64,000 bases of DNA from Candidatus Desulfofervidus auxilii (GTDB lineage Bacteria; Desulfobacterota; Desulfofervidia; Desulfofervidales; Desulfofervidaceae). The stretch is taken from contig NZ_CP013015.1 in the NCBI RefSeq assembly GCF_001577525.1, positions 2,406,656-2,470,655 of the forward strand, read 5' to 3'. Position 1 is the first letter of the stretch; each line of letters begins with the position of its first letter. Under the pieces are notes generated by a model. It was not told the DNA's origin, ran no database searches, and saw only the letters and a list, made by a program, of their open reading frames with translations. Made by a program: the position numbers and the translations under genes. Positions 1 through 64,000 of the stretch are shown in pieces.

Positions 1-671
1 AATTGGGCATTGGGGAAAAAATATTGAAAAAGGAGCTTATCAAACCAAACAATGAGATTTCCTATAAAAAGGAGCAGAAAACCCCAGAAAATAAATAAGT
101 GAAATATGCCTGCATAAGTATCATTTGAAAAAATACTTGCATTTGTTAATGTCTCTTTTATTGCCTTAAAAACTCCTTTTTTAAAAAGAGTTTTAATCTC
201 TATTTTTCTTCCTTTTTTATACTTGGCATATTTTATAAAAAATCCTGTAAAGAAAGCAGCAAGGGAGACAATAGTAAAGGCGATAAAATAAATACTGCCT
301 CCTACCATAAAAATACCCGCCCTCTTTGTAAAATGGGCAGAATGACATTCAATGCAGTTAGGTGAGCTTTCGGTAAACACGTATTTTCCTGTCTTGGCAT
401 GACACTTTCCACAGATAATGATTAAGTCGTCTTTTTCAGGCACGCCGATAAAACCAAACTGTTCATCCATTGAGGTCTCATCATTTATCTCAGGATTTCC
501 ACCGTGACAGTCTTGGCAATATACTCCTGCTTTTTTATGAATACTCTTTTGAAAGGCGAGTACAGGTGTGGCGTCAACTCCTAAATGACAAGTCAGACAG
601 GTATTATTCTCTGCCTTCAACATAGAAGGAAAGATTAAAACCAGGGATAAAATAAAAATCTTTTTAATCAT
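1..671 (-). CDS. Tetrahaem c-type cytochrome with membrane domain (3' end cut by window edge)
   Basis: Translated directly from the minus strand; the frame is open from the ATG at 671 to base 1. A signal peptide of about 20 residues is followed by four CXXCH haem sites (CLTCH, CQDCH, CGKCH, CIECH) within about 120 residues. Then come a hydrophobic segment, a basic loop and the start of a second hydrophobic segment (AGIFHLFIFWGFLLLFIGN), like membrane quinone-reactive subunits. The ATG overlaps the etfA stop (ATGA), so translation is probably coupled. With ETF and a CCG Fe-S protein in the same operon, an electron-transfer role between ETF-linked oxidation and the quinone pool or periplasmic cytochromes is inferred. 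The exact family cannot be set because the C-terminus is missing. Confidence 0.8.
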   Translation of the reverse strand, partial: MIKKIFILSLVLIFPSMLKAENNTCLTCHLGVDATPVLAFQKSIHKKAGVYCQDCHGGNPEINDETSMDEQFGFIGVPEKDDLIIICGKCHAKTGKYVFTESSPNCIECHSAHFTKRAGIFMVGGSIYFIAFTIVSLAAFFTGFFIKYAKYKKGRKIEIKTLFKKGVFKAIKETLTNASIFSNDTYAGIFHLFIFWGFLLLFIGNLIVWFDKLLFQYFFPNAQ

Positions 672-1630
672 TTTCTAGCTTTTATTTCTTCCACCAAGGC
701 AGGCACTATATCAAAAATATCCCCTACCACACCATAATGAGCAGTTTGGAAGATAGGGGCATTGGGGTCTGTATTTATAGCAATGATTAAACCCGCATCT
801 TTCATGCCTTCTACATGCTCTGGAGCGCCTGAAATGCCGAGGCTGAGATAAAGCTTGGGCTTGACAGACTTACCTGACCTTCCTACGACCCTGGTTAAAG
901 GTAACCAGCCTTGATCAACCACAGGCCTTGACGCCGCTAAAGCACCTCCCAGTGCCTGAGCAAGTTCTTCTACTACTTCCAGGTTTTCCTGATTTTGAAT
1001 CCCTCTGCCTACAGCGACAAGGATATTTTCCTTTGTAATATCAATATCTTCTACCTCAGGAATGATAAATCTTTCAAATTTGATTTTTTCCTCTATTTCT
1101 GATAGAGAAAGCTCTTCCACCTCTTTTGTCCCTTCTACTTTCCCCTTTTCTGCAGGATAAGAACCTGGCAAAACGAGACACACCCCTTTATTATCCTTGA
1201 TTTTAACATCTGCCAGAATTTTCCCACCACATATAAGAGAAGTAGCCATTAAATGGCCGTTTTCTGCTTTTACATTCTTGCAGAAGGCCACCATGGGAAA
1301 ATTTAACTTTAAGGCAACAAAGCCTGCTAAATCCATGCCTATGCTGGTGTGACCAAATAAAATAAGCTCAGGTGCTCTATCTTTTAACACTTGAAACAGG
1401 ATATTTTGATAAATAAAAGGAGAAACCCCTTCTAATTTTTCATTATCTAAGAGCAATATCTTATCTGCCAAACCAAACTGAGGGACAAATTCTTTTACAC
1501 CCTTCCCAGCAAGCAATACATGCAAATCACCACCAGTTTTTTCTTTTATTTCCTGAGCCAACCCCAAAATTTCAAATGAGATCTCTTTCACCTCTCCTTG
1601 ATAAACTTCAGGAAAAACAAATATCTTCAT
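668..1630 (-). CDS. etfA: Electron transfer flavoprotein alpha subunit
   Basis: 320 residues, the usual size for EtfA. The N-terminal half is the Rossmann-like domain starting MKIFVFPEVYQGEV. The C-terminal half holds the FAD-binding signature around residues 205-300 (VAVGRGIQ, SRPVVDQGWLP, GISGAPEHVEGMKDAGLIIAIN is the recognisable order). It pairs with EtfB to carry two electrons from dehydrogenases such as acyl-CoA dehydrogenase to a membrane oxidoreductase. It lies 12 bp downstream of etfB in the same minus-strand operon, with a GGAGGAG-type ribosome site before the ATG, and overlaps the following cytochrome gene by 4 bp. The CCG protein upstream suggests the electron acceptor is the HdrD-like Fe-S protein rather than classical ETF-QO. 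Confidence 0.95.
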   Translation of the reverse strand: MKIFVFPEVYQGEVKEISFEILGLAQEIKEKTGGDLHVLLAGKGVKEFVPQFGLADKILLLDNEKLEGVSPFIYQNILFQVLKDRAPELILFGHTSIGMDLAGFVALKLNFPMVAFCKNVKAENGHLMATSLICGGKILADVKIKDNKGVCLVLPGSYPAEKGKVEGTKEVEELSLSEIEEKIKFERFIIPEVEDIDITKENILVAVGRGIQNQENLEVVEELAQALGGALAASRPVVDQGWLPLTRVVGRSGKSVKPKLYLSLGISGAPEHVEGMKDAGLIIAINTDPNAPIFQTAHYGVVGDIFDIVPALVEEIKARK

Positions 1631-1642
1631 TTTCTCCTCCTT

Positions 1643-2404
1643 TTATAGAAGGCCCTTGTTTTGAAGGGCTTCAGCAATCTTCTTTGCTACTTCTTCTGGT
1701 TCTCCTTCTATCATTTCAGCTCCTTTACCCACTTCTGGCATATACATCTTTTCTATCTCTATACCCGTTTCTACTTTAATTTCAGGGGCATCTATTTCTT
1801 CTATTTGAGCCGACTTCATAGCCGCCCGAATCTTGGCCACAGGTACATACCGAGGCGGTTTCTCGGCGGTCATCACTCCTAGTACCGCAGGGAGTTCAAC
1901 CTTATACTCACCATAGACACCACCAGGAAATTCTTTATTTACACAAAGGCTGCCATCTTCTTTTTTATATTTGGAGACAAGACCAATGTATGGAAGACTG
2001 AGATTTGTAGCCAAAAAGATGCCTGTCTGACCATCCAGGTCAGTTATCGCTTCACAGCCTGTGAGGATCAAATCATATTGCATATCCTTAATCATCTCAG
2101 TCAAAATAGAGGCATAAAGATGGGAATCCAGTTCTTCAAAATCCCCCATAATTTTAATAAGTCTATCTACTCCTTTTGCCGCAGCAGCATATAAGACATC
2201 GTCTACTTCCCCTATATCAGGAGCGATGACTGTTACTTCACCACCATATTTTTCTTTTAAGATAACAGCCTCTTCAATAGCATGGTCATCTGCCTCATTA
2301 ATAGTAAATCTCAAAAAAGAGGTATCAAGCCGCTTACCACTCTCATCTATCTCCAACTCTTCCACAAGATCTGGGACCATTTTTATAGGGACAATTATTT
2401 TCAT
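1643..2404 (-). CDS. etfB: Electron transfer flavoprotein beta subunit
   Basis: 253 residues, matching EtfB. It begins MKIIVPIKMVPDLVEELEID and contains the conserved DLILTGCEAITDLDGQTG segment (EtfB has TGxQAxDxDxGQ), then a GV(M)TAEKPPRYVP stretch typical of the family. It forms the AMP- or FAD-binding partner of EtfA. The segment with Cys and Glu (GCEAITD) differs from the usual GKQAIDDD, suggesting the non-bifurcating or respiratory-type ETF seen in anaerobes; this is inference. It follows the CCG Fe-S gene by one base, so the three genes are surely co-transcribed. Confidence 0.94.
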   Translation of the reverse strand: MKIIVPIKMVPDLVEELEIDESGKRLDTSFLRFTINEADDHAIEEAVILKEKYGGEVTVIAPDIGEVDDVLYAAAAKGVDRLIKIMGDFEELDSHLYASILTEMIKDMQYDLILTGCEAITDLDGQTGIFLATNLSLPYIGLVSKYKKEDGSLCVNKEFPGGVYGEYKVELPAVLGVMTAEKPPRYVPVAKIRAAMKSAQIEEIDAPEIKVETGIEIEKMYMPEVGKGAEMIEGEPEEVAKKIAEALQNKGLL

Positions 2405-2405
2405 C

Positions 2406-3611
2406 TTAACCTCCTATGGCTTCTAATAAAATTTCTGAAATATCCATTACCCTTATTTTTCCTTCTAGATTAAGCACCTTAACTGCATCCTCAAACATGG
2501 TAATATCTATGGGGCAAGCCACAGCAAGCACTTCTGCCCCTGTGGCCACTGCCTCTTTCACTCTTTTTTCAGCCGGTCTTTCCTTTATGTATTCCTTGCT
2601 AAAGCTATCAAGCCATACCCCACCACCGCCACCACCACAACATAAGGCATCTTCTTTTGTTCTTGGCATTTCTATTAATTTCAGACCATTTATAGACTTT
2701 AAAATCTCCCTAGGAGCATCAAAGACCTTATTTCTCCTGCCTAAATAACAGGGGTCATGATAAGTTACCTTATAAGGAAATTCATTTTGAAAAAGAGCTT
2801 CTAAATCAGCCAATCTTTGAGAAAGATATTGCGTATGATGCAACACTTTATACCTATAGCCAAATTTTGGATATTCATTAATAAGGGCATTATAGGCATG
2901 AGGATCAGGAGTAACTATTATATCAAAGTTGTATTTCTTAAGTTGTTTGGCATTATGTTCAACTAGCATTTCAAACAAGCCAAATTCTCCTGCTAATCTC
3001 TTTGAATCACCAATGCATTTTTCATCAGGACCAATAATACCAAAATCTACATTTAGTTTATGAAGTATTTTAGCCAGAGAAATGATAAGATTTTTTGCCC
3101 TCTGATGATAAGCACAAAAACACTCAGGAATTAAAAGGACGTTTACGGGTTTTTTATCCTTTTGCAAAATTTTTAATGGAACTCCTGCTTCCTTAACCCA
3201 ATTAATCCTCTTCCTGGGAGATTCTCCAAAGGGATTTCCATATCTGGCTACATTTTCAAGTGCCTTCTGAAGTTCAGACGGAACTCCCTTTTCATAAAGC
3301 ATGGCTGTTTCTCTTAAGACAGGAATCATAACATCTGTTAAAGGAATTTTTGCTGGACATCTCACAGTACAGGTATAGCATGAGGTGCAAAGCCATATTC
3401 CATGCCCGCTTAAAATTTCATCAAAATCTCCACCCCTCATGGCGGCAATCATCTTTCTTGTATTATAGTCCATACCTTCACCAAATGGACAAGAAGCACT
3501 ACATGTGCCACATTGGAGGCACTGCCTTATCTTTTCTCCATCAACTATAGCATATGCCCTTTCCTGAAAGACTTCATATAAATCTTGTGGCTGCACCTCT
3601 GCCTGCCCCAT
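2406..3611 (-). CDS. CCG-domain (HdrD/GlpC-like) Fe-S oxidoreductase
   Basis: 401 residues. The N-terminal third holds two 4Fe-4S ferredoxin motifs (CLQCGTCSASCP near residue 36 and CTSCYTCTVRCP near residue 75). The rest carries two cysteine-rich CCG-type domains: PECFCAYHQ near residue 162, and HDPCYLGRRN ... LCCGGGGGG near residues 285-330, followed by ACPID. This is the architecture of heterodisulfide reductase D, GlpC and ETF-linked Fe-S oxidoreductases. It is the first gene of the etf operon (AAGGAGG ribosome site before the ATG at 3611), so a role as electron acceptor or donor for EtfAB is likely. It has no membrane segment; the cytochrome at the operon end may anchor it. Confidence 0.88.
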   Translation of the reverse strand: MGQAEVQPQDLYEVFQERAYAIVDGEKIRQCLQCGTCSASCPFGEGMDYNTRKMIAAMRGGDFDEILSGHGIWLCTSCYTCTVRCPAKIPLTDVMIPVLRETAMLYEKGVPSELQKALENVARYGNPFGESPRKRINWVKEAGVPLKILQKDKKPVNVLLIPECFCAYHQRAKNLIISLAKILHKLNVDFGIIGPDEKCIGDSKRLAGEFGLFEMLVEHNAKQLKKYNFDIIVTPDPHAYNALINEYPKFGYRYKVLHHTQYLSQRLADLEALFQNEFPYKVTYHDPCYLGRRNKVFDAPREILKSINGLKLIEMPRTKEDALCCGGGGGGVWLDSFSKEYIKERPAEKRVKEAVATGAEVLAVACPIDITMFEDAVKVLNLEGKIRVMDISEILLEAIGG

Positions 3612-3820
3612 CTTAACCTCCTTAATTATCTTATAAACTATTATTAAACCCTAAAAAGTTATTTGTCAACAAAAATCTGCTCCGAAATTCCCCTTCTAAC
3701 CCCAAAACATCTTGTTTGGTTAATGTGAATCCGGTTTATTTTAAAACATGCATAATAAAAAAATATTTCTTGATCTAAGGACAAAAGATTCGGTGCTGGA
3801 TTTTAGATTGCATTTTTAAC

Positions 3821-3849
3821 TTGACATCTCAAATCTTGTATGTTATTAG
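3821..3849 (+). promoter_or_regulatory. Sigma-70-type promoter for the exporter gene
   Basis: TTGACA at 3821-3826 and TATTAG at 3844-3849 are separated by 17 bases. The -35 is perfect and the -10 matches 4 of 6. It lies 64 bp before the chosen start of the TauE/SafE gene, in the 283-bp gap between divergent genes. Confidence 0.55.
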
Positions 3850-3912
3850 AGTTTCTGTTTCAGAAATGTTTCACTAGGTTGTATTTACTTAATAATGAAA
3901 AGGAGAAATGGG

Positions 3913-4899
3913 ATGGGGAAGCACAGAAGGCTTTTTAGATGGAAATGGATAGTATTTTTGTTTATACTCATTTTGGTGATTACTGCAAGCATAGCAACAG
4001 TACAAGCAGCCCCGGGAGAGGCTATGGGAATGAGCCCATTGACATTTTTTATGGTATTTTTATTGGCTACCACGGTGATGGGCATTTTTGCGGTGCTGGC
4101 CGGTGTAGGTGGTGGTGTGGTATTTACGCCAATTATGATGGGATTTACCCCTGTAGACAGTTATATTATTAGAACTACAGGAATATTTATAGCTATGGCA
4201 GGCGCATTAGTGGCAGCTAGGCCTTTCTTAAGAAGAGGGATTGCTAATGTAAGATTATTATTTTATGGAGCAGTTCCTTATGCAGTATGCGCCTGTATTG
4301 GTGCACTTTTGGCAGGATATATAAAGGCTACTATGGGGATAAAAGGAGAGGCTTTTGTAAGAGGAGCGTTAGGTGTAATAGTCCTTGGTATAGCATCTTT
4401 ATTTATCTTTTTTGGAAAAAGGGTAGAATATCCCGATGTTAAAGAGGTTGATAGCTTTACCGAAAGATTGGCTCTGGCTATGGGCTACTGGGAAGAATCA
4501 CTTGGGAAAGTGATCAATTATAAACTTGCCAGGGCACATATAGGAGGGATTTTGTTTTGCGGTGTGGGTCTAATCTCAGGACTTTTTGGTTTAGGTGCAG
4601 GATGGGCCATGGTTCCTGTATTTAATTTGGTAATGCTTGCTCCGTTAAAGGTTGCAGCTACTTGTAGTAAAGTGATGATTGGAATAGGTGATACAGCCGC
4701 AGTGTGGCCATATATTATGGGTGGAGGAATGTTTCCCCTATTTGGTGTGCCTTGTATGATAGGTTTAATAGTGGGGACACTTATAGGGGCGAGGATTATG
4801 CTTATGATTAAGGCAGGATTCATTAGGTGGCTTATTATAATAGTTATGATTGGTGCCGGAGTTAGATTGTTAATGAAAGCTATACAAATGTGGCCATAG
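3913..4899 (+). CDS. TauE/SafE family sulfite/anion exporter
   Basis: About 328 residues with eight or so hydrophobic segments and the two half-repeats typical of TauE/SafE (PF01925). The glycine-rich AGVGGGVVFTPIMM near the first repeat and GLFGLGAGWAMVPVFNL in the second are the family signatures. Members export sulfite, sulfoacetate or related anions across the inner membrane. An upstream in-frame ATG at 3895 exists, but AGGAG at 3901-3905 sits 7 bases before the ATG at 3913, so the shorter start is chosen. The N-terminus (RWKWIVFLFILILVITASI) is a membrane segment or uncleaved signal. The small membrane gene 17 bp downstream is probably its partner. The substrate is not determinable; sulfite would suit a sulfur-metabolising anaerobe. 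Confidence 0.85.
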   Translation: MGKHRRLFRWKWIVFLFILILVITASIATVQAAPGEAMGMSPLTFFMVFLLATTVMGIFAVLAGVGGGVVFTPIMMGFTPVDSYIIRTTGIFIAMAGALVAARPFLRRGIANVRLLFYGAVPYAVCACIGALLAGYIKATMGIKGEAFVRGALGVIVLGIASLFIFFGKRVEYPDVKEVDSFTERLALAMGYWEESLGKVINYKLARAHIGGILFCGVGLISGLFGLGAGWAMVPVFNLVMLAPLKVAATCSKVMIGIGDTAAVWPYIMGGGMFPLFGVPCMIGLIVGTLIGARIMLMIKAGFIRWLIIIVMIGAGVRLLMKAIQMWP

Positions 4900-4916
4900 A
4901 AATATAGGAGGAAACA

Positions 4917-5354
4917 ATGCCTGAAGAAAAAGGACCAAAACCATTATTATCAGGTGTAATTTACGGAGAATGTGCTTACTGGATAACCCTTATAGGGATG
5001 CTGATTGGAATTGTTGGGATGGTACTGTATTTTTTTGGAGGGAAGCACTTTTTTGATGCTGAAACTGTAATCTCAGGACTTTTGTCAGGTAAAAGTGCTA
5101 CTGTTATCTGGCAAGAAGCTGCAGGCAGAGAATCCCTCCATGGGCATTGGTATCTTCACCAACTCTCATATAGCGATGCCATAGCGATGTTGGGTATTGG
5201 CATTTGCTGTCTCTCAGCAGTGGTTGGAGTATGGGGAGCGTTTTTGGGAATGGTAATAAAGAAGGAGAGGCCTTACTTTTACTGGATTTTTGCCCTAATT
5301 CTTGGTATTTTATTAATTTTAGCAGCTATGGGGAAAATCTCCTTACATCATTAA
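4917..5354 (+). CDS. Small three-helix membrane protein paired with the exporter
   Basis: 145 residues with three clear membrane segments (ITLIGMLIGIVGMVLYFFGG near 22-41, a second near 90-115, and YFYWIFALILGILLILAAMG near 121-140) and a soluble stretch between the first two. An AGGAGG ribosome site precedes the ATG and the gap to the exporter gene is only 17 bp, so they are one operon. TauE-like exporters are often encoded next to a small DUF1634-type membrane protein of similar size and topology. I cannot confirm that family from sequence alone, so the function is unknown beyond likely association with the exporter. Confidence 0.75.
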   Translation: MPEEKGPKPLLSGVIYGECAYWITLIGMLIGIVGMVLYFFGGKHFFDAETVISGLLSGKSATVIWQEAAGRESLHGHWYLHQLSYSDAIAMLGIGICCLSAVVGVWGAFLGMVIKKERPYFYWIFALILGILLILAAMGKISLHH

Positions 5355-5422
5355 TACTAGATATCCCTCATTTGCATAAAGTGTATATTTAGGAATCAAT
5401 TCTTATTGTTTGCAGTTAATGT

Positions 5423-6154
5423 ATGAGTAAGATAGTAACTCCGGAAGTGCTTCTTCAGAAATTTTCTGACAGGTTGAAGAGCAAAAGTAAAGATTTGAAA
5501 TACCTCATATACATGGGCAAGCATTTTGAAAAATGGCTTCAGTGTGAACTTGTGTTGTCTATGAGTGACATTGCACTCCCTGGTGTATTTGATGATAATT
5601 TTAAGGAGATGATATATGATGAGAGTGGAACGAAGGAGAAAGTTTGCGATATCACAATGGAATATCCCATCGAGGGTAAGGAACCAAGAAAAACTGATGT
5701 AATTATAGCAGAGAACCCATTTCTCTTTAAATTTGCAGACAAAGAGAACTGGCAGATATTTAAACAAGTTGATGTTAAAAAATGCAAAACAGAATACCGT
5801 AACACAAAATTTCATTATGTTGAACTTAAACAGATAAATTGGGTAGACATAAATTCTCCTGGCACCAAAATAAATAAAATTGTGGATGACTTGAAAAAAT
5901 ATTCAGACCTAGATTGGAGGAGTTTTAAACCAGTGTATAACCCAAGTAGTGTTATTTCAATGTGTTGTATTTCTTTTTGGGATTCTTCAAACCCATCAAG
6001 AGATATATCCCGAAGCGAGATTTATGAAGCCGCTAAAAAGGTGGGCAGGAATATTTGCAAAAAATGTGATGTTCATTATAAAATAAGCGGTTCTTTTCTT
6101 TGTGAAACAGTCACAGATGAAATATGTTTACTATTGGTTTTTTACAATATATAA
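5423..6154 (+). CDS. Orphan PD-(D/E)XK nuclease-like protein
   Basis: 243 residues, not a family I recognise with certainty. Residues 80-140 show a plausible nuclease core: KTDVIIAE (Asp92) on a strand, then HYVELKQINW with Glu134-x-Lys136, preceded by a helix with Glu36. That is the E...D...ExK layout of PD-(D/E)XK nucleases, including many type II restriction enzymes. Mixed hydrophilic content and no signal peptide indicate a cytoplasmic protein. It stands alone between the exporter pair and dnaE, with no methyltransferase. The gene has no good ribosome site and is unrelated to its neighbours, which fits acquisition by transfer. Alternative: a non-restriction nuclease or a decayed member. 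Confidence 0.5.
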   Translation: MSKIVTPEVLLQKFSDRLKSKSKDLKYLIYMGKHFEKWLQCELVLSMSDIALPGVFDDNFKEMIYDESGTKEKVCDITMEYPIEGKEPRKTDVIIAENPFLFKFADKENWQIFKQVDVKKCKTEYRNTKFHYVELKQINWVDINSPGTKINKIVDDLKKYSDLDWRSFKPVYNPSSVISMCCISFWDSSNPSRDISRSEIYEAAKKVGRNICKKCDVHYKISGSFLCETVTDEICLLLVFYNI

Positions 6155-6459
6155 ACTAAGGTAGCTAAAGAGCGATATGGCAAATGTATAGGAAAAGGAA
6201 TGTTTAAAAAGCTTACATAAAGGGGATATATTGGATTTTATTCAGAAACGAACAGCACCATATAATTCTACCGATATATCTCATTTTTAAAAATCATTTG
6301 TATTTGAGGGTAGTGTGAGGGTATTATTAGTTTCTGATTCTTTATAAGTTGTAGCAGCAAATTTTAAGATAAAGATTCTTTCGTTTATAAAACCCATTTT
6401 CTCCTTGCAAACTTTATTAGAAAGTTTTAAAAATTAGCATACTCAGAAGAGGATTTAAA
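6155..6459 (+). other. Gap between orphan nuclease gene and dnaE, with a possible decayed ORF
   Basis: 305 bp. A 38-codon frame at 6177-6290 reads MANV, a TAG stop at 6189, then EKECLKSLHKGDILDFIQKR and a further 13 residues before TAA. The part after the stop looks like real protein sequence and may be the remnant of a gene that once accompanied the nuclease, but it is too short to identify. The rest is AT-rich, with the dnaE ribosome site (GAAGAGGA) at its end. No terminator is seen. Confidence 0.3.
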
Positions 6460-9400
6460 ATGAACCAATTTGTTCATCTCCATGTTCATACTCAATATAG
6501 TCTTCTAGATGGGGCTATTCGCTTGCCGGATTTAATGGCTAAAGTGAAAGAATATAATATGCCAGCCGTAGCTATGACTGACCATGGAAATTTATTTGGA
6601 GTAATTGATTTTTATGAAATGGCTTTAGATAATGGGATAAAACCTATAATAGGATGTGAGGTTTATCTTGCTCAGGACCATAAACAAAAAACTAAGAAAG
6701 AAAAGCTGAATCATCTTCTCCTTTTAGCGGAAGATGAGATTGGTTACCACAATTTATTAAAATTAGTAAGTATTTCCCACCTAGAAGGTTTTTATTATAA
6801 GCCTCGGCTGGATAAAAATTTACTTGCTCAATATCATGAAGGACTTATTGCCCTGAGTGCTTGTCTGCAAGGAGAAGTGCCTAGTCTTATTCTTCAAAAT
6901 CGTTATGAAGATGCCCAAAATGCAGCTCAAACCTATATAGATATATTTGGTAAAGGAAACTTTTACTTAGAATTACAGGCAAATGGTTTGCCAGAGCAAG
7001 AAATTGCCAATAAAGAATTGATTAAATTAGGCAAAAAAATGGGATTACCTGTAGTAGCTACCAATGATTGTCATTATTTACAAAAAGAAGATGCTTCAGC
7101 TCATGATATTCTTCTTTGTATTCAAACAGGAAAAAATATAAATGACCAAAATAGAATGCGTTTTAGCACAGACCAGTTTTATTTTAAATCACCTCAAGAA
7201 ATGATAACCACCTTTTCCGAGATACCAGAGGCCATTAAAAATACCTTGGAAATCAAAGAAAGGTGTAATATTAAATTTGAACTTGACAACTATCATTTTC
7301 CTGTCTTTCCTCTCCCTGAAGGGGAAACAGTAAATAGTTATCTTATGAAAAGCGCTGAAAAGGGATTAAAGCAAAAATTATCTATTCTGGGCTTGAATGA
7401 TACCAAGCAAAAGGCCTATTGGGAAAGATTAAACTATGAGTTAAAAGTAATTACCCAAATGGGTTTTGCGGGATATTTTTTGATTGTAGCAGATATCATC
7501 AAACAGGCCAAAAAAAGGGGGATTTTAGTTGGTCCTGGTCGAGGTTCTGCTGCAGGGAGTTTGGTAGCCTATGCCCTAGATATCACTGAAATAGACCCAC
7601 TTCCTTATAATTTACTCTTTGAGAGATTTTTAAACCCTGAAAGAAAGAGCTTACCTGATATAGATACCGATATTTGTATGGAAAGACGGGATGAAGTATT
7701 AAAATATATTTCTCGCAAATATGGAGGTAAAGAGCATGTAGCCCAAATTATTACCTTTGGTAAGATGCAAGCACGTGCAGTAGTGCGAGATGTAGGTCGT
7801 GCCCTAAATATGCCTTATCAGGAAGTAGATAGAATTGCTAAACTTATTCCTCCTTTTTTAAATATTACCTTAACAGATGCCATAAAGACTGAACCTAGAT
7901 TGCAAGAACAAGCCAAGCAAGACAAAAGAGTGAGGAAACTACTAGAAGTTGCCCAACGGTTAGAAGGTTTGCCCCGACATGCTTCTACCCATGCTGCAGG
8001 GGTAGTTATCTCTGATAAGCCTTTAGTGCATTATTTACCTTTATCCCGTGGCACCAAAGGTGAAGTGATTACCCAGTTTGACATGAAAGGAGTAGAGCGA
8101 GTTGGATTAATTAAATTTGATTTTTTGGGATTGAAGACCCTGACGGTGATTAATAAGACCCTCTCTTTGATCAAAAAGCATACTGGGAATGAATTTGATT
8201 TAAACCATATTTCTTTAAAAGATAAACCTACCTATAAACTCCTTTCTAATGGTGATACTACTGGTGTATTTCAGTTAGAAAGCTCCGGTATGAAGGAGCT
8301 TTTGAGAAGGCTTAAACCTAATTGTTTTGAAGATTTGATTGCCTTGATTGCCCTTTATCGTCCTGGACCGTTGGAAAGTGGGATGGTAGAGGATTTTATT
8401 AAACGCAAACACCGTAAAGTATCCATAAAGTATGATTTACCCCAACTTGAACCTATTTTGAAAGAAACTTATGGGGTTATTCTTTATCAAGAACAAGTAA
8501 TGCAAATTGCCGTGACACTCGCAGGTTATACATCAGGACAGGCTGATAATCTACGTAAGGCTATGGGAAAGAAAAAACCAGAAATCATGGCACAGGAGAA
8601 AAAACTGTTTATAGAAGGCGCTGTAAAAAATGGTATTTCTAGAGAAAAAGCAGAGCATATTTTCAATTTAATAGAGAAGTTTGCTGGATATGGTTTTAAT
8701 AAGTCTCACAGCACGGCCTATGCCTTGATCGCTTATCGCACTGCTTATTTAAAGGCCCACTATCCACTGGAGTTCATGGCTGCCTTGTTAACTTGTGAAA
8801 TGACATCTCAGGATGAAATAGTGAAATATGTCAATGAGTGTAGAGAGAAAAAAATAGAAATTTTACCTCCGGACATAAATCGCAGTGAGATAGACTTTGT
8901 AGTGGAAGATAATAAAATTCGGTTTAGCCTGGCCGCCATTAAGAATGTAGGGACAGCGGCAGTGCCTTATATTTTAAAGGCTAGAGCAAAGAAACCTTTT
9001 AGCTCTTTAGCTGATTTCTGTGAGCGGGTGGATGCCCATAAGGTAAATAAACGGGTGATTGAGAGTCTGATTAAGGCAGGTGCCTTTGATTGTTTAAACA
9101 CTAAACGTTCACAATTAATGTTTATTCTGCAAAAGACAATGGAAAAGGCGCACCGTAAGCAACGAGGGTTAAGAGAAAATCAATTAACTCTATTCGATTT
9201 AGCAGAAACAGATGTTTCAGACATCTCCTTGCCTACTATGGATGAATGGACTGAAGAGATGAGGCTTAATTATGAAAAGGAGGCTCTAGGTTTTTATCTT
9301 ACAGGACATCCATTACATAGTTATGAAGAGACTTTAAAGGAATTGAGCAATACCAATACAGAGGAAATCAAAGATTTAGCTGACCATACACCAGTGATGT

Positions 9401-9897
9401 TAGGAGGAATAATTATTGCCTTAAAGGAAATCAACTCTAAAAAAGGCGAACGGATGGCCTTTGCTACTTTAGAGGATATAAGAGGGAAAGTAGAGGTAGT
9501 AGTATTTAGCAATGTTTACCGGGAGGCAAGAGATTATTTTAGACAAGAGCAACCTTTATTTATTTCGGGACATATAAGTAAAGATGAAAATACTACCAAA
9601 GTGATTGCCGAAAAGGTATATTTTCTAGCTGAGGCCAAAGAAAAGTTGAGAAAACCAAAAAAAATCCAAGATAAGAAGATAAAAATTGTCTTAAAAGAAG
9701 GAGAGATAGACTCAAATCAGCTTTTGACTCTTAAAGATATTTTGAAAAAACATAAGGGAAAATGCTCAGTATATTTAGAAATCTTCCCTCAGGAAACCTT
9801 AGTAGCCTTGCCTTATTATCTCTATGTTAATCCTAGTCAAGAGTTTGTTCGTAGTGTTAATGAATTACTGGGGTATCAAGCCGTAGAAATAAAATGA
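6460..9897 (+). CDS. dnaE: DNA polymerase III alpha subunit
   Basis: 1145 residues, the normal DnaE length. The N-terminal PHP domain starts HLHVHTQYSLLDGAIRL and continues with MTDHGN. The polymerase core carries GPGRGSAAGSLVAYAL near residue 353 and PDIDTDICMERRDEV near residue 396 with the catalytic aspartates. The tandem HhH and OB-fold regions follow (LGGIIIALKEINSKKGERMAF near residue 985). It is the replicative polymerase catalytic subunit acting at the replisome in the cytoplasm. A GAAGAGGA ribosome site precedes the ATG. The stop overlaps the start of the next gene by 4 bp, so dnaE heads a five-gene operon that ends with lapB. Confidence 0.97.
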   Translation: MNQFVHLHVHTQYSLLDGAIRLPDLMAKVKEYNMPAVAMTDHGNLFGVIDFYEMALDNGIKPIIGCEVYLAQDHKQKTKKEKLNHLLLLAEDEIGYHNLLKLVSISHLEGFYYKPRLDKNLLAQYHEGLIALSACLQGEVPSLILQNRYEDAQNAAQTYIDIFGKGNFYLELQANGLPEQEIANKELIKLGKKMGLPVVATNDCHYLQKEDASAHDILLCIQTGKNINDQNRMRFSTDQFYFKSPQEMITTFSEIPEAIKNTLEIKERCNIKFELDNYHFPVFPLPEGETVNSYLMKSAEKGLKQKLSILGLNDTKQKAYWERLNYELKVITQMGFAGYFLIVADIIKQAKKRGILVGPGRGSAAGSLVAYALDITEIDPLPYNLLFERFLNPERKSLPDIDTDICMERRDEVLKYISRKYGGKEHVAQIITFGKMQARAVVRDVGRALNMPYQEVDRIAKLIPPFLNITLTDAIKTEPRLQEQAKQDKRVRKLLEVAQRLEGLPRHASTHAAGVVISDKPLVHYLPLSRGTKGEVITQFDMKGVERVGLIKFDFLGLKTLTVINKTLSLIKKHTGNEFDLNHISLKDKPTYKLLSNGDTTGVFQLESSGMKELLRRLKPNCFEDLIALIALYRPGPLESGMVEDFIKRKHRKVSIKYDLPQLEPILKETYGVILYQEQVMQIAVTLAGYTSGQADNLRKAMGKKKPEIMAQEKKLFIEGAVKNGISREKAEHIFNLIEKFAGYGFNKSHSTAYALIAYRTAYLKAHYPLEFMAALLTCEMTSQDEIVKYVNECREKKIEILPPDINRSEIDFVVEDNKIRFSLAAIKNVGTAAVPYILKARAKKPFSSLADFCERVDAHKVNKRVIESLIKAGAFDCLNTKRSQLMFILQKTMEKAHRKQRGLRENQLTLFDLAETDVSDISLPTMDEWTEEMRLNYEKEALGFYLTGHPLHSYEETLKELSNTNTEEIKDLADHTPVMLGGIIIALKEINSKKGERMAFATLEDIRGKVEVVVFSNVYREARDYFRQEQPLFISGHISKDENTTKVIAEKVYFLAEAKEKLRKPKKIQDKKIKIVLKEGEIDSNQLLTLKDILKKHKGKCSVYLEIFPQETLVALPYYLYVNPSQEFVRSVNELLGYQAVEIK

Positions 9898-10646
9898 GAC
9901 CATTTTATAAAAATAAAGAGGCTGTTTATTCCACCCGTTTTTATCGCCATTGGTGCCAGGTAAGACATTTAACCAGCTTTTCGGTCACAGTAAAAGAGAC
10001 AGATTTATGGATTAAGGCCCAAAGAGTGCTTATTTCTGAAACAAAGGAAGCTGTTTTTAAATATCGTGCTCAATTAGAAAAATATATTTACTTCCATCCC
10101 ATTTTTAAAAAAGCCCTTTTCCCCTTGCCTTTAGACCCCTTTGCCCCTAAAATAGTGCAAAGAATGCTTAAAGCATCTCAAAATACAGGTGTAGGGCCGA
10201 TGGCTGCGGTAGCCGGAGCCATTGCCCAAGCAGTGGGTGAGGAACTGTTATTATATTCAGAAGAAGTCGTGGTAGAAAATGGGGGGGATATATTTCTAAA
10301 AAATAAAACTCCTATGCATATAAGCATATTTGCTGGTCAATCGCCTCTGAGTGGACGAATTGGGATAAGAATTAAACCTGATTCTAGCCCTATCGCTATT
10401 TGCACTTCTTCTGGTAAAATTGGCCATTCATTTAGCTATGGTAAGGCAGATGCTGTAACTGTGGTAGCCAAAGATGCTGCTCTAGCAGATGCTGCGGCTA
10501 CGGCTATTGGGAATTTAATAAATAAAAAAGAGGACATTCAGACAGGAATTAAATTAGCTCAAAAAATAAAGGATATAATGGGACTGCTCATTATTTTGAA
10601 TGAGCACTTAGCTATATGGGGTCAAATTGATTTAGTTAAAATATAA
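9894..10646 (+). CDS. UPF0280 family protein (ApbE-like fold)
   Basis: 250 residues, typical for UPF0280. Conserved stretches are MAAVAGAIAQAVG near 101-113, VVVENGGDIFL near 123-133, and CTSSGKIGHSFSYGKADAVTV near 165-185, followed by alternating DAAATAIGN. The family is distantly related to ApbE-type FAD:protein FMN transferases and is common in anaerobes and archaea, but its reaction is not established. The ATG overlaps the dnaE stop (ATGA), so translation is coupled to dnaE. The product is cytoplasmic, with no signal or membrane segment. Confidence 0.85.
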   Translation: MRPFYKNKEAVYSTRFYRHWCQVRHLTSFSVTVKETDLWIKAQRVLISETKEAVFKYRAQLEKYIYFHPIFKKALFPLPLDPFAPKIVQRMLKASQNTGVGPMAAVAGAIAQAVGEELLLYSEEVVVENGGDIFLKNKTPMHISIFAGQSPLSGRIGIRIKPDSSPIAICTSSGKIGHSFSYGKADAVTVVAKDAALADAAATAIGNLINKKEDIQTGIKLAQKIKDIMGLLIILNEHLAIWGQIDLVKI

Positions 10647-10659
10647 AAGAGAGGGAAAG

Positions 10660-11157
10660 ATGGAACATTTATGGGCTCCATGGCGGATGGAATATATTCT
10701 AGGAGAAAAAGAATCAGGTTGTATTTTTTGTCCAGATGCTCGTCAGGGCACAGACGAAGAAAATCTTATCTTATTTAAAGGTAATCTTACCATGGTCATG
10801 ATGAACAAATATCCTTACAATAATGGTCATCTTTTGGTTTCTCCTCTACGGCATGTTCCTTGTCTAGACGATTTAAGGATTGAGGAACTAACAGATTTGA
10901 TGCTCAAAATTAGAGCTTGTTTAAAATTTCTCAAAAGAGAAATGCATCCTGACGGATTCAATGTAGGACTTAATATAGGTGAAACTGCTGGGGCTGGGAT
11001 GGCGGAACATTTACATTTTCATATTGTTCCTCGTTGGAATGGTGATACCAGTTATATGACCGTATTAGGAGAAATCCGGGTGATTCCTGAACACCTCAAG
11101 GCCACTTATAAACGGCTTAAACCATATTTTGATAAACTAAAAAAGGAGGAGAGCTAA
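10660..11157 (+). CDS. HIT family hydrolase/phosphorylase (Ap4A-type)
   Basis: 165 residues. It begins MEHLWAPWRMEYI, a hallmark of the HIT branch near Ap4A phosphorylases, with a Cys pair (CIFCPD). The histidine triad HLHFHIVPRW lies near residues 119-128. Members hydrolyse or phosphorolyse dinucleoside polyphosphates or nucleotidyl conjugates, using the middle triad His as nucleophile. The gene is 13 bp after UPF0280 with a GAGGG ribosome site and abuts lapA with no gap, so it belongs to the dnaE-lapB transcription unit. Substrate specificity cannot be told from sequence. Confidence 0.9.
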   Translation: MEHLWAPWRMEYILGEKESGCIFCPDARQGTDEENLILFKGNLTMVMMNKYPYNNGHLLVSPLRHVPCLDDLRIEELTDLMLKIRACLKFLKREMHPDGFNVGLNIGETAGAGMAEHLHFHIVPRWNGDTSYMTVLGEIRVIPEHLKATYKRLKPYFDKLKKEES

Positions 11158-11487
11158 ATGCGATGGTTGAAAGCTATTTTACTAATAATATTTTTCGGAT
11201 TAGGTATAATTTTTATTATCCAAAACCTGGAATTTTTTAATCAAACAGCTCAATTTGAGTTTAATTTATATTTCATTCATTTTATCTCTATTCCCTTGAA
11301 ATTTTATATTCTTTTGATTTTATCTTTCTTTTTAGGCAGTATTTTTGGTATGTTTTATACTTTTAAGGGATGGCTTAAAAAAAGAAGGGAATTAAAGAGC
11401 AAAGATAAAGAAATAAAAAGACTTAAAGAGGAACTAGATTCCTTGCGTAACCTTCCTTTAACAGGAGAAAAGGTAGAAGGCACATAA
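11158..11487 (+). CDS. lapA: LapA-family (DUF1049) inner-membrane protein
   Basis: 109 residues with two membrane segments (LKAILLIIFFGLGIIFIIQN and IPLKFYILLILSFFLGSIFG) and a charged, coiled-coil-like tail rich in Lys and Glu. This is the LapA/YciS pattern, and lapB follows directly. In enteric bacteria LapA and LapB act together in lipopolysaccharide assembly and the regulation of LpxC turnover. That is known for the family and is inferred here from the pairing. An AGGAGG ribosome site precedes the ATG. Confidence 0.8.
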   Translation: MRWLKAILLIIFFGLGIIFIIQNLEFFNQTAQFEFNLYFIHFISIPLKFYILLILSFFLGSIFGMFYTFKGWLKKRRELKSKDKEIKRLKEELDSLRNLPLTGEKVEGT

Positions 11488-12642
11488 ATGGAGTGGCCTG
11501 TTTGGATTTTTCCCCTTCTTTTGATTACTCTAATAATTGGTTTCTTTTTCGGTAGACGCTTTTCTCCTAAAGACATTCAGGAGGCAAAAGAGAGTAAAAT
11601 TGCCTTTCTTACCGGATTTCGCTATCTTCTCTCTAAAGAATCTGATAGGGCTATTGAAGCCTTTATGAAGGCAGTTAGATTAGATACAGAAACAGTAGAA
11701 ACCTACTTTGCCTTAGCCAGCCTTTTTAGAGATAAAGGAGAAATTGAACGCGCTATTAGTATTCATCAAAGTATTATTACCCGTCCTCGGTTAGATGAGG
11801 CTATTAGGCTTCAGGCCTTATATGATTTGGCTTTAGATTATAAAAAGGCAGGTCTATTTGATAGGGCTATTGATGTCTTTAAAGAAGTGATACGAAGAAA
11901 CCCCCAGAAAAAAGAGGCATATTTAGAGCTGGCGAATGTTTATCAAGTTTTAAAGGATTGGGCTGCTGCCTATACAGTTATTCAACGCCTAGATAAAATT
12001 ACAGGAGAGGATCATAGTATTATGCTTGCCCACTTCCAGACAGAAATAGGGAAAAAATTGCAAATGGAAGATAAAAGAAGGGCAGAAGATGCCTTTAAAA
12101 AGGCCATAAAAATTAACAAAAAATGCATTGATGCCTATCTTCATTTAGGTGATTTATACTTTGAACAAAAAAATATAAAGAAGGCCCTTAGTATATGGGA
12201 GGAGGTTATAAAAATCTCTCCAGAATACAGCTTTTTGGTCTATTCTCGGTTGGAAAAAATTATTTCTGAGATAAAAGAAGAAAGAGTTTTTAGAAAATTT
12301 ATTCAGAATTTAGAGAAAAAGAGAGAACGTGACATTTATTCTGCTCTTTTTATCAGTAAATATTATTTAGGAGGAAAAAACTTGGAGAAGGCAGAGGCAT
12401 TTGTGAATGAGGTGTTACAGAAAGCACCTACCTCCGTAGGGGCACGCCAGTTATTGAGTCAAATTTTTTTAGAAAAAGGGGAGGTTCAAAAAGCCATCTC
12501 TCTTTTAACTCAAATCTCTCAAAACTTGCTGCCTCAAAAGAGCTATCAATGTAGCCAGTGTGGGTATGAAGCAACTAAGCTTTCCTGGTGGTGTCCTCAA
12601 TGTCAGAGGTGGGATACCATAAAACCTAAGGGAATTTTTTAA
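11488..12642 (+). CDS. lapB: LapB, TPR and rubredoxin-type LPS assembly protein
   Basis: 384 residues. An N-terminal membrane anchor (WPVWIFPLLLITLIIGFFFG) is followed by some eight TPR-like helix pairs across residues 40-345. At the C-terminus is a rubredoxin-type metal site, CSQCGYEATKLSWWCPQC near residues 357-374, holding four Cys. This is the complete LapB/YciM architecture. LapB is an inner-membrane adaptor that adjusts lipopolysaccharide synthesis, in Escherichia coli through FtsH and LpxC. No LpxC or FtsH gene is in this window, so partners are inferred. It is the last gene of the operon, abutting lapA. Confidence 0.9.
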   Translation: MEWPVWIFPLLLITLIIGFFFGRRFSPKDIQEAKESKIAFLTGFRYLLSKESDRAIEAFMKAVRLDTETVETYFALASLFRDKGEIERAISIHQSIITRPRLDEAIRLQALYDLALDYKKAGLFDRAIDVFKEVIRRNPQKKEAYLELANVYQVLKDWAAAYTVIQRLDKITGEDHSIMLAHFQTEIGKKLQMEDKRRAEDAFKKAIKINKKCIDAYLHLGDLYFEQKNIKKALSIWEEVIKISPEYSFLVYSRLEKIISEIKEERVFRKFIQNLEKKRERDIYSALFISKYYLGGKNLEKAEAFVNEVLQKAPTSVGARQLLSQIFLEKGEVQKAISLLTQISQNLLPQKSYQCSQCGYEATKLSWWCPQCQRWDTIKPKGIF

Positions 12643-12688
12643 TAACACATTATTTTTAATTTACTCCGTCGGACACCAACCATCTATT

Positions 12689-13240
12689 CTAAAAGATATC
12701 ATTCAATTTTATTTTTATCCCTTTAAGGACTAAAGATTCTAAGATATCTGTTTTTTTATAAATTTTTACTGTCTCAAGACCACTTTCTCCTAACGCCATG
12801 ACTTCAATCTCTTTCTTCTCAAGGTCTACTAACCAATACTCCTTTACTTCATATTTGCTATAAAGCTTTCTCTTTATGACCCTATCTCTATATTCAGAAG
12901 TAGGTGAGATAATCTCAACAATAAGGTCAGGTGCACCCTGAATATTTTTCTCTGTTATAATATTTAGTCTTTCTTTGGAGATAAACATAATATCTGGCTG
13001 AACTACATCTATCTCTGAAAGGACTACATCTAAAGGGGCAAGATAAACCTCTCCTATGCCTTTTTTGTCAACAAATTCACACAATCTTAAATATAAATTT
13101 CCTAAAACCATTTGATGGTGTGGCACTGGCGATGGAACCATATGAACCTCCCCATCAATAATCTCATACCTCTTGTCCTCGGGAAAGTGAAGATAATCTT
13201 CGTATGTGAACTTTATAGGCTTTTTCACTGCTGTATCCAT
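12689..13240 (-). CDS. Uma2 family putative nuclease, copy 1
   Basis: 183 residues, Uma2/DUF820 family. Conserved segments are FTYEDYLHFPEDKRYEIIDGEV at the start (shown as a family landmark), VQPDIMFIS near 96-104, and PDLIVEIISPTSEYRDR near 114-130, ending KEYWLVD. The PD...(E/D)xI layout is the degenerate PD-(D/E)XK fold of this family. Members are abundant in multicopy form in some genomes and their biological role is not settled. This copy and the one at 22436 differ at only about five residues (MALGESGL versus MSLKESGL, KLNDIF versus KLDEIF). The whole block from the gene to the ACGT repeat upstream is duplicated with an offset of 9747 bp. Confidence 0.9.
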   Translation of the reverse strand: MDTAVKKPIKFTYEDYLHFPEDKRYEIIDGEVHMVPSPVPHHQMVLGNLYLRLCEFVDKKGIGEVYLAPLDVVLSEIDVVQPDIMFISKERLNIITEKNIQGAPDLIVEIISPTSEYRDRVIKRKLYSKYEVKEYWLVDLEKKEIEVMALGESGLETVKIYKKTDILESLVLKGIKIKLNDIF

Positions 13241-13581
13241 TTTGGCCCCCTTATAAATCTTGGAAGACTAAACATAAGTTATCATGAAATATCATCACTA
13301 GCAAGATACCACAAAATTCGTATTCTTTTTACGTTCACACGTTCTAACGTTTACACGTTTTTAACGTCTACTCCTTCACAATGGGCTTAGTCTCCTTTAG
13401 AGCCTTTTTAGGTTGGATAATTGAGATTCTATATGCTCTATAATCTCAATAACACCGGCTACAGAAGTATACATTATATTTTTTGACAATCTCTAAGAGA
13501 TATGTTACTTTTTTAAAAACTGGCGTCTCATAGTCAAATTTAAGTGAAATTTGGAGATAAATAAAAGTTAGGAGATTAGAG
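13241..13581. other. Gap between Uma2 copy 1 and the antitoxin gene
   Basis: 341 bp. The first 130 bp duplicate the region upstream of the second Uma2 gene and end in the ACGT repeat at 13324-13371. The remainder is unique. A minus-strand frame ending ESQLSNLKRL near 13415-13490 could be a gene relic, but it is too short to identify. A TTGACA at 13483-13488 may be the -35 of the antitoxin promoter; no convincing -10 is seen. Confidence 0.4.
13324..13371. repeat. ACGT-rich tandem octamer repeat, copy 1
   Basis: Successive units of about 8 bases built on ACGT: acgttcac, acgttcta, acgtttac, acgttttt, aacgtc. It is nearly identical to copies at 14118, 23070 and 27192. Unlike those three, it is not joined to a dockerin 3' end. 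Confidence 0.85.
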
Positions 13582-13821
13582 ATGGAGCTCTTAAAATTTA
13601 ACCTTCCACAAATGGAGGAAAAAGTCCTAGAGATGATGATTCAAATGGGATTTTTTTCCAATAAAGATGAAGCAGTTAGGACAGCAGTTATTAAATATGC
13701 TATGGATTTGGGATTATTAAAACCAGAAGAAATTTGGAAAGAAATAGAGAACTATAAGAGAAGAAAAATTACGCCTGAACAACTGATGAAGGATTTAGAA
13801 GCAATTGAAAATGAAACTTAG
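13582..13821 (+). CDS. Ribbon-helix-helix-like antitoxin
   Basis: 79 residues. The N-terminus MELLKFNLPQMEEKVLEMMI continues with MGFFSNKDEAVRTAVIKYAMDLG, a short strand plus two helices as in CopG/VapB-type or DUF-type antitoxins that pair with PIN toxins. The C-terminal half is charged and would wrap a toxin. A TTAGGAGATTAGAG ribosome site precedes the ATG. The start of a PIN toxin overlaps its last codons by 11 bp, as is usual for vapBC pairs, but that toxin gene is broken. It could survive as a solitary regulator or as residue of the module. Confidence 0.7.
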   Translation: MELLKFNLPQMEEKVLEMMIQMGFFSNKDEAVRTAVIKYAMDLGLLKPEEIWKEIENYKRRKITPEQLMKDLEAIENET

Positions 13822-14085
13822 AATTTTCTTAGACACTAATGTTTCATTTACGCCTTTGAATTTCCAAAATCCAATTCAAGGAAAATAATAGAGTTATTAA
13901 ATGAAGGAAAAATTGAGGCAGTTATTAGTGAAAGAGTGATTAAAGAAGTGCAAGCATATTTTTTAGTTTCTTTTGATAAAGATTTTAAGAAATTTAAAGA
14001 ATATAAAACACCAAAGATTTTTATTGAAGATATAGGGCTTATCCCTAACTTATACCTAATGAGGAAGAATTTTAAAAAACTCTAA
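13811..14085 (+). pseudogene. Broken PIN-domain (VapC-type) toxin
   Basis: The first frame reads MKLRIFLDTNVSFT with the PIN-domain start (Asp in LDTN). A net single-base frameshift near 13850 moves into the frame AFEFPKSNSRKIIELLNEG, continuing KIEAVISERVIKEVQAYF, then LVSFDKDFKKFKEYKTPKIF to the stop at 14085. The second frame therefore carries both the early helices and the C-terminal SFDKDF strand of a PIN domain. The central part, which should carry more acidic residues, is missing, so both a frameshift and an internal deletion have occurred. A functional RNase is unlikely. The upstream antitoxin is intact. Confidence 0.75.
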
Positions 14086-14117
14086 AAAGCATTAAGGCAG
14101 TGAAGACCTGACCCTAC

Positions 14118-14165
14118 TTCTTTTTACGTTCGCACGTTCTAACGTTTATACGTTTTTAACGTCTA
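14118..14165. repeat. ACGT-rich tandem octamer repeat, copy 2
   Basis: Same 8-base ACGT units as the copy at 13324. It directly follows (minus strand) the stop codon of the giant dockerin gene. Together with copy 1 it brackets the antitoxin/PIN remnant, about 0.8 kb, as direct repeats. Confidence 0.85.
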
Positions 14166-17100
14166 CTCCGTCGCACACCTTGGCCTAGTGCACCTTAATA
14201 CACATTTCCTGGCATCAAGCACTGTGATTGTTCCATCTCCATCAATATCACAATCTGGGCATTCAGTAGATGGTTGGTTTCTGTAAGTGAGTATAATGTC
14301 TATATCATCACGGTCTACATCGCTGTCGCAATCGAGGTCGCATAATAGACAAGTGGGAGCGCTGCTAACGCTAATCATCACATTATCAAAATCTTTCTTT
14401 TCACCGTCGAACACCTCTAGTCGCAAGATATAGGTGCCTGCTACATCCGGCCTGAATCTGGGGGTTACCGTATCAGCGTCGATAATATCGCCATTGGTTA
14501 AGATACTCTCATCGGGCAAGAAGACAAAGGTCCAGATGAATGAGAGTTCTTCCGGTCCATCATCTGGATCATTGCTGGATGTACCATCTAGAACAACTTC
14601 ATCACCCAGGCTTATATTCTTGTCTTCTCCTGCATTGGCGTTAGGTGGCACATTGCGATAAGAGGCAGTGACAACCATTTCATCGTCATCGCTGTCTTCC
14701 CCGTCATATACTCTAAGATTGAGCACATAGGTCCCCACAGCGTCGGGGATAAAGTTGGCCTGAACTTGATCGGCATCAATAATGTCACCGTCTTCCAAGG
14801 TACTTTTAGCTGGTAGTTCTTTGAATGTCCAGAGATAGGCTAAGAATCCGGGACCATCATCCGGGTCGTTACTCCCTCTGCCATTCAAGGTTACCCCGTT
14901 CCCAATATATGCAGTTTGATCTTCTCCAGCATAGGCATTGGGAGGAACATTCGGTATGGTGGCCCTGATTTCCACATAGTCAGGCTCACTTTCCAACCGC
15001 CCGTCACTTACTACCAGTTTGAAGACATAAATGCCATCCATATCCGGGGTAATGGATGGATTTGGGGTAGTCCTCCCCCAGATATCTAGGTCTGCCAGAG
15101 TGCTATTTGGCGGCTTACTCTCTAGACTCCACTCAAAGGTAATTATATCCCCATCCGGATCAAAAGAGTTGCTTGCATCAAGCGTTACTCCTGTGCCAGT
15201 TTTCATATTCTGATCTGGACCGGCATTGGCTACCGGTGGACAGTTTGGAGGTGGCGCTTCTCCTGCCCTTAATAGTGCAGTTGCGGAAGCATGAACTAAT
15301 GGATTACTTAGTGAGGTTACACCCACGGTGACAGTTCCTTCACCATAGGCATCCAGACTAGCATTCAGTAGAATTATGCCTGTCGCGAGTCCTGGTAGCC
15401 TGAAGGTAGATATCGTCTGTGTCGCCTGACCATACAGCCCATCGAAATTTGCCGTGACTGGTCCACTGATTTCTGTAACCTCAGCAGTGTAGGCATCCTC
15501 TGTGTTGCCGGTATTATGGACTGTGAGGAGAAAGGCAGCACTACCAGGTGCGGCAAGTTCCACTACGGCGGGGTCAAAGCTAACTCCTATTCCCTGGGTG
15601 GCCTCTATGATCACGTGAGCCGTAGCGCTGTCCGTAATTGCTGTGTTCCCACGGGAGGTAGCGATCGCAACAAGATCCAAAGCCCCGGGAAAGGCGAAAT
15701 CAATCGCGCCTATCGTTATAGTTACTTCCTGTGACGTGCCAGGGGCAAGCGTAACCGACTCAGTTTCGAGGGTTGAAATCACACCGGCCGGGCCGCCTAG
15801 CGTGAGATCAAAGGTATCTTCTACTTGGCCAGTGTTAATAACAGTTAGCTGGAAGGTGCTTCCAGCTACACCTGAAGCGGGATTTAGGACAACGTTTACC
15901 CCATTTTGGACCACTGTCACCATTCCACTGCCTTGGCCAGACACTGAGGTATCAGTCGTAGATACGGCTGTCACTGTAAAGACCTGGATGCCAGGCGGGG
16001 CACCCTGCGGTGGTGATACAGTTAAGAGGACTTCACGGAAGTTATTTATGCCAGGCGGCACCTCTACAACTTGTTGGTCAAGACTGCTGCTAAAGCCCGC
16101 TGGCGAGGCTACCGAAAGCGAGAAGTTGTCCGTCATGCTTCCTGTATTGGTTATGCGTACCACATATTCGGCTGAGGTAGCTTGCCCAGCGGTAGCTTGA
16201 CTGGGGGTTATACTAAGCACAACTCCTCGGGTGACACTCTCTACGTCTTCTCCCAGGAATGAACCTTCAAGGATTAGCGAACCATGCACAAAACCAGTGG
16301 GACATGTATCTGCTCTTGCAGTAACCACAAATCCATTTTCACTCTCAATGGCAGAGGGATCCGATCGAAGAGTCAGTACAATTTCTCCTGTACCATAGGC
16401 AGGGACAGCTACAGAGGGAACAATATCCACCCAATCCTGGGGCACCCCCTGAACGGATAGGTTATACGTTAGCGCTGACTCGGTGGGATTTTTGACTGTC
16501 AGTGTATATTCTGCGTTTCCACCTGGCAGCACGGTCTGGGTGTGTGGATCCAGGGTGAGGATCTGCTCACTGAGTACTTCCATTGCTGGCAACTCAATCT
16601 GTCCAGAATCACCAGAAGGCATCGTAAAATCAATCGTGGCCCCCAACGTTATGTCTCTAGCTTCACCTGGCTGCATGTTATTCACAGTGGATTGCCACGT
16701 AAGGGTTTTGCTAGTGCCTTCCGCACCAAGTAAAAATTCCCATACCAGGGTATCAAATTCGTCACCTGAAATGATTTCTACAGGTTCGATATTAAAGGAA
16801 CCTGGCACCAGCTCCAAGCCGTTACCTTTGGGAATTATTACTTGTGCTGTCACTCTTGCGCCGATCATTCCACTTAGGTCATAAATACTCAATCCGGCGC
16901 TGCTTGGCACGAAGAGCAGATTGTCCTGGATGTTAACTTCCTCTATTATTCCTGGAACGGCTAAAGTGATAAAACTCAAGTTCTGGGGATCGGTTGCATC
17001 TACCACCATCAAGACCGGTTCATCATCAAGAGCGATTCCGCTCACTGCAAAAAAGCCGTCCCCCATGGGGGTGACAGTAGTATCGCTGCGGGTGTCAACT

Positions 17101-20100
17101 GTCGTATCTGTGTTATCTATGCCTGCTCTCCCATTTGTTTCAATTGTTCCTATGACAACCGGGTTTAATGGATCTGTAATGTCAAGTGCTGTCAGGGTTA
17201 CATTACCTGATAAACGCCAAAGAGGATAGAGGGGAGGAAGTATGCGCCCTGACCAGCCGCCGGTATTACCCACCACAAGGGCCAGATTCCCTTGAATGCC
17301 TATACCGGTGGCATGTACTGTGTTTGGTATCTGCACTTCCTTAAGAATCTCGAGACTTGCGGGATTCGACGTATCCACGACCAAGATACGTCCATACCCG
17401 GATGGATTGCTGCCCTCAGATGTAGTAGTAGCGACCAGGATGATATTGTCGTTGACTGCGGCGGCCTGCCATACATTGAAGTCTCCACTTCCCATCTCTA
17501 ATTGTCCAGTATCCGGATCTACTCGAGTACCGAAGAGAGCATCAAGAAAACGAGGATTCTCCATGTCATTAAAATCAAACGAGAGGAAGTCGCCAACTTG
17601 GTCAGTAAGAATTACCCAAAGCCAGAAATAAACCCCCCTCATTGTCACAAAGCCTGTATTTCCATTAAAAAAGAGATCTCCAAGAAAATGAAAGTTTGCG
17701 CTTGTATTGGTAATGAGGGTGGGCTGGAGTGGGTCGGCTAAATCATAAACAAGGATCTGAAAGGGATCCGAGCCAAATTGTTGTTGCCACATCACAACAA
17801 GATGATTGTCTATAATGCGACAAAAAGATTTGAACACACCACTAATATTGATCAAGTTATCGGCAAAGGTGTTGACAATCTGGGCGTCCGTAGGATCGCT
17901 GATGTCGATGATAGCAATATTTTCCGAGCCACAGACATAAGCCAAGTTGTCTTTGATAGCCACGCTGGCAGCGATGCCATCCGTATCTACTTGGTCTAGA
18001 AGGACAAATTGCTGATCCGAAAAATCGACCAAGCTACTAATATCTAAAGTGGTAGTAACTGTCTCCTGGCAAGGTGGCACGGCCTCGGGAGTCACTGCCA
18101 TTTCAGCTGTTATTGGTAAACCGATGAGCAGGCTCCCTTGACCTACTGCACCAGGTATGGGTTGGCCATCCAGATCAGCAACGGTAACTTCCAGAGTATG
18201 GCTTCCAGATTCAAAATCTGTAGTGTCGAGAATACCAAGATCTACGGTGTCCAAGGATGAAAGTGCAGTAAGTTCTACTTCTTCTGGCACAGAGGTAAAG
18301 ATAATCGCACCCATTGGGTTCTTAACCACGTAAGATACCCGAACGAGACGATTTTTGTTGACGGCATTAAGTATGCGCGCCAAGATGTGTACCTGATCAC
18401 CAGGGGATGCAAAGGTGGGGTCCGCCTTAACCTCAACGACTTCGACCAATTCCTGTCTAACCGTAAAAGCTCCATGGGCTGTACGGGCAATATCAGGCCT
18501 ATCCGCAATAGAAACAGTGACCGAAAAGTCAAAGGCCTGTAATTCCTCTTCAGCCTGTGTAATGGTTACATAGGCATTGGGCCCATCAGTACTTGGTATG
18601 GATTCGCCAGGGGCAAGCGATACAGACGTGCGATTCAGCTCGCATGTTACATTTGGCGGCATCGTTGACATGCTGAGGTTGTAAGTTGTAGTCTGGCTCC
18701 CTGTATTGCGGATGTATATGTCAAAGCGGGTGGGAGTTTCAGGTAACGCCACTGCACTGTTCGGGGAAAGGGCTACTTCAAATGGATATGCTTCTACTGT
18801 TGACAGGATATTAACAAGGCTTAAAAATAAGTTGCTCAGATTATTCAGGGCATCTTGAATCTCTTCTGGTGTGGTTGCATCAGCAATGTCATCTCTCAAT
18901 GCAGTGAAATCGTCTTTATAAGGAGCCAGGGCAGGACCATTTAGTTGTTCAATGAGACTCTTAAGTAAGGCCACGGTCCTGCCTTGAAAATATTCGTTGC
19001 CCATCTCTTGGCCAAGCTCGGTCATCACCATTCCTAGTTCGTTGAGGGTGCTTCCCAGTTGCGGCCTTCCTGCCTGTCCAGCGGCGAGCGCAGCATCTGC
19101 AGCAGATTGGGCTGCGGGGGCAACCACCTGGATACAAACCCGTGTACTTACTGTCTTTGTTTGGCCGGAAGAGGTGGCAAATGTGGCTCTGATAGTTGCC
19201 CAGAGCAGTGAGTTCAATGGAGCAGTCTCGCTTATATCGAGAGTGAGATCCTGCGAAATGGATTGGCCTATACCGAGTGAGAGGGGGCTTGTAAGGCCGC
19301 TGAGCACCAAACCTGCAGAGGTATCTACTTCTAAGGCAATACCATCAGAAGGTACGTTGCCTACTGAAGTCAGGGTAAGAGTAAGTGGCAACGAACTGCC
19401 AGGAGTTGCGCTGGTGAAGGGCAAATCAGTGGCTATTGTGATCTGGTCCAGCTCTGGCATTACAAATTGTGCATTTGCCACTTTTGTGATAGTTGGATCG
19501 GTAGTACTTGTGACGTTGATGGCAAAGGAAAAAAAGCTTCCAGGAGGATCAATTCCTTCGAGCGGATAAAGTGAAATGCCAACCTCTGCTGTCTCCCCTG
19601 GCGGCACGGTTACTTCCGATAAGCTGAGGCAGGTGGTAAATCCAGGGGGTTCTTGTGATATGGCCACAGAAAAGGTGTCTTCAGTGGGGCCAGTGTTCTG
19701 TATCTGAACCCTGAAGGTGGAAGGGATGTCCACACCGTCCAATTGCACGCTCAGCAGTTCATCCTGAACAATTTGCACATTGACGCCAGGCTGCTCCCCT
19801 GGGGTTACAGGGGGCAGGTCACCTGGAATGCCAAACATGATGCCATTTGCAGGAGGATCCACAAGGTGTAAGACCTGGAAAAGTGAACCGGTAAGATTGC
19901 ATGCCAGCATCAAGTCTGGCAGTGCAACCAATGCAGCATAGCGTTTCTTCGCATCCTTATCTAATGCGGCCTCCAATGCTTCCAATACCCTTTTCAACAT
20001 GGTGTTGGCTATAGTAGAGATCTCTTGTTTAAAAGCAGTTTCGTCCATGGAAAGCTCAGCAACGAGATTCATGATATGAGGCACTCTTTCTAAGATCGTA

Positions 20101-22109
20101 TATGTAACGCTAGTTGCCTGCTTTAAGAGCTTTGCTGTCTCACATGCCACCTCTGCAAAATGGGTCCATTCTGTCAGCGCCGTGTGTTCTCCATTTTCTG
20201 CAACATCCTTGATAACACCTGTATCAGGATCGTATTCAAACCAGCTCACGGTTTGCATCTCGCCCACCTGAACATTGCCCTGAGGGACGACTATAAGCTT
20301 TCCTTGGGAGATTGCCTGCTGGATACGGATTCTTGCTTCCTCTGAGAGATTAAGCATATTGACAAGACTTGCATTTTCCTTACCAAGCGTGACTAGGTAA
20401 GCCCCTTGGTTCTCAGCAGCCTCAAACACCCTTGCTATGCTATAAGGTTCTGTATAAAAATCCTCATCATGGACATCCAATATCTCCACAACCTCACTCT
20501 CAACCGTGCTTTCCAGTAGCCCTATTACAAGATAAAAGCGAGACAACATATCCTTGACCTGTCCGGTAGAAGGCACCGCTCTTATATTGTCTTTGCAAAG
20601 GTCTATGGACAACTGGAGCGACACTCTATCGTCCACGTTAGTGGCCCTGTTGGAGGCCACTATGATCCGAGGGGTGTCAAGGTATGACTTGACAAGGCCT
20701 ATGGTTGTCATTTGCTGGACGACAATATGTGACAGGTTCGTAAATATCAGGGCAGATAGCTGGGTTAAGATCCTCATAATATTTTGGTCTACCTCAAGCA
20801 TTCTGTCCAAGAGTTCCTGCTCTGTTGCGTCTAAGGACTCAGGGTCGGCCTCTTGAAGGAGTTCAAACAGATCTGCAGCATAATTCTGGAGGTCTTGGCC
20901 TTCATTCAATAGCACACAGAGAGCCTCTGGATTGGACAGGCCAGATTCCACACTGATGGTTACTGTATCAAAAGGACTAATGGCGGGTTGTTGGCCGGAT
21001 GTCATGCTCAGCTCTATAGGACTCCCGTTTTGGCGATTGACAAATCCGATCCGGTCAATCAATGTCCTTTCGTATGTCTCTGTCCCTCTGCCTGGGGTGA
21101 TTACGTCGATCTCCAGGAACAACCCAGTCAAGAACTGGCTTCCCATCGGGAAATTGGTCAAGTATTCCTGATAGTCCTCACCACGGATGATAGAATCATC
21201 CGAGATGTCACCGTCGATCTGTCCGATGAGGATATAAGGAGAATACGTATGAGTGACTGTTCCAAAGACCAGAGAAGGGGGAGAGAAAGAGTTCACGAAG
21301 TGACCGATTGACAACGGCCGCCCAACTAGCTCCACGGTATTAAAGGTTACATTTAGAGGAGTCTTGATCTCAAGGGGTATGTTAGGGAAACTGCTCCTAA
21401 GCTCTGCTTTGAGCCGTACAGTTACCTTGTGCCGCAAATTATCCGGCACCTCGGCAAACCTACTTTCAGCAGTTGCAAATGTGTTGCCAATCTCTGCTCC
21501 CGTGAATGTCGGGTCTGCAGCTCTGAAACCACTGCCATCATCAAATTCCACCCAGTAGTGCTCTTTCGTCTCTTCAAGAAGACGGGGATCATTGGCTGGA
21601 TCAGCCCGTTCGGCATCTGCTGGCACACACCCTACAACTCGCAGTATCGGCGGAAACATCGAGAGGATCAATTGCTGGGCCTGGGCTGTATCAAGCGTAC
21701 CATGTACATACCGTGCTGGTATACCGGATGTACGGAGGAGTGCAACTAATAAACTAGCTTGATCCAGTGCATTACCCGCTTTGGTCCACAGAGTGCCCCG
21801 GGCACCTCGCAGGGATCCTTTATAAGATTCGTAACCAATCTCATCGCGGACAAACTGAAAGATCCGTGTGGGATCATGACCCAGCTCTGCAGCCTTATCC
21901 AGCACATAAGGATCTGTTGTATCAGCATCAGGAGTAGGCCTGAGTAGATCGTCCTCTGGCTCTTGTGCGTAAGCCGCGGCCGGCCCAAACTCCAAGGAAA
22001 TCTCAGACATAGGCAGGTAATGTGCCGTGGGTAATATAGTTTGATAGAAAAGTAGAAAAGCGACTAAAAGGCATAAATTCTTAAACCAAATGGCTTTCGT
22101 CAACTTCAT
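14163..22109 (-). CDS. Giant secreted multidomain protein with C-terminal dockerin
   Basis: 2648 residues. A signal or anchor segment (FKNLCLLVAFLLFYQTILP) ends near AAAYAQEPEDD at about residue 50. Residues 75-205 are transglutaminase-like (GNALDQASLLVALLRTSGIP, then EHYWVEF with His184 and ADPTF with Asp199), but the usual Cys after GN is Ala114. A helical part (about 440-790) and many Ig-like/CARDB/NEW3-type modules (VPPGETAEVGISLYP, SLAPGESIPS) follow. Residues ~1370-1750 contain LVIVD-type propeller repeats (AIIDISDPTD, LVVDTSNPASL). More Ig-like modules, three PKD domains (PVANAGPDQ, NAYAGEDQ, NANAGEDK; about 2290-2580) and a type I dockerin (DLDCDSDVDRDDIDIIL, DIDGDGTITVLDARK) ending CTRPRCATE complete it. 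Sampled GC is near 50 percent against about a third in flanking genes, suggesting transfer. A c-di-GMP-I riboswitch lies upstream. Extracellular scaffold or adhesin role is inferred. Confidence 0.9.
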   Translation of the reverse strand: MKLTKAIWFKNLCLLVAFLLFYQTILPTAHYLPMSEISLEFGPAAAYAQEPEDDLLRPTPDADTTDPYVLDKAAELGHDPTRIFQFVRDEIGYESYKGSLRGARGTLWTKAGNALDQASLLVALLRTSGIPARYVHGTLDTAQAQQLILSMFPPILRVVGCVPADAERADPANDPRLLEETKEHYWVEFDDGSGFRAADPTFTGAEIGNTFATAESRFAEVPDNLRHKVTVRLKAELRSSFPNIPLEIKTPLNVTFNTVELVGRPLSIGHFVNSFSPPSLVFGTVTHTYSPYILIGQIDGDISDDSIIRGEDYQEYLTNFPMGSQFLTGLFLEIDVITPGRGTETYERTLIDRIGFVNRQNGSPIELSMTSGQQPAISPFDTVTISVESGLSNPEALCVLLNEGQDLQNYAADLFELLQEADPESLDATEQELLDRMLEVDQNIMRILTQLSALIFTNLSHIVVQQMTTIGLVKSYLDTPRIIVASNRATNVDDRVSLQLSIDLCKDNIRAVPSTGQVKDMLSRFYLVIGLLESTVESEVVEILDVHDEDFYTEPYSIARVFEAAENQGAYLVTLGKENASLVNMLNLSEEARIRIQQAISQGKLIVVPQGNVQVGEMQTVSWFEYDPDTGVIKDVAENGEHTALTEWTHFAEVACETAKLLKQATSVTYTILERVPHIMNLVAELSMDETAFKQEISTIANTMLKRVLEALEAALDKDAKKRYAALVALPDLMLACNLTGSLFQVLHLVDPPANGIMFGIPGDLPPVTPGEQPGVNVQIVQDELLSVQLDGVDIPSTFRVQIQNTGPTEDTFSVAISQEPPGFTTCLSLSEVTVPPGETAEVGISLYPLEGIDPPGSFFSFAINVTSTTDPTITKVANAQFVMPELDQITIATDLPFTSATPGSSLPLTLTLTSVGNVPSDGIALEVDTSAGLVLSGLTSPLSLGIGQSISQDLTLDISETAPLNSLLWATIRATFATSSGQTKTVSTRVCIQVVAPAAQSAADAALAAGQAGRPQLGSTLNELGMVMTELGQEMGNEYFQGRTVALLKSLIEQLNGPALAPYKDDFTALRDDIADATTPEEIQDALNNLSNLFLSLVNILSTVEAYPFEVALSPNSAVALPETPTRFDIYIRNTGSQTTTYNLSMSTMPPNVTCELNRTSVSLAPGESIPSTDGPNAYVTITQAEEELQAFDFSVTVSIADRPDIARTAHGAFTVRQELVEVVEVKADPTFASPGDQVHILARILNAVNKNRLVRVSYVVKNPMGAIIFTSVPEEVELTALSSLDTVDLGILDTTDFESGSHTLEVTVADLDGQPIPGAVGQGSLLIGLPITAEMAVTPEAVPPCQETVTTTLDISSLVDFSDQQFVLLDQVDTDGIAASVAIKDNLAYVCGSENIAIIDISDPTDAQIVNTFADNLINISGVFKSFCRIIDNHLVVMWQQQFGSDPFQILVYDLADPLQPTLITNTSANFHFLGDLFFNGNTGFVTMRGVYFWLWVILTDQVGDFLSFDFNDMENPRFLDALFGTRVDPDTGQLEMGSGDFNVWQAAAVNDNIILVATTTSEGSNPSGYGRILVVDTSNPASLEILKEVQIPNTVHATGIGIQGNLALVVGNTGGWSGRILPPLYPLWRLSGNVTLTALDITDPLNPVVIGTIETNGRAGIDNTDTTVDTRSDTTVTPMGDGFFAVSGIALDDEPVLMVVDATDPQNLSFITLAVPGIIEEVNIQDNLLFVPSSAGLSIYDLSGMIGARVTAQVIIPKGNGLELVPGSFNIEPVEIISGDEFDTLVWEFLLGAEGTSKTLTWQSTVNNMQPGEARDITLGATIDFTMPSGDSGQIELPAMEVLSEQILTLDPHTQTVLPGGNAEYTLTVKNPTESALTYNLSVQGVPQDWVDIVPSVAVPAYGTGEIVLTLRSDPSAIESENGFVVTARADTCPTGFVHGSLILEGSFLGEDVESVTRGVVLSITPSQATAGQATSAEYVVRITNTGSMTDNFSLSVASPAGFSSSLDQQVVEVPPGINNFREVLLTVSPPQGAPPGIQVFTVTAVSTTDTSVSGQGSGMVTVVQNGVNVVLNPASGVAGSTFQLTVINTGQVEDTFDLTLGGPAGVISTLETESVTLAPGTSQEVTITIGAIDFAFPGALDLVAIATSRGNTAITDSATAHVIIEATQGIGVSFDPAVVELAAPGSAAFLLTVHNTGNTEDAYTAEVTEISGPVTANFDGLYGQATQTISTFRLPGLATGIILLNASLDAYGEGTVTVGVTSLSNPLVHASATALLRAGEAPPPNCPPVANAGPDQNMKTGTGVTLDASNSFDPDGDIITFEWSLESKPPNSTLADLDIWGRTTPNPSITPDMDGIYVFKLVVSDGRLESEPDYVEIRATIPNVPPNAYAGEDQTAYIGNGVTLNGRGSNDPDDGPGFLAYLWTFKELPAKSTLEDGDIIDADQVQANFIPDAVGTYVLNLRVYDGEDSDDDEMVVTASYRNVPPNANAGEDKNISLGDEVVLDGTSSNDPDDGPEELSFIWTFVFLPDESILTNGDIIDADTVTPRFRPDVAGTYILRLEVFDGEKKDFDNVMISVSSAPTCLLCDLDCDSDVDRDDIDIILTYRNQPSTECPDCDIDGDGTITVLDARKCVLRCTRPRCATE

Positions 22110-22244
22110 AAGCTGTACTCCTTTTTATAAAAATTTCTTTATAAAAAAGCTGACTACCTTGTTTCTGAATCTCTGTAAAGCAGCCAATAAACTATCTCAC
22201 TTTAAATAGAATAAAAAAACCAGGTCACCAATGTTTCCGCTTTT

Positions 22245-22389
22245 TTTGGCAACCCGGCTAACTTAAAAATAATAAATAGCAATCAGCAATTAGTTATTTT
22301 CATCAATCACTAGCCACCATCTGCCGTTTTTTAAGTTCCGTGGCTTTCCGTCTCTACCTCACGGTAGATTTGGCTTTTTCCAAAGCAAG
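22245..22389 (-). ncRNA. Cyclic di-GMP-I (GEMM-I) riboswitch
   Basis: Read on the minus strand, the GEMM-I landmarks appear in order. AAAGCCAAA is followed by a stem TCTACC/GGTAGA closed by a GTGA (GNRA) tetraloop, then GACGGAAAGCCACGG, a second variable stem, and AGCCGGGTTGCC. A closing P1 can form from TTTGG and CCAAA. The two bases corresponding to the G21-C46 pair of the Vc2 aptamer are C and G, a compensatory change, and the G20 equivalent is G, favouring c-di-GMP over cGAMP. It ends about 135 bases before the start of the giant dockerin gene, so it probably controls that gene. A candidate expression platform (T-run near 22211-22219) is not a clear terminator. Confidence 0.85.
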
Positions 22390-22435
22390 ATATGTATTTG
22401 TTAATCAGCTCATTTTAACTTCCTAAATTACTATT

Positions 22436-22987
22436 CTAAAATATTTCATCTAATTTTATTTTTATCCCTTTAAGGACTAAAGATTCTAAGATATCTGTTT
22501 TTTTATAAATTTTTACTGTCTCAAGACCACTTTCTTTTAAACTCATAACTTCAATCTCTTTCTTCTCAAGGTCTACTAACCAATACTCCTTTACTTCATA
22601 TTTGCTATAAAGCTTTCTCTTTATGACCCTATCTCTATATTCAGAAGTAGGTGAGATAATCTCAACAATAAGGTCAGGTGCACCCTGAATATTTTTCTCT
22701 GTTATAATATTTAGTCTTTCTTTGGAGATAAACATAATATCTGGCTGAACTACATCTATCTCTGAAAGGACTACATCTAAAGGGGCAAGATAAACCTCTC
22801 CTATGCCTTTTTTGTCAACAAATTCACACAATCTTAAATATAAATTTCCTAAAACCATTTGATGGTGTGGCACTGGCGATGGAACCATATGAACCTCCCC
22901 ATCAATAATCTCATACCTCTTGTCCTCGGGAAAGTGAAGATAATCTTCGTATGTGAACTTTATAGGCTTTTTCACTGCTGTATCCAT
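22436..22987 (-). CDS. Uma2 family putative nuclease, copy 2
   Basis: 183 residues, near-identical in protein and DNA to the gene at 12689-13240, with the same Uma2/DUF820 motifs (VQPDIMFIS, PDLIVEIISPTSEYRDR, KEYWLVD). It lies downstream, on the same strand, of the propeller-dockerin gene and is separated from it by about 80 bp plus the ACGT repeat. The first copy lies in the same relation to the giant dockerin gene. So each intact dockerin gene is followed by ACGT repeat then Uma2. Whether this reflects one duplication event or a mobile unit cannot be settled here. Confidence 0.9.
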   Translation of the reverse strand: MDTAVKKPIKFTYEDYLHFPEDKRYEIIDGEVHMVPSPVPHHQMVLGNLYLRLCEFVDKKGIGEVYLAPLDVVLSEIDVVQPDIMFISKERLNIITEKNIQGAPDLIVEIISPTSEYRDRVIKRKLYSKYEVKEYWLVDLEKKEIEVMSLKESGLETVKIYKKTDILESLVLKGIKIKLDEIF

Positions 22988-23069
22988 TTTGGCCCCCTTA
23001 TAAATCTTGGAAGACTAAACATAAGTTATCATGAAATATCATCACTAGCAAGATACCACAAAATTCGTA

Positions 23070-23117
23070 TTCTTTTTACGTTCACACGTTCTAACGTTTA
23101 CACGTTTTTAACGTTTA
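23070..23117. repeat. ACGT-rich tandem octamer repeat, copy 3
   Basis: Same unit as the copies at 13324, 14118 and 27192. It overlaps the stop codon end of the propeller-dockerin gene, joining that gene to the duplicated Uma2 block. Confidence 0.85.
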
Positions 23118-25940
23118 CTCACAGGCACACCTTGGCCTAGTACAAAGAAGCACTAATTTCCTTGCATCAAGCACAGTGATTACTCCATCGCCATCTATAT
23201 CACACTTTGGGCATGCACTTGCAGGCTGGTTGCGGTAGGTAAGAAGGATGTTTAGGTCATCTAAATCGACATCACCATCGCCATCTAGGTCGCCCTGAAC
23301 AGTTACTTTTCTAACACCCAATTGAAAAATAGAGAAATGGGTTACATCAATCATAATCAACATGTTCTCTTCATCAACTGTTTTTGGGCCTTCTACCAAT
23401 TCCCAAGTTAAAGTAGTTGTGTTAAAAGTATAAACATCTAATTCCTGTGGGTCACTCACACCTGCATTTTCTAAGTCCTCCTCTGTGTATGGGAGTTTTA
23501 TAGTTACAGGTTTATTAAACACAAGGCCTTCTGGCCCAAAATGTACTGGCAAACCAATGCCTATAATATCTTCGGGAAATGGAGGGATTTCCTCTACAAG
23601 CTCACTGATGGCAATAATGGTATTTTCTGATAGGGCATCTGCAGGGATTTCAACTTGGGCCCCTAGAATCTCACTTGATGTATCTGTCACCAAGACAGTT
23701 CCACCATCAGAGCCAACGGTTTCCCATCCAACTGTTTTTAGTGAATAGGGAAATGATGTAAGGTTACTATCAAGCTTTGATACAAAAACATCCAGCCCAC
23801 CATTATAGCTTTCATCATAAGCACCAGGGGTTGTGGGATAGTCAGGAGACCGTGTCCTACCAGTTATATATACATTTCCACCTCCATCAAGGGCAATGGA
23901 ATAGCCATAATCCGAGTTACTTCCACCACCAATGAATGTGCTTGCCAAAAGATTGCTTAAACTACTATCAAGCTTTGATACAAAAACATCATAATAATCA
24001 TTATCATAATCAGTATCATTATAGCTTTCATTATAAGCACCAGGGGTTGTGGGATAGTCAGGAGAATTTGTCCAACCAGTTACATATACATTTCCACCTC
24101 CATCAAGGGCAATGGAATAGCCATAATCAGAAGAACTTCCACCAATGAATGTGCTTGCCAAAAGATTGCTTAAACTACTATCAAGCTTTGATACAAAAAC
24201 ATCACCATTATTATGGCTTTCATCATAAGCACCAGGAGTTGTGGGATAGTTAGAAGAGGATGTCCCACCAGTTATATATACATTTCCACCTCCGTCAAGG
24301 GCAATGGAATGGCCACAATCATGATAAATTCCACCAATGAATGTGCTTGCCAAAAGATTGCTTAAACTACTATCAAGCTTTGATACAAAAACATCATAAT
24401 AACCTCTACCATTATGGCTTCTATCATAAGCACCTGAAGTTGTGGGATAGTCAGAAGAGGATGTATAACCAGTTACATATACATTTCCACCTCCATCAAG
24501 GGCAATGGAATAGCCATAATCACCAATAATTCCACCAATGAATGTGCTTGCCAAAAGACTGCTTAAACTACTATCAAGCTTTGATACAAAAACATCATCA
24601 TAACCATTATGGCTTTCATCATAAGCACCTGAAGTTGTGGGATAGTTAGAAGATTGTGTCCCACCAGTTATATATACATTTCCACCTCCATCAAGGGCAA
24701 TGGAATAGCCATAATCATTAAAAATTCCACCAATGAATGTGCTTGCCAAAAGATTGCTTAAACTACTATCAAGCTTTGATACAAAAACATCCAAAGAACC
24801 ATTATAGCTTTCATCATAAGCACCAGGAGTTGTGGGATAGCCAGGAGATGCCCCACCAGTTACATATACATTTCCATCTCCATCAATGGCAATGGAATAG
24901 ACATAATCAGAATAACTTCCACCAATGAATGTGCTTGCCAAAAGACTGCTTAAACTACTGTCAAGCTTTGATACAAAAACATCATAATCCCCCCCATTAT
25001 AGCTTTCATCATAAGCACCTGAGGTTGTGGGATAGTCAGAAGACCGTGTGCTACCAGTTATATATACATTTCCACCTCCATCAAGGGCAATGGAAAGGCC
25101 ATAATAAAAACAATCATCATCACTTCCACCAATGAATGTGCTTGCCAGAAGTGGGTCTATTATAAGCGTCTCTTTTTTGTCATAACTTCCTACCTTAAAG
25201 CCATAAACATATTGCGGATTTGAAAGTAAGGTATAGGCAGCAGCTACCTCAACCCTCTTGCCATTAATCTCCTGATATGCCACTGGCTTTGTAAATTTTA
25301 TAACCCCAAGACCTGTCTCTACCTCAAGCTCTCCATTTTCATTTACCCTTAAACTTTTAGCCCCTTCAATTTTTATTTTAATGCTTTCTGGATTTGCACC
25401 TGCCTTTACATAAAATAGCTTTTCTACATTTTTTCCATAGGCCTTAACCTTTAGCTCTATTCTCTTATATACTTCTCCAAGACTTACCAAATTGTAAGTT
25501 GAAATATCCCTTTTCCAATTTGAAGGGTCCTTTCCCTTGAAGTAACTTACCTTGGTTACTGCCTCTTCTTTTCCTTTTACATTAGAGATAGAAGCCCCAA
25601 CAAGGCTTTCTTTTATTACCCAACCTTTCACCTTCTCTTTTTTCTCAAATTTTGGAAGGGAATAAACCAGCTTTCCATCCTTGGTAACAAAGACAGCCCC
25701 TCCAAAGGTCTTTGCATAATACTTTACACTTTCACCTTTTATTTGACCTTTGTTTTCTATAAATGGAATCTTAAGTGTATAAGCTTTGTTTAGAATCTCT
25801 TTTTTATCTTTTTCTTTTACAACCGACCCTATTGCTGAATAATTAAAGATAAATAAAAGTATGAAAGCTGTAATAGTTGCTTTTTTATAACGTTTTACTA
25901 ACATGGCCAATTTTTCACCCAGCCAAATAATTGACTTCAT
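23115..25940 (-). CDS. Secreted SBBP seven-blade propeller protein with C-terminal dockerin
   Basis: 941 residues. A membrane/signal segment lies at about 20-40 (ATITAFILLFIFNYSAIGS). Residues ~50-260 match the domain that commonly precedes SBBP repeats (IPFIENKGQIKGE, VFVTKDGKLVYSLP). From ~262 to ~720 there are seven SBBP repeats, each with LASTFIGG, YGYSIALDGGGNVYITG, YPTT(S/P)GAYDES and DVFVSKLDSSL, enough for one closed beta-propeller. A ZU5-like domain follows (VTDTSSEILGAQVEIPADAL; HFSIFQLG). Then comes a type I dockerin with two calcium loops (DLDGDGDVDLDDLNILL, DIDGDGVITVLDARKLVLL) and the tail CTRPRCACE. It lies 68 bp downstream of the cohesin-PEP-CTERM gene, so the two are probably one operon and their products natural partners. 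An internal Met at residue 13 is an alternative start. Confidence 0.9.
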   Translation of the reverse strand: MKSIIWLGEKLAMLVKRYKKATITAFILLFIFNYSAIGSVVKEKDKKEILNKAYTLKIPFIENKGQIKGESVKYYAKTFGGAVFVTKDGKLVYSLPKFEKKEKVKGWVIKESLVGASISNVKGKEEAVTKVSYFKGKDPSNWKRDISTYNLVSLGEVYKRIELKVKAYGKNVEKLFYVKAGANPESIKIKIEGAKSLRVNENGELEVETGLGVIKFTKPVAYQEINGKRVEVAAAYTLLSNPQYVYGFKVGSYDKKETLIIDPLLASTFIGGSDDDCFYYGLSIALDGGGNVYITGSTRSSDYPTTSGAYDESYNGGDYDVFVSKLDSSLSSLLASTFIGGSYSDYVYSIAIDGDGNVYVTGGASPGYPTTPGAYDESYNGSLDVFVSKLDSSLSNLLASTFIGGIFNDYGYSIALDGGGNVYITGGTQSSNYPTTSGAYDESHNGYDDVFVSKLDSSLSSLLASTFIGGIIGDYGYSIALDGGGNVYVTGYTSSSDYPTTSGAYDRSHNGRGYYDVFVSKLDSSLSNLLASTFIGGIYHDCGHSIALDGGGNVYITGGTSSSNYPTTPGAYDESHNNGDVFVSKLDSSLSNLLASTFIGGSSSDYGYSIALDGGGNVYVTGWTNSPDYPTTPGAYNESYNDTDYDNDYYDVFVSKLDSSLSNLLASTFIGGGSNSDYGYSIALDGGGNVYITGRTRSPDYPTTPGAYDESYNGGLDVFVSKLDSNLTSFPYSLKTVGWETVGSDGGTVLVTDTSSEILGAQVEIPADALSENTIIAISELVEEIPPFPEDIIGIGLPVHFGPEGLVFNKPVTIKLPYTEEDLENAGVSDPQELDVYTFNTTTLTWELVEGPKTVDEENMLIMIDVTHFSIFQLGVRKVTVQGDLDGDGDVDLDDLNILLTYRNQPASACPKCDIDGDGVITVLDARKLVLLCTRPRCACE
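23760..25150. repeat. Seven coding tandem repeats (SBBP blades)
   Basis: DNA repeats of about 185-215 bp inside the propeller gene. Stretches such as the one reading ccaccaatgaatgtgcttgc recur almost unchanged in each unit, while the segment encoding the variable loop differs. Such near-identity at DNA level implies recent duplication or gene conversion between blades and makes copy number change likely. Confidence 0.85.
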
Positions 25941-26008
25941 AGCATTCCTCCTTAAACTAGTTTATAATGTTTTGTTCAAGAATCTTTCGTCTCTGCTAAA
26001 ATACGCAT

Positions 26009-26623
26009 TTAGCCAAACTTCTTCCTTCTCAAAATCCAAACTCCACTTAAGCCAGACCCAAGCAAGATTAATGTGGTAGGTACAGGAACAGCAGAAATGT
26101 TACCACTTTGCGAATCAAAAGATAAGCAATTTCCATTTTCATCGGCAAGCCTACTCGCAAAAAACGGAGGATCTGGGTCAACAATCTCTAAAGGACTTGT
26201 GCCAACACTTAAAGTATCAAAGGTCAAAGTGGCTAGGACAAAGCTAGGTTTTTGTAAATCATTTAAATCCCAAGGTAGATTATAAGATAATCCAAAAAGA
26301 TATTCAACATCAGAGGAATAAGATGAATAATCATACAAACTTCCCCAACCTGAGACATCCAGTTGATCACCTAAGGTTGGGTCACCAAAGGAGACATCAG
26401 AAAGGGCTAAAATTGTTGGGTCATACTCTATAAACAAATCAAAACCACCCAAAGAAGGAGATTCTCCATCTCCTAAACCTGAAATCACCAAATTAACACT
26501 CACTGATTCGCCAACTGGCACAGTTTGAGAACCAGGCTCAAAACCAATGGTAGCAGCAAAGGCACTAAGGCTAAAAAACACTACCAACCCTAAAACCACT
26601 GCTAAAAACAATACCTTTTTCAT
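26009..26623 (-). CDS. Cohesin-domain protein with PEP-CTERM sorting tail
   Basis: 204 residues. The signal peptide is MKKVLFLAVVLGLVVFFSLS ending near AFAA at 24. Residues ~25-165 are cohesin-like: an opening strand GFEPGSQTVPVGESVSVNLV, then LGGFDLFIEYDPTILALSDV and PSFVLATLTFDTL, the usual order of cohesin strands. Residues 179-204 form a PEP-CTERM tail: VPVP in place of VPEP, hydrophobic TTLILLGSGLSGVWIL and RRKK, the exosortase recognition layout. Such tails direct cleavage and surface or matrix attachment by an exosortase, which is not in this window. An AGGAGG ribosome site precedes the ATG. With a dockerin gene next downstream, a surface anchor for dockerin proteins is inferred. The cohesin call rests on pattern, not on a profile search. 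Confidence 0.8.
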   Translation of the reverse strand: MKKVLFLAVVLGLVVFFSLSAFAATIGFEPGSQTVPVGESVSVNLVISGLGDGESPSLGGFDLFIEYDPTILALSDVSFGDPTLGDQLDVSGWGSLYDYSSYSSDVEYLFGLSYNLPWDLNDLQKPSFVLATLTFDTLSVGTSPLEIVDPDPPFFASRLADENGNCLSFDSQSGNISAVPVPTTLILLGSGLSGVWILRRKKFG

Positions 26624-26663
26624 TTTGACCTCCTAGGTTAATAATTGGAAAATTTTTTCCACT

Positions 26664-26681
26664 TTGTAAAATTGACTAACA
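26664..26681 (-). promoter_or_regulatory. TGTNA...TTTACAA motif, copy nearest the cohesin gene
   Basis: On the minus strand it reads TGTTAGTCAATTTTACAA, three mismatches from the copy at 26892. It lies 41 bp upstream of the cohesin-PEP-CTERM start codon, between the sigma-54-like promoter and the gene. Confidence 0.45.
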
Positions 26682-26822
26682 TCTTAAATACCAAATATTT
26701 CCCTCCTGTTTACATCTGCCTCTAGGTTTATATAGTCCTTTCCATTACTAAGATTGAAAGCATTAAACCACTTTTTCGCATACCCTCTTTCCTCCTTACA
26801 TAGCCATATATACACTCTCCAT

Positions 26823-26838
26823 ATCAATATCCGTGCCA
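26823..26838 (-). promoter_or_regulatory. Sigma-54-like promoter upstream of the cohesin gene
   Basis: Minus-strand TGGCACGGATATTGAT: a perfect TGGCAC -24 element and TTGAT at the -12 position with correct GG-N10-G spacing. The -12 dinucleotide is GA rather than the consensus GC, so it is imperfect. It lies about 200 bp before the gene and about 55-145 bp downstream of three copies of the 18-bp motif, the usual geometry of an enhancer-binding protein and sigma-54. Confidence 0.45.
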
Positions 26839-26891
26839 AGATTGAAAACCCTTGATAATACTGGATTTTTGATTTTAGATTTGAACCCATT

Positions 26892-26998
26892 TTGTAAAGT
26901 TTACTGACACCAAAATTGGCTCACAGGCCAAAAATGGCATCTAGCAAGGATTTTAGCTGTAAAGTATTGTGACACCTAAATTGTAAAGTTTTCTGACA
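26892..26998 (-). promoter_or_regulatory. Three direct copies of an 18-bp motif (possible activator sites)
   Basis: Plus-strand copies are TTGTAAAGTTTACTGACA (26892-26909), CTGTAAAGTATTGTGACA (26957-26974) and TTGTAAAGTTTTCTGACA (26981-26998), all in the same orientation. The invariant parts are TGTAAAGT and TGACA. They lie between the HTH remnant and the sigma-54-like promoter and look like an upstream activator array. Confidence 0.65.
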
Positions 26999-27160
26999 TT
27001 AGAAAGCTTTTATCTTTATGCCATATTTTCTAATCAATTCATAAACACTGGCTCGGCTAATACCAAGTTCAGTAGCAGTGTGAGTAATATTATAATTATT
27101 TTTCTCTTCAAAGGCCTTAATAAGGGAAGGGAATCTGCTTTTGTATCTCTCAATAGTGGA
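26999..27160 (-). pseudogene. C-terminal remnant with a Fis-type HTH (sigma-54 activator-like)
   Basis: The minus strand from 27160 reads STIERYKSRFPSLIKAFEEK, continuing NNYNITHTATELGISRASVY and ELIRKYGIKIKAF before a TAA at 26999. The NIT-TATELGISR-SVYELIRKYGI pattern is the Fis-type helix-turn-helix at the C-terminus of NtrC-family activators, including PrsR-like regulators of exopolysaccharide/PEP-CTERM systems. No ATPase or receiver domain precedes it: a stop lies within 15 bases upstream in the same frame. Nothing of the kind is found in neighbouring frames. A short stand-alone HTH protein is a less likely alternative, as there is no start codon. Confidence 0.7.
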
Positions 27161-27191
27161 CAGTTGATTTTTTTATCTTATCACCTTTAGG

Positions 27192-27233
27192 TTACGTTCG
27201 CACGTTCTAACGTTTACACGTTTTTAACGTCTA
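27192..27233. repeat. ACGT-rich tandem octamer repeat, copy 4
   Basis: Same repeat as copies 1-3, again adjoining a dockerin 3' end (27231-27302), although the rest of that dockerin gene is absent. Confidence 0.85.
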
Positions 27234-27302
27234 CTCCGTCGCACACCTTGGCCTTGTACAAAGAAGCACTAATTTCCTTGCATCAAGCACAGTGATTACT
27301 CC
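27231..27302 (-). pseudogene. Orphan dockerin C-terminus
   Basis: The minus strand reads GVITVLDARKLVLLCTRPRC followed by ATE and TAG, matching the last 23 residues of the dockerins at 14163 and 23115. Similarity stops sharply at 27302, within the second calcium loop, and the upstream sequence is the promoter of the plus-strand VWA gene. It is a third, truncated copy of the dockerin 3' end plus ACGT repeat, left by recombination. Confidence 0.85.
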
Positions 27303-27316
27303 TATTTTAAATCAGA

Positions 27317-27344
27317 TTGAATAACTTTTCCTCTATGATATAAT
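27317..27344 (+). promoter_or_regulatory. Promoter of the VWA gene, probably giving a leaderless mRNA
   Basis: TTGAAT (27317-27322), 16 bases, then a perfect TATAAT (27339-27344). The ATG at 27351 is only 6 bases beyond the -10, so the start of transcription would be at or next to the start codon. No ribosome site precedes that ATG. Confidence 0.6.
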
Positions 27345-27350
27345 TTAAAT

Positions 27351-29090
27351 ATGAATAATTTAAAAAGATTTATTGATTTAATGGAGATTATTTCCACTGC
27401 CTTGGGGGAAGATATAGATTTAAGGATAAGGCCAGGGCAGGGCTGGTTTTATGATTATGAAAAAAATGAAGTGGTTTTCCCGGAGAAACTTTTATTAAAT
27501 TATACCCCTGAAGAGGTGATAGGTTTTACTATTCATGAGGCAGGACATCGCCAGCTAACCCGCATAGATATGAGGAGAGAAGAGTTTAAATTATTTTATA
27601 GTAAACATTATTTAAAACTGCTTTTAAGTGTGTTTGAAGATGCCAGGGTAAACAATTGGATGTTTTCTTTATTTCCAGGGGCAAGATATTATTTGGAATT
27701 TATGTATAAAGACTTACTTTCAGAAAGTTTAGAGAAATCAGAATATGTAACTCATCTCCAAAGACAAATTAATGGTTCAGTTCATCCTTATCAGTTATAT
27801 CCTCACTTAGAGTATGTATTGAGCATAATGTATTACTGGAGGTATAAAAAAATACCTAAACTAGTGAATCCGGAGGTGAAAAAGGCCCTTAAAAATACTT
27901 CTCAATTTTTTGAAGAGATATTTAATTGTTTTCCCAAAGGAAGGGCAGGAGAAAAAGAACGGTTTGCATTTGCCTGTAAAACAGCGCAGTTGATAAAAGA
28001 GCATATTTTAGAAGATTATGAAAGACTTGTTCATATCTCTAAGGAAAGGGTAGACCAGGCTCTCCAAAATAGAGAGATAAAAAACCATTCAGGTCATGGG
28101 GGTTCGGGGAGTGGTTTGAGTGCTATAGAACAAAGTGCTAAAGAATTGGCGGAAAGATTGTCTCCCAAAATTGATAGACCTGACAAGGAACAAGCAGATA
28201 AATATATGCCTATAAATAGGCAAAAAACGCAGGAATCCAAACCTTCTCCTTCCCTTACCCTAAAGGCACTCGTCAGGGAACAAAGAAGGGTGAAAAAAGA
28301 GGAGGATTTATCTATTTACCATAAATTTTATAAAGATATTGCTGGGGTAATTCAGCATCTTTGTGGGGTGTTGGAGAACTATTTTTTTAAAAACACAAGG
28401 CTTCGTTACCAGGGATACTTCAAATCAGGCCAAAAGCCTGATTTAAGAAAGGCTATGAACCAATCTAGAAAAATCCAACAGAAGTGCCCTTTAGAGAAAA
28501 AAGATTTGGAGATATTTATGCGAAGAAGACTTCCTACTGCCAGAACTCATAGTATAGCTTTAATTTTAGACGAATCAGGTTCTATGGTAGAGCCTAAGAG
28601 GAGTGCTGCCTTAAAAGGGTTGCTTTTATTTATGGAGTCTTTAACTAATTTAGATATAGATTACGCCATAATAGGTTTTTCAGATACAGTGATGGTTCAT
28701 AAAATGTTTGGAGAAGGTATGAATCAATCTCAGAGGGCTGATCTTTTTGAAGAGATTTCTATGTATATTCCTTCAGGAATGACCGCTGATGCCGATGCCT
28801 TAGCTCTTACTACGGAACTTTTAGAAAAAGAACCTAGGGAAGCCATTAAGTTCATCATGATGATTACTGATGGAGAAGGAAATATAAACAATACTGGGAA
28901 GACATTTGCGGAACTTCAGGAGGAGGCATTGGCCAAGGATATAGAAGTAATAGGGGTAGGGCTAGGAGGGTATGTAACTCAGGTAGATAAAAGATATAAA
29001 ACATCGGTTCAAGTGGAGGAGATAATAGACTTACCCCGCATTTTATCTAAAGTGTTAGAAGAAAAAATTATTTATGATGAATGCTCTTGA
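27351..29090 (+). CDS. HEXXH motif and VWA domain protein (CoxE/DUF2201-like)
   Basis: 579 residues. Residues 57-70 read IGFTIHEAGHRQLT, a HEXXH zinc-metalloprotease motif (His62, Glu63, His66), with FEDARVNNW about 30 residues later offering Glu96 as a possible third ligand. A polar central linker (about 245-320) follows. The C-terminal third is a von Willebrand A domain: IALILDESGSMVEPKRSAAL with the MIDAS DxSGS at about 407, a conserved Thr (GMTADADAL) and MMITDGEG. VWA proteins of this kind act with MoxR/AAA ATPases as chelatase-like or assembly machines. The next gene encodes such ATPase domains and overlaps by 17 bp. Cytoplasmic, no signal peptide. Whether the HEXXH site is catalytic is unknown. 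Confidence 0.8.
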   Translation: MNNLKRFIDLMEIISTALGEDIDLRIRPGQGWFYDYEKNEVVFPEKLLLNYTPEEVIGFTIHEAGHRQLTRIDMRREEFKLFYSKHYLKLLLSVFEDARVNNWMFSLFPGARYYLEFMYKDLLSESLEKSEYVTHLQRQINGSVHPYQLYPHLEYVLSIMYYWRYKKIPKLVNPEVKKALKNTSQFFEEIFNCFPKGRAGEKERFAFACKTAQLIKEHILEDYERLVHISKERVDQALQNREIKNHSGHGGSGSGLSAIEQSAKELAERLSPKIDRPDKEQADKYMPINRQKTQESKPSPSLTLKALVREQRRVKKEEDLSIYHKFYKDIAGVIQHLCGVLENYFFKNTRLRYQGYFKSGQKPDLRKAMNQSRKIQQKCPLEKKDLEIFMRRRLPTARTHSIALILDESGSMVEPKRSAALKGLLLFMESLTNLDIDYAIIGFSDTVMVHKMFGEGMNQSQRADLFEEISMYIPSGMTADADALALTTELLEKEPREAIKFIMMITDGEGNINNTGKTFAELQEEALAKDIEVIGVGLGGYVTQVDKRYKTSVQVEEIIDLPRILSKVLEEKIIYDECS

Positions 29091-32000
29091 TTTAAGTGAA
29101 ATATTAAGTCAGGTATACCTCTCTTTGAGGGAAAACTTTCCTCAATTCAATATCAGACATCTGAAGAGGGCTTCTGAAGCATTGAGACTTTTAAGCCATG
29201 TTTCACCTAAACAGGCCTTAGTGGAGGTATTAAATTATGGGTTTACTCAAATAGAAGAAAGACAAAGGGTAATTGGCTTAATCTTAAATCATCCTTTAGT
29301 CCAAACGCAATTTCCTGATTTAAGAAAGGAAGATTTTGAGACGTTACCTAAAAAAACCTCTATTTCAGCCATTCCGGAGAATATTAATGAATTGGTCTCT
29401 TTTATAGCCCAGTTTGCTTTAGAGCAAGAGTTGAAAGATGACCTCTTTTTGCTATCTAGAATGCTTTCCCAATGGAATAAATTGATCGTTATTCCGGCCA
29501 TGGGCATTGCTTTCCAAGTATTACCTAGCGAAACGTTAAGAGAAATTATCATTGATGAGCTGGGAAATATGCTTATTGACCAGGATTGGCATGTCCGTCA
29601 GACCGCTACCCAGACATTGGGGGAGATTTATACCTGGTATATTACTCATGGAGAAATGGAGTATTTAAAGAAGTTAGAAAATTTGCGCTATAAAGACGAT
29701 TGGCATATTCAAATCACTGCTGCTCACATCTTGGCTTCTATTTATACCCTACTTATAAAACAAGGTCAGGATGTGTATCTAACTAAATTAAAAGATATGA
29801 TGGACAATGGAAATCCTGAAGTCAGCGTAATAGCCATAAATACACTCACCCAGGTCTATCTGGATTTTATCCAAAAGGGCCTGACCCCAAACTTGGATGA
29901 CATAGAAAAGGCCATTACCCAGGATGACCTATCTTTGCAAATAGCAGCTATTAATGCGCTGAGCCGCATATATGCATCCCTTATTGAGAAAGGAAAAAGG
30001 CCTGATTTTGAAAATTTAGAAGCCCTGTTTGAGATCAAATATGGACGTATTAAAGAAGCATTAGCCCATGGTTTGGCTATGGTTTATTTAGCCTTGATCG
30101 AAACAGGCCAAAGACCTGATTTCACTAAGTTGGAGAGCATGATTTACGAAGAAGACTGGAGGGTGAGAATAACTGCGGTAAATGCCCTAACTAAGATATA
30201 TATCCGTCTGATTCAAAAAGAAGAGGTGCCTAATATTGATAAACTTTTACTGTTATTTAAAGATAGATATGGACCTGTAACTAAAACTGCTGCTACAGCC
30301 GTAGGGCAGATTTGTGCCCAATTAATAGCCCAAGGGAAGAGGGAGTGCCTAAATAAATTAGAAGGCTTAATTGATAGTTCGGACTGGTTTTTTAGTAGAA
30401 AAGTAAATATTTCTTTAGCTGCCATTTATTCATTTCTTATTCAAAAAGGAGAAAAAAGATACTTAAACCTATTAGAAAATATGCTTAATGATAAGGATTT
30501 TTATGTATGTATAGTAGCTATTTCCTCCTTGGCTCGGGTGTATATAAAATTTATTGAACAAGGCGAAAAGCCACAATTGGATTGCCTGGAAAATATGCTC
30601 AACCATCCCAATACCTATGTGCGCATTGTTGCTGCTTCTTCTTTAGCAGATGTATATTCCAGTTTTGCCTTGAGGGGAGAGGGTGAATATTTAGAGAGAT
30701 TAGAAGATTTGTTAGGAAGCGAAAATCGAGATTTGATGAAGGCCTCTGCTAATAGTTTGGTAAATGTATATTCTATATTAATTGAAAGGAAGCAAAGGGA
30801 ATATTTAAACAGATTAGAAGCTTTATTAGAAAATGAAGACCCAGATGTTTCTCTAGCAGCTTCTAAGGCATTAGCAAAAATTATGATAAATAGATTTGAA
30901 AAGAAAAAAACTAACTTGCAGCTAGCAATTAATGTGTTTGAAAGGGTTTTAAAAGAAAAACTAAATAGTGCTTTAGCAGGGAGTTTTTCTTCAGAAATCA
31001 AGATAGACTCTAATTTGGTTAAAATTGACCATTTAGAGTTAAAAAGAAACAGGGTTTTAGAAATTCCTACATGTGTATTTACTGCCTCTAGTTTTAACAT
31101 CTTAAAGACCATTGCCTTAAGTTATAAACTGAAACACCCTGTTTTACTTTTAGGTCCTACTTCCACAGGGAAGAGTTTTTTGATCAAATGGTTAGCCACC
31201 CTTTTGGGTTATGAACATCTTTCTTATACATTAAATCCTTATTCATCCAAATTTGAACTAATAGGAGGAATGAAGCCCGATAAAAAAGGAAGATTTATCT
31301 GGCAGGATGGTATAATTTTAAAAGCAGCTAAAGAAGGTAAATGGCTGGTATTAGAGGAAATAAATCTGGCTTCTTCTGACATCATTGAGGTTCTTAATGA
31401 CTATCTTACTACGGGGAAATTTACCTATTCACAAAATGGCCAGCAAAAACAGCTGGTTCCTGCTCCTAATTTTGCCCTCTTTGCTACGGCTAATCCAGAA
31501 AGTTATAGCCAAAGACAAAAATTATCTAAGGTATTTTTATCTAGGTGGAAGATTTATTACCAAAAGGAAGTTGCAGAATTAGAAATGGCAGAAATTTTAA
31601 GTGGTCTTTTTAAAATTCCTTCTTCTATTGCTCTAATGATAGCCCGATTCCATAAGACATTAGAAAAACAGGCCCAGGCAAAGGTAATTGGGAAAGAAGA
31701 AAAGGACCCTTATATTTATTCTTTAAGAGATATTATTAGAGTAGGAAAGAGGATTTCAGTTTTATTAAAGAGCAATTTATCTGATAAAGAATTTTTTAAA
31801 CAGCTATTCTGGGAACTTTATACAGTTTATTTGGCTCGCATAAGAAATGAATCAGAAAGGCAAGCCCTCATTAGTAGCTTGGACGCCCATTTTGGTTTTA
31901 AAATGAAAGGTTTAAAATTAGAAGAAATCATAGATGGACAAAGAGAAAAAATCGTTTTTTTACTTGATGAAATTAAGGTAACTAGAGGTGATGAATTCAT

Positions 32001-32580
32001 TCCCCAGACCGAGGCAGATATTATTCCTACTAGCTCTCAAAAATTCATTCTTGCCACTATCCTCAATGCCATTAAATATAATGAGCCTGTGCTCTTAGTG
32101 GGTATGCCTGCTTCAGGCAAGACTACCCTTATTCGCTATCTAGCCAAGAAGAAACAAACTAATTTGTTTTATATAAGTCTTTCTTCGGATACAGGTTTGG
32201 AAGAACTATTAGGTGGTTATGTACAGGATAAAAAAGGAAGATGGTATTACCGAAAGGGCATGCTTTTTAAAGCTGTAGAAGAAGGATTTTGGCTTTTAGT
32301 GGATGAGGCAAACCTTAGTCCTCTTTCTGAATATTTGAATACCCTGATTGACTTTGGGTATGTTATAGACGAAGAGGGAACTGTTTATAAGGCCCATCCC
32401 TATTTCAGGTTGTTTTTGGCCATAAATCCCCCTCGTATACATCACTCACGTAATCTCCTTTCCCCTTCTTTAAGGAGCAGATTTTTTGAAATATGGGTAG
32501 AGGAAATAACAAGGGAAAGAGAGTTAAGGTATTTAGTTAATCAATGGATGAGTTCAGATGTTGACAAAGACACCCTTTAA
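29074..32580 (+). CDS. HEAT-repeat protein with two midasin/MoxR-type AAA domains
   Basis: 1168 residues. Residues ~100-620 consist of helical repeats of about 35-40 residues ([20 protein letters not shown] and similar: [19 protein letters not shown]), a HEAT/ARM-like solenoid. Two AAA_5-type ATPase modules follow. The first has Walker A GPTSTGKS near 693 and Walker [11 protein letters not shown] near 756; the second has GMPASGKT near 1010 and [11 protein letters not shown] near 1072. Both show the ANPE/INPP-like sensor stretch ([15 protein letters not shown]). The protein ends shortly after the second module. This layout recalls midasin- and MoxR-like remodelling ATPases that act with VWA partners; the HEXXH-VWA gene overlaps its start. 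The fusion of a long HEAT solenoid with two such modules is unusual. Target unknown. Confidence 0.85.
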
Positions 32581-32598
32581 TTATAAAAAATAGTAAGT

Positions 32599-32675
32599 CG
32601 GGACGTGGCGCAGCCTGGTAGCGCACCTGCATGGGGCGCAGGTGGTCGCAGGTTCAAATCCTGTCGTCCCGACCA
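32599..32675 (+). tRNA. tRNA-Pro (anticodon GGG)
   Basis: 77 bases including an encoded CCA. The acceptor stem is CGGGACG/CGTCCCG, the D-arm contains AGCCTGGTAG, and the anticodon stem CCTGC/GCAGG encloses ATGGGGC, giving anticodon GGG. The T-arm is GCAGG/CCTGT with TTCAAAT. All parts of the cloverleaf can be drawn. Confidence 0.96.
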
Positions 32676-32717
32676 TTTATGTTTCTATCAAACTTCTAAG
32701 TCTCTATGGAGAGAGAA

Positions 32718-33644
32718 ATGGCGGAGTTATATGATGTAATTGTTATAGGAGCAGGGCCAGGAGGATTAACTGCTGCAATTTATTTAGCTAGAGGAGGTTT
32801 AAAAACAGTAGTTTTGGAAAGATTGTTGCCTGGAGGGCAGGTGATTACTACTACTCAGGTGGAAAATTATCCAGGGTTTCCAGAGGGAATATATGGTCCA
32901 GAACTTATGGCCAAATTTGAAAGGCAAGTGCGATTATTAGGAGTTGAAATTAAAGCACCATTTGAAGTAAAACAAATAATAGATGGAAAAAACAGAAAAA
33001 TAGTCAAAAGTGAGACAGAAAAGTTAGAAGCAAAGGCATTGATTATAGCTACAGGTGCTCGCTATAAAAGACTGGGAGTTCCAGGAGAAGAAAGATTAAT
33101 TGGTAAAGGGGTATCTTATTGTGGGACATGCGATGCTCCATTCTTTCGGAATCTAGAAGTGGCTGTAGTAGGAGGAGGTGACGCTGCTTTAATAGAGGCA
33201 TTACATATCACAAAGTTTGCTAGTAAAGTTTTTCTTATTCATCGGCGAGACCAACTCAGGGCAGAAAAAATTCTACAAGAAAAGGCATTTAAGAACGAGA
33301 AGATAGAGTTTGTTTGGAATACAGTAGTGAAGGAAATTAAAGGAGAAAATAAGGTAGAAGGGTTGATTCTAGAAAATGTGAAAAATGGTAAGACACATGA
33401 ATTAAAGATAGAAGGATGTTTTATCTTTGTTGGTATGCAACCTAATTCAGAATTAGTAAAAGACCTGGTAGAGATTGATGAAGGAGGTTATATTGTTACT
33501 GACAGTTATTGTCGCACTTCTATTGCAGGCATTTTTGCCGTTGGAGATGTGAGAAATACTCCTTTTAAACAAATTGTTATTGCTGCTGGGGATGGCGCTA
33601 TTGGTGCTTTGAGTGCAGAGAGATATTTATCAGAACAGTTTTAG
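32718..33644 (+). CDS. trxB: Thioredoxin reductase
   Basis: About 308 residues. The FAD-binding [17 protein letters not shown] is at the N-terminus, the redox-active CGTC ([13 protein letters not shown]) lies near residue 135, the NAD(P)H-binding [11 protein letters not shown] follows, and [13 protein letters not shown] near the end is the second FAD motif. It reduces thioredoxin with NADPH or another cofactor in the cytoplasm. Second Rossmann motif HRRDQLRA retains Arg residues suited to NADPH. ATGs at 32706 and 32718 are both in frame; the latter has GGAGAG 4 bases upstream and gives the usual [11 protein letters not shown] start. CGTC in place of CATC is a mild variation. Confidence 0.93.
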
Positions 33645-33654
33645 GTAAGATGGA

Positions 33655-34188
33655 TTGCCAGAAATAATATATGCTCCCTTTTGGTATGAGGAGAGAGGAT
33701 TTGTGTTTCTGAGTTTTAAAGAGAGATTATGTGGCTTAATTTTGTCTGATTTTCAATCTTCGGAAATACCTTTGATTACCAAAACTCCTATTTTTAAACA
33801 TCTAAACCGTCACTTAAAAAGTGTAATATTAAAAAAGGGGAAAATACCCCCTTTTCAACAAACAGAGCAGGCCTTAAGGGATTATTTTTCTTCTCAGCTT
33901 ACCTGTTTCAAATTACCTTTATTACTCATTGGGACACCTTTTCAAAAAATGGTTTGGAGGGCGCTTTTAGATATTCCTTATGGACAAACAATTACTTATC
34001 AATCTCTGGCCTATAAATTGAACATACCTAAAGCCACACGTGCTGTAGCTCAAGCATGCAAGTCTAATCCTTTACCCATCATCATTCCCTGTCACAGGGT
34101 TATCGGGAAAAAAGGTCTCACTGGCTATTCTGCGGGTTTAGCTTGGAAGAGATTTTTGCTCAATATAGAGTCACTTGCCTGTTTGTAA
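33655..34188 (+). CDS. ogt: Methylated-DNA--protein-cysteine methyltransferase
   Basis: 177 residues with the complete C-terminal ATase domain: TPFQKMVWRALLDIPYGQT near 102-120, the HTH arginine region KATRAVAQACKSNPLPIIIP, the active site PCHRVIG near residue 146 and the closing GYSAGLAWKRFLL. The active-site Cys accepts methyl groups from O6-methylguanine in a suicide reaction. The N-terminal domain is poorly conserved. No ATG fits: an ATG at 33651 meets a stop at once, so TTG at 33655 is taken, 10 bp after trxB. The start is therefore uncertain. Confidence 0.9.
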   Translation: MPEIIYAPFWYEERGFVFLSFKERLCGLILSDFQSSEIPLITKTPIFKHLNRHLKSVILKKGKIPPFQQTEQALRDYFSSQLTCFKLPLLLIGTPFQKMVWRALLDIPYGQTITYQSLAYKLNIPKATRAVAQACKSNPLPIIIPCHRVIGKKGLTGYSAGLAWKRFLLNIESLACL

Positions 34189-34226
34189 TTCCAGTGTTAT
34201 TTTTAAATTGATTGAGGAGAATTAAA

Positions 34227-34421
34227 ATGAAAGAAAAGATAGAATCACCTGTAAAACTCTGTGCTGTTTGTGCCTGGAGGGAATTTTGCAATAAAAAATT
34301 TACTATCCAACAAGAACCAGGTAGTTTTCGTTGTCCTGATTTTGTTTATGATATTTCTCTAAAAAAGGCTTCAGAGACTGAAAAAGAAATTCCTAAGAAG
34401 AAAGATGAAACAAAAGATTAA
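34227..34421 (+). CDS. Small four-cysteine protein upstream of argS
   Basis: 64 residues: MKEKIESPVKLCAVCAWREF, then CNKKFTIQQEPGSFRCPDF and a charged tail. The Cys pattern C-x2-C-x5-C and a fourth Cys about 17 residues on suggests a metal or Fe-S site. GAGGAG lies 6-7 bases before the ATG at 34227, so the longer TTG start at 34212 is rejected. Its last 17 bases overlap argS, which implies co-transcription. I do not recognise a named family; similar small Cys proteins occur beside argS in related genomes as far as I recall, but I could not check. Confidence 0.65.
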   Translation: MKEKIESPVKLCAVCAWREFCNKKFTIQQEPGSFRCPDFVYDISLKKASETEKEIPKKKDETKD

Positions 34422-36063
34422 GGCGTTGCTCCTCGATGCCTTAAATCAGGCACAAAAAATAGGTAGTTTACCGAGGATCGCTCCCCCACTTTTTAGTATT
34501 GAAGTGCCTAAGGTGGCTGATTATGGAGATTTTTCCACAAATCTTGCTTTTTTATTATCAAAAAAAACAAAACAATCACCTCAGGAAATTGCTAAGGAAT
34601 TAATTTCACATCTTCCATCCTGTGATTGGATAAAAAAAGTGGAAATAGCTGCTCCGGGATTTATTAATTTCTTTTTGAAATCAAGTGCCTGGCAAGGAGT
34701 TATTAAAAATATTATAACCCGTCCAGAAAGTTATGGCCAGGGGAAGGAAAGGGAAGAAAAAATAATAGTGGAATTTGTCAGTGCTAATCCTACAGGTCCT
34801 TTACATATAGGACACGGAAGAGGAGCAGCTGTAGGAGATACATTGGCTAATATTTTGGATTATGCGGGGTATAAAATCAAACGAGAATATTATATTAACG
34901 ATGTGGGAAGACAAATTCAAATCCTAGGAAGGTCGGTATTCCTTAGGTATTTGGAATTATTAGGTGAAAAAATAGATTTTCCTAAAGATCACTATCAGGG
35001 AGAATATATCAAAAAGTTAGCTCAGGAAATTTTAGAGAGAAAAGGAAATAAATATAGAGAAGTAGCAGAAAAAGAAGCAATTCCTTTATTCGCAACATTT
35101 GCTAAAGAAAGAATTATGGAAGATATTAAAAAAGATTTAAATAATTTTGGAGTTCGTTTTGACTATTGGTTTAGCGAAAAAGACTTAATAAAAAATGGTG
35201 ATGTGGCCAATCTTATTAAATGGCTTAAAGAAACGGGATTGGCCTATGAAAAAGATGGTGCTTTATGGTTTGCTTCTTCTCGTTTTAAGGATGAAAAGGA
35301 TAGGGTGCTTGTTCGAGCTAATGGTGCTACTACCTATTTTGCATCTGATTTAGCTTACCATAAAAATAAATTTGAGCGGGGCTTTCATATCTTAATAGAC
35401 CTTTGGGGAGCCGACCATCACGGGTATGTGCCTAGACTTAAGGCCGGAATTCAGGCCCTGGGTTACGATATGGAAAAATTAAAAATTTTACTGGTGCAAT
35501 TAGTACACCTAAAGCGGGGAGGAAAACCTTTGGCTATGTCTACTCGTGCAGGAGAGTTTGTCACTTTAAAAGAAGTATTAGAAGAAGTGGGGAAAGACGC
35601 TGCCCGTTTTATTTTTCTTACCAGATCCTGTGATAGTCACTTAGATTTCGATTTAGAAGTAGCTAAATCTCAAAATATGGAAAATCCAGTATTTTATGTC
35701 CAATATGCCCATGCTCGGGTGTGCAGTCTGGAAAAGATAGCCAAAGAGCGCGGTATTGAATTTCCTCCTTTTAATGCTGTAGATTTAACTCCCCTTCAAT
35801 CAGAAGAAGAAATAGGATTGATGAAACTTTTAGCAAGATTTCCGGATTTAATAGAAGATATAGCTAGGACTTTAGAGCCTCACCGTCTGTCTTATTACCT
35901 TACAGAATTGGCTGGGGAATTTCACCGTTATTACAATAAATATCGCATTTTAGACGCACCTGAAGATATTTGTGCTGCTAGATTTGCCCTGGCTCAAGCA
36001 GTAAAGATAGTAATCGCCAAGGGACTTTCTCTGTTGGGGGTTTCAGCTCCAAAGCAGATGTAA
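34405..36063 (+). CDS. argS: Arginyl-tRNA synthetase
   Basis: 552 residues, the normal size. The class I HIGH signature is TGPLHIGHGRGAAVGDTLAN near residue 130. The KMSKS equivalent is degenerate (KPLAMSTRAGEFVTL near 373), as in most ArgRS. The C-terminal anticodon-binding domain (EFHRYYNKYRIL) is intact. It charges tRNA-Arg in the cytoplasm. It overlaps the four-Cys gene by 17 bp and is followed immediately by a SPOR gene. Confidence 0.96.
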   Translation: MKQKIKALLLDALNQAQKIGSLPRIAPPLFSIEVPKVADYGDFSTNLAFLLSKKTKQSPQEIAKELISHLPSCDWIKKVEIAAPGFINFFLKSSAWQGVIKNIITRPESYGQGKEREEKIIVEFVSANPTGPLHIGHGRGAAVGDTLANILDYAGYKIKREYYINDVGRQIQILGRSVFLRYLELLGEKIDFPKDHYQGEYIKKLAQEILERKGNKYREVAEKEAIPLFATFAKERIMEDIKKDLNNFGVRFDYWFSEKDLIKNGDVANLIKWLKETGLAYEKDGALWFASSRFKDEKDRVLVRANGATTYFASDLAYHKNKFERGFHILIDLWGADHHGYVPRLKAGIQALGYDMEKLKILLVQLVHLKRGGKPLAMSTRAGEFVTLKEVLEEVGKDAARFIFLTRSCDSHLDFDLEVAKSQNMENPVFYVQYAHARVCSLEKIAKERGIEFPPFNAVDLTPLQSEEEIGLMKLLARFPDLIEDIARTLEPHRLSYYLTELAGEFHRYYNKYRILDAPEDICAARFALAQAVKIVIAKGLSLLGVSAPKQM

Positions 36064-36501
36064 ATGGGAGAAAAGAAAAAATTTTATACCATCAAATTGA
36101 CAAAAAAAGGCCTATTTTTTGTGAGTGTAGGTGCATTTTTTGCCTTGTTGTGGATGTTTGTTTTGGGCATATTTGTAGGACAGGAATTAATTTATTTGCC
36201 TTCTTTGCCAAGAATTCAAGTGCCCATTTTCTCCAAAAGTCCCAAAACAACTCCTGGGCAAGAAAAACCCAAACAATATAGTGTTCAAGTAGGAGCCTTT
36301 AAAAACATAAAAAATGCCCTTAAATTCCAAAACGAACTAAGCCATAAGGGATATAAGACCTTTATAAAAGACATAAAAAATAATTCTCACATTTATTATC
36401 GCGTTTATGTAGGTCCTTATCCCCTAGAGAAGGCCTTGGGTGTTTATGATACCCTAAGCACGCAAAATTACTCTCCGGCTAAACCCAGCCCTCTACCTTG
36501 A
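36064..36501 (+). CDS. Membrane-anchored SPOR-domain protein
   Basis: 145 residues. A short cytoplasmic tail, one membrane segment (GLFFVSVGAFFALLWMFVLG, about 15-40), a proline-rich linker and a C-terminal SPOR domain (YSVQVGAFKNIKNALKFQNE ... YYRVYVGPYP, about 73-135). SPOR domains bind denuded peptidoglycan glycan at division sites. It starts 0 bp after argS. Its ribosome site lies inside argS and is weak. A cell-division or envelope role is inferred from the family. Confidence 0.85.
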   Translation: MGEKKKFYTIKLTKKGLFFVSVGAFFALLWMFVLGIFVGQELIYLPSLPRIQVPIFSKSPKTTPGQEKPKQYSVQVGAFKNIKNALKFQNELSHKGYKTFIKDIKNNSHIYYRVYVGPYPLEKALGVYDTLSTQNYSPAKPSPLP

Positions 36502-36552
36502 CTGTATAGCCAAAATAAAGTAATCATTTGTGTTTTAATGGGAGATAAAAAG

Positions 36553-38019
36553 ATGGAAGATTCTTTGATTCAACAGAGACGAGATAAATTTAAAAAACTG
36601 TTAGAACGGGGTGTCAAACCCTATCCCAATGATTTTAAACCTACCCATAGAATTCAGGAAATTTTGTTTCAATATGGTGATAAAGAACAAATAACTGTTT
36701 CAGAAAACTTCTGCCTAGCAGGAAGGATTATGGCCATACGCCACTTTGGTAAGGCGGCTTTTATTCACTTTCAAGATGATACTGGAAGACTTCAGGCCTA
36801 TTTTAAGCAAGACCAGTTGGGTAAAGAACAATATGGAATTTTTAAATTGCTGGATATCGGTGATATTATAGGGATAGAGGGTAAGTTGTTTCGGACTAAA
36901 ACTGGAGAATTGACTATTTTGGTAGAGAGGTTTGAGTTGCTTGTAAAATCATTTCGACCCTTGCCTGAGAAATATCATGGGCTCAAGGACATAGAACTTA
37001 GATATAGACAGCGTTATTTAGATTTGATAGTCAATCAAGAGGTAAGGGAGCGTTTTATAAAACGGAGTAAAATTATTCAATTCATACGTCATTTTTTAGT
37101 AAAAAATAATTTTTTAGAAGTAGAGACGCCTGTTATGCAAATAATTCCCGGAGGGGCATTAGCAAAACCCTTTAAGACCTTTCATCAAGCCCTCGGGGTT
37201 CCTCTATACTTACGCATTGCCCCTGAATTGTATCTCAAAAGATTGCTAGTAGGGGGTTTTAATCGCGTGTTTGAAATCAGTCGCAATTTTAGAAATGAAG
37301 GGATAGATGTTGATCACAATCCCGAATTTACTATGTTAGAGTTTTATCAAGCTTACGCTACTTATGAAGATTTAATGGCCTTTACCCAAGAGCTCATTTC
37401 TCAACTAGCAGAAGAGATTTTAGGTAGTAAAAAAATTGTTTATCAGGGGAAATCCATTGATTTAACCCCGCCATGGCAGTGTTTAGATTTTTTGAACAGT
37501 TTGAAAGAAACAGGTTTGGTATCCCAACAAATCTTGGCAGATGAAGAAAAGGTCATGGCTTATGCCGGTGATTTGGGTATTAAGCTCAGGCCAGGAGAAG
37601 GTGTGGGGAAGGTTCTAACTAAGTTGTTTGAGAAACTTGTAGAGCCCAAGCTTATCCAACCTACTTTTATCATAGGATATCCAATAGAAGCCTCACCCCT
37701 TGCTCGACGTAATGAGCAAAACCCAGAGATTACAGATAGATTTGAACTCTTTATTGCAGGTAAGGAAATCGCCAATGGTTTTTCGGAATTAAATGACCCT
37801 GATGACCAAAGAGAACGTTTTCTGGAACAAATGGCAAAAAGAGCAGCAGGGGATGAAGAGGCACATCAAATTGATGAGGATTATATTACGGCCTTGGAAT
37901 ATGGAATGCCCCCTGCGGCTGGTGAAGGTATAGGTATTGACAGATTAACCATGATTTTAACTAATGCCTCTTCTATTAGAGATGTTATTCTGTTTCCACA
38001 TTTAAGGCCCGAGTCATGA
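36553..38019 (+). CDS. lysS: Lysyl-tRNA synthetase (class II)
   Basis: About 488 residues. OB-fold anticodon-binding domain at the N-terminus (AGRIMAIRHFGKAAFIHFQD), then class II motifs: motif 2 RNFRNEGIDVDHNPEFTMLE and motif 3 GEGIGIDRLTMIL near the end. It charges tRNA-Lys. The ATG at 36538 has no ribosome site, while GGGAG at 36540-36544 precedes the ATG at 36553, giving MEDSLIQQ; the shorter start is preferred. The stop overlaps lolC (ATGA), so it heads the envelope operon. Confidence 0.95.
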   Translation: MEDSLIQQRRDKFKKLLERGVKPYPNDFKPTHRIQEILFQYGDKEQITVSENFCLAGRIMAIRHFGKAAFIHFQDDTGRLQAYFKQDQLGKEQYGIFKLLDIGDIIGIEGKLFRTKTGELTILVERFELLVKSFRPLPEKYHGLKDIELRYRQRYLDLIVNQEVRERFIKRSKIIQFIRHFLVKNNFLEVETPVMQIIPGGALAKPFKTFHQALGVPLYLRIAPELYLKRLLVGGFNRVFEISRNFRNEGIDVDHNPEFTMLEFYQAYATYEDLMAFTQELISQLAEEILGSKKIVYQGKSIDLTPPWQCLDFLNSLKETGLVSQQILADEEKVMAYAGDLGIKLRPGEGVGKVLTKLFEKLVEPKLIQPTFIIGYPIEASPLARRNEQNPEITDRFELFIAGKEIANGFSELNDPDDQRERFLEQMAKRAAGDEEAHQIDEDYITALEYGMPPAAGEGIGIDRLTMILTNASSIRDVILFPHLRPES

Positions 38020-39248
38020 CACTTCCCTATGAACTATTCATTAGTTTGAAATATCTACAGTCTAAAAGGAAACAAAAGTTTATTTCTCTTGTCACCTTTT
38101 TTTCCATCATTGGAGTAATGGTAGGGGTGATGACCCTTATCATTGTGCTTTCTGTGATGTCTGGTTTTGAAAGAGAAGTGCGCACTCGGATATTAGATAT
38201 TAATGCCCACGTCTTTGTGCTTAGTTTTAAAGGCAACATTGTGAAATATCAGCAATTAATAGATAAAGTTAAACGCCAACCTGGAATAATAGGAGTTGCC
38301 CCATTTGTATATTCTCAAGTAATGGTCAAATCAGACCAAAATGTTTCTGGAGCAGTATTACGAGGAGTAGAAGTAGAAAGTATTTCTAAAGTGAGCAATT
38401 TAGCAAAAATTTTAAAGGCAGGCAAAATAGAGGCACTTAATATTACTAATCAAAAATTACCTTCCCTTATCATGGGTCAGGAATTGGCTAAAAATCTGGG
38501 TGTATGGTTAGGGGATGTGGTCTCGGTTATTTCTCCTTTTGGAGAAATAACTCCTACAGGTCAGATTCCTAAGGTGAAAAAATTTTTAGTAGGGGGTATT
38601 TTTGATTCTGGGATGTATAATTACGACTCTTCTCTTATTTATATTTCACTCCACCAAGCTCAGCAGTTTCTTGGCTTAGGGGCTGCGGTTACCGGTTTGG
38701 AAGTAAAGATTGCGGAAATTTTTAGGGCTAGAGAGTTAGCTGAAACTATCCAAAAAAAACTTGGGTTTCCATTTTGGACAAGAAATTGGATAGATATGAA
38801 TAAAAGTTTATTTTCTGCTTTAAGATTAGAAAAAATAACCATGTTTCTTATCCTCACTCTTATTGTGTTGGTAGCGGTTTTAAACATCGGAAGTAGTTTA
38901 ATTATGATGGTTATGGAAAAGGTAAAGGATATTGCCATTTTAAAAACCATGGGGGCTACGGATAAAAATATTATGAAGATATTTGTTTATCAGGGTTTAA
39001 TCGTGGGGATTTTAGGCACACTTCTAGGTATCATAGGGGGAATAAGTGTATGCTTATTATTAAAAAAATATCATTTTATTCACTTACCCCAAGATGTTTA
39101 TTATTTGTCCAGTTTGCCCGTAGAATTGAGATGGAGTGATGTTATTATTGTTAGCATAGGGGCTATTACGTTGAGTTTCTTGGCTACTATTCACCCTGCC
39201 CGACAAGCAGCCAGGCTTGATCCAGTAGAGGCATTAAGATATGAATAA
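38016..39248 (+). CDS. lolC: Lipoprotein-releasing permease
   Basis: 410 residues with a membrane helix near 25-48 (FFSIIGVMVGVMTLIIVLSV), a periplasmic MacB-like domain, and three C-terminal helices (LILTLIVLVAVLNIGSSLIM, GLIVGILGTLLGIIGGISVC and VSIGAITLSFLATIHPARQA) ending [17 protein letters not shown]. It forms the LolC/E permease with LolD and extracts outer-membrane lipoproteins from the inner membrane. Only one permease gene is present, as in many Deltaproteobacteria where one protein replaces LolC and LolE. It overlaps both lysS and lolD. Confidence 0.93.
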   Translation: MTLPYELFISLKYLQSKRKQKFISLVTFFSIIGVMVGVMTLIIVLSVMSGFEREVRTRILDINAHVFVLSFKGNIVKYQQLIDKVKRQPGIIGVAPFVYSQVMVKSDQNVSGAVLRGVEVESISKVSNLAKILKAGKIEALNITNQKLPSLIMGQELAKNLGVWLGDVVSVISPFGEITPTGQIPKVKKFLVGGIFDSGMYNYDSSLIYISLHQAQQFLGLGAAVTGLEVKIAEIFRARELAETIQKKLGFPFWTRNWIDMNKSLFSALRLEKITMFLILTLIVLVAVLNIGSSLIMMVMEKVKDIAILKTMGATDKNIMKIFVYQGLIVGILGTLLGIIGGISVCLLLKKYHFIHLPQDVYYLSSLPVELRWSDVIIVSIGAITLSFLATIHPARQAARLDPVEALRYE

Positions 39249-39930
39249 TCAGCCTTTATTAGAAGTAAGAAACTTGTGGAAGTCTTTTTCTCACAAAGAA
39301 TACCAAATAGAAATCCTTAAAGGCATTGACCTTAAAATTTTTAAAGGTAATACTATTGCCATTACCGGTGCTTCAGGAGTGGGAAAATCTACTCTTTTAC
39401 ATATTTTAGCTACCTTAGAAAGACCTACCAAAGGAAAGGTGTTTTATAAAGGGCAGGACTTATTTCAACTTTCTTCTGATGCATTGGCTCGATTTCGCAA
39501 CCAAAAATTGGGATTTGTTTTTCAATTTCATTATTTATTACCTGAATTTACTGCTTGGGAAAATGTAATGTTGCCTGCCTTGATTGCTGGTTGGTCAGAA
39601 AAAAAAGCCAAAGAACAAGCCAGGAGATTACTTCAGGAAGTAGGGGTTTATCATCGCAGAAATCATCGGCCAGGAGAACTCTCTGGAGGTGAACAACAAA
39701 GAGTGGCTATCGCTAGGGCATTAGTATTAGAACCGGAATTAATTTGGGCAGACGAACCTACAGGTAATTTGGACCAAAATACAGCAGAAAAGGTCCAATC
39801 CTTACTTTTTTCCATCCACCAAAAAACAGGTATAACCATGATTGTAGCTACACATAATTTAAAACTAGCATCTCTTTTTGCAATATGTTATGAGTTGACC
39901 CAAGGTCAATTGATAAGGAAGCAATGTTGA
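39241..39930 (+). CDS. lolD: Lipoprotein-releasing ABC ATPase
   Basis: 229 residues. Walker [11 protein letters not shown] near 43, Q-loop [16 protein letters not shown], signature [15 protein letters not shown] near 141, and Walker [14 protein letters not shown]. The [14 protein letters not shown] motif is typical of the LolD/MacB group. It energises lipoprotein release through the LolC permease encoded by the overlapping upstream gene. Peripheral on the cytoplasmic face of the inner membrane. Confidence 0.95.
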
Positions 39931-42545
39931 TGAAGAAGCATTTAGTGATATTAATCATATTTTTCCTGGTCTCCCCAATCAGTTGGGCAGCAGAATTGCT
40001 TAAAGTAGGTATTTCTCCCTTAGTGGTATATATTCCTAAAAAGTCTCCCAGGATGGGGGAAGACCTGTCTCTAATGCTTTCTCAAAAAATCAAAAATCCC
40101 AAAATAAAAATAGTTCCTTGGAAAGGTGAAATAGTTCAAAAAATAGAAGAAGCAAAAAAAGAAGGAGAGAAACAAGGATTAGATTATGTAATTATGGGTA
40201 GTTTAACACAGATAGGAGAAAAAATAAGTTTAGATTTGGCTATTGTAGAAACTGGTGGGATAAAGCCTCCTGTGCTTATTTACAAGGAAATACCCTCTAT
40301 GGAAAAATTAGAGGTTGTTTCAACAGAAATAGCCCAAGAATTGGTTTACAAACTTCTTAAGAAAAAAAGAATAACCAGGTTAGAAATTATAGGCAATAAA
40401 AGTGTAGATAAAGAGGCTATTTTAGCCGTGATGCAAACAAAAGAAGGAGAAATATTTGACCCTAAAATAATTCGAAGAGATATAAAGTCTATTTTTAAAA
40501 TGGGATTCTTTAAAGACATTCGGGTGGAAGTGGAAGATTTCCCTGAGGGAGAGATTGTTAAGTTTATAGTCTCTGAAAAACCTGTTATTAAACAAATAAT
40601 TATTGAAGGGAATAAAGTGATTAAAGATAGTGATATCAGGGAAGTTATTGCCTTAAAAGTTAATTCCATTTTAAAAGAACATTTAATTACCAAATCAGTA
40701 GAGCAAATAAAGGCACTTTATCAAAAAGAAGGGTATTTTGATGCCCAAGTAGAATATAAAATTATTCCTATTACTTCAGAGAAAGTAAAACTAACTTTTA
40801 TTATTAAAGAGGGAGAAAAGGCTTATATAAAGAAAATTATTTTTGAAGGAAACAAGGCGTTTAAAGACAAGACTTTGAAAAAACAAATGAAGAATAAGGA
40901 AAGGTGGTTTCTTTCCTTTATCACAGGTTCTGGTAAGTTAAAAACAGATGAGTTAGAAAATGATGTAAACAGAATAGCCAATTTTTATTATAATCATGGC
41001 TACATTAATGTTAAAATAGGAGAACCTCAGGTTGAAAGAAGGGGTACTGACATATATATAACTATTCCCATTGAGGAAGGAGAACAATACAAAGTAGGAA
41101 AAATTGCCATAACGGGAGATTTGCTTAAACCTGAGACCGAGTTAAAAAAAATACTAAAACTTAAATCAGGGGCAGTTTATAATCGAGAACAGTTACAAAA
41201 GGATATTACTGCCCTTTCAGATGTTTATGCCAGTGAAGGATTTGCCTATGTGGAAATTGAGCCTGAAATAAAAGTAAATTCTTCAACGCTCAGCGTAGAT
41301 GTTGTTTATCATATTAAAAAGGGTATCAAAGTATATGTGGGGCGGATAGAGTTTGAAGGCAATACCAAAACTAGGGATAAAGTGCTAAGAAGAGAATTAT
41401 GGATAGGAGAAGGAGAAACATTCAATAAAATAAAAATAGAAAAAAGTATAGAAGCCCTTCATAGATTAGGATATTTTGAAGACGTGAAACTAGAGACACA
41501 AAGAGGAGAAGAGCCCAATGAAGTAAATCTTAAGATTAAAGTGAAGGAACAACCTACTGGTTCTTTTTCTATTGGTGCTGGTTATAGTTCCATTGAGAAT
41601 TTTATAATTATGGCGGATATCACACAGAGAAATTTGTTTGGAAGAGGTCAACAGGTTACTTTAAGGGGGTATATAGGAAGCGTTACCCAAAGATATACCT
41701 TTGATTTTACCGAACCTTATTTGTTTGATAGCCAACTTTCTACTGGATTTCAGGCCTTTAAATGGGATACAGAATATATAGATTTTACCAAAGAAAGTAG
41801 TGGTGGAGAAATTAGACTTAGCTATCCCCTTGGCTATTATTCTAGAATTTATTCTACCTATCATTATGAAAAGGCAAAAACTGCTGATTTTAACGAAGAA
41901 ATAGCTTCTAAGTATATTACAGAGTTGGCGGATGGCATTGCTACTAGTAGTATACGACTAAGTTGGCGAAGAGATACTAGGAATAGATTTTTTAATCCTA
42001 GTAAAGGCATGGTTTTATCAGGTTCAATAGAGTATGCTGGTGGATTTTTAGGTGGAGACAGTGCATTTAATCGTTATGAAGGCTCTGCATCTATATTTAT
42101 TCCCCTGTTTTGGAATACCGTAGGTTTCATTAGAACCAAAGTGGGTTATATTGATAGGAGAGGGAAGGGCGTTTTACCGCTTTTTGAAAAATATTATTTA
42201 GGCGGCCCCAACACTATTCGGGGTTATGACTTTGCTACTATCAGTCCCCGTGACCCTGAAACTGGTGAACGTATTGGGGGGAATAAGATGTTTCTTTGTA
42301 ATTTAGAATATCGTTTCCCAATTTTTGAGAAAATAAGGTTGTTCGGGGTAGTATTTTTTGATGCAGGCAATAGTTATGATATAAATCAGTCTTTTGATCT
42401 AACAAATTTGAAGAAAAGCGTGGGTATGGGGGTAAGATGGTTTTCACCTATGGGACCTATAAGATTGGAATTTGGGTTTGCCCTCAACGCTGAAGAAGAC
42501 GAGTCTACTAGTAACTGGGAATTTGCCATGGGAACATTTTTTTAA
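39924..42545 (+). CDS. bamA: Outer membrane protein assembly factor BamA
   Basis: 873 residues. Signal peptide HLVILIIFFLVSPISWAAE, an extra N-terminal domain of about 130 residues, five POTRA domains from about 150 to 520 (repeated I-x-G-N-x-x pattern: IIGNKSVDK, IIEGNKVIKDSDI, FEGNKAFKDKTL, ITGDLLKPETEL, FEGNTKTRDKVLRRE), and the 16-strand barrel with LGGPNTIRGYDF in L6 (the VRGF/Y motif) and ending in Phe-Phe. It folds outer-membrane proteins. It overlaps lolD by 7 bp. ATG at 39924 gives MLMKKHLV; the ATG at 39930 gives MKKHLV with longer spacing to AAGGA, so either is possible. Confidence 0.95.
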   Translation: MLMKKHLVILIIFFLVSPISWAAELLKVGISPLVVYIPKKSPRMGEDLSLMLSQKIKNPKIKIVPWKGEIVQKIEEAKKEGEKQGLDYVIMGSLTQIGEKISLDLAIVETGGIKPPVLIYKEIPSMEKLEVVSTEIAQELVYKLLKKKRITRLEIIGNKSVDKEAILAVMQTKEGEIFDPKIIRRDIKSIFKMGFFKDIRVEVEDFPEGEIVKFIVSEKPVIKQIIIEGNKVIKDSDIREVIALKVNSILKEHLITKSVEQIKALYQKEGYFDAQVEYKIIPITSEKVKLTFIIKEGEKAYIKKIIFEGNKAFKDKTLKKQMKNKERWFLSFITGSGKLKTDELENDVNRIANFYYNHGYINVKIGEPQVERRGTDIYITIPIEEGEQYKVGKIAITGDLLKPETELKKILKLKSGAVYNREQLQKDITALSDVYASEGFAYVEIEPEIKVNSSTLSVDVVYHIKKGIKVYVGRIEFEGNTKTRDKVLRRELWIGEGETFNKIKIEKSIEALHRLGYFEDVKLETQRGEEPNEVNLKIKVKEQPTGSFSIGAGYSSIENFIIMADITQRNLFGRGQQVTLRGYIGSVTQRYTFDFTEPYLFDSQLSTGFQAFKWDTEYIDFTKESSGGEIRLSYPLGYYSRIYSTYHYEKAKTADFNEEIASKYITELADGIATSSIRLSWRRDTRNRFFNPSKGMVLSGSIEYAGGFLGGDSAFNRYEGSASIFIPLFWNTVGFIRTKVGYIDRRGKGVLPLFEKYYLGGPNTIRGYDFATISPRDPETGERIGGNKMFLCNLEYRFPIFEKIRLFGVVFFDAGNSYDINQSFDLTNLKKSVGMGVRWFSPMGPIRLEFGFALNAEEDESTSNWEFAMGTFF

Positions 42546-42572
42546 ATAATAAATCATACAAAGGAGGCAACG

Positions 42573-43109
42573 ATGAGAAAATTGAGTTTTTTTTTAAGTG
42601 TATATTGTTTGGTATTGTTAGTAATTACTTCGTTACAAGCAGGTGAAATGAAAATTGCTATTGTAGACATGCAAAAGGCACTTAATCTTTCTAAAGCAGG
42701 AAAGGCAGCTAAAGCAAGACTAGATAAAAAGTTTGCCAAAATCAAAAGAGATTTAGAGCAAAGACAGCAGGAATTAGATAAATTAAAAGAAGAGTTGAGA
42801 AAACAGAGTTTGATGTTAAGTCTGGAGGCACAGAGAGACAAAGAAAAAGAATATGAAAGAAAATTGAGAGATTTTAGAGATCTTTATCAAGACTATAAAG
42901 AAGAAATGGAAAGAGAACAATATGAAGCCGTGCGGCCTATTTTCCAGGATATTCAGGAAATAGCTGAGAAAATTAGGAAAAAAGAAGGGTATAGTATTGT
43001 ATTTGACAAAAATACTTCTGGAGTAGTTTGTTATAGTCCAGCGATAGATATAACAGAGAAAGTAATAAAACTTTATGATAAAGAATGGAGTAATAAAGAA
43101 AAAAAATAA
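42573..43109 (+). CDS. OmpH/Skp family periplasmic chaperone
   Basis: 178 residues. Signal peptide MRKLSFFLSVYCLVLLVITS, then MKIAIVDMQKALNLSKAGKAAK and a long charged coiled coil (about 45-125), the Skp jellyfish-tentacle region. The end (EKIRKKEGYSIVFDKN ... ITEKVIKLYDK) is conserved in the family. It holds unfolded outer-membrane proteins in the periplasm for BamA. GGAGG lies before the ATG, and bamA ends 27 bp upstream, so it is in the same operon. Confidence 0.92.
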   Translation: MRKLSFFLSVYCLVLLVITSLQAGEMKIAIVDMQKALNLSKAGKAAKARLDKKFAKIKRDLEQRQQELDKLKEELRKQSLMLSLEAQRDKEKEYERKLRDFRDLYQDYKEEMEREQYEAVRPIFQDIQEIAEKIRKKEGYSIVFDKNTSGVVCYSPAIDITEKVIKLYDKEWSNKEKK

Positions 43110-43114
43110 AATAG

Positions 43115-44158
43115 ATGAAATTATCAAAGATCGCTCAATTGCTACAGGCAGAATTGATAGGAGATAAAGATGTAGAGATTACAGGCATTGCCCCTATTGA
43201 AAAAGCGATGCCAGGAGAGATTACCTTTATCTCTAACGTAAAATACAAAAAGTATCTTCATACTACTAAGGCTAGTGCAGCTATAGTGCCTTTGGATGTT
43301 GTTTCTGCTCCTATTTCTCTAATTAAGACAGAAAATCCTTACTTGGCATATGCTCGGTTAGCAAAAGTTTTTTACAAATGGAATTATGAGTTTAAAGGCA
43401 TAAGTCCCAAGGCATTTATTGGTCAGAATGTTCAATTGGGAAAAGGAGTGACTGTTTATCCTTTAGCTTACATAGATAATGAAGCACAAATAGGCTCAGG
43501 CACTATAATTTTCCCAGGTGTTTATATTGGTCCTAGAGTAAGGATTGGAAGAAAAGCCATTATTTATGCAAATGCCGTTATCTTGGCTGACTGTGAAATA
43601 GGGAATAGGGTGATTATCCATAGTGGAGCAGTAATTGGAAGTGATGGTTTTGGGTTTGCTTCAGATAGAGATGGTAAGCATATAAAAATCCCTCAATTGG
43701 GCACAGTTCAGATTGAGGATGACGTAGAGATAGGAGCTAATACTACTATTGATAGGGCTGCTTTAGGAAAAACCTTAATTAAGAAAGGGACTAAAATAGA
43801 CAATTTAGTCCAAATTGCCCATAATGTTCAGATTGGGAAAGATAGTCTTATTATAGCTCAAGTAGGTATTGCTGGAAGTACTAAAATAGGCAATAAAGTT
43901 ACTTTGGCAGGCCAGGTGGGGGTAGTTGGGCATGTTCATATTGGTAATCAAGCTAAAGTAGGGGCCAAAACAGGTGTGGCTAAATCAATCCCTCCTGCAA
44001 CTACTGTAGCCTCAGGTGTTCCGGCCATGCCTTATCAAACTTATTTAAAAACCATGGCTGTGTTACCAAAGCTGCCTGAACTTTTGGAGAGAATAAAGCT
44101 TTTGGAAAAGGAGTTGTCTACATTAAAAGGTCTAATTGGAGATAAAAATGAAAGATAA
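43115..44158 (+). CDS. lpxD: UDP-3-O-acylglucosamine N-acyltransferase
   Basis: 347 residues: an N-terminal uridine-binding domain ([17 protein letters not shown] ... [11 protein letters not shown]), a left-handed beta-helix of hexapeptide repeats (about 105-310; [20 protein letters not shown]) and a C-terminal helix. HNVQIGK carries the catalytic His near residue 228. It adds the N-linked acyl chain in the third step of lipid A synthesis. The ATG lies only 5 bases after the ompH stop with no strong ribosome site, suggesting coupling. Confidence 0.95.
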
Positions 44159-44597
44159 AGAATGTGCTTTGGATATTAAAGAAATCCAGAATTTTTTACC
44201 CCATCGTTATCCTTTCTTACTGGTAGATAGGATTTTAGAAGTGAAACCTGGGGAAAAAATTATAGGGTTAAAGAATGTTACTTTTAATGAACCTTTTTTT
44301 CAAGGACATTTTCCTCAATCTCCAGTAATGCCTGGAGTTTTGGTGATAGAGGCCATGGCTCAGGTAGGTGCTATTTTGGCTTATCATTCTGCTCCTCCTG
44401 AAGTTAGAGGAAAACTTATTTATTTCGCAGCCATAGATAAGGCCCGTTTCAGAAAACCAGTAATCCCAGGAGACCAAATTATATTTGAACTGGAGATGAT
44501 AAGGCAACGGGCAAAGGTATGTAAAATGAAAGGCAGAGCCCTAGTTAATGGGAAAGTAGTCGCTGAAAGCGAGTTAACTGCTGTTTTGGCAGATTAA
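44148..44597 (+). CDS. fabZ: 3-hydroxyacyl-ACP dehydratase
   Basis: 149 residues. Hotdog fold with [15 protein letters not shown] near 15-29 (catalytic His), [20 protein letters not shown] near 58-77 with the catalytic Glu. It dehydrates 3-hydroxyacyl-ACP in fatty acid synthesis and competes for substrate with lipid A acyltransferases. GGAGAT 4 bases before the ATG at 44148 favours it over the ATG at 44136. It overlaps lpxD by 11 bp. Confidence 0.95.
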
Positions 44598-44600
44598 TTT

Positions 44601-45386
44601 ATGAGCAAAATTCACCTTACAGCTATAATAGATAAACAGGCAGAAATTGCTGAGGATGTGACTATTGGTCCTTATTGTGTCATTGGGCCTAAGGTATTTA
44701 TTGAACAAGAAACAGTGCTTGGTAGTCATGTAGTAATTCATTCTTACACAAAGATTGGGAAGCGATGTAATATATATTCCTTTGCTTCTATTGGAGCCCC
44801 TTCTCAAGATTTAAAATATAAGGGGAAAGAAACATGGGTGGAGATTGGCCATGATAACGTTATTAGGGAATATGTAACCATCAATCGGGGCACAGAAGGG
44901 GTCACTTTTATAGGGAATCAAAATTACTTTATGGCTTATGCACATATTGCTCATGATTGTAAGATTGGGAATCATGTCATTATGGCCAATGTGGCCACTT
45001 TAGGAGGGCATGTAGAAATAGAGGATTATGCTATTATTGGTGGTATTGTGGCCATTCATCAATTTGTAAGAATTGGTGCTTATGCCATTATAGGTGGTGG
45101 TTCCTCCACCGTAAAGGACATTCCACCTTATGTGACGGCCTCTGGTATTCGGGCTAAATTATATGGTTTGAATATAGTAGGTTTAAAACGTCAGGGATTT
45201 AGTAAAGAAGTGATTAATGCCCTAAAGAAAGCATATAAAATTCTGGTGTGTAAACCCATTACTTTAAAAGAAGCGATTAAACAGGTAAAAGAAGATTCTA
45301 TTTTTTCTTTTCCAGAAGTAGTGCATTTTGTTGAATTTATAGAACATTCTCAGCGAGGAATTCCAAGAAAATGGGAGAAAAAATAG
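44601..45386 (+). CDS. lpxA: UDP-N-acetylglucosamine O-acyltransferase
   Basis: 261 residues, almost exactly the family norm. Hexapeptide beta-helix (IHLTAIIDKQAEIAEDVTIG ... ), the catalytic His region MAYAHIAHDCKIGNHV near 112-127, VNRGT-equivalent TINRGTEGV, and a C-terminal helical domain with GLNIVGLKRQGFSKE. First committed acylation of UDP-GlcNAc (or of UDP-GlcNAc3N if such a precursor is made) for lipid A. It follows fabZ by 3 bp and overlaps lpxI by 16 bp. Confidence 0.96.
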   Translation: MSKIHLTAIIDKQAEIAEDVTIGPYCVIGPKVFIEQETVLGSHVVIHSYTKIGKRCNIYSFASIGAPSQDLKYKGKETWVEIGHDNVIREYVTINRGTEGVTFIGNQNYFMAYAHIAHDCKIGNHVIMANVATLGGHVEIEDYAIIGGIVAIHQFVRIGAYAIIGGGSSTVKDIPPYVTASGIRAKLYGLNIVGLKRQGFSKEVINALKKAYKILVCKPITLKEAIKQVKEDSIFSFPEVVHFVEFIEHSQRGIPRKWEKK

Positions 45387-46183
45387 GTTTAATTGCTGGG
45401 AATGGGCAATTTCCTCTTATTTTTGCTCAAGCTGCTATAAAAGAAGGACATCAAGTGATGGCCATCGCCCATAAAGGCGAGACAAAACCAGAATTAGAAA
45501 GATATGTAAAAGAAATTCAATGGATTAGGGTAGGGCAATTGGGTAAACTTATCAAATTTTTTCAAAAAGCAGGAGTAAAAAAAGTAGTGTTAGCTGGGGG
45601 AATCAAAAAAAGGCGACTTTTTACAGAAATCTTTCCTGATTTTAAGGCCATAAGCCTGCTTAGTCGCTTAAAAAATAAACATGATGATGTAGTCCTAAGA
45701 GCCATAGCTGAAGAGTTAGAAAAAGAGGGGTTAAAAATCTATCCTTCTACTTTATACGCTCCTTCATTGCTTGCTCCCGAAGGTTGTCTTACTAAGAGAG
45801 TTCCTACTAAAGAAGAAAAAAGAGAAATTGAATTTGGATGGAAAATAGCCCGCGATATTGGCAGGTTAGATATAGGTCAGTGTGTGGTAGTAAAAAGACA
45901 AATAGTAGTAGCAGTAGAAGCAGTAGAAGGCACAGATGAAACTATCAGAAGGGGAGGGAAGTTAGCTAAAGAAGGGGCAGTGGTAATAAAAATAAGTAAG
46001 CCCCAGCAAGACTTGCGCTTTGATGTGCCAGCAGTTGGAGTGGAGACTATAAATACCATGCAGGAAGTAAAGGCTTCTGCATTGGCCATTGAGGCAGGAA
46101 AGACCTTGATGTTTGATAGAGAAAAGATGTTAGATGCCGCAGATAAAGCAGGTATTAGTGTGGTAAGTCTGAGGTGGCCATAA
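45371..46183 (+). CDS. lpxI: UDP-2,3-diacylglucosamine pyrophosphatase LpxI
   Basis: 270 residues, DUF1009/LpxI family. Begins IGLIAGNGQFPLIFAQAA; the middle has HDDVVLRAIAEELEKEGL near 104-121. The C-terminal half carries the catalytic DUF1009 stretch VEAVEGTDETIRRGGKLA near 181-198 and PAVGVETINTM. It hydrolyses UDP-diacylglucosamine to lipid X, using chemistry different from LpxH. Use of LpxI is common outside Beta- and Gammaproteobacteria. It sits between lpxA and the Gfo/Idh gene, overlapping both. Confidence 0.94.
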   Translation: MGEKIGLIAGNGQFPLIFAQAAIKEGHQVMAIAHKGETKPELERYVKEIQWIRVGQLGKLIKFFQKAGVKKVVLAGGIKKRRLFTEIFPDFKAISLLSRLKNKHDDVVLRAIAEELEKEGLKIYPSTLYAPSLLAPEGCLTKRVPTKEEKREIEFGWKIARDIGRLDIGQCVVVKRQIVVAVEAVEGTDETIRRGGKLAKEGAVVIKISKPQQDLRFDVPAVGVETINTMQEVKASALAIEAGKTLMFDREKMLDAADKAGISVVSLRWP

Positions 46184-47109
46184 TGTCCATTAAAGTTGGT
46201 GTAATAGGAGTAGGTTATCTTGGGCAGTATCATGCTGAAAAGTATATGGCATTGTCAGGAGCAGAACTTGTAGGGGTAATGGATATCAATCCCAAAAGGG
46301 CAGAAACCATAGCTAAACGTTGTAAATGTGAGGCATTTCCCAAACTAGAGTCCCTTTTAGATAAAGTAGAAGCAGTAAGCATAGTTGTGCCTACTCATGT
46401 TCATTTTACTGTGGCTAAAACCTGTCTGGAAACTGGCAAGCATGTGCTTTTAGAAAAACCCATGACTACTTCTTTAGAAGAGGCAGATACCCTCATTGAT
46501 TTGGCCCATAAAAATAACTTAATCTTTCAAATTGGCCATTTAGAACGTTTCAATCCTGCGGTTATTGCTTTATTTCCTTATTTAGATAATCCCCTTTTTA
46601 TTGAATCTCACCGCTTGGGACTCTCTTTGGAAAGAGGCACAGATGTAGATGTAATTTTGGATTTGATGATTCATGACTTAGACATTGTTTTAGCTGCTGT
46701 GCCTGCTGAGTTGGTGGAGATTCGGGCAGTAGGTGTACCTGTGGTATCAAAAAACATAGATATTGCCAATGTTCGCTTAGAATTTAGTAATGGATGTGTG
46801 GCTAATTTAACTGCTAGTCGCATTTCTACAAAGAAGATGCGTAAAATTAGATTTTTTCAAAAAGATGCCTATTTTTCTTTGGATTATGCTCAAAGAGAAT
46901 TGGTCATTGTTAAAAAAGAGAGCAAAGACCTATTACCATTTTCTCATGAAGTCTTAAGATTTGAAAAAAATGACCCTTTAAAAGAAGAGATTGCCAATTT
47001 CATTCAATGTATTAAAGAAAAAAAATCGCCTGTAATATCTGGTGAACACGGGCGATATGTCCTAGCTATTGCTTTAAAAATCAATCAATGTATCCAAAAA
47101 ATAAGATAA
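46183..47109 (+). CDS. Gfo/Idh/MocA family oxidoreductase in the lipid A cluster
   Basis: 308 residues. N-terminal NAD(P)-binding GVIGVGYLGQYHAEKY, the EKP motif HVLLEKPMTTSLEEAD near 90-105 (catalytic Lys) and DLMIHDLDIVLAAV near 165-178 with a conserved His. The position between lpxI and lpxB is conserved in many Deltaproteobacteria. A known relative is GnnA, which oxidises UDP-GlcNAc at C3 for GlcNAc3N-type lipid A, but its transaminase partner GnnB is not encoded here, so that role is unproved. The start at 46183 (TAATG overlap with lpxI, GAGG upstream) is preferred to 46174. Confidence 0.85.
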   Translation: MSIKVGVIGVGYLGQYHAEKYMALSGAELVGVMDINPKRAETIAKRCKCEAFPKLESLLDKVEAVSIVVPTHVHFTVAKTCLETGKHVLLEKPMTTSLEEADTLIDLAHKNNLIFQIGHLERFNPAVIALFPYLDNPLFIESHRLGLSLERGTDVDVILDLMIHDLDIVLAAVPAELVEIRAVGVPVVSKNIDIANVRLEFSNGCVANLTASRISTKKMRKIRFFQKDAYFSLDYAQRELVIVKKESKDLLPFSHEVLRFEKNDPLKEEIANFIQCIKEKKSPVISGEHGRYVLAIALKINQCIQKIR

Positions 47110-47111
47110 AT

Positions 47112-48227
47112 ATGCGTCTTTTTATAGTTACCGGAGAAGCTTCTGGTGACCTTCATGGGGCTAAGTTAATTGAGGCCTTACAAAAAGAAATGCCTGCCAT
47201 AGAAATTTTGGGGATTGGTGGTCCTCAGATGAGAGAAGCAGGATTGAAATCTATCTATGATGTGGAGAAATTGGGAGTGGTGGGTATTACTGAGGTGCTA
47301 GGTCATTTCAAACATATCTGGTTGGCTTGGCAAAGGGCAAAAGAAGTATTATTGAACACTCCAATAGATTTATTTATTCCCATTGATTACCCAGATTTTA
47401 ATTTGCGATTGGCGGCTATTGCCCAGAAGAAAAAAGTGCCTGTTTTGTATTATATTAGTCCTCAAGTTTGGGCCTGGCGAAAAAATAGGGTAAAAACCAT
47501 TGCTCGCTTGGTAGATAAAATGGCCGTCATCTTACCTTTTGAAGAAAAATTTTATAAAAAGTATGGAGTGAATGTGGTTTTTGTAGGACATCCCTTATTA
47601 GATATAATGCCTTTAGAAGAAACAGAAGAAGAACCAGTTATTGGCCTTTTACCTGGAAGTCGTGTAGGAGAAATAAGGCGTATTCTTCCTATTATGCTTA
47701 AAACAGCTTCTTTAATTTATAAAAGGTCTCCTGAATTTAAGTTTATTTTGCCTGTGGCTTCTACCCTTGATATAAACTGGATAGAACAAATTATGGCTTC
47801 TAATCAGCCTGATTTTCCTCTCACCATCGTTGAGGATAATGATTATAGCTTGAGACAGCGGTGTTGCTTCTTAATTGTGGCTTCAGGCACAGCTACTTTA
47901 GAAACTGCAATTCTTTTAAAACCCTTTGTCATTGTTTACTCTCTTTCACCATGGAGCTATATACTGGGTAAAAAATTGGTGAAGGTGCCTTATATTGGGT
48001 TGGTAAATTGGGTAGCAGGTAGAAAGATTATTCCTGAGTTTATCCAACATCAAGCCAGGCCGGAATTGATTGCTCAAAAGATACTAAGTCTTCTTGCCAA
48101 CTCAGAGAAATTGAGGCAGATTAAAAAAGAATTAAAGCTAGTTCGGGCAAGTTTAGGTAAATCAGGCGTAGCCGGACGGGTAGCTAGAATGGCTAAGGAG
48201 ATGGTTCAAGGTAATGCAGGTTTATAA
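47112..48227 (+). CDS. lpxB: Lipid-A-disaccharide synthase
   Basis: 371 residues. GT19 family: MRLFIVTGEASGDLHGAKL at the start, GIGGPQMREAG near 43, PQVWAWRKNRVKTI near 118 and LLPGSRVGEIRRILPIM near 180. It condenses UDP-diacylglucosamine with lipid X to the lipid A disaccharide at the inner membrane. An upstream ATG at 47088 overlaps the Gfo/Idh gene. The ATG at 47112, two bases after that gene ends, gives the canonical start and is chosen though its ribosome site is weak. It overlaps msbA by 14 bp. Confidence 0.95.
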   Translation: MRLFIVTGEASGDLHGAKLIEALQKEMPAIEILGIGGPQMREAGLKSIYDVEKLGVVGITEVLGHFKHIWLAWQRAKEVLLNTPIDLFIPIDYPDFNLRLAAIAQKKKVPVLYYISPQVWAWRKNRVKTIARLVDKMAVILPFEEKFYKKYGVNVVFVGHPLLDIMPLEETEEEPVIGLLPGSRVGEIRRILPIMLKTASLIYKRSPEFKFILPVASTLDINWIEQIMASNQPDFPLTIVEDNDYSLRQRCCFLIVASGTATLETAILLKPFVIVYSLSPWSYILGKKLVKVPYIGLVNWVAGRKIIPEFIQHQARPELIAQKILSLLANSEKLRQIKKELKLVRASLGKSGVAGRVARMAKEMVQGNAGL

Positions 48228-49989
48228 AAGACTCTTACATCTAGTAAAACCCTATTTGTCACGGTTGTTTTTAGCTATGTTCTGCATGTTAGTAGTAGCG
48301 GGGGCTACAGCGGCTACAGCCTATTTGGTCAAACCAGTCCTGGATAAAATCTTTTTTGAGAAAAACCTCCTTATGCTTAAAATACTTCCCCCACTCATTT
48401 TACTCCTTTATGCTGTAAAAGGTGTTTTCTGGTATTTTCAAACCTATCTTATGAACTATGTAGGACAACGGGTGGTTTCTGACTTAAGAGCCAAGCTTTA
48501 TGCGCATATTATTGATTTACCCCTATCTTATTTCCATAGACATCCTACAGGTGTGTTAATAAGCCGTATAGTCAATGATGTTAATCTCATCCAGGGAGCG
48601 GTTTCAGGAGCAGTAACCCGATTTTTATGTGATTCTTTCACCATTTTGGGATTGACCTTTGTAGTATTTTATCGTGATTTTGTTCTGGCCCTTATTACCA
48701 TGATAGTTTTCCCTATAGCCATTATGCCTGTGATTAAGATTGGTCGTAAACTGAGAAAAATAAGCACCTCTTCACAAATAGAAATGGGTGAACTTTCTGG
48801 CCTGATGCAGGAGACCTTTAGTGGGGCGCGGATTGTAAAAGCGTTTGGTATGGAAGACTATGAAAAAGAACGATTTGAGCGTGTCAATAATCGTCTTTTT
48901 CGTTGGTACATGCGGGCAGTTAAGATGCGAGGTGTTACTTCTCCTCTCATGGAATTTTTGGGAAGTATTGGCATTGCCACGGTAATTGCCTATGGTGGTT
49001 ATCAGGTGATAAAGGGTGTCTCTACTCCAGGCAATTTTTTCTCTTTTATTGCCGCGGTGATGATGCTTTACCGGCCTATAAAGGGTTTAAGTAATGTTCA
49101 TAATACTGTTCAGCAAGGTGTAGCTGCTGCTATTCGTGTATTTGAGGTTTTAGATACTTACTCAGAACACAAAAAAACAGAGGGTATTAAATTACCTAGG
49201 TTTTCTCAATCAATCACTTATGAAAATGTTTGGTTTAAATATGACCAGGAACAAAGTTGGGTATTAAAAGATATTAATTTAACCATTAAAAAAGGGGAGA
49301 AAGTGGCCTTGGTTGGTCCTAGTGGAGCAGGGAAAACCACCATTGTCCATCTTCTTCCTCGGTTTTATGAGCTTAAAAAAGGCAAGATTATTATAGATGG
49401 TTATGATGCCCAAGAAGTTAGTCTAGATTCTTTGCGGGCACAAATTGCCATTGTCAGCCAGGAGATGGTGCTTTTTAACGACACTATCAGGAACAACATT
49501 TATTATGGGCGTTTAGATGCCAGTGAAGAGGAAATTATAGCAGCCGCTAAGGCAGCCTATGCTTATGATTTTATTCAAAAGCTTCCAGAGGGATTTGATA
49601 CTGTTATTGGTGAACGTGGGGTGAGACTCTCTGGGGGCGAACAACAACGAATTTGTATTGCTAGAGCTATTTTAAAAAATGCCCCTATCTTGATTTTGGA
49701 TGAAGCTACTTCATTTTTAGATACAGAATCAGAAATGATAGTGCAAAAAGCCATGGAGAATCTATTAAAGGAACGCACTGCCTTGATAATTGCCCATCGC
49801 CTTTCTACCATCAGGAAAGCAGATAAGATTGTAGTCCTCCACAATGGCCAGATTGTTGAACAAGGGAGTCATGAGGAACTTTTAGGTAAAGGGGGGCTTT
49901 ATCAAAGATTATATGAAATTCAATTCAAAGGGAAAGAAAGGGCAGATTTAGAGAGCATTGCTGACAAAGTTCAAATAAAAGCTATATGA
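48214..49989 (+). CDS. msbA: Lipid A export ABC transporter MsbA
   Basis: 591 residues. Six membrane helices in the first 320 residues, then an ATPase domain: Walker A VGPSGAGKTTIVHLLPRF near 369, Q-loop SQEMVLFND, signature [15 protein letters not shown] near 472 and Walker B ILILDEATSFLD. Gene position immediately after lpxB supports the MsbA role of flipping lipid A-core over a general multidrug half-transporter. AAGG lies before the ATG inside lpxB. Confidence 0.94.
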   Translation: MQVYKRLLHLVKPYLSRLFLAMFCMLVVAGATAATAYLVKPVLDKIFFEKNLLMLKILPPLILLLYAVKGVFWYFQTYLMNYVGQRVVSDLRAKLYAHIIDLPLSYFHRHPTGVLISRIVNDVNLIQGAVSGAVTRFLCDSFTILGLTFVVFYRDFVLALITMIVFPIAIMPVIKIGRKLRKISTSSQIEMGELSGLMQETFSGARIVKAFGMEDYEKERFERVNNRLFRWYMRAVKMRGVTSPLMEFLGSIGIATVIAYGGYQVIKGVSTPGNFFSFIAAVMMLYRPIKGLSNVHNTVQQGVAAAIRVFEVLDTYSEHKKTEGIKLPRFSQSITYENVWFKYDQEQSWVLKDINLTIKKGEKVALVGPSGAGKTTIVHLLPRFYELKKGKIIIDGYDAQEVSLDSLRAQIAIVSQEMVLFNDTIRNNIYYGRLDASEEEIIAAAKAAYAYDFIQKLPEGFDTVIGERGVRLSGGEQQRICIARAILKNAPILILDEATSFLDTESEMIVQKAMENLLKERTALIIAHRLSTIRKADKIVVLHNGQIVEQGSHEELLGKGGLYQRLYEIQFKGKERADLESIADKVQIKAI

Positions 49990-51221
49990 AAAAACCATTT
50001 TTTTCTACTAAGTCGCCATCAGAAGTCTTTGAGTTATTTCCCCATTTTCCTTTGGTAGATAAAGAAAAAATTCCTTTAGAAGAAGCTAAAGGGAGGGTTC
50101 TAGCAGAAGATATAACTGCAAATGAAAATTTGCCTGGTTTTGAACGGGCCACTATGGATGGGTATGCTTTAAAGGCAGAAGATACCTTTGGTGCTTCTGA
50201 GGCCTCTCCGATTTGGTTAAACATAATTGGTGAAGTAAAAATGGGAAAAGTAACGGATTTGGTGGTAAAAAGGGGTGAAGCAGTCAAAATTGCTACCGGT
50301 GCAATGTTGCCCCAAGGAGCTAATGCCGTAATTATGGTAGAGTATACCCATATGGTAGATGAGAATACTATTGAGGTTTTTAAGCCTCTGGCCCCTTTAG
50401 AAAATGTTATCCGAGCAGATGAAGATTTTGCTAAAGGTGAACTGGTTTTGTCTTCAGGTCATAGATTACGCCCTCAAGACATAGGTGTTTTGGCCGCTTT
50501 AGGTAAAGCTCATGTTCAGGTATTTAAACAGCCCTCTGTAGCCATTATTTCTACAGGAGATGAAATAATTCCTATCACTGAGAAACCGCAACCAGGACAG
50601 GTTCGGGATGTCAATTCCTACACCCTTTATGCCTTGGTAAGAGAGGGTGGAGGAATTCCATGGCTGATGGGCATTGTGAAGGATGACTTAAATGACCTTA
50701 AAAAAGTCTGTAAATATGCCCTTGATAAATCAGATGTAGTCTTAATCTCTGGGGGAAGTTCTATTGGTATGCGTGATTTTACCTTAGAAGTCATTAACTC
50801 CTTTCCAGAAAGTCAGATTCTCTTTCATGGAGTGGCAATAAGTCCTGGTAAGCCTACTATTTTGGCCAAAATAGGCAAAAAGGCAGTTTGGGGTCTTCCA
50901 GGCCAAGTTACCTCAGCGATTATTGTGTTTTGGGTGTTTATTAAGAAATTTATTCAATGGATTGGAGGAGAAAGAGAGGCCCATTTAAAGACCTTTAACA
51001 CTATGCACGCTCGAATGAGAGTTAATGTTCCTTCTGTTCAAGGCAGGGAGGATTATCTAAGGGTAAAACTTGTAGAGGAAAATGGCCAATTATGGGCTGA
51101 GCCTATTTGGGGTAAATCCGGGTTGATTAACACCTTGGTTAAAGCAAATGGTTTAGTAAAAATTGATTTAAATACAGAAGGATTAGATAAAGAAGAAATA
51201 GTGGAAGTAATTTTAATTTAG
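49986..51221 (+). CDS. moeA: Molybdopterin molybdenumtransferase
   Basis: 411 residues with all MoeA domains: VDKEKIPLEEAKGRVLAEDI near the start, PGFERATMDGYAL near 54, GAMLPQGANAVIMVEY, SSGHRLRPQDIGVLAALG, STGDEI and the MoCF signature SGGSSIGMRDF near 258, then PGKPTILAKIGKKAVWGLPG. It inserts molybdenum (or tungsten) into the pterin cofactor. Overlap with msbA (ATGA) places it last in the operon, though it has no functional link to lipid A. Molybdo- or tungsto-enzymes are therefore expected in the organism. Confidence 0.94.
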   Translation: MKKPFFSTKSPSEVFELFPHFPLVDKEKIPLEEAKGRVLAEDITANENLPGFERATMDGYALKAEDTFGASEASPIWLNIIGEVKMGKVTDLVVKRGEAVKIATGAMLPQGANAVIMVEYTHMVDENTIEVFKPLAPLENVIRADEDFAKGELVLSSGHRLRPQDIGVLAALGKAHVQVFKQPSVAIISTGDEIIPITEKPQPGQVRDVNSYTLYALVREGGGIPWLMGIVKDDLNDLKKVCKYALDKSDVVLISGGSSIGMRDFTLEVINSFPESQILFHGVAISPGKPTILAKIGKKAVWGLPGQVTSAIIVFWVFIKKFIQWIGGEREAHLKTFNTMHARMRVNVPSVQGREDYLRVKLVEENGQLWAEPIWGKSGLINTLVKANGLVKIDLNTEGLDKEEIVEVILI

Positions 51222-51329
51222 GAAAGAACTTATTGAACTATAGAAACCTTGGCAGGAATGCAAAGAAGACTTATAAAAGATTAAAGATATTTTGAAAAAA
51301 ATTTTAAAAATGATATTAAGAGGTGAACA

Positions 51330-51422
51330 ATGAGATGGATATGGGGAGGGATAGGGAGTACTATTGTGAAAAAAATAAAAGAATATTTTAATGAAGATGT
51401 AGAAATTATAACAATTATTTAA
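51330..51422 (+). CDS. Possible 30-residue small protein
   Basis: The frame reads MRWIWGGIGSTIVKKIKEYF then NEDVEIITII. An AGAGGTG ribosome site lies 4-5 bases before the ATG. It looks like an amphipathic or short hydrophobic helix. It lies in the 260-bp gap between moeA and the response regulator, which otherwise shows only the regulator's AAGGAGGGG ribosome site. Homology is unknown; it may be chance. Confidence 0.3.
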   Translation: MRWIWGGIGSTIVKKIKEYFNEDVEIITII

Positions 51423-51481
51423 AGGCGGATATCCTTGGTTAATTACAAAATTTTATTAGAATTTTAACAAGGAGGGGAATA

Positions 51482-51850
51482 ATGCCCAAAGTTTTGGTTG
51501 TAGATGACGAAGAGCATATTAGAATGCTCTATGAGGAGGAATTAAAATCAGAGGGGTACGAAGTAGTAACTGTAGCTACAGGACGAGGAATATTGGATTT
51601 GATAGAAAAAGAAAAACCCGATATTATCATTCTAGATATCAAAATGGTAGATTGTAATGGCCTGGATGTATTACAACAAGTGCGCAATAAATATTACAAT
51701 CTTCCGGTAATTCTTTCTACTGCTTACGAAACTTATAAAAGTGACATTAAGTCTATGGCTGCTGATGCTTATGTAGTAAAGTCCTTTGATTTAACCGAAC
51801 TTAAAAAGAAGATAAAGCAGTGTCTTGAGGCCAAAACCTTAGAAAAATGA
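51482..51850 (+). CDS. Single-domain response regulator
   Basis: 122 residues, a receiver domain alone. [11 protein letters not shown] holds the acidic pair, DIIILDIKM the phosphoacceptor Asp near residue 53, [10 protein letters not shown] the conserved Thr/Ser equivalent (Thr77 region) and [10 protein letters not shown] the Lys. It has no output domain, so it acts through protein contact or as a phosphorelay intermediate. AAGGAGGGG precedes the ATG. It overlaps the HD hydrolase gene (ATGA), so the pair is co-expressed. No cognate kinase lies next to it. Confidence 0.92.
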
Positions 51851-52893
51851 TTAAGACTTGCCTCCGGGAGGAGCTAGAGAGAAAGGAAAAAAGTTTCCTT
51901 TCTCTCTATGCTACTTTAAGTGCTGAAACCAAAGGGCGATTGCGAGCAGAGCCTGAATGTCCCTTACGCATGTCTTTTCAAAGGGACCGAGACAGAATTA
52001 TTCATTCTAAAGCTTTTAGGAGACTCAAGCATAAAACTCAGGTTTTTCTTTCTCCTACAGGTGACCATTATCGCACTCGCTTGACTCATACTTTAGAAGT
52101 AGCCCAGATTGCCCGAACTATTGCCCGTGCATTAGCTCTAAATGAAGACCTGACTGAAGCCATTGCCTTGGGTCATGATTTAGGACATACTCCCTTTGGT
52201 CATGCAGGAGAAGAAGTTCTTAATGAGATTGTTTCAGGAGGATTTGCCCATAATGAACAAAGTCTTAGGACAGTTGATATATTAGAAAAAAACGGGCAAG
52301 GGTTAAATCTTACTTATGAAGTAAGGGATGGCATCTTGAAGCATTCAAAGGGACGTGGTGAAATCATTCCTACCAAAGAGGAAAATAAGGCTTCTACCTT
52401 AGAAGGTCAAATAGTGAGGGTAGCTGATATAATTGCCTATATCAGTCATGATGTAGAAGATGCTATAAGAGGAGGGGTTATAAAAGAAGAGGATATTCCA
52501 GAAAAATGTAAAAAGAAGTTGGGGATTACACACTCATCTCGTATAAATACTATGGTTTCTAATCTAGTTGTGGAAACAATGAAACATAACATGTGTCTTA
52601 CTCTTTCAGAAGATATTTTAAATACTATGGAAATATTGAGAGAGTTCTTATTTGAATGTGTATATTTTAATCCATTAGTGCAAAAAGACTTCCAAAAGGC
52701 AAAGAGAATCGTAGCTGAACTTTATTTTAAGTTTCTGGAAGACGAAACTCTTTTTCTTCAAGAGACAGGTTTTACCTCATTTTATGATACAAAAGAACGG
52801 ATGGTATGTGATTTCATTGCTGGGATGACAGATAGATACGCCCTTAATCTTTATCAGCGTCTTTTCTTACCCAAACGTTGGATGGTAATTTAA
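51847..52893 (+). CDS. dGTPase-like HD-domain triphosphohydrolase
   Basis: 348 residues of the dGTPase family, short form. [20 protein letters not shown] near 39-58, [17 protein letters not shown] with the first HD-type His near 78, and [18 protein letters not shown] with the HD pair near 113; further His and Asp in AHNEQS and SHDVEDAI. These enzymes hydrolyse dNTPs to deoxynucleosides and triphosphate, affecting dNTP pools and phage resistance in some species. Substrate range cannot be predicted. It is translationally coupled to the response regulator. Confidence 0.92.
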
Positions 52894-52931
52894 TAGTGAC
52901 AAGTCCTGCATTCTTTGTTATATTTCCATTT

Positions 52932-53456
52932 ATGAAAAAATTTATTTTTTCATTAGTATTGTTTTTCTCCCTTTGTTTCCCTATTTGGGGAGAAAACATA
53001 GATATAATCTATCAAAATAATCTTTTCAGTGAAGATAGGAGTTTTCACTTACCAGAATCACAGGATACAAAAAACTCTGCCCATGGAGAAAAAAGTCAAG
53101 CCGATATTGAAAGAAAAATTAATCTTTTGGGAGTGATAATTATTGGTAATATCAAGAAAGCAATTGTGCGTTTAAGTCCATCATTTATGACCACCAGGGA
53201 AAGGGGTAAAAATATCCTTACTGTTGAAGTGGGAGATAAAATAGACAATTTTTTGATAAAAGAAATAGGAGATGGAAATCTCACTTTGGCACAAGGAGGG
53301 AGAGTTTATACTATTCCTTTAACGAAAACACCGGTAAAGCCATTACCTATCAAAAAAATACATAAATTATCAACTCCACTCTCAAAAAAATCTGAAAAGA
53401 AAACAAGGGAAATTCAAAAACTTATAAAAGAAAGAATGAGAAAAATTAAAAGATAA
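52932..53456 (+). CDS. GspC/PilP-like periplasmic protein
   Basis: About 174 residues starting MKKFIFSLVLFFSLCFPIWG (signal peptide). The central stretch INLLGVIIIGNIKKAIVRLS and ILTVEVGDKIDNFLIKEIGD resembles the homology region of GspC or the beta-domain of PilP, which links inner-membrane and secretin parts of type II secretion or pilus machines. The tail is Lys/Pro-rich. There is no PDZ domain. The longer start at 52878 would overlap the preceding gene and put residues before the signal, so it is rejected. GspG occurs 4.4 kb downstream, after the cassette array, suggesting both belong to one secretion locus. Family call is moderate. Confidence 0.6.
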   Translation: MKKFIFSLVLFFSLCFPIWGENIDIIYQNNLFSEDRSFHLPESQDTKNSAHGEKSQADIERKINLLGVIIIGNIKKAIVRLSPSFMTTRERGKNILTVEVGDKIDNFLIKEIGDGNLTLAQGGRVYTIPLTKTPVKPLPIKKIHKLSTPLSKKSEKKTREIQKLIKERMRKIKR

Positions 53457-53537
53457 AAACAAAGGGGAGCAGGACAAACTGACCGCAACCATATACAAAC
53501 ATCGGAAATTCTTCGCCAAAAATTGTGAGGTGATAGA

Positions 53538-54294
53538 ATGGTAGAAGAATATTCAGATGAAAAACTGGAAGAAATCCTTGATAGGGTCTATGAATGGGGC
53601 GTTGAGTTTTCCAGAAGCAAGTATTTTGAAGAATTGACTGAGGAACAGAAACAGGAGTCAGAATTTGTGGTCATGTCTTTTACAGAATACATGTATTCCT
53701 ACCACGGATTATCTCCTGAAGAATGGGATGAAGACGGACTTAAAGAATGCTGTTTATACACACTACCAAGAAAGGTTACTGCAGATGAATCTTATTTTGA
53801 GTCCATAGCACCAGTGTTATCCGTATTCTTTGCTTTTCTAAGCGAAAAGAACTTGTTGAAAAACGCCTCAAAGCTTATAAAAAGGTTATAAAAAAATTGA
53901 TAAGCAGATTGTAAGAAGTGCAAGAGATCCAAGAAATTGGGAGATAGCAAAATCAATTGCCATGGCTGCAAAGGATGCGGGAGTTGATATAACCAATGAG
54001 AAAGAGATGCGGAAATTCATAGCGCTTTATAACATGCAACAACTTGCAAAGTTAGAAAGAGATAAAAGTAAAACCTCCCAAACCAAATCTAAAGAAGAAA
54101 TGATCCTTGCCCCTGCGGTAGCGGTAAGAAGTATAAGAAATGCTGTGGTCGATGATATAGTCATAAATTCTAAAATCAGGCTCGGAACATCCGATAACAG
54201 AGCATATCCGACTTCGCTAACGCTCCATCCAAATTCCTCGCTTCGCTTGGAACTTCAGATACGCTCGGACCGTCAGGCGACATCCTTTAAATAG
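53538..54294 (+). pseudogene. Frameshifted cassette gene, unknown helical protein
   Basis: Frame one runs from the ATG at 53538 (MVEEYSDEKLEEILDRVYEW) to a stop at 53891. The sequence continues in another frame from about 53890: KKIDKQIVRSARDPRNWEIA, KSIAMAAKDAGVDITNEKEM, RKFIALYNMQQLAKLE. The DPRNW-AK-M-AGVD-KFI-YN pattern looks like the conserved C-terminus of a family often linked to SEC-C proteins, as far as I recall. A run of seven A at 53890-53896 is the probable slip site. The frame then runs into the attC-like repeat and stops at 54294. It may be a broken gene or, less likely, one needing programmed frameshifting. A GAGGTGATAG ribosome site precedes the ATG. Confidence 0.6.
54192..54278 (+). 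repeat. attC-like site 1
   Basis: Outer boxes CGATAAC (54192-54198) and GTCAGGC (54272-54278); spacers AGAGC and GCTCGGACC; inner arms around ATATCCGA and TCAGATAC. It follows the frameshifted cassette gene. Confidence 0.65.
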
Positions 54295-54334
54295 GAAAAG
54301 ACAGATGAAATAGCAAGGAGGTGAAAATAAAATC

Positions 54335-54547
54335 ATGTATGAGAAGGAAATCAAGCTGAAAATAAGGGAACTTCCTGAGGATTTAAGGAGAGAGGTTTTA
54401 GATTATATAGAGTTCTTGCTGAGGAAATACAAGAGTGGAGAAATCGAGGCAAGAAAATTTAAGTTTGACTGGGAAGGTGGGTTATCAGAGATACGAGAGA
54501 AATTTTCTTCTGTTGAGTTGCAACATAAAGCTCTGGAGTGGAGATAA
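54335..54547 (+). CDS. DUF2281/VapB-like antitoxin
   Basis: 70 residues. The helix LKIRELPEDLRREVLDYIEF followed by LLRKYKSG matches the short DUF2281 antitoxin pattern, with a toxin-binding tail containing FDWEGGLSEIREKF. It is paired with a PIN toxin by a TAATG overlap. AAGGAGGTG lies about 14 bases before the ATG at 54335. It would bind and neutralise the toxin and repress the pair. It lies in a cassette bounded by attC-like sites 1 and 2, as TA modules often do in integron arrays. Confidence 0.8.
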   Translation: MYEKEIKLKIRELPEDLRREVLDYIEFLLRKYKSGEIEARKFKFDWEGGLSEIREKFSSVELQHKALEWR

Positions 54548-54924
54548 TGTTTTTAGTGGATACAAATGTATTTTTGGAGATCCTCCTCAAGCGGGATAAG
54601 AAAGAAGATTGCAAGAAGTTCTTGGATAATAGTATTGGGAATCTCAATATAACAGATTTTTCCTTACACTCCATTGGTGTAATCCTTTTCAGATATGGCA
54701 AAGAGGAGGTTTTTCGGAAATTTGTTGAAGATATTATGCCCAACATCAAACCCCTTTCATTACCAATGGAACTGTATAGAGAAGTTGTAAACGTCAGAAA
54801 AAGCCTGAATTTAGATTTTGATGACGCTTATCAGTATAGCGTGGCTAAATATTATGGATTGAAAGTTGTTACAATGGACAGGGATTTTGAGAGGATAAAG
54901 GATTTAAAGATTCTATTTTTATAA
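54547..54924 (+). CDS. PIN-domain (VapC-type) toxin
   Basis: 125 residues. MFLVDTNVFLEILLKRDKKE opens the PIN fold with the first catalytic Asp (Asp5); further acidic residues lie at LDFDDAYQYSVAKYYGLKVV and TMDRDFERI, completing the active site. Such proteins are Mg-dependent RNases that inhibit growth by cutting tRNA or rRNA. The ATG overlaps the antitoxin stop; the GTG at 54538 is a possible alternative. Unlike the PIN gene at 13811, this one is intact. Confidence 0.88.
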   Translation: MFLVDTNVFLEILLKRDKKEDCKKFLDNSIGNLNITDFSLHSIGVILFRYGKEEVFRKFVEDIMPNIKPLSLPMELYREVVNVRKSLNLDFDDAYQYSVAKYYGLKVVTMDRDFERIKDLKILFL

Positions 54925-54930
54925 GACGTC

Positions 54931-55024
54931 GCCTAACAGGAGGATATGTGGCTTCGCCTTCGGCTGCGCCCAAATTTGCTCCGCTCACGCTCCGCAAATT
55001 TCACATATCCCCGAAACGTCAGAG
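54931..55024 (+). repeat. attC-like site 2, interrupted by a MITE-like element
   Basis: Outer boxes GCCTAAC (54931-54937) and GTCAGAG (55018-55024); inner arms GATATGTG and CACATATC; spacers AGGAG and CCCGAAAC; a GC-rich centre with CAAATTTGC/GCAAATTTC. If the element at 55020-55178 is removed, the right box becomes GTCAGGC as in sites 1 and 3. Confidence 0.7.
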
Positions 55025-55178
55025 TGTGTAAAAAGTCAAAAAGTCTAATTAAGGGTCGCAAAAAGTGGGAGAAAGAGGTAAAATACTGATAGAAAGTGGT
55101 TTAGTAAACCCAATTTGTAATCAAATAATGTGGAATAATGGAAAGGTAAAATTTTAAAAATACTTGTCACACAATCTG
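55020..55178 (+). mobile_element. MITE-like element copy A
   Basis: 159 bp with terminal inverted repeats CAGAGTGTGT and ACACAATCTG (9 of 10 match), flanked by the 4-bp direct repeat ACGT. It codes for nothing. An internal hairpin GGTTTAGTAAACC lies near 55108. It is closely similar to copy B at 55772. Confidence 0.6.
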
Positions 55179-55242
55179 ACGTCAGGCGAAATTTCTTAAT
55201 AATTGTAATCAAATTTATTATTAGTAGAAGGAGGCGGTAACA

Positions 55243-55440
55243 ATGGAAATGAAAGTGAAGGATTTAACGGTTGGAGAATTGAAGTCTTTGATATCAGATA
55301 CAATCAAAGAAAGTCTTGAAGATTTAGTTGAGGATATAGTGGCACTTTCAAGTGAGGAGTATCTACGCTCAATTGAAGAAGCGAGAACTGATTATAAAAA
55401 GGGTAGAATAAAATATCTTGAGGAAATCTCTGATGTATAG
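55243..55440 (+). CDS. Antitoxin of a RelE/ParE-type pair
   Basis: 65 residues: MEMKVKDLTVGELKSLISDT followed by IKESLEDLVEDIVALSSEEY. Mostly helical and acidic, like small antitoxins that sit before RelE toxins in cyanobacteria and Deltaproteobacteria. GAAGGAGG lies before the ATG. The toxin ATG overlaps its last codons (GATGTATAG). There is no clear DNA-binding fold, so autoregulation is uncertain. Confidence 0.75.
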   Translation: MEMKVKDLTVGELKSLISDTIKESLEDLVEDIVALSSEEYLRSIEEARTDYKKGRIKYLEEISDV

Positions 55441-55681
55441 GGTAATATTCACCCAAAGAGCACTGAAAGACTGGAAAAACCTTGATAAAGAGACCCAAGA
55501 TAGAATTGCTATGAAACTAAAGGAATTTGCTAAAGAACCTTTTAGATATGCTAGAAAATTGATACACCCTAAAATAGGAACCTACAGATTCAGAATAGGT
55601 GATTATAGGGTCATATTTGATATTGATGATGATAACATAGTGATATTAAGAATTGGTCACAGAAAGAGCATTTACAAGTGA
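55433..55681 (+). CDS. RelE/ParE-family toxin
   Basis: 82 residues. MYRVIFTQRALKDWKNLDKE opens the fold; PFRYARKLIHPKIGTYRFRI and GDYRVIFDIDDDNIVILRIG then HRKSIYK give the full RelE-type core with GxYRxRxGDYRVIF and the C-terminal HRxxxYK. RelE-type enzymes cut mRNA at the ribosome. The ATG at 55433 overlaps the antitoxin stop. An upstream TTG at 55418 is less likely. It ends 10 bp before attC-like site 3. Confidence 0.9.
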   Translation: MYRVIFTQRALKDWKNLDKETQDRIAMKLKEFAKEPFRYARKLIHPKIGTYRFRIGDYRVIFDIDDDNIVILRIGHRKSIYK

Positions 55682-55691
55682 TAAAAACTTC

Positions 55692-55776
55692 GCCTAACAG
55701 AGCGTATCTGGCTTCGGCTATCGCTTACGCCAAAATTCCCCTCTGGAGAACTTCAGATACCCTCAGAACGTCAGGC
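55692..55776 (+). repeat. attC-like site 3, with a MITE-like element at its right end
   Basis: Outer boxes GCCTAAC (55692-55698) and GTCAGGC (55770-55776); inner arms GTATCTG and CAGATAC; spacers AGAGC and CCTCAGAAC. Copy B of the MITE-like element begins inside the right box. Confidence 0.72.
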
Positions 55777-55929
55777 TGTGTAAAAAGTCAAAAATCTGAT
55801 TAAAGGTCGCAAAAAGTGGGAGAAAGAGCTAAAATACTGATAAAAAGTGGTTTAGTAAACCCAATTTGTAATCAAATAATGTGGAATAGTGGAAAAATAA
55901 AAATTCAAAGTTAGTTATCACACAATCTG
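55772..55929 (+). mobile_element. MITE-like element copy B
   Basis: 158 bp, nearly identical to copy A. Termini CAGGCTGTGT and ACACAATCTG (8 of 10 match), flanked by ACGT on the left and GCGT on the right. The base after it begins GCGTTAGAT, which contains GTTAGAT, a perfect GTTRRRY attC box. Confidence 0.6.
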
Positions 55930-55971
55930 GCGTTAGATGAAATGGCAGCTCGAATTAGAGAAGGAATAAAT

Positions 55972-56667
55972 ATGGGATGTAAGAGTTCAACTCAAAAAGA
56001 GATAAAATCGAAAATCAATGAAGTTAAGTTTCATCCTGATAATTTGGTAGAAACTGGGATGATTCAATACTTTTATCATTCTCCATCTTCAAAATTACCT
56101 ATTCGCGATGTTTTAAATGAACTAAAGCAAGGTCATAAAACAGAACCTCACATTGAGATTGGTGCTGAGAATTTTTTAAATCCTTGTTATCAACCTAACA
56201 TTAAAAAATTTGCCCATAGTAAAGATAAGTATCTATTTCTAATAACAACTTGTAGAAATAAAGAGATAAACGAAGTATTTGGTAAAAATAAGACGAACCA
56301 ATTTATTGTTGGCTATATTATCAAAAATAGAATTCTTAAGATAGATGAAAAACGATATTGCATAAAGGGACAAACATTTATTTATTCCTTTCATGACTCT
56401 ATTTCAGTTAAAGACCTATTTGGTAAAAATTTTGCTCAAAGTGAGAATAAAGGAAAGAATTTATCATTAATGCGTGATGTTTTTATAGACAATCAAAAAA
56501 CAAGTGACATATTGATACATTTCAAAAATAGAACAAATATTTTAAAGAAGTGCATAAAAGAGATTATAGAATTAGATCAAAGGAACCCAAATGATAAAAA
56601 AACGTGTAGAGTATTGAGAGGATTGGAATGCGACTTCAAGGAAGAATGTATGAGATGGAAAGTTTAA
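55972..56667 (+). CDS. Cassette-encoded protein of unknown function
   Basis: 231 residues, soluble and rich in Lys and Asn; I do not recognise a family. It contains KYLFLITTCRNKEINEVFGK and NQFIVGYIIKNRILKI, alternating strands and helices. A C-terminal Cys cluster reads CRVLRGLECDFKEECMRW. AAGGA lies 8 bases before the ATG at 55972; an ATG at 55942 would add ten residues and lies just after an attC-type GTTAGAT box, so either start is possible. It fills a cassette between sites 3 and 4. A defence-type function is possible but unsupported. Confidence 0.6.
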   Translation: MGCKSSTQKEIKSKINEVKFHPDNLVETGMIQYFYHSPSSKLPIRDVLNELKQGHKTEPHIEIGAENFLNPCYQPNIKKFAHSKDKYLFLITTCRNKEINEVFGKNKTNQFIVGYIIKNRILKIDEKRYCIKGQTFIYSFHDSISVKDLFGKNFAQSENKGKNLSLMRDVFIDNQKTSDILIHFKNRTNILKKCIKEIIELDQRNPNDKKTCRVLRGLECDFKEECMRWKV

Positions 56668-56685
56668 TAAAAATGCTGCCACTTC

Positions 56686-56780
56686 TGATAACACAGCATA
56701 TACGCTACGGGCTTACGCCCTTGCCCTTTGGGACATTGCTCCCTTCAGTCGCAACGTCGTATATGCTGGGACCGTTATCT
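56686..56780 (+). repeat. attC-like site 4
   Basis: Outer boxes TGATAAC (56686-56692) and GTTATCT (56774-56780) are fully complementary over GATAAC/GTTATC; inner arms AGCATATACG and CGTATATGCT. Spacing is asymmetric (2 against 6 unpaired bases), as in attC sites. Confidence 0.7.
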
Positions 56781-56821
56781 GAAATCGTGGACTTCGAGTA
56801 AAGAAGTATAAGGTGAAAAGC

Positions 56822-57499
56822 ATGACGGATATTATATTGACTCTGATAGGTTCCGTGATTGGTGGCATATTAGCATCTTTAATAGCGATCTTTATTTGGG
56901 AGTGGTATAGACGGCCAAAATTGGCTATTGAAATTCCTGATAAAATACTAGGGAAAGAACCTGCAATTCAGCAATTAAATCAAATTTCTAGAGCATTTTA
57001 TCATTTAAGGGTTATAAATATGGGGAAGACCCCTGTTTATAATTGTAGGATAACAATAAGATTTAAGGAAATTAATACTGGGAAACAATTATTTGAAGTA
57101 AATGGAAAATGGGATAGAGGGCCACAGCCCCTATTGTACGCACCTGTTCCTAAACGAATACTACCCAATGGAGAGATTGAAACAGTTATCGCTGAATTTC
57201 CACATGATTTTCTAGTGCCGTTTGCAGAGGTGATAGATCTTCATCCCAAGATGCCAGAGAGTTTCTGTGTTATCGTTAAGTCTGAGAATGAAGAAGAATG
57301 TTATGGATTTAGCTCATGGAGTTATCTTAAGGGTAGAAGTCATAAAGTAGATGAATGGAAATTGAATATTGGTAAGTACATTATGGAAATTGAACTAACT
57401 TATTCAGGTAAAAAGTTTCATGATAAGTTTCTTCTGATAAATCCCTCTAGAAATATTAAAGATGTAGAAATAAGGAGGTATGATGCTAATAAAAAATAA
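56822..57499 (+). CDS. Cassette-encoded membrane-anchored protein of unknown function
   Basis: 225 residues. One N-terminal membrane helix (IILTLIGSVIGGILASLIAI then FIWEWYRRPK) is followed by a beta-rich soluble domain (FYHLRVINMGKTPVYNCRIT, ETVIAEFPHDFLVPFAEVID). The pattern of Ig-like strands after a single helix resembles small cassette membrane proteins of unknown role. AAGGTG lies 6-7 bases before the ATG at 56822; a GTG at 56813 would be an alternative. The gene is bounded by attC-like sites 4 and 5. Confidence 0.65.
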   Translation: MTDIILTLIGSVIGGILASLIAIFIWEWYRRPKLAIEIPDKILGKEPAIQQLNQISRAFYHLRVINMGKTPVYNCRITIRFKEINTGKQLFEVNGKWDRGPQPLLYAPVPKRILPNGEIETVIAEFPHDFLVPFAEVIDLHPKMPESFCVIVKSENEEECYGFSSWSYLKGRSHKVDEWKLNIGKYIMEIELTYSGKKFHDKFLLINPSRNIKDVEIRRYDANKK

Positions 57500-57816
57500 C
57501 CCTTCGTCCCCGGCTCTCCGCTTCGGTGCTATCACACTCGGACAACAGGCGGGTATCTGGCTACGCCCAAATCCCGCAAAGCGGGACTTCACATACCCCC
57601 AACCCGTCAGCTTGTGTGAAAACCCTTTAAAAAATAATAAAATATTGATATTATTTTGGCAAGAAAAAAATGATAAGAGGGAAAAAAGTTATCACGGATT
57701 TTGGGTCGTCTAAATCTATTCAGCTAAGGACTTAAAAATGAGGAAATTCCCAATAGTCTTGTCTTGCTGTCTTTGATGTTTTATTATGCATATAAAATTT
57801 ATAGTGGGAGGTTTTG
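57500..57816. other. Gap between the last cassette gene and gspG
   Basis: 317 bp containing attC-like site 5, then AT-rich sequence. A weak all-AT hairpin (AAAATAATA/TATTATTTT, 57631-57657) lies in the middle. Bases 57608-57704 begin CAGCTTGTGTGAAAA and end near GTTATCACGGATTTTG, a possible decayed third copy of the MITE-like element. The gspG ribosome site (GGGAGG) is at the end. Confidence 0.4.
57540..57612 (+). repeat. attC-like site 5
   Basis: Outer boxes GGACAAC (57540-57546) and GTCAGCT (57606-57612); inner arms GGTATCTGG and CACATACC (imperfect); a centre hairpin ATCCCGC/GCGGGAC. It marks the end of the recognisable array. Confidence 0.62.
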
Positions 57817-58230
57817 ATGAAGAAGAAAGAACGGGGTTTTACTCTTATTGAACTTCTTATTGTTATGATTATTCTTGGATTATTAGCAGCTTTAGTGGGC
57901 CCTCGTTTATTCAAAAAGGTAGGAAAGGCAAAACAACAGGCTGCCAAGACACAAATAGAGTTATTGGGTTCGGCTTTAGATACATTTAGACTGGATGTAG
58001 GAAGGTATCCTACTACAGAAGAGGGTTTAGAAGTCCTTATTAAAGACCCAGGTATAGATAAATGGGATGGGCCCTATTTGAAAAAGAATAAAATACCTCT
58101 TGACCCTTGGGGACGTCCTTATGAATATAAATGTCCAGGAGAACATAGTGAATACGACCTTTATTCTTTAGGGGCTGATGGTCAAATAGGAGGAGAAGGA
58201 GAAAATAGAGATATAGTCAGTTGGGAGTAG
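57817..58230 (+). CDS. gspG: Type II secretion major pseudopilin GspG
   Basis: 137 residues. The prepilin leader KKKERG is cut before FTLIELLIVMIILGLLAALV; Glu5 of the mature form is present. The C-terminal half has GRYPTTEEGLEVLIKDP, DPWGRPYEYKCPGEHSEYDL and SLGADGQIGGEGENRDI, the calcium-binding loop features of GspG. It builds the pseudopilus that drives secretion through the outer membrane. The prepilin peptidase at 60886 would process it. ATG at 57817 with GGGAGG upstream is preferred over the TTG before it. No other gsp genes follow. Confidence 0.93.
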   Translation: MKKKERGFTLIELLIVMIILGLLAALVGPRLFKKVGKAKQQAAKTQIELLGSALDTFRLDVGRYPTTEEGLEVLIKDPGIDKWDGPYLKKNKIPLDPWGRPYEYKCPGEHSEYDLYSLGADGQIGGEGENRDIVSWE

Positions 58231-58237
58231 AAATTTA

Positions 58238-58912
58238 TTAGATGCCTTTTAATACACATTTTTCACATAGTGGTTTGGGGCGGCAGTAATTTTTTCCTAA
58301 ACACACAAAGAGGGCATGATATTCATTAAATAGCTGTATATCTAGGGGTAAATGCTTCATAAAAAAACTACGGATTTCTTCATAGTCTGCTTCTTCAAAG
58401 ATGAGATGATGACGACATAGGACTCTTTTTGTATAAGTATCTACCACAAATGTTGGTTTATTACCTGCATATAATAATATACTATCTGCTGTTTCTGGAC
58501 CAATGCCTGTCACTTTAAGGAGTTTTTGTCTAAGGTTTTCTGTTTCTTCGGCAAACATTTTTGTTAAATCTCCATTATATTCATCAAATAGAAAACAAAG
58601 GAAACTTTTTAGCCTTTTGGCCTTGACATTGAAAAAACCAGCAGGACGGATTAATTCAACTAAATAGGGATAGGGCAAATCATAAAGCGCCTTAGGGGTT
58701 AATAAATTAGCCTTTTTAAGATTGGCAATGGCTTTTTCCACATTTCTCCAGGCAGTATTTTGAGTTAAAATGGCACCTACAGCTATTTCAAAAGGGCCTT
58801 CCCCAGGCCACCAATGTTGAGGTCCGAATTTATGGTAAAGAATCCTATAAATCTCTAACAATTTCTCTCCAATAGGGCTAAAATGCTCTTTTAGGTGTAT
58901 TTCTTTATCCAT
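58238..58912 (-). CDS. HhH-GPD DNA glycosylase, MagIII-like
   Basis: 224 residues of the endonuclease III superfamily. AVGAILTQNTAWRNVEKAI near 46-64, the hairpin LLKVTGIGPETADSILLYAG near 131-150, and the catalytic Asp in FVVDTYTKRV near 157. A C-terminal Fe-S cluster motif CRPKPLCEKC is present. The Lys found in Nth (GRKTA) is replaced by Glu (GPETA), the pattern of monofunctional 3-methyladenine glycosylases such as Helicobacter MagIII. So alkylated-base excision without lyase activity is inferred. It overlaps dxr by 22 bp. Confidence 0.85.
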   Translation of the reverse strand: MDKEIHLKEHFSPIGEKLLEIYRILYHKFGPQHWWPGEGPFEIAVGAILTQNTAWRNVEKAIANLKKANLLTPKALYDLPYPYLVELIRPAGFFNVKAKRLKSFLCFLFDEYNGDLTKMFAEETENLRQKLLKVTGIGPETADSILLYAGNKPTFVVDTYTKRVLCRHHLIFEEADYEEIRSFFMKHLPLDIQLFNEYHALFVCLGKNYCRPKPLCEKCVLKGI

Positions 58913-60045
58913 TCTTTAGCCTTTTCTCGGGTTTGCCTGTCAATAGTAAATATTGTTTCTAAATCCACTTCCTTAATAGGGGTATGTAACTTCATAATAT
59001 TTTCAATTAACAGTGGTATATCTGTAAATTTTATCTGTTTTTTTAAAAAAGCCTTTATAGCTACCTCATTAGCTGCATTAAGCACCACAGGCATACTTCC
59101 ACCTATTTTGGCACTTTCAAAGGCCAGGGTTAAACAGGGAAATCTTTTAAAATCAGGAGGGAAAAAGGTAAGAGGCATTTTAGTCAAGTCTAAAGGTTTA
59201 AGAGGAAAGGATAGCCTTTGGGGATAATTTAGGGCATAGGAAATAGCCAATCGCATATCCGCTGGCCCTAAATGCGCTAACATTACCCCATCTTCTAATT
59301 CAATGAGAGAATGGACAATACTTTGGGGATGAATAAGTATTTTTATCTTATCTAACCCTACCTCAAACAGCCACATGGCCTCAATTATCTCCAGACCTTT
59401 ATTCATTAAAGTAGCGGAATCAACGCTTATTTTGGCGCCCATAGCCCAGCGGGGGTGTTTGATGGCCTGTTCAGGGGTAACATTAGATAAATCAGAGGGG
59501 TCTGTTTCCCAAAATGGCCCTCCAGAAGCGGTTAAGATGATACGTTTTAAGTAATTTTTATTTTCTTCACAAAGAAGCTGAAAAATGGCACTATGTTCAC
59601 TATCTACTGGGAGTATCTGATTTTTCTTCTTAATGGCCTTTTTAATCAAGCTTCCTCCAGTAACTAGGGCCTCCTTATTAGCCAAGGCCACGGTCTTATT
59701 AGCTTCTAAGGCTGCTAAAGTAGGTCTTAAACCACTGATGCCTAACATGGCTACTAAGACAATGTCTGCTTTAGGATAACTGGCACATATCTCATACCCT
59801 TCTGGACCATAAAGTATTTTGAGATTATTAAGGGCAGTTAAACCTTCTTTTAATATCTGGGCATTTTTTTTATCTAGGACACAGGCTATTTCTGGTTTAA
59901 ATTTTATAATTTGTTGTTTTAATAAGCTCACATTTTGACCGGCCCCTAGGGCAACTACCTTAAAGCGGTCTTTAAAGTGATTGACTACTTCTAAGGTCTG
60001 CTTGCCAATAGAACCGGTAGAACCTAAGATAGATAGATATTTCAT
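58891..60045 (-). CDS. dxr: 1-deoxy-D-xylulose 5-phosphate reductoisomerase
   Basis: 384 residues. NADPH-binding LGSTGSIGKQTLEVV at the N-terminus, ANKEALVTGG near 123, PVDSEHSAIFQ near 148 with metal ligands, and GPFWETDPSDL and KHPRWAMGAKISVDSATLMN near 180-215. It makes 2-C-methylerythritol 4-phosphate for isoprenoids. It overlaps cdsA by 4 bp and the glycosylase gene by 22 bp, so all three are one minus-strand operon. Confidence 0.96.
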   Translation of the reverse strand: MKYLSILGSTGSIGKQTLEVVNHFKDRFKVVALGAGQNVSLLKQQIIKFKPEIACVLDKKNAQILKEGLTALNNLKILYGPEGYEICASYPKADIVLVAMLGISGLRPTLAALEANKTVALANKEALVTGGSLIKKAIKKKNQILPVDSEHSAIFQLLCEENKNYLKRIILTASGGPFWETDPSDLSNVTPEQAIKHPRWAMGAKISVDSATLMNKGLEIIEAMWLFEVGLDKIKILIHPQSIVHSLIELEDGVMLAHLGPADMRLAISYALNYPQRLSFPLKPLDLTKMPLTFFPPDFKRFPCLTLAFESAKIGGSMPVVLNAANEVAIKAFLKKQIKFTDIPLLIENIMKLHTPIKEVDLETIFTIDRQTREKAKEWIKKYT

Positions 60046-60839
60046 TTAAGCCACCATTGCCAACAATAATAACTCAGGGGTAAAGCAAATAACACCCCAT
60101 CAATTCTATCCAGGATGCCACCATGTCCTGGTAAGAGTCCTCCGCTGTCTTTAACCCCGGCTTGACGTTTAAGTGCAGATTCGAAAAAATCACCTATTTG
60201 GGAGACTATTGCCAAGGCGAGACTCAAACCTAATATTTTAAAAAATCCAACAGGTAACCAGATGGCTGAGACTCCACCTAAAATTAAGGCACTGAGGCTT
60301 CCCCCTATTAAACCCTCCCAAGATTTTTTAGGGCTTACTGCAGGATAGAGCTTGTGTTTACCCAACTTACGGCCTGTATAAAATGCCCCGGTATCTACAG
60401 CAAAAGTCATAAAAAGTGTCCAAAGTAATAAAATACGGCCTTGGGGTAGGGTAGTAAAAGAAAGGGCATGTCCTAGAAAAACATTGGGATAAAATAGACC
60501 CAAACTCATTGCAGGTAAAAAAGAGGTAAGCTTTGGTTGATGACCATAGGCCCAAATAAAATAGAGGGCCAAAAAGAAAAAAGCCAGAGTTATTCCTAAT
60601 AAAGGATAGTGAGCGGCAAATCCTATAAGAATTAAAAGATTAAGAAATGCCTGAAAAATGTTTAAACTAGTTAAATTATGCAAATCCCACAGTCTTCCAA
60701 ATTCCAAACAGCCTAATATGCCTATCAAAAAAGCAAATAGGCAAAATATAAAAAAAGGTGCTTTAAGGACAATCCAAATAACAACTGGTAAGGCAACAAT
60801 AGCAGTTAAAATACGTTTTTTATGAGTTTGATTTTTCAT
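60042..60839 (-). CDS. cdsA: Phosphatidate cytidylyltransferase
   Basis: 265 residues with about seven membrane helices. The family signature lies at the end: SQIGDFFESALKRQAGVKDS then GGLLPGHGGILDRIDGVLF. It forms CDP-diacylglycerol from phosphatidic acid and CTP in the inner membrane. The cdsA-dxr order is common in bacteria, often with uppS upstream, but uppS is not here; the prepilin peptidase gene precedes instead, 46 bp away. Confidence 0.94.
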   Translation of the reverse strand: MKNQTHKKRILTAIVALPVVIWIVLKAPFFIFCLFAFLIGILGCLEFGRLWDLHNLTSLNIFQAFLNLLILIGFAAHYPLLGITLAFFFLALYFIWAYGHQPKLTSFLPAMSLGLFYPNVFLGHALSFTTLPQGRILLLWTLFMTFAVDTGAFYTGRKLGKHKLYPAVSPKKSWEGLIGGSLSALILGGVSAIWLPVGFFKILGLSLALAIVSQIGDFFESALKRQAGVKDSGGLLPGHGGILDRIDGVLFALPLSYYCWQWWLK

Positions 60840-60885
60840 TTTCTTTAGAGTTTAATTACACATAAACCTTGGATTAGGCAAGGTG

Positions 60886-61647
60886 TTAGTAAAAGAGAAA
60901 TAAATTTATAGACCCAGGGAAAAAAATTACCCAAATGGCACCTAGGGCTAAAAAAGGGCCAAAAGGAATGGGGAAATTACGGTCTTTTCCTTGGAACAAT
61001 ATCCATAAAATGCCAATTATACTTCCCATCACAGAGGCACTAAAAAGGACAAAGGGTATGGCCCTCCAACCTAAAAAAGCACCAATCATGGCTAAAAGTT
61101 TTATATCTCCTCCTCCCATGCCCTCCTTTTTTCTAATAAAGTAATATCCATAAGCTACTATAAATAGAAATCCCCCACCCAACAGAGCACCACAAACGCT
61201 ATCTTTAAAGGACAAATAGGGTAAGCAGAAACTGGCCATAAGACCACCAAAGATACCCGGGACAGAAATCACATCCGGGATAATTTGCCACTTTAAGTCA
61301 ATAAAGGAGATAACAATCAGGGCATAAATAAAAAAAAGGTATATTATGCCTGTGAGCGAAAAACCATAATCAAAATAGATAAAAAAAGTAAAAAGGCCAG
61401 TTATAAACTCTACTAAGGGATATTGCCCAGAAATGGGTTTTTGGCAATAGCGGCATTTCCCTTTAAGGAGAGCAAAACTTAACAAAGGGATGTTGTCATA
61501 CCATTTAATAGGGGTATGACAGTGAGGACAATGGGAGCCAGGAGAAATGATAGATTTTTTTTCAGGTAATCGGTAAATACAGACATTTAAAAAACTGCCT
61601 ACTACTGTGCCTAATAAAAAAGCCAGGATACTAAGAGCAATTTCCAT
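60886..61647 (-). CDS. Type 4 prepilin peptidase
   Basis: 253 residues, polytopic. Starts with ILAFLLGTVVGSFLNVCIYR, then two CxxC pairs in the cytosolic zinc loop (HCPHCHTPIKWYDNIP, CRYCQKPISG). The two catalytic Asp lie in FIDLKWQIIPD near 116 and GGGDIKLLAM (GxGD) near 178. It cleaves and N-methylates pseudopilins and pilins such as GspG at 57817. It lies 2 bp downstream of mnmG and is likely co-transcribed. Confidence 0.95.
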   Translation of the reverse strand: MEIALSILAFLLGTVVGSFLNVCIYRLPEKKSIISPGSHCPHCHTPIKWYDNIPLLSFALLKGKCRYCQKPISGQYPLVEFITGLFTFFIYFDYGFSLTGIIYLFFIYALIVISFIDLKWQIIPDVISVPGIFGGLMASFCLPYLSFKDSVCGALLGGGFLFIVAYGYYFIRKKEGMGGGDIKLLAMIGAFLGWRAIPFVLFSASVMGSIIGILWILFQGKDRNFPIPFGPFLALGAIWVIFFPGSINLFLFY

Positions 61648-61649
61648 AA

Positions 61650-63527
61650 TCAGGCCGCTTTTTTGATTTTATGAAGATATACTTGTAAGAGGGTAATGGC
61701 TGCTGGAGTTACCCCGGGGACCCGGGCAGCCTGTCCTAAAGAAGCAGGCCGCAATCTGGATAACTTTTCTTTTATTTCGTTGGATAGACCAGGGATGGAA
61801 TAATAATCTGTCTCTGGAGGTAACTTCATGTTCTCCCACTTTTTGAACTTGGCTACCTGCTCAGCTTGGCGTTTGATATAACCTTCGTATTTCACTTGAA
61901 AACTCACTTCTTCTATCACCGCCTGAGATAGGTTTTTAAACTCTTCATTAAATATAAAAAGTTTACTAAACTCTACTTCAGGTCGCCTCAAGATGTCTTT
62001 TAATCGCACCGGATTTTTAATGGGAGTAGTGCCTATTTTTTTCAAGACCTTGTTTATATGGGCCGTAGGATTTAATTTGATTTCTTCAAGTAATTTTAAT
62101 GTTTTTTCAATGGCTTTTTTCTTCTCTAAAAACTTTTGGTAAGTTCCCTCGTCTATCAAACCCAATTCATATCCCAAGGGCATAAGACGTAAATCGGCAT
62201 TATCCTCTCTCAATAACAACCGATATTCCGCCCTAGAAGTAAACATTCGATAAGGTTCATTTGTGCCCTTAGTAATGAGGTCATCTATCAGCACCCCAAT
62301 ATAAGCCTGAGAACGGTCTAAAATAAGGGGGTCTTCACCTCGGATATATTTAACTGCATTGATACCAGCCATTATACCTTGTGCTGCTGCCTCTTCATAA
62401 CCCGAAGTTCCATTAATCTGACCTGCAAAAAATAAGCCTTTAATTAACTTGGTTTCAAGGGAGGGTTTTAATTGAGTAGGATTAGCAAAGTCATATTCAA
62501 TGGCATAGCCAGGACGGACAATTTCTACCTTTTCCAGTCCTTTAATGCTTCTTAACATTTTTAGCTGAACATCTATGGGCAAACTAGTAAATGTTCCGTT
62601 TGGATAAACTTCGGTGGTATTTAGTCCCTCGGGTTCTAAAAATATTTGATGCCTTTCCTTTTCAGGGAACTTTATGATTTTCTCTTCAATAGAAGGGCAA
62701 TATCTAGGTGACTTTCCAGAAACTTTACCTGAGATAAGAGGAGCATATTTTATATTTTTTCGGATTATTTCATGAGTCTCAGAGTTAGTATAAGTAAGAT
62801 AACAAGGGATTTGCGGGCGGTCTATTTTTTCTGTAGAAAATGAAAATGGATGAGGGGGTTCGTCTCCATATTGAGGTTCTAATTTACTAAAATCAATGGT
62901 TTTTCCATCTAACCTAGGGCAAGTGCATGTATTAAAACGGATAATTTCAAATCCAAGCCTTTTTAGACATATAGATAATTTGTTAGAAGGAAGGTCTCCC
63001 ATTCTTCCCCCAGGAAAATTATTAAGACCTATATGAATTAATCCTTTAAGAAATGTCCCTGGGGTGAGTATTACAGTTTTTCCTAGAAATATTTCAGAAG
63101 TACTGGTTTTTATCCCCTTAACCTCTTTATTTTCTGTTATAATTTCATCCACTATTGCTTGTTTTATAAATAAATTTGGTTGTTTTTCCAAAACAAACTT
63201 CATTTGTAAACGATAAAGTTCTCTATCTGCCTGAGCCCTAGATGACCACACCGCCGGTCCTTTTTGAGTATTTAAACGTCTAAATTGAATGCCAGTAGCA
63301 TCAATATTTTTGGCCATTTCTCCCCCTAACGCATCTATTTCCTTTACCAGATGCCCTTTGGCCAATCCCCCAATAGCTGGATTACAAGACATATGAGCAA
63401 TCCTATCTACATTAGTCGTGATTAAGAGTACAGCACAACCCATGCGTGCAGCCGCTAACGCCGCTTCACACCCAGCATGCCCTGCTCCAACTACAATAAC
63501 ATCAAACATTTCTGGATAAATAAGCAT
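61650..63527 (-). CDS. mnmG: tRNA uridine-5-carboxymethylaminomethyl modification enzyme MnmG
   Basis: 625 residues, the full GidA/MnmG length. FAD-binding VVGAGHAGCEAALAAARMGC at the N-terminus, SCNPAIGGLAKGHLVKEID near 47, the conserved GPAVWSSRAQADRELY near 89-104, and a C-terminal domain with SRAEYRLLLREDNADLRL and VPGVTPAAITLLQVYL. With MnmE it modifies U34 of certain tRNAs. It is the first gene of the minus-strand group. No clear ribosome site before the ATG. Confidence 0.96.
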   Translation of the reverse strand: MLIYPEMFDVIVVGAGHAGCEAALAAARMGCAVLLITTNVDRIAHMSCNPAIGGLAKGHLVKEIDALGGEMAKNIDATGIQFRRLNTQKGPAVWSSRAQADRELYRLQMKFVLEKQPNLFIKQAIVDEIITENKEVKGIKTSTSEIFLGKTVILTPGTFLKGLIHIGLNNFPGGRMGDLPSNKLSICLKRLGFEIIRFNTCTCPRLDGKTIDFSKLEPQYGDEPPHPFSFSTEKIDRPQIPCYLTYTNSETHEIIRKNIKYAPLISGKVSGKSPRYCPSIEEKIIKFPEKERHQIFLEPEGLNTTEVYPNGTFTSLPIDVQLKMLRSIKGLEKVEIVRPGYAIEYDFANPTQLKPSLETKLIKGLFFAGQINGTSGYEEAAAQGIMAGINAVKYIRGEDPLILDRSQAYIGVLIDDLITKGTNEPYRMFTSRAEYRLLLREDNADLRLMPLGYELGLIDEGTYQKFLEKKKAIEKTLKLLEEIKLNPTAHINKVLKKIGTTPIKNPVRLKDILRRPEVEFSKLFIFNEEFKNLSQAVIEEVSFQVKYEGYIKRQAEQVAKFKKWENMKLPPETDYYSIPGLSNEIKEKLSRLRPASLGQAARVPGVTPAAITLLQVYLHKIKKAA

Positions 63528-63748
63528 AACCTAATTTTAAACTTTTTAGTCTAGGTGTCAATGAAGTTTAGGTTTTCCCAGTATATAGTCCTTCTCCTTG
63601 ATGTAAAGAAAAGGGTTTATACCATTTTTTTCTGCTGAAAGGCTAGGATTTATCTGCAAAAAAGGCTACTTTTTCAACAGCCTGACAAGATTTGCCCCCT
63701 TATTGACCATTCAAACATGTCAAGGTAATATTGGTTAAGCCTTATCCA

Positions 63749-64000
63749 ATGAAAGTAACAATTTTTAAAAGACTTGTTATTAGTTATTTGGTAATTATTT
63801 TGTTGATTATTTTTCTGGGGGTTTATACTACTTTGAGACTAAATCGGCTTAATCAGATTATCAATTATATAATTTCTGTAGATACCGCTACAGTAAAAGT
63901 TGTAGGAGAACTGACTGATACAATATTTACACAGGTAGGATATGAAGAAAAATATTTAATTTCCAAAGACCAGGATTTCTATCAGCGTTTTTGGGAAATC
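63749..64000 (+). CDS. Membrane sensor protein, N-terminus only (cut by window edge)
   Basis: 84 codons read to the edge: MKVTIFKRLVISYLVIILLI then IFLGVYTTLRLNRLNQIINY and a periplasmic stretch ending YLISKDQDFYQRFWEI. One membrane helix followed by a helical, four-helix-bundle-like sensor is typical of HAMP histidine kinases and chemoreceptors; the YLISKDQDFYQ sequence recalls Deltaproteobacterial histidine kinases. It lies 221 bp from the divergent mnmG. The output domain lies outside the window, so kinase or receptor cannot be decided. Confidence 0.7.
   Translation, partial: MKVTIFKRLVISYLVIILLIIFLGVYTTLRLNRLNQIINYIISVDTATVKVVGELTDTIFTQVGYEEKYLISKDQDFYQRFWEI

Follow-up and report, generated by a model that had tools for sequence, protein, structure and literature searches.

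The explanation that we favour for a group of genes in Candidatus Desulfofervidus auxilii HotSeep-1 is an exosortase-sorted cohesin-dockerin surface assembly, and we consider it likely. The domains, the tails, the exosortases, the adjacency of the genes across genomes and a copied promoter are shown; binding, tail processing, surface location and control by PrsR are inferred. The organism reduces sulfate and lives wired to archaea that feed on methane and alkanes. The genes lie in a stretch of 64,000 nucleotides of its genome, referred to throughout as the window. A reading made from sequence alone had proposed an exosortase-anchored cohesin-dockerin complex at this place, and the proposal is supported by the present analysis, with binding, sorting and surface location remaining inferences.

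A cohesin with a PEP-CTERM tail

The gene at 26009-26623 (minus strand) encodes a protein of 204 aa with a signal peptide, a single cohesin domain and a PEP-CTERM tail, which we propose to be the anchored socket. In a Pfam profile search, PF00963 matched the protein with E = 1.4e-4 and 22.5 bits, slightly under the curated cut-off of 24.1, and membership of the family is thus not reached by the profile score. A relative in another genome (L063 of G252) clears PF00963 with a score of 29.2 across the whole domain. A scan of genome contigs with the cohesin protein as query gave no match. Since comparison of the cohesin profile with the sequences of the PDB gave only a weak match (5lxv_A, E = 0.11), the assignment was resolved by a search on fold. 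An AlphaFold model of the protein (pLDDT 70) was compared with the PDB, and all of the best 50 matches are cohesins (top E 4.5e-9, TM 0.72), the Archaeoglobus cohesin 2xdh among them. On these matches the identification, although it rests on a predicted model, stands well above chance. Taken with the Pfam-passing family member, they show that the product is a cohesin; that it binds dockerins is inferred from adjacency and co-occurrence only.

The C terminus of the protein is a PEP-CTERM tail, VPVPTTLILLGSGLSGVWILRRKKFG, that scores 23.9 bits with the NCBIfam model TIGR02595 against a cut-off of 16, and 20.6 with PF07589 against a cut-off of 20.7. It has the P-x-P motif, hydrophobic helix and basic end expected of a PEP-CTERM signal, and is modelled as a single helix followed by basic residues. 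The sequence-only reading had described a cohesin-like protein with a PEP-CTERM tail, and both parts of that description held. It had proposed a cohesin profile match or a structural model as the check, which is passed by structure, the profile falling just short as given above.

Dockerins at the ends of the neighbouring proteins

The gene for a secreted protein of 941 aa (23115-25940, minus strand) begins 68 bp downstream of the cohesin gene. Its product contains seven SBBP propeller repeats and a ZU5 domain, and finishes with a C-terminal CTRPRC dockerin. The start of a second such gene lies 1 kb further on; this encodes a secreted protein of 2648 aa (14163-22109, minus strand) with a transglutaminase core, LVIVD and PKD domains, and a CTRPRC dockerin at its C terminus. 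Both are proposed to be cargo, and each has at its end a dockerin with two loops and cysteines (...ITVLDARKLVLLCTRPRC).

In the 941-aa protein the dockerin domain (23118-23306, minus strand) has two calcium loops, the second containing ITVLDAR, and carries its cysteines in CPKC and CTRPRC. The tail of this protein alone scores 21.8 bits with PF00404 against a cut-off of 22.9; the cut-off is reached by none of the tails, the best scores being 21.8 and 20.8. The domain of the 2648-aa protein (14166-14354, minus strand) has no Pfam match by itself, and is homologous to the tail of the 941-aa protein. No model in NCBIfam matches these dockerin tails. The structural model of the dockerin (pLDDT 76) matches the dockerin 2y3n_B with an rmsd of 1.2, and the majority of the top fold matches are dockerins. 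Their E-values lie above 0.001, as expected because the domain is so small.

Two calcium-binding loop-helix repeats are present, as a dockerin should have, and the acidic positions of the calcium loops are conserved across 16 tails. When these tails are aligned, loop and helix 2 (ITVLDAR) are near-invariant, whereas positions 15-16 of loop 1 vary. This suggests, as an inference only, that the dockerin is asymmetric and works through its second half. The two cysteine pairs, CPxC and CTRPRC, may form disulfides, which is likewise no more than a possible inference.

Three earlier claims bear on these genes: that the next gene, 68 bp downstream, ends in a two-loop type I dockerin, that a second dockerin protein lies 1 kb further, and that the cargo are propeller and PKD proteins and not glycosidases. 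All held. For the first, PF00404 falls slightly below cut-off and the fold model gives support; for the second, the tail is homologous to the first though Pfam misses it; for the third, SBBP and PKD domains were found, and those cargo proteins that were scanned showed no glycosidase domain. The earlier reading did not include a Uma2-family gene, a dockerin remnant of 23 codons, or the prsR 3′ remnant and promoter upstream of the cohesin gene. The Uma2-family gene (22436-22987, minus strand) lies between the two dockerin genes, and a part for it in the cohesin-dockerin system is doubtful. The dockerin remnant (27231-27302, minus strand) derives from a further, third dockerin gene, of which GVITVLDARKLVLLCTRPRCATE and a stop remain.

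Exosortases and related clusters in the genome

Absence of an exosortase from the genome had been set beforehand as a result that would refute the proposal. Two exosortase genes are found in HotSeep-1, with PF09721 scores of 238 and 221 bits (cut-off 25.7), one of which shares its locus with PrsR, EpsB2 and EpsI. Together with the cohesin check, this means that two of the three refuting conditions named in the earlier reading have been survived.

Further CTRPRC dockerins, which the earlier reading had asked for, are also present in the genome. With a 63-aa dockerin query, five tails that are intact and a single remnant were found, confined to two clusters. The three further dockerins outside the window all lie in the second cluster (L023, C1:2088000-2107500), which is headed by a PEP-CTERM cohesin (TIGR02595 21.5) that is 77% identical to that of the window. 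The order of the genes there is cohesin, a carboxypeptidase-regulatory-like/ZU5 dockerin protein, Uma2, an fn3/Ig-like dockerin protein, Uma2, a papain-family protein and a DUF333 dockerin protein.

A cohesin search of the genome gave three single domains in total. The third (type B; L024:4427-5032) passes PF00963 with 30.7 and has a PEP-CTERM tail (TIGR02595 17.5). Behind it comes a series of proteins that carry a different dockerin-like tail, FAADFGRTDC (type B), and 8 of the 10 matches to this tail in the genome fall in its cluster (C1:596637-605307). As the third cohesin also has a PEP-CTERM tail and a run of dockerins, all three cohesins of the genome are PEP-CTERM-tailed and head dockerin clusters. 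Nearly all dockerins of the genome are located in these three clusters.

A promoter segment copied from the prsR/exosortase locus

Upstream of each CTRPRC cohesin gene lie ~260 bp in which the two loci share 92% identity. Both segments are copied from the exosortase/EPS locus (L026) and comprise the 3′ end of its response-regulator gene with the intergenic region that follows; at the source this intergenic region stands before a PEP-CTERM gene. The intact regulator at that locus is PrsR (TIGR02915, 598.7 against a cut-off of 502.6), and downstream are EpsB2 (TIGR03013), an exosortase and EpsI. In the window the remnant of the prsR 3′ end, KNNYNITHTATELGISRASVYELIRKYGIKIKAF, lies upstream of the cohesin gene at 26999-27103 (minus strand).

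The remnant is followed by an array (26893-26998, minus strand) of three perfect TGTCAN5CTTTACA motifs at 26982-26998, 26958-26974 and 26893-26909. There are nine such perfect motifs in the genome, three each at the window cohesin, the second cohesin cluster and the prsR/exosortase locus. After the array comes a sigma-54-like -24/-12 site, TGGCACGGATATTGAT (26823-26838, minus strand), matching 10 of 11 consensus positions. The type-B cohesin locus was checked for the triple motif, which is absent there, and the promoter link is therefore confined to the two CTRPRC clusters.

The duplication of the segment from the prsR/exosortase locus is thus clear. Co-regulation of the CTRPRC cohesin operons with the PEP-CTERM/exosortase system is deemed likely because the promoter segment is copied, a -24/-12-like site is present, and there is a precedent in Aquincola, where a PEP-CTERM gene is run by RpoN and probably PrsK/PrsR (PMC9850573). 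Control by PrsR itself is inferred.

Conservation of the pair in other genomes

Does the pairing extend beyond HotSeep-1? A cohesin profile built without the tail (A2) and a dockerin profile (A1) were applied to 395 genomes of the phylum. A2 was positive in 10 and A1 in 13, with both in 9 (co-occurrence Fisher 1.2e-14). In the tenth cohesin genome (G300) an adjoining multicopper-oxidase gene ends in a dockerin that passes Pfam (PF00404 30.2); counting this, 10 of 10 genomes in the phylum set with an A2-type cohesin also have a dockerin. Four dockerin-positive genomes lack the cohesin. A separate dockerin scan of named genomes added loci in Desulfohalobiaceae, Desulfobacula, Burkholderiales (two pairs), Roseateles and Paraglaciecola, and in each the gene beside the dockerin matches the cohesin profile.

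Over the phylum set and the named-genome loci together, 14 of 15 genomes have the cohesin and dockerin genes side by side, against an expectation by chance of about 0.02. The genomes are not independent trials for this figure because of shared descent. The one exception (G006) has its cohesin and dockerins on separate contigs and is unresolved. Gene order varies: the cohesin is first in the HotSeep-1 window and Paraglaciecola, the dockerin is first in most others, and G269 and G289 have the order cohesin-papain-dockerin. The dockerin is usually the extreme C terminus of its protein; in Paraglaciecola (L077) it is at the N terminus, right behind the signal peptide. In G001, a family relative, a protein combining a cohesin-like domain with a dockerin adjoins a PEP-CTERM protein whose sequence resembles cohesins only weakly. 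This would fit an adaptor chain, which we mention only as a possibility, the Pfam cohesin score there being under cut-off.

A PEP-CTERM cut-off is passed by 14 of 18 family cohesins, with two slightly below and two weak; the tails of the L077 and L082 cohesins are not above any such cut-off. The tail was outside the A2 profile. An exosortase (PF09721) is found in 12 of the 14 pair-bearing genomes tested, weakly in one of the 12, and the search gave no match in the other two, which are drafts. G300 was outside this test.

A model for the proposed assembly, and its alternatives

In the favoured explanation the small cohesin protein would be exported, and the exosortase of the genome would recognise its PEP-CTERM tail and remove it, keeping the cohesin in the envelope or the exopolysaccharide layer. 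The larger secreted proteins, for which no anchor of their own is seen, would then dock by plugging their calcium-loop dockerins into the cohesin, and a single small anchor may in this way display several cargo proteins. The putative cargo would be the propeller and PKD/transglutaminase proteins of the window and the carboxypeptidase-regulatory-like, fn3/Ig-like and DUF333 proteins of the second cluster. The duplicated promoter segment would turn on the operon together with the PEP-CTERM/exopolysaccharide system. Against this stand the lack of binding data and, in the window, Pfam scores just below cut-off for cohesin and dockerins alike; also the two drafts without PF09721 and the weak third, the four dockerin genomes without a cohesin, and the tails of L077 and L082.

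One alternative is binding between species, in which surface cohesins of HotSeep-1 would bind dockerin proteins of the archaea, or the reverse, and so help to build the consortium. In its bolder form a cohesin-dockerin language common to both, with the bacterial modules anchored by exosortase, would hold bacteria and archaea together physically in consortia that oxidise alkanes. Cohesin and dockerin domains are abundant in the genomes of ANME-1 and ANME-2a, and a role in cell contact has been proposed for them (PMC5244752; PMC9012536), and HotSeep-1 lives in consortia and expresses its cohesin and dockerin genes, which have been tied to syntrophy (PMC10553843). However, neighbouring cohesin and dockerin genes are also present in genomes of Burkholderiales, Roseateles, Paraglaciecola and Desulfobacula, none of which has an archaeal partner known to us, and adjacency within one genome points most simply to binding within the cell. 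We regard both forms as unlikely; binding between species and exosortase display are not mutually exclusive.

A second alternative is that there is no binding between the two domains. The tail that resembles a dockerin would then be a calcium-stabilised module for sorting or stability, and the cohesin-like protein an ordinary PEP-CTERM β-sandwich protein. The Pfam scores of the window domains are below cut-off, cohesin folds are generic β-sandwiches, and the dockerin is mostly at the very C terminus. Yet the top fold matches are cohesins without exception, co-occurrence and adjacency are far above chance without a conserved gene order, and there is an N-terminal dockerin in Paraglaciecola and a Pfam-passing one on the multicopper oxidase beside the G300 cohesin. 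This too appears improbable.

Third, the cohesin might bind dockerins and be held by its hydrophobic tail simply as an inner-membrane protein, with no involvement of exosortase. The tail is modelled as one helix with basic residues, and the exosortase match is missing from two pair-bearing drafts and weak in another genome. Against this, most pair-bearing genomes tested have the exosortase, and both CTRPRC cohesin operons lie behind a promoter copied from the prsR/exosortase/EPS locus. We judge this explanation unlikely as well.

The reading of the dockerin as a C-terminal sorting tag is disfavoured because that of L077 is N-terminal, and a cellulosome is rejected because no scaffoldin and no glycosidases are seen in the cohesin-dockerin clusters.

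The recurrence of a socket-plug pairing in distant Gram-negative bacteria suggests a surface-assembly system unlike the cellulosome. If exosortase-sorted display is correct, it would join two poorly understood systems, the non-cellulosomal cohesin and dockerin modules of unknown role, and PEP-CTERM proteins, about whose purpose little is known apart from floc formation. Gram-negative exosortases could then install docking sockets of a general kind, on which many cargo proteins are displayed. Pairs related to these in Desulfobacula-, Roseateles- and Paraglaciecola-like genomes may perhaps allow the mechanism to be tested in organisms that are easier to grow than HotSeep-1.

Comparison with known systems

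The proposed assembly shares with the cellulosome of Clostridium the cohesin fold, a two-loop dockerin that ends secreted proteins, and the clustering of cargo genes with the gene for the anchor. It differs in having single-cohesin anchors, an exosortase-type tail in place of SLH or sortase anchoring, and extra cysteines in the dockerin. No multi-cohesin scaffoldin was found among the three single cohesin domains of the genome, and the cargo proteins that were scanned had no glycosidase domains. The parallel extends to the docking principle only. Like the non-cellulosomal modules of Archaeoglobus and ANME, these cohesins and dockerins occur without cellulose degradation; unlike them, a PEP-CTERM cohesin with a CTRPRC-type dockerin forms a recurring unit here. 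To our knowledge a bacterial exosortase tail does not figure in descriptions of archaeal or other non-cellulosomal cohesin-dockerin modules. The floc-forming PEP-CTERM system of Zoogloea and Aquincola with PrsK/PrsR (PMC9850573) has the same PEP-CTERM tail, PrsR (TIGR02915), EpsB2 (TIGR03013), exosortase and sigma-54-like promoter, but in HotSeep-1 the PEP-CTERM protein apparently serves as a socket into which other proteins dock.

The cohesin and dockerin genes of HotSeep-1 are already published. Murali et al. (2023; PMC10553843) described adjacent genes in this organism, found them to be expressed, and suggested a role in syntrophy; they also reported conservation in Seep-SRB1g and some Seep-SRB2, with transfer between the clades likely. 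Many such genes have been reported in ANME (PMC5244752; PMC9012536). The adjacent pair treated by Murali et al. is in the same organism as ours, but PEP-CTERM and exosortase have no occurrences in their paper, and neither the copied prsR promoter nor the pairing beyond syntrophic sulfate reducers is in it. Our search of the open-access literature, which left subscription papers and preprints outside its scope, gave no paper that combines PEP-CTERM with cohesin and dockerin, a cohesin domain with PEP-CTERM, or Desulfofervidus with PEP-CTERM. Within that literature, what is apparently new is the link to the exosortase tail, the shared promoter, and the pairing with this family of dockerins across Desulfobacterota and Beta- and Gammaproteobacteria.

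A third cohesin cluster

The HotSeep-1 genome encodes a third PEP-CTERM cohesin at the head of a run of roughly six genes for secreted proteins, which include DUF7901 and beta-helix proteins (L093:427-12299, corresponding to contig positions C1:593427-605299). These secreted proteins end in a dockerin-like tail, FAADFGRTDC, mostly present in two copies, that differs from the dockerin tail of the window. We infer that this cohesin and the FAADFGRTDC-tailed proteins would form a second pairing, parallel to the CTRPRC one.

Traces of duplication

The stretch upstream of the window cohesin gene (26999-27302) holds remnants of two other genes: a dockerin gene and the PEP-CTERM response-regulator gene prsR, the latter represented by its 3′ end. 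We read these, by inference, as marking where earlier duplications were joined. Uma2-family genes are interspersed among the dockerin genes of both CTRPRC clusters (12689-13240 and 22436-22987 in the window; L023:8468-9019 and L023:13942-14496 in the second), and another adjoins prsR (L026:206-757). They may have been carried along with duplicated segments.

Related proteins in other genomes

In G001, a genome of the same family, one protein combines a cohesin-like domain with a dockerin that passes the Pfam cut-off (L094:7336-8085), and is possibly an adaptor. Its gene immediately precedes that of a PEP-CTERM protein, with C25-peptidase, DUF7901 and beta-helix dockerin proteins nearby. No cohesin was found in G238, a 68%-complete genome of a different family. 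Its two dockerin tails (G238:C67:3025-5671; loci L032 and L044) are almost identical to the window's, which is compatible with a recent transfer between lineages. In Paraglaciecola, a PKD-rich protein of 1879 aa (L077:1825-7464) has its dockerin at the N terminus, directly behind the signal peptide, and the start of its gene is overlapped by a cohesin gene.
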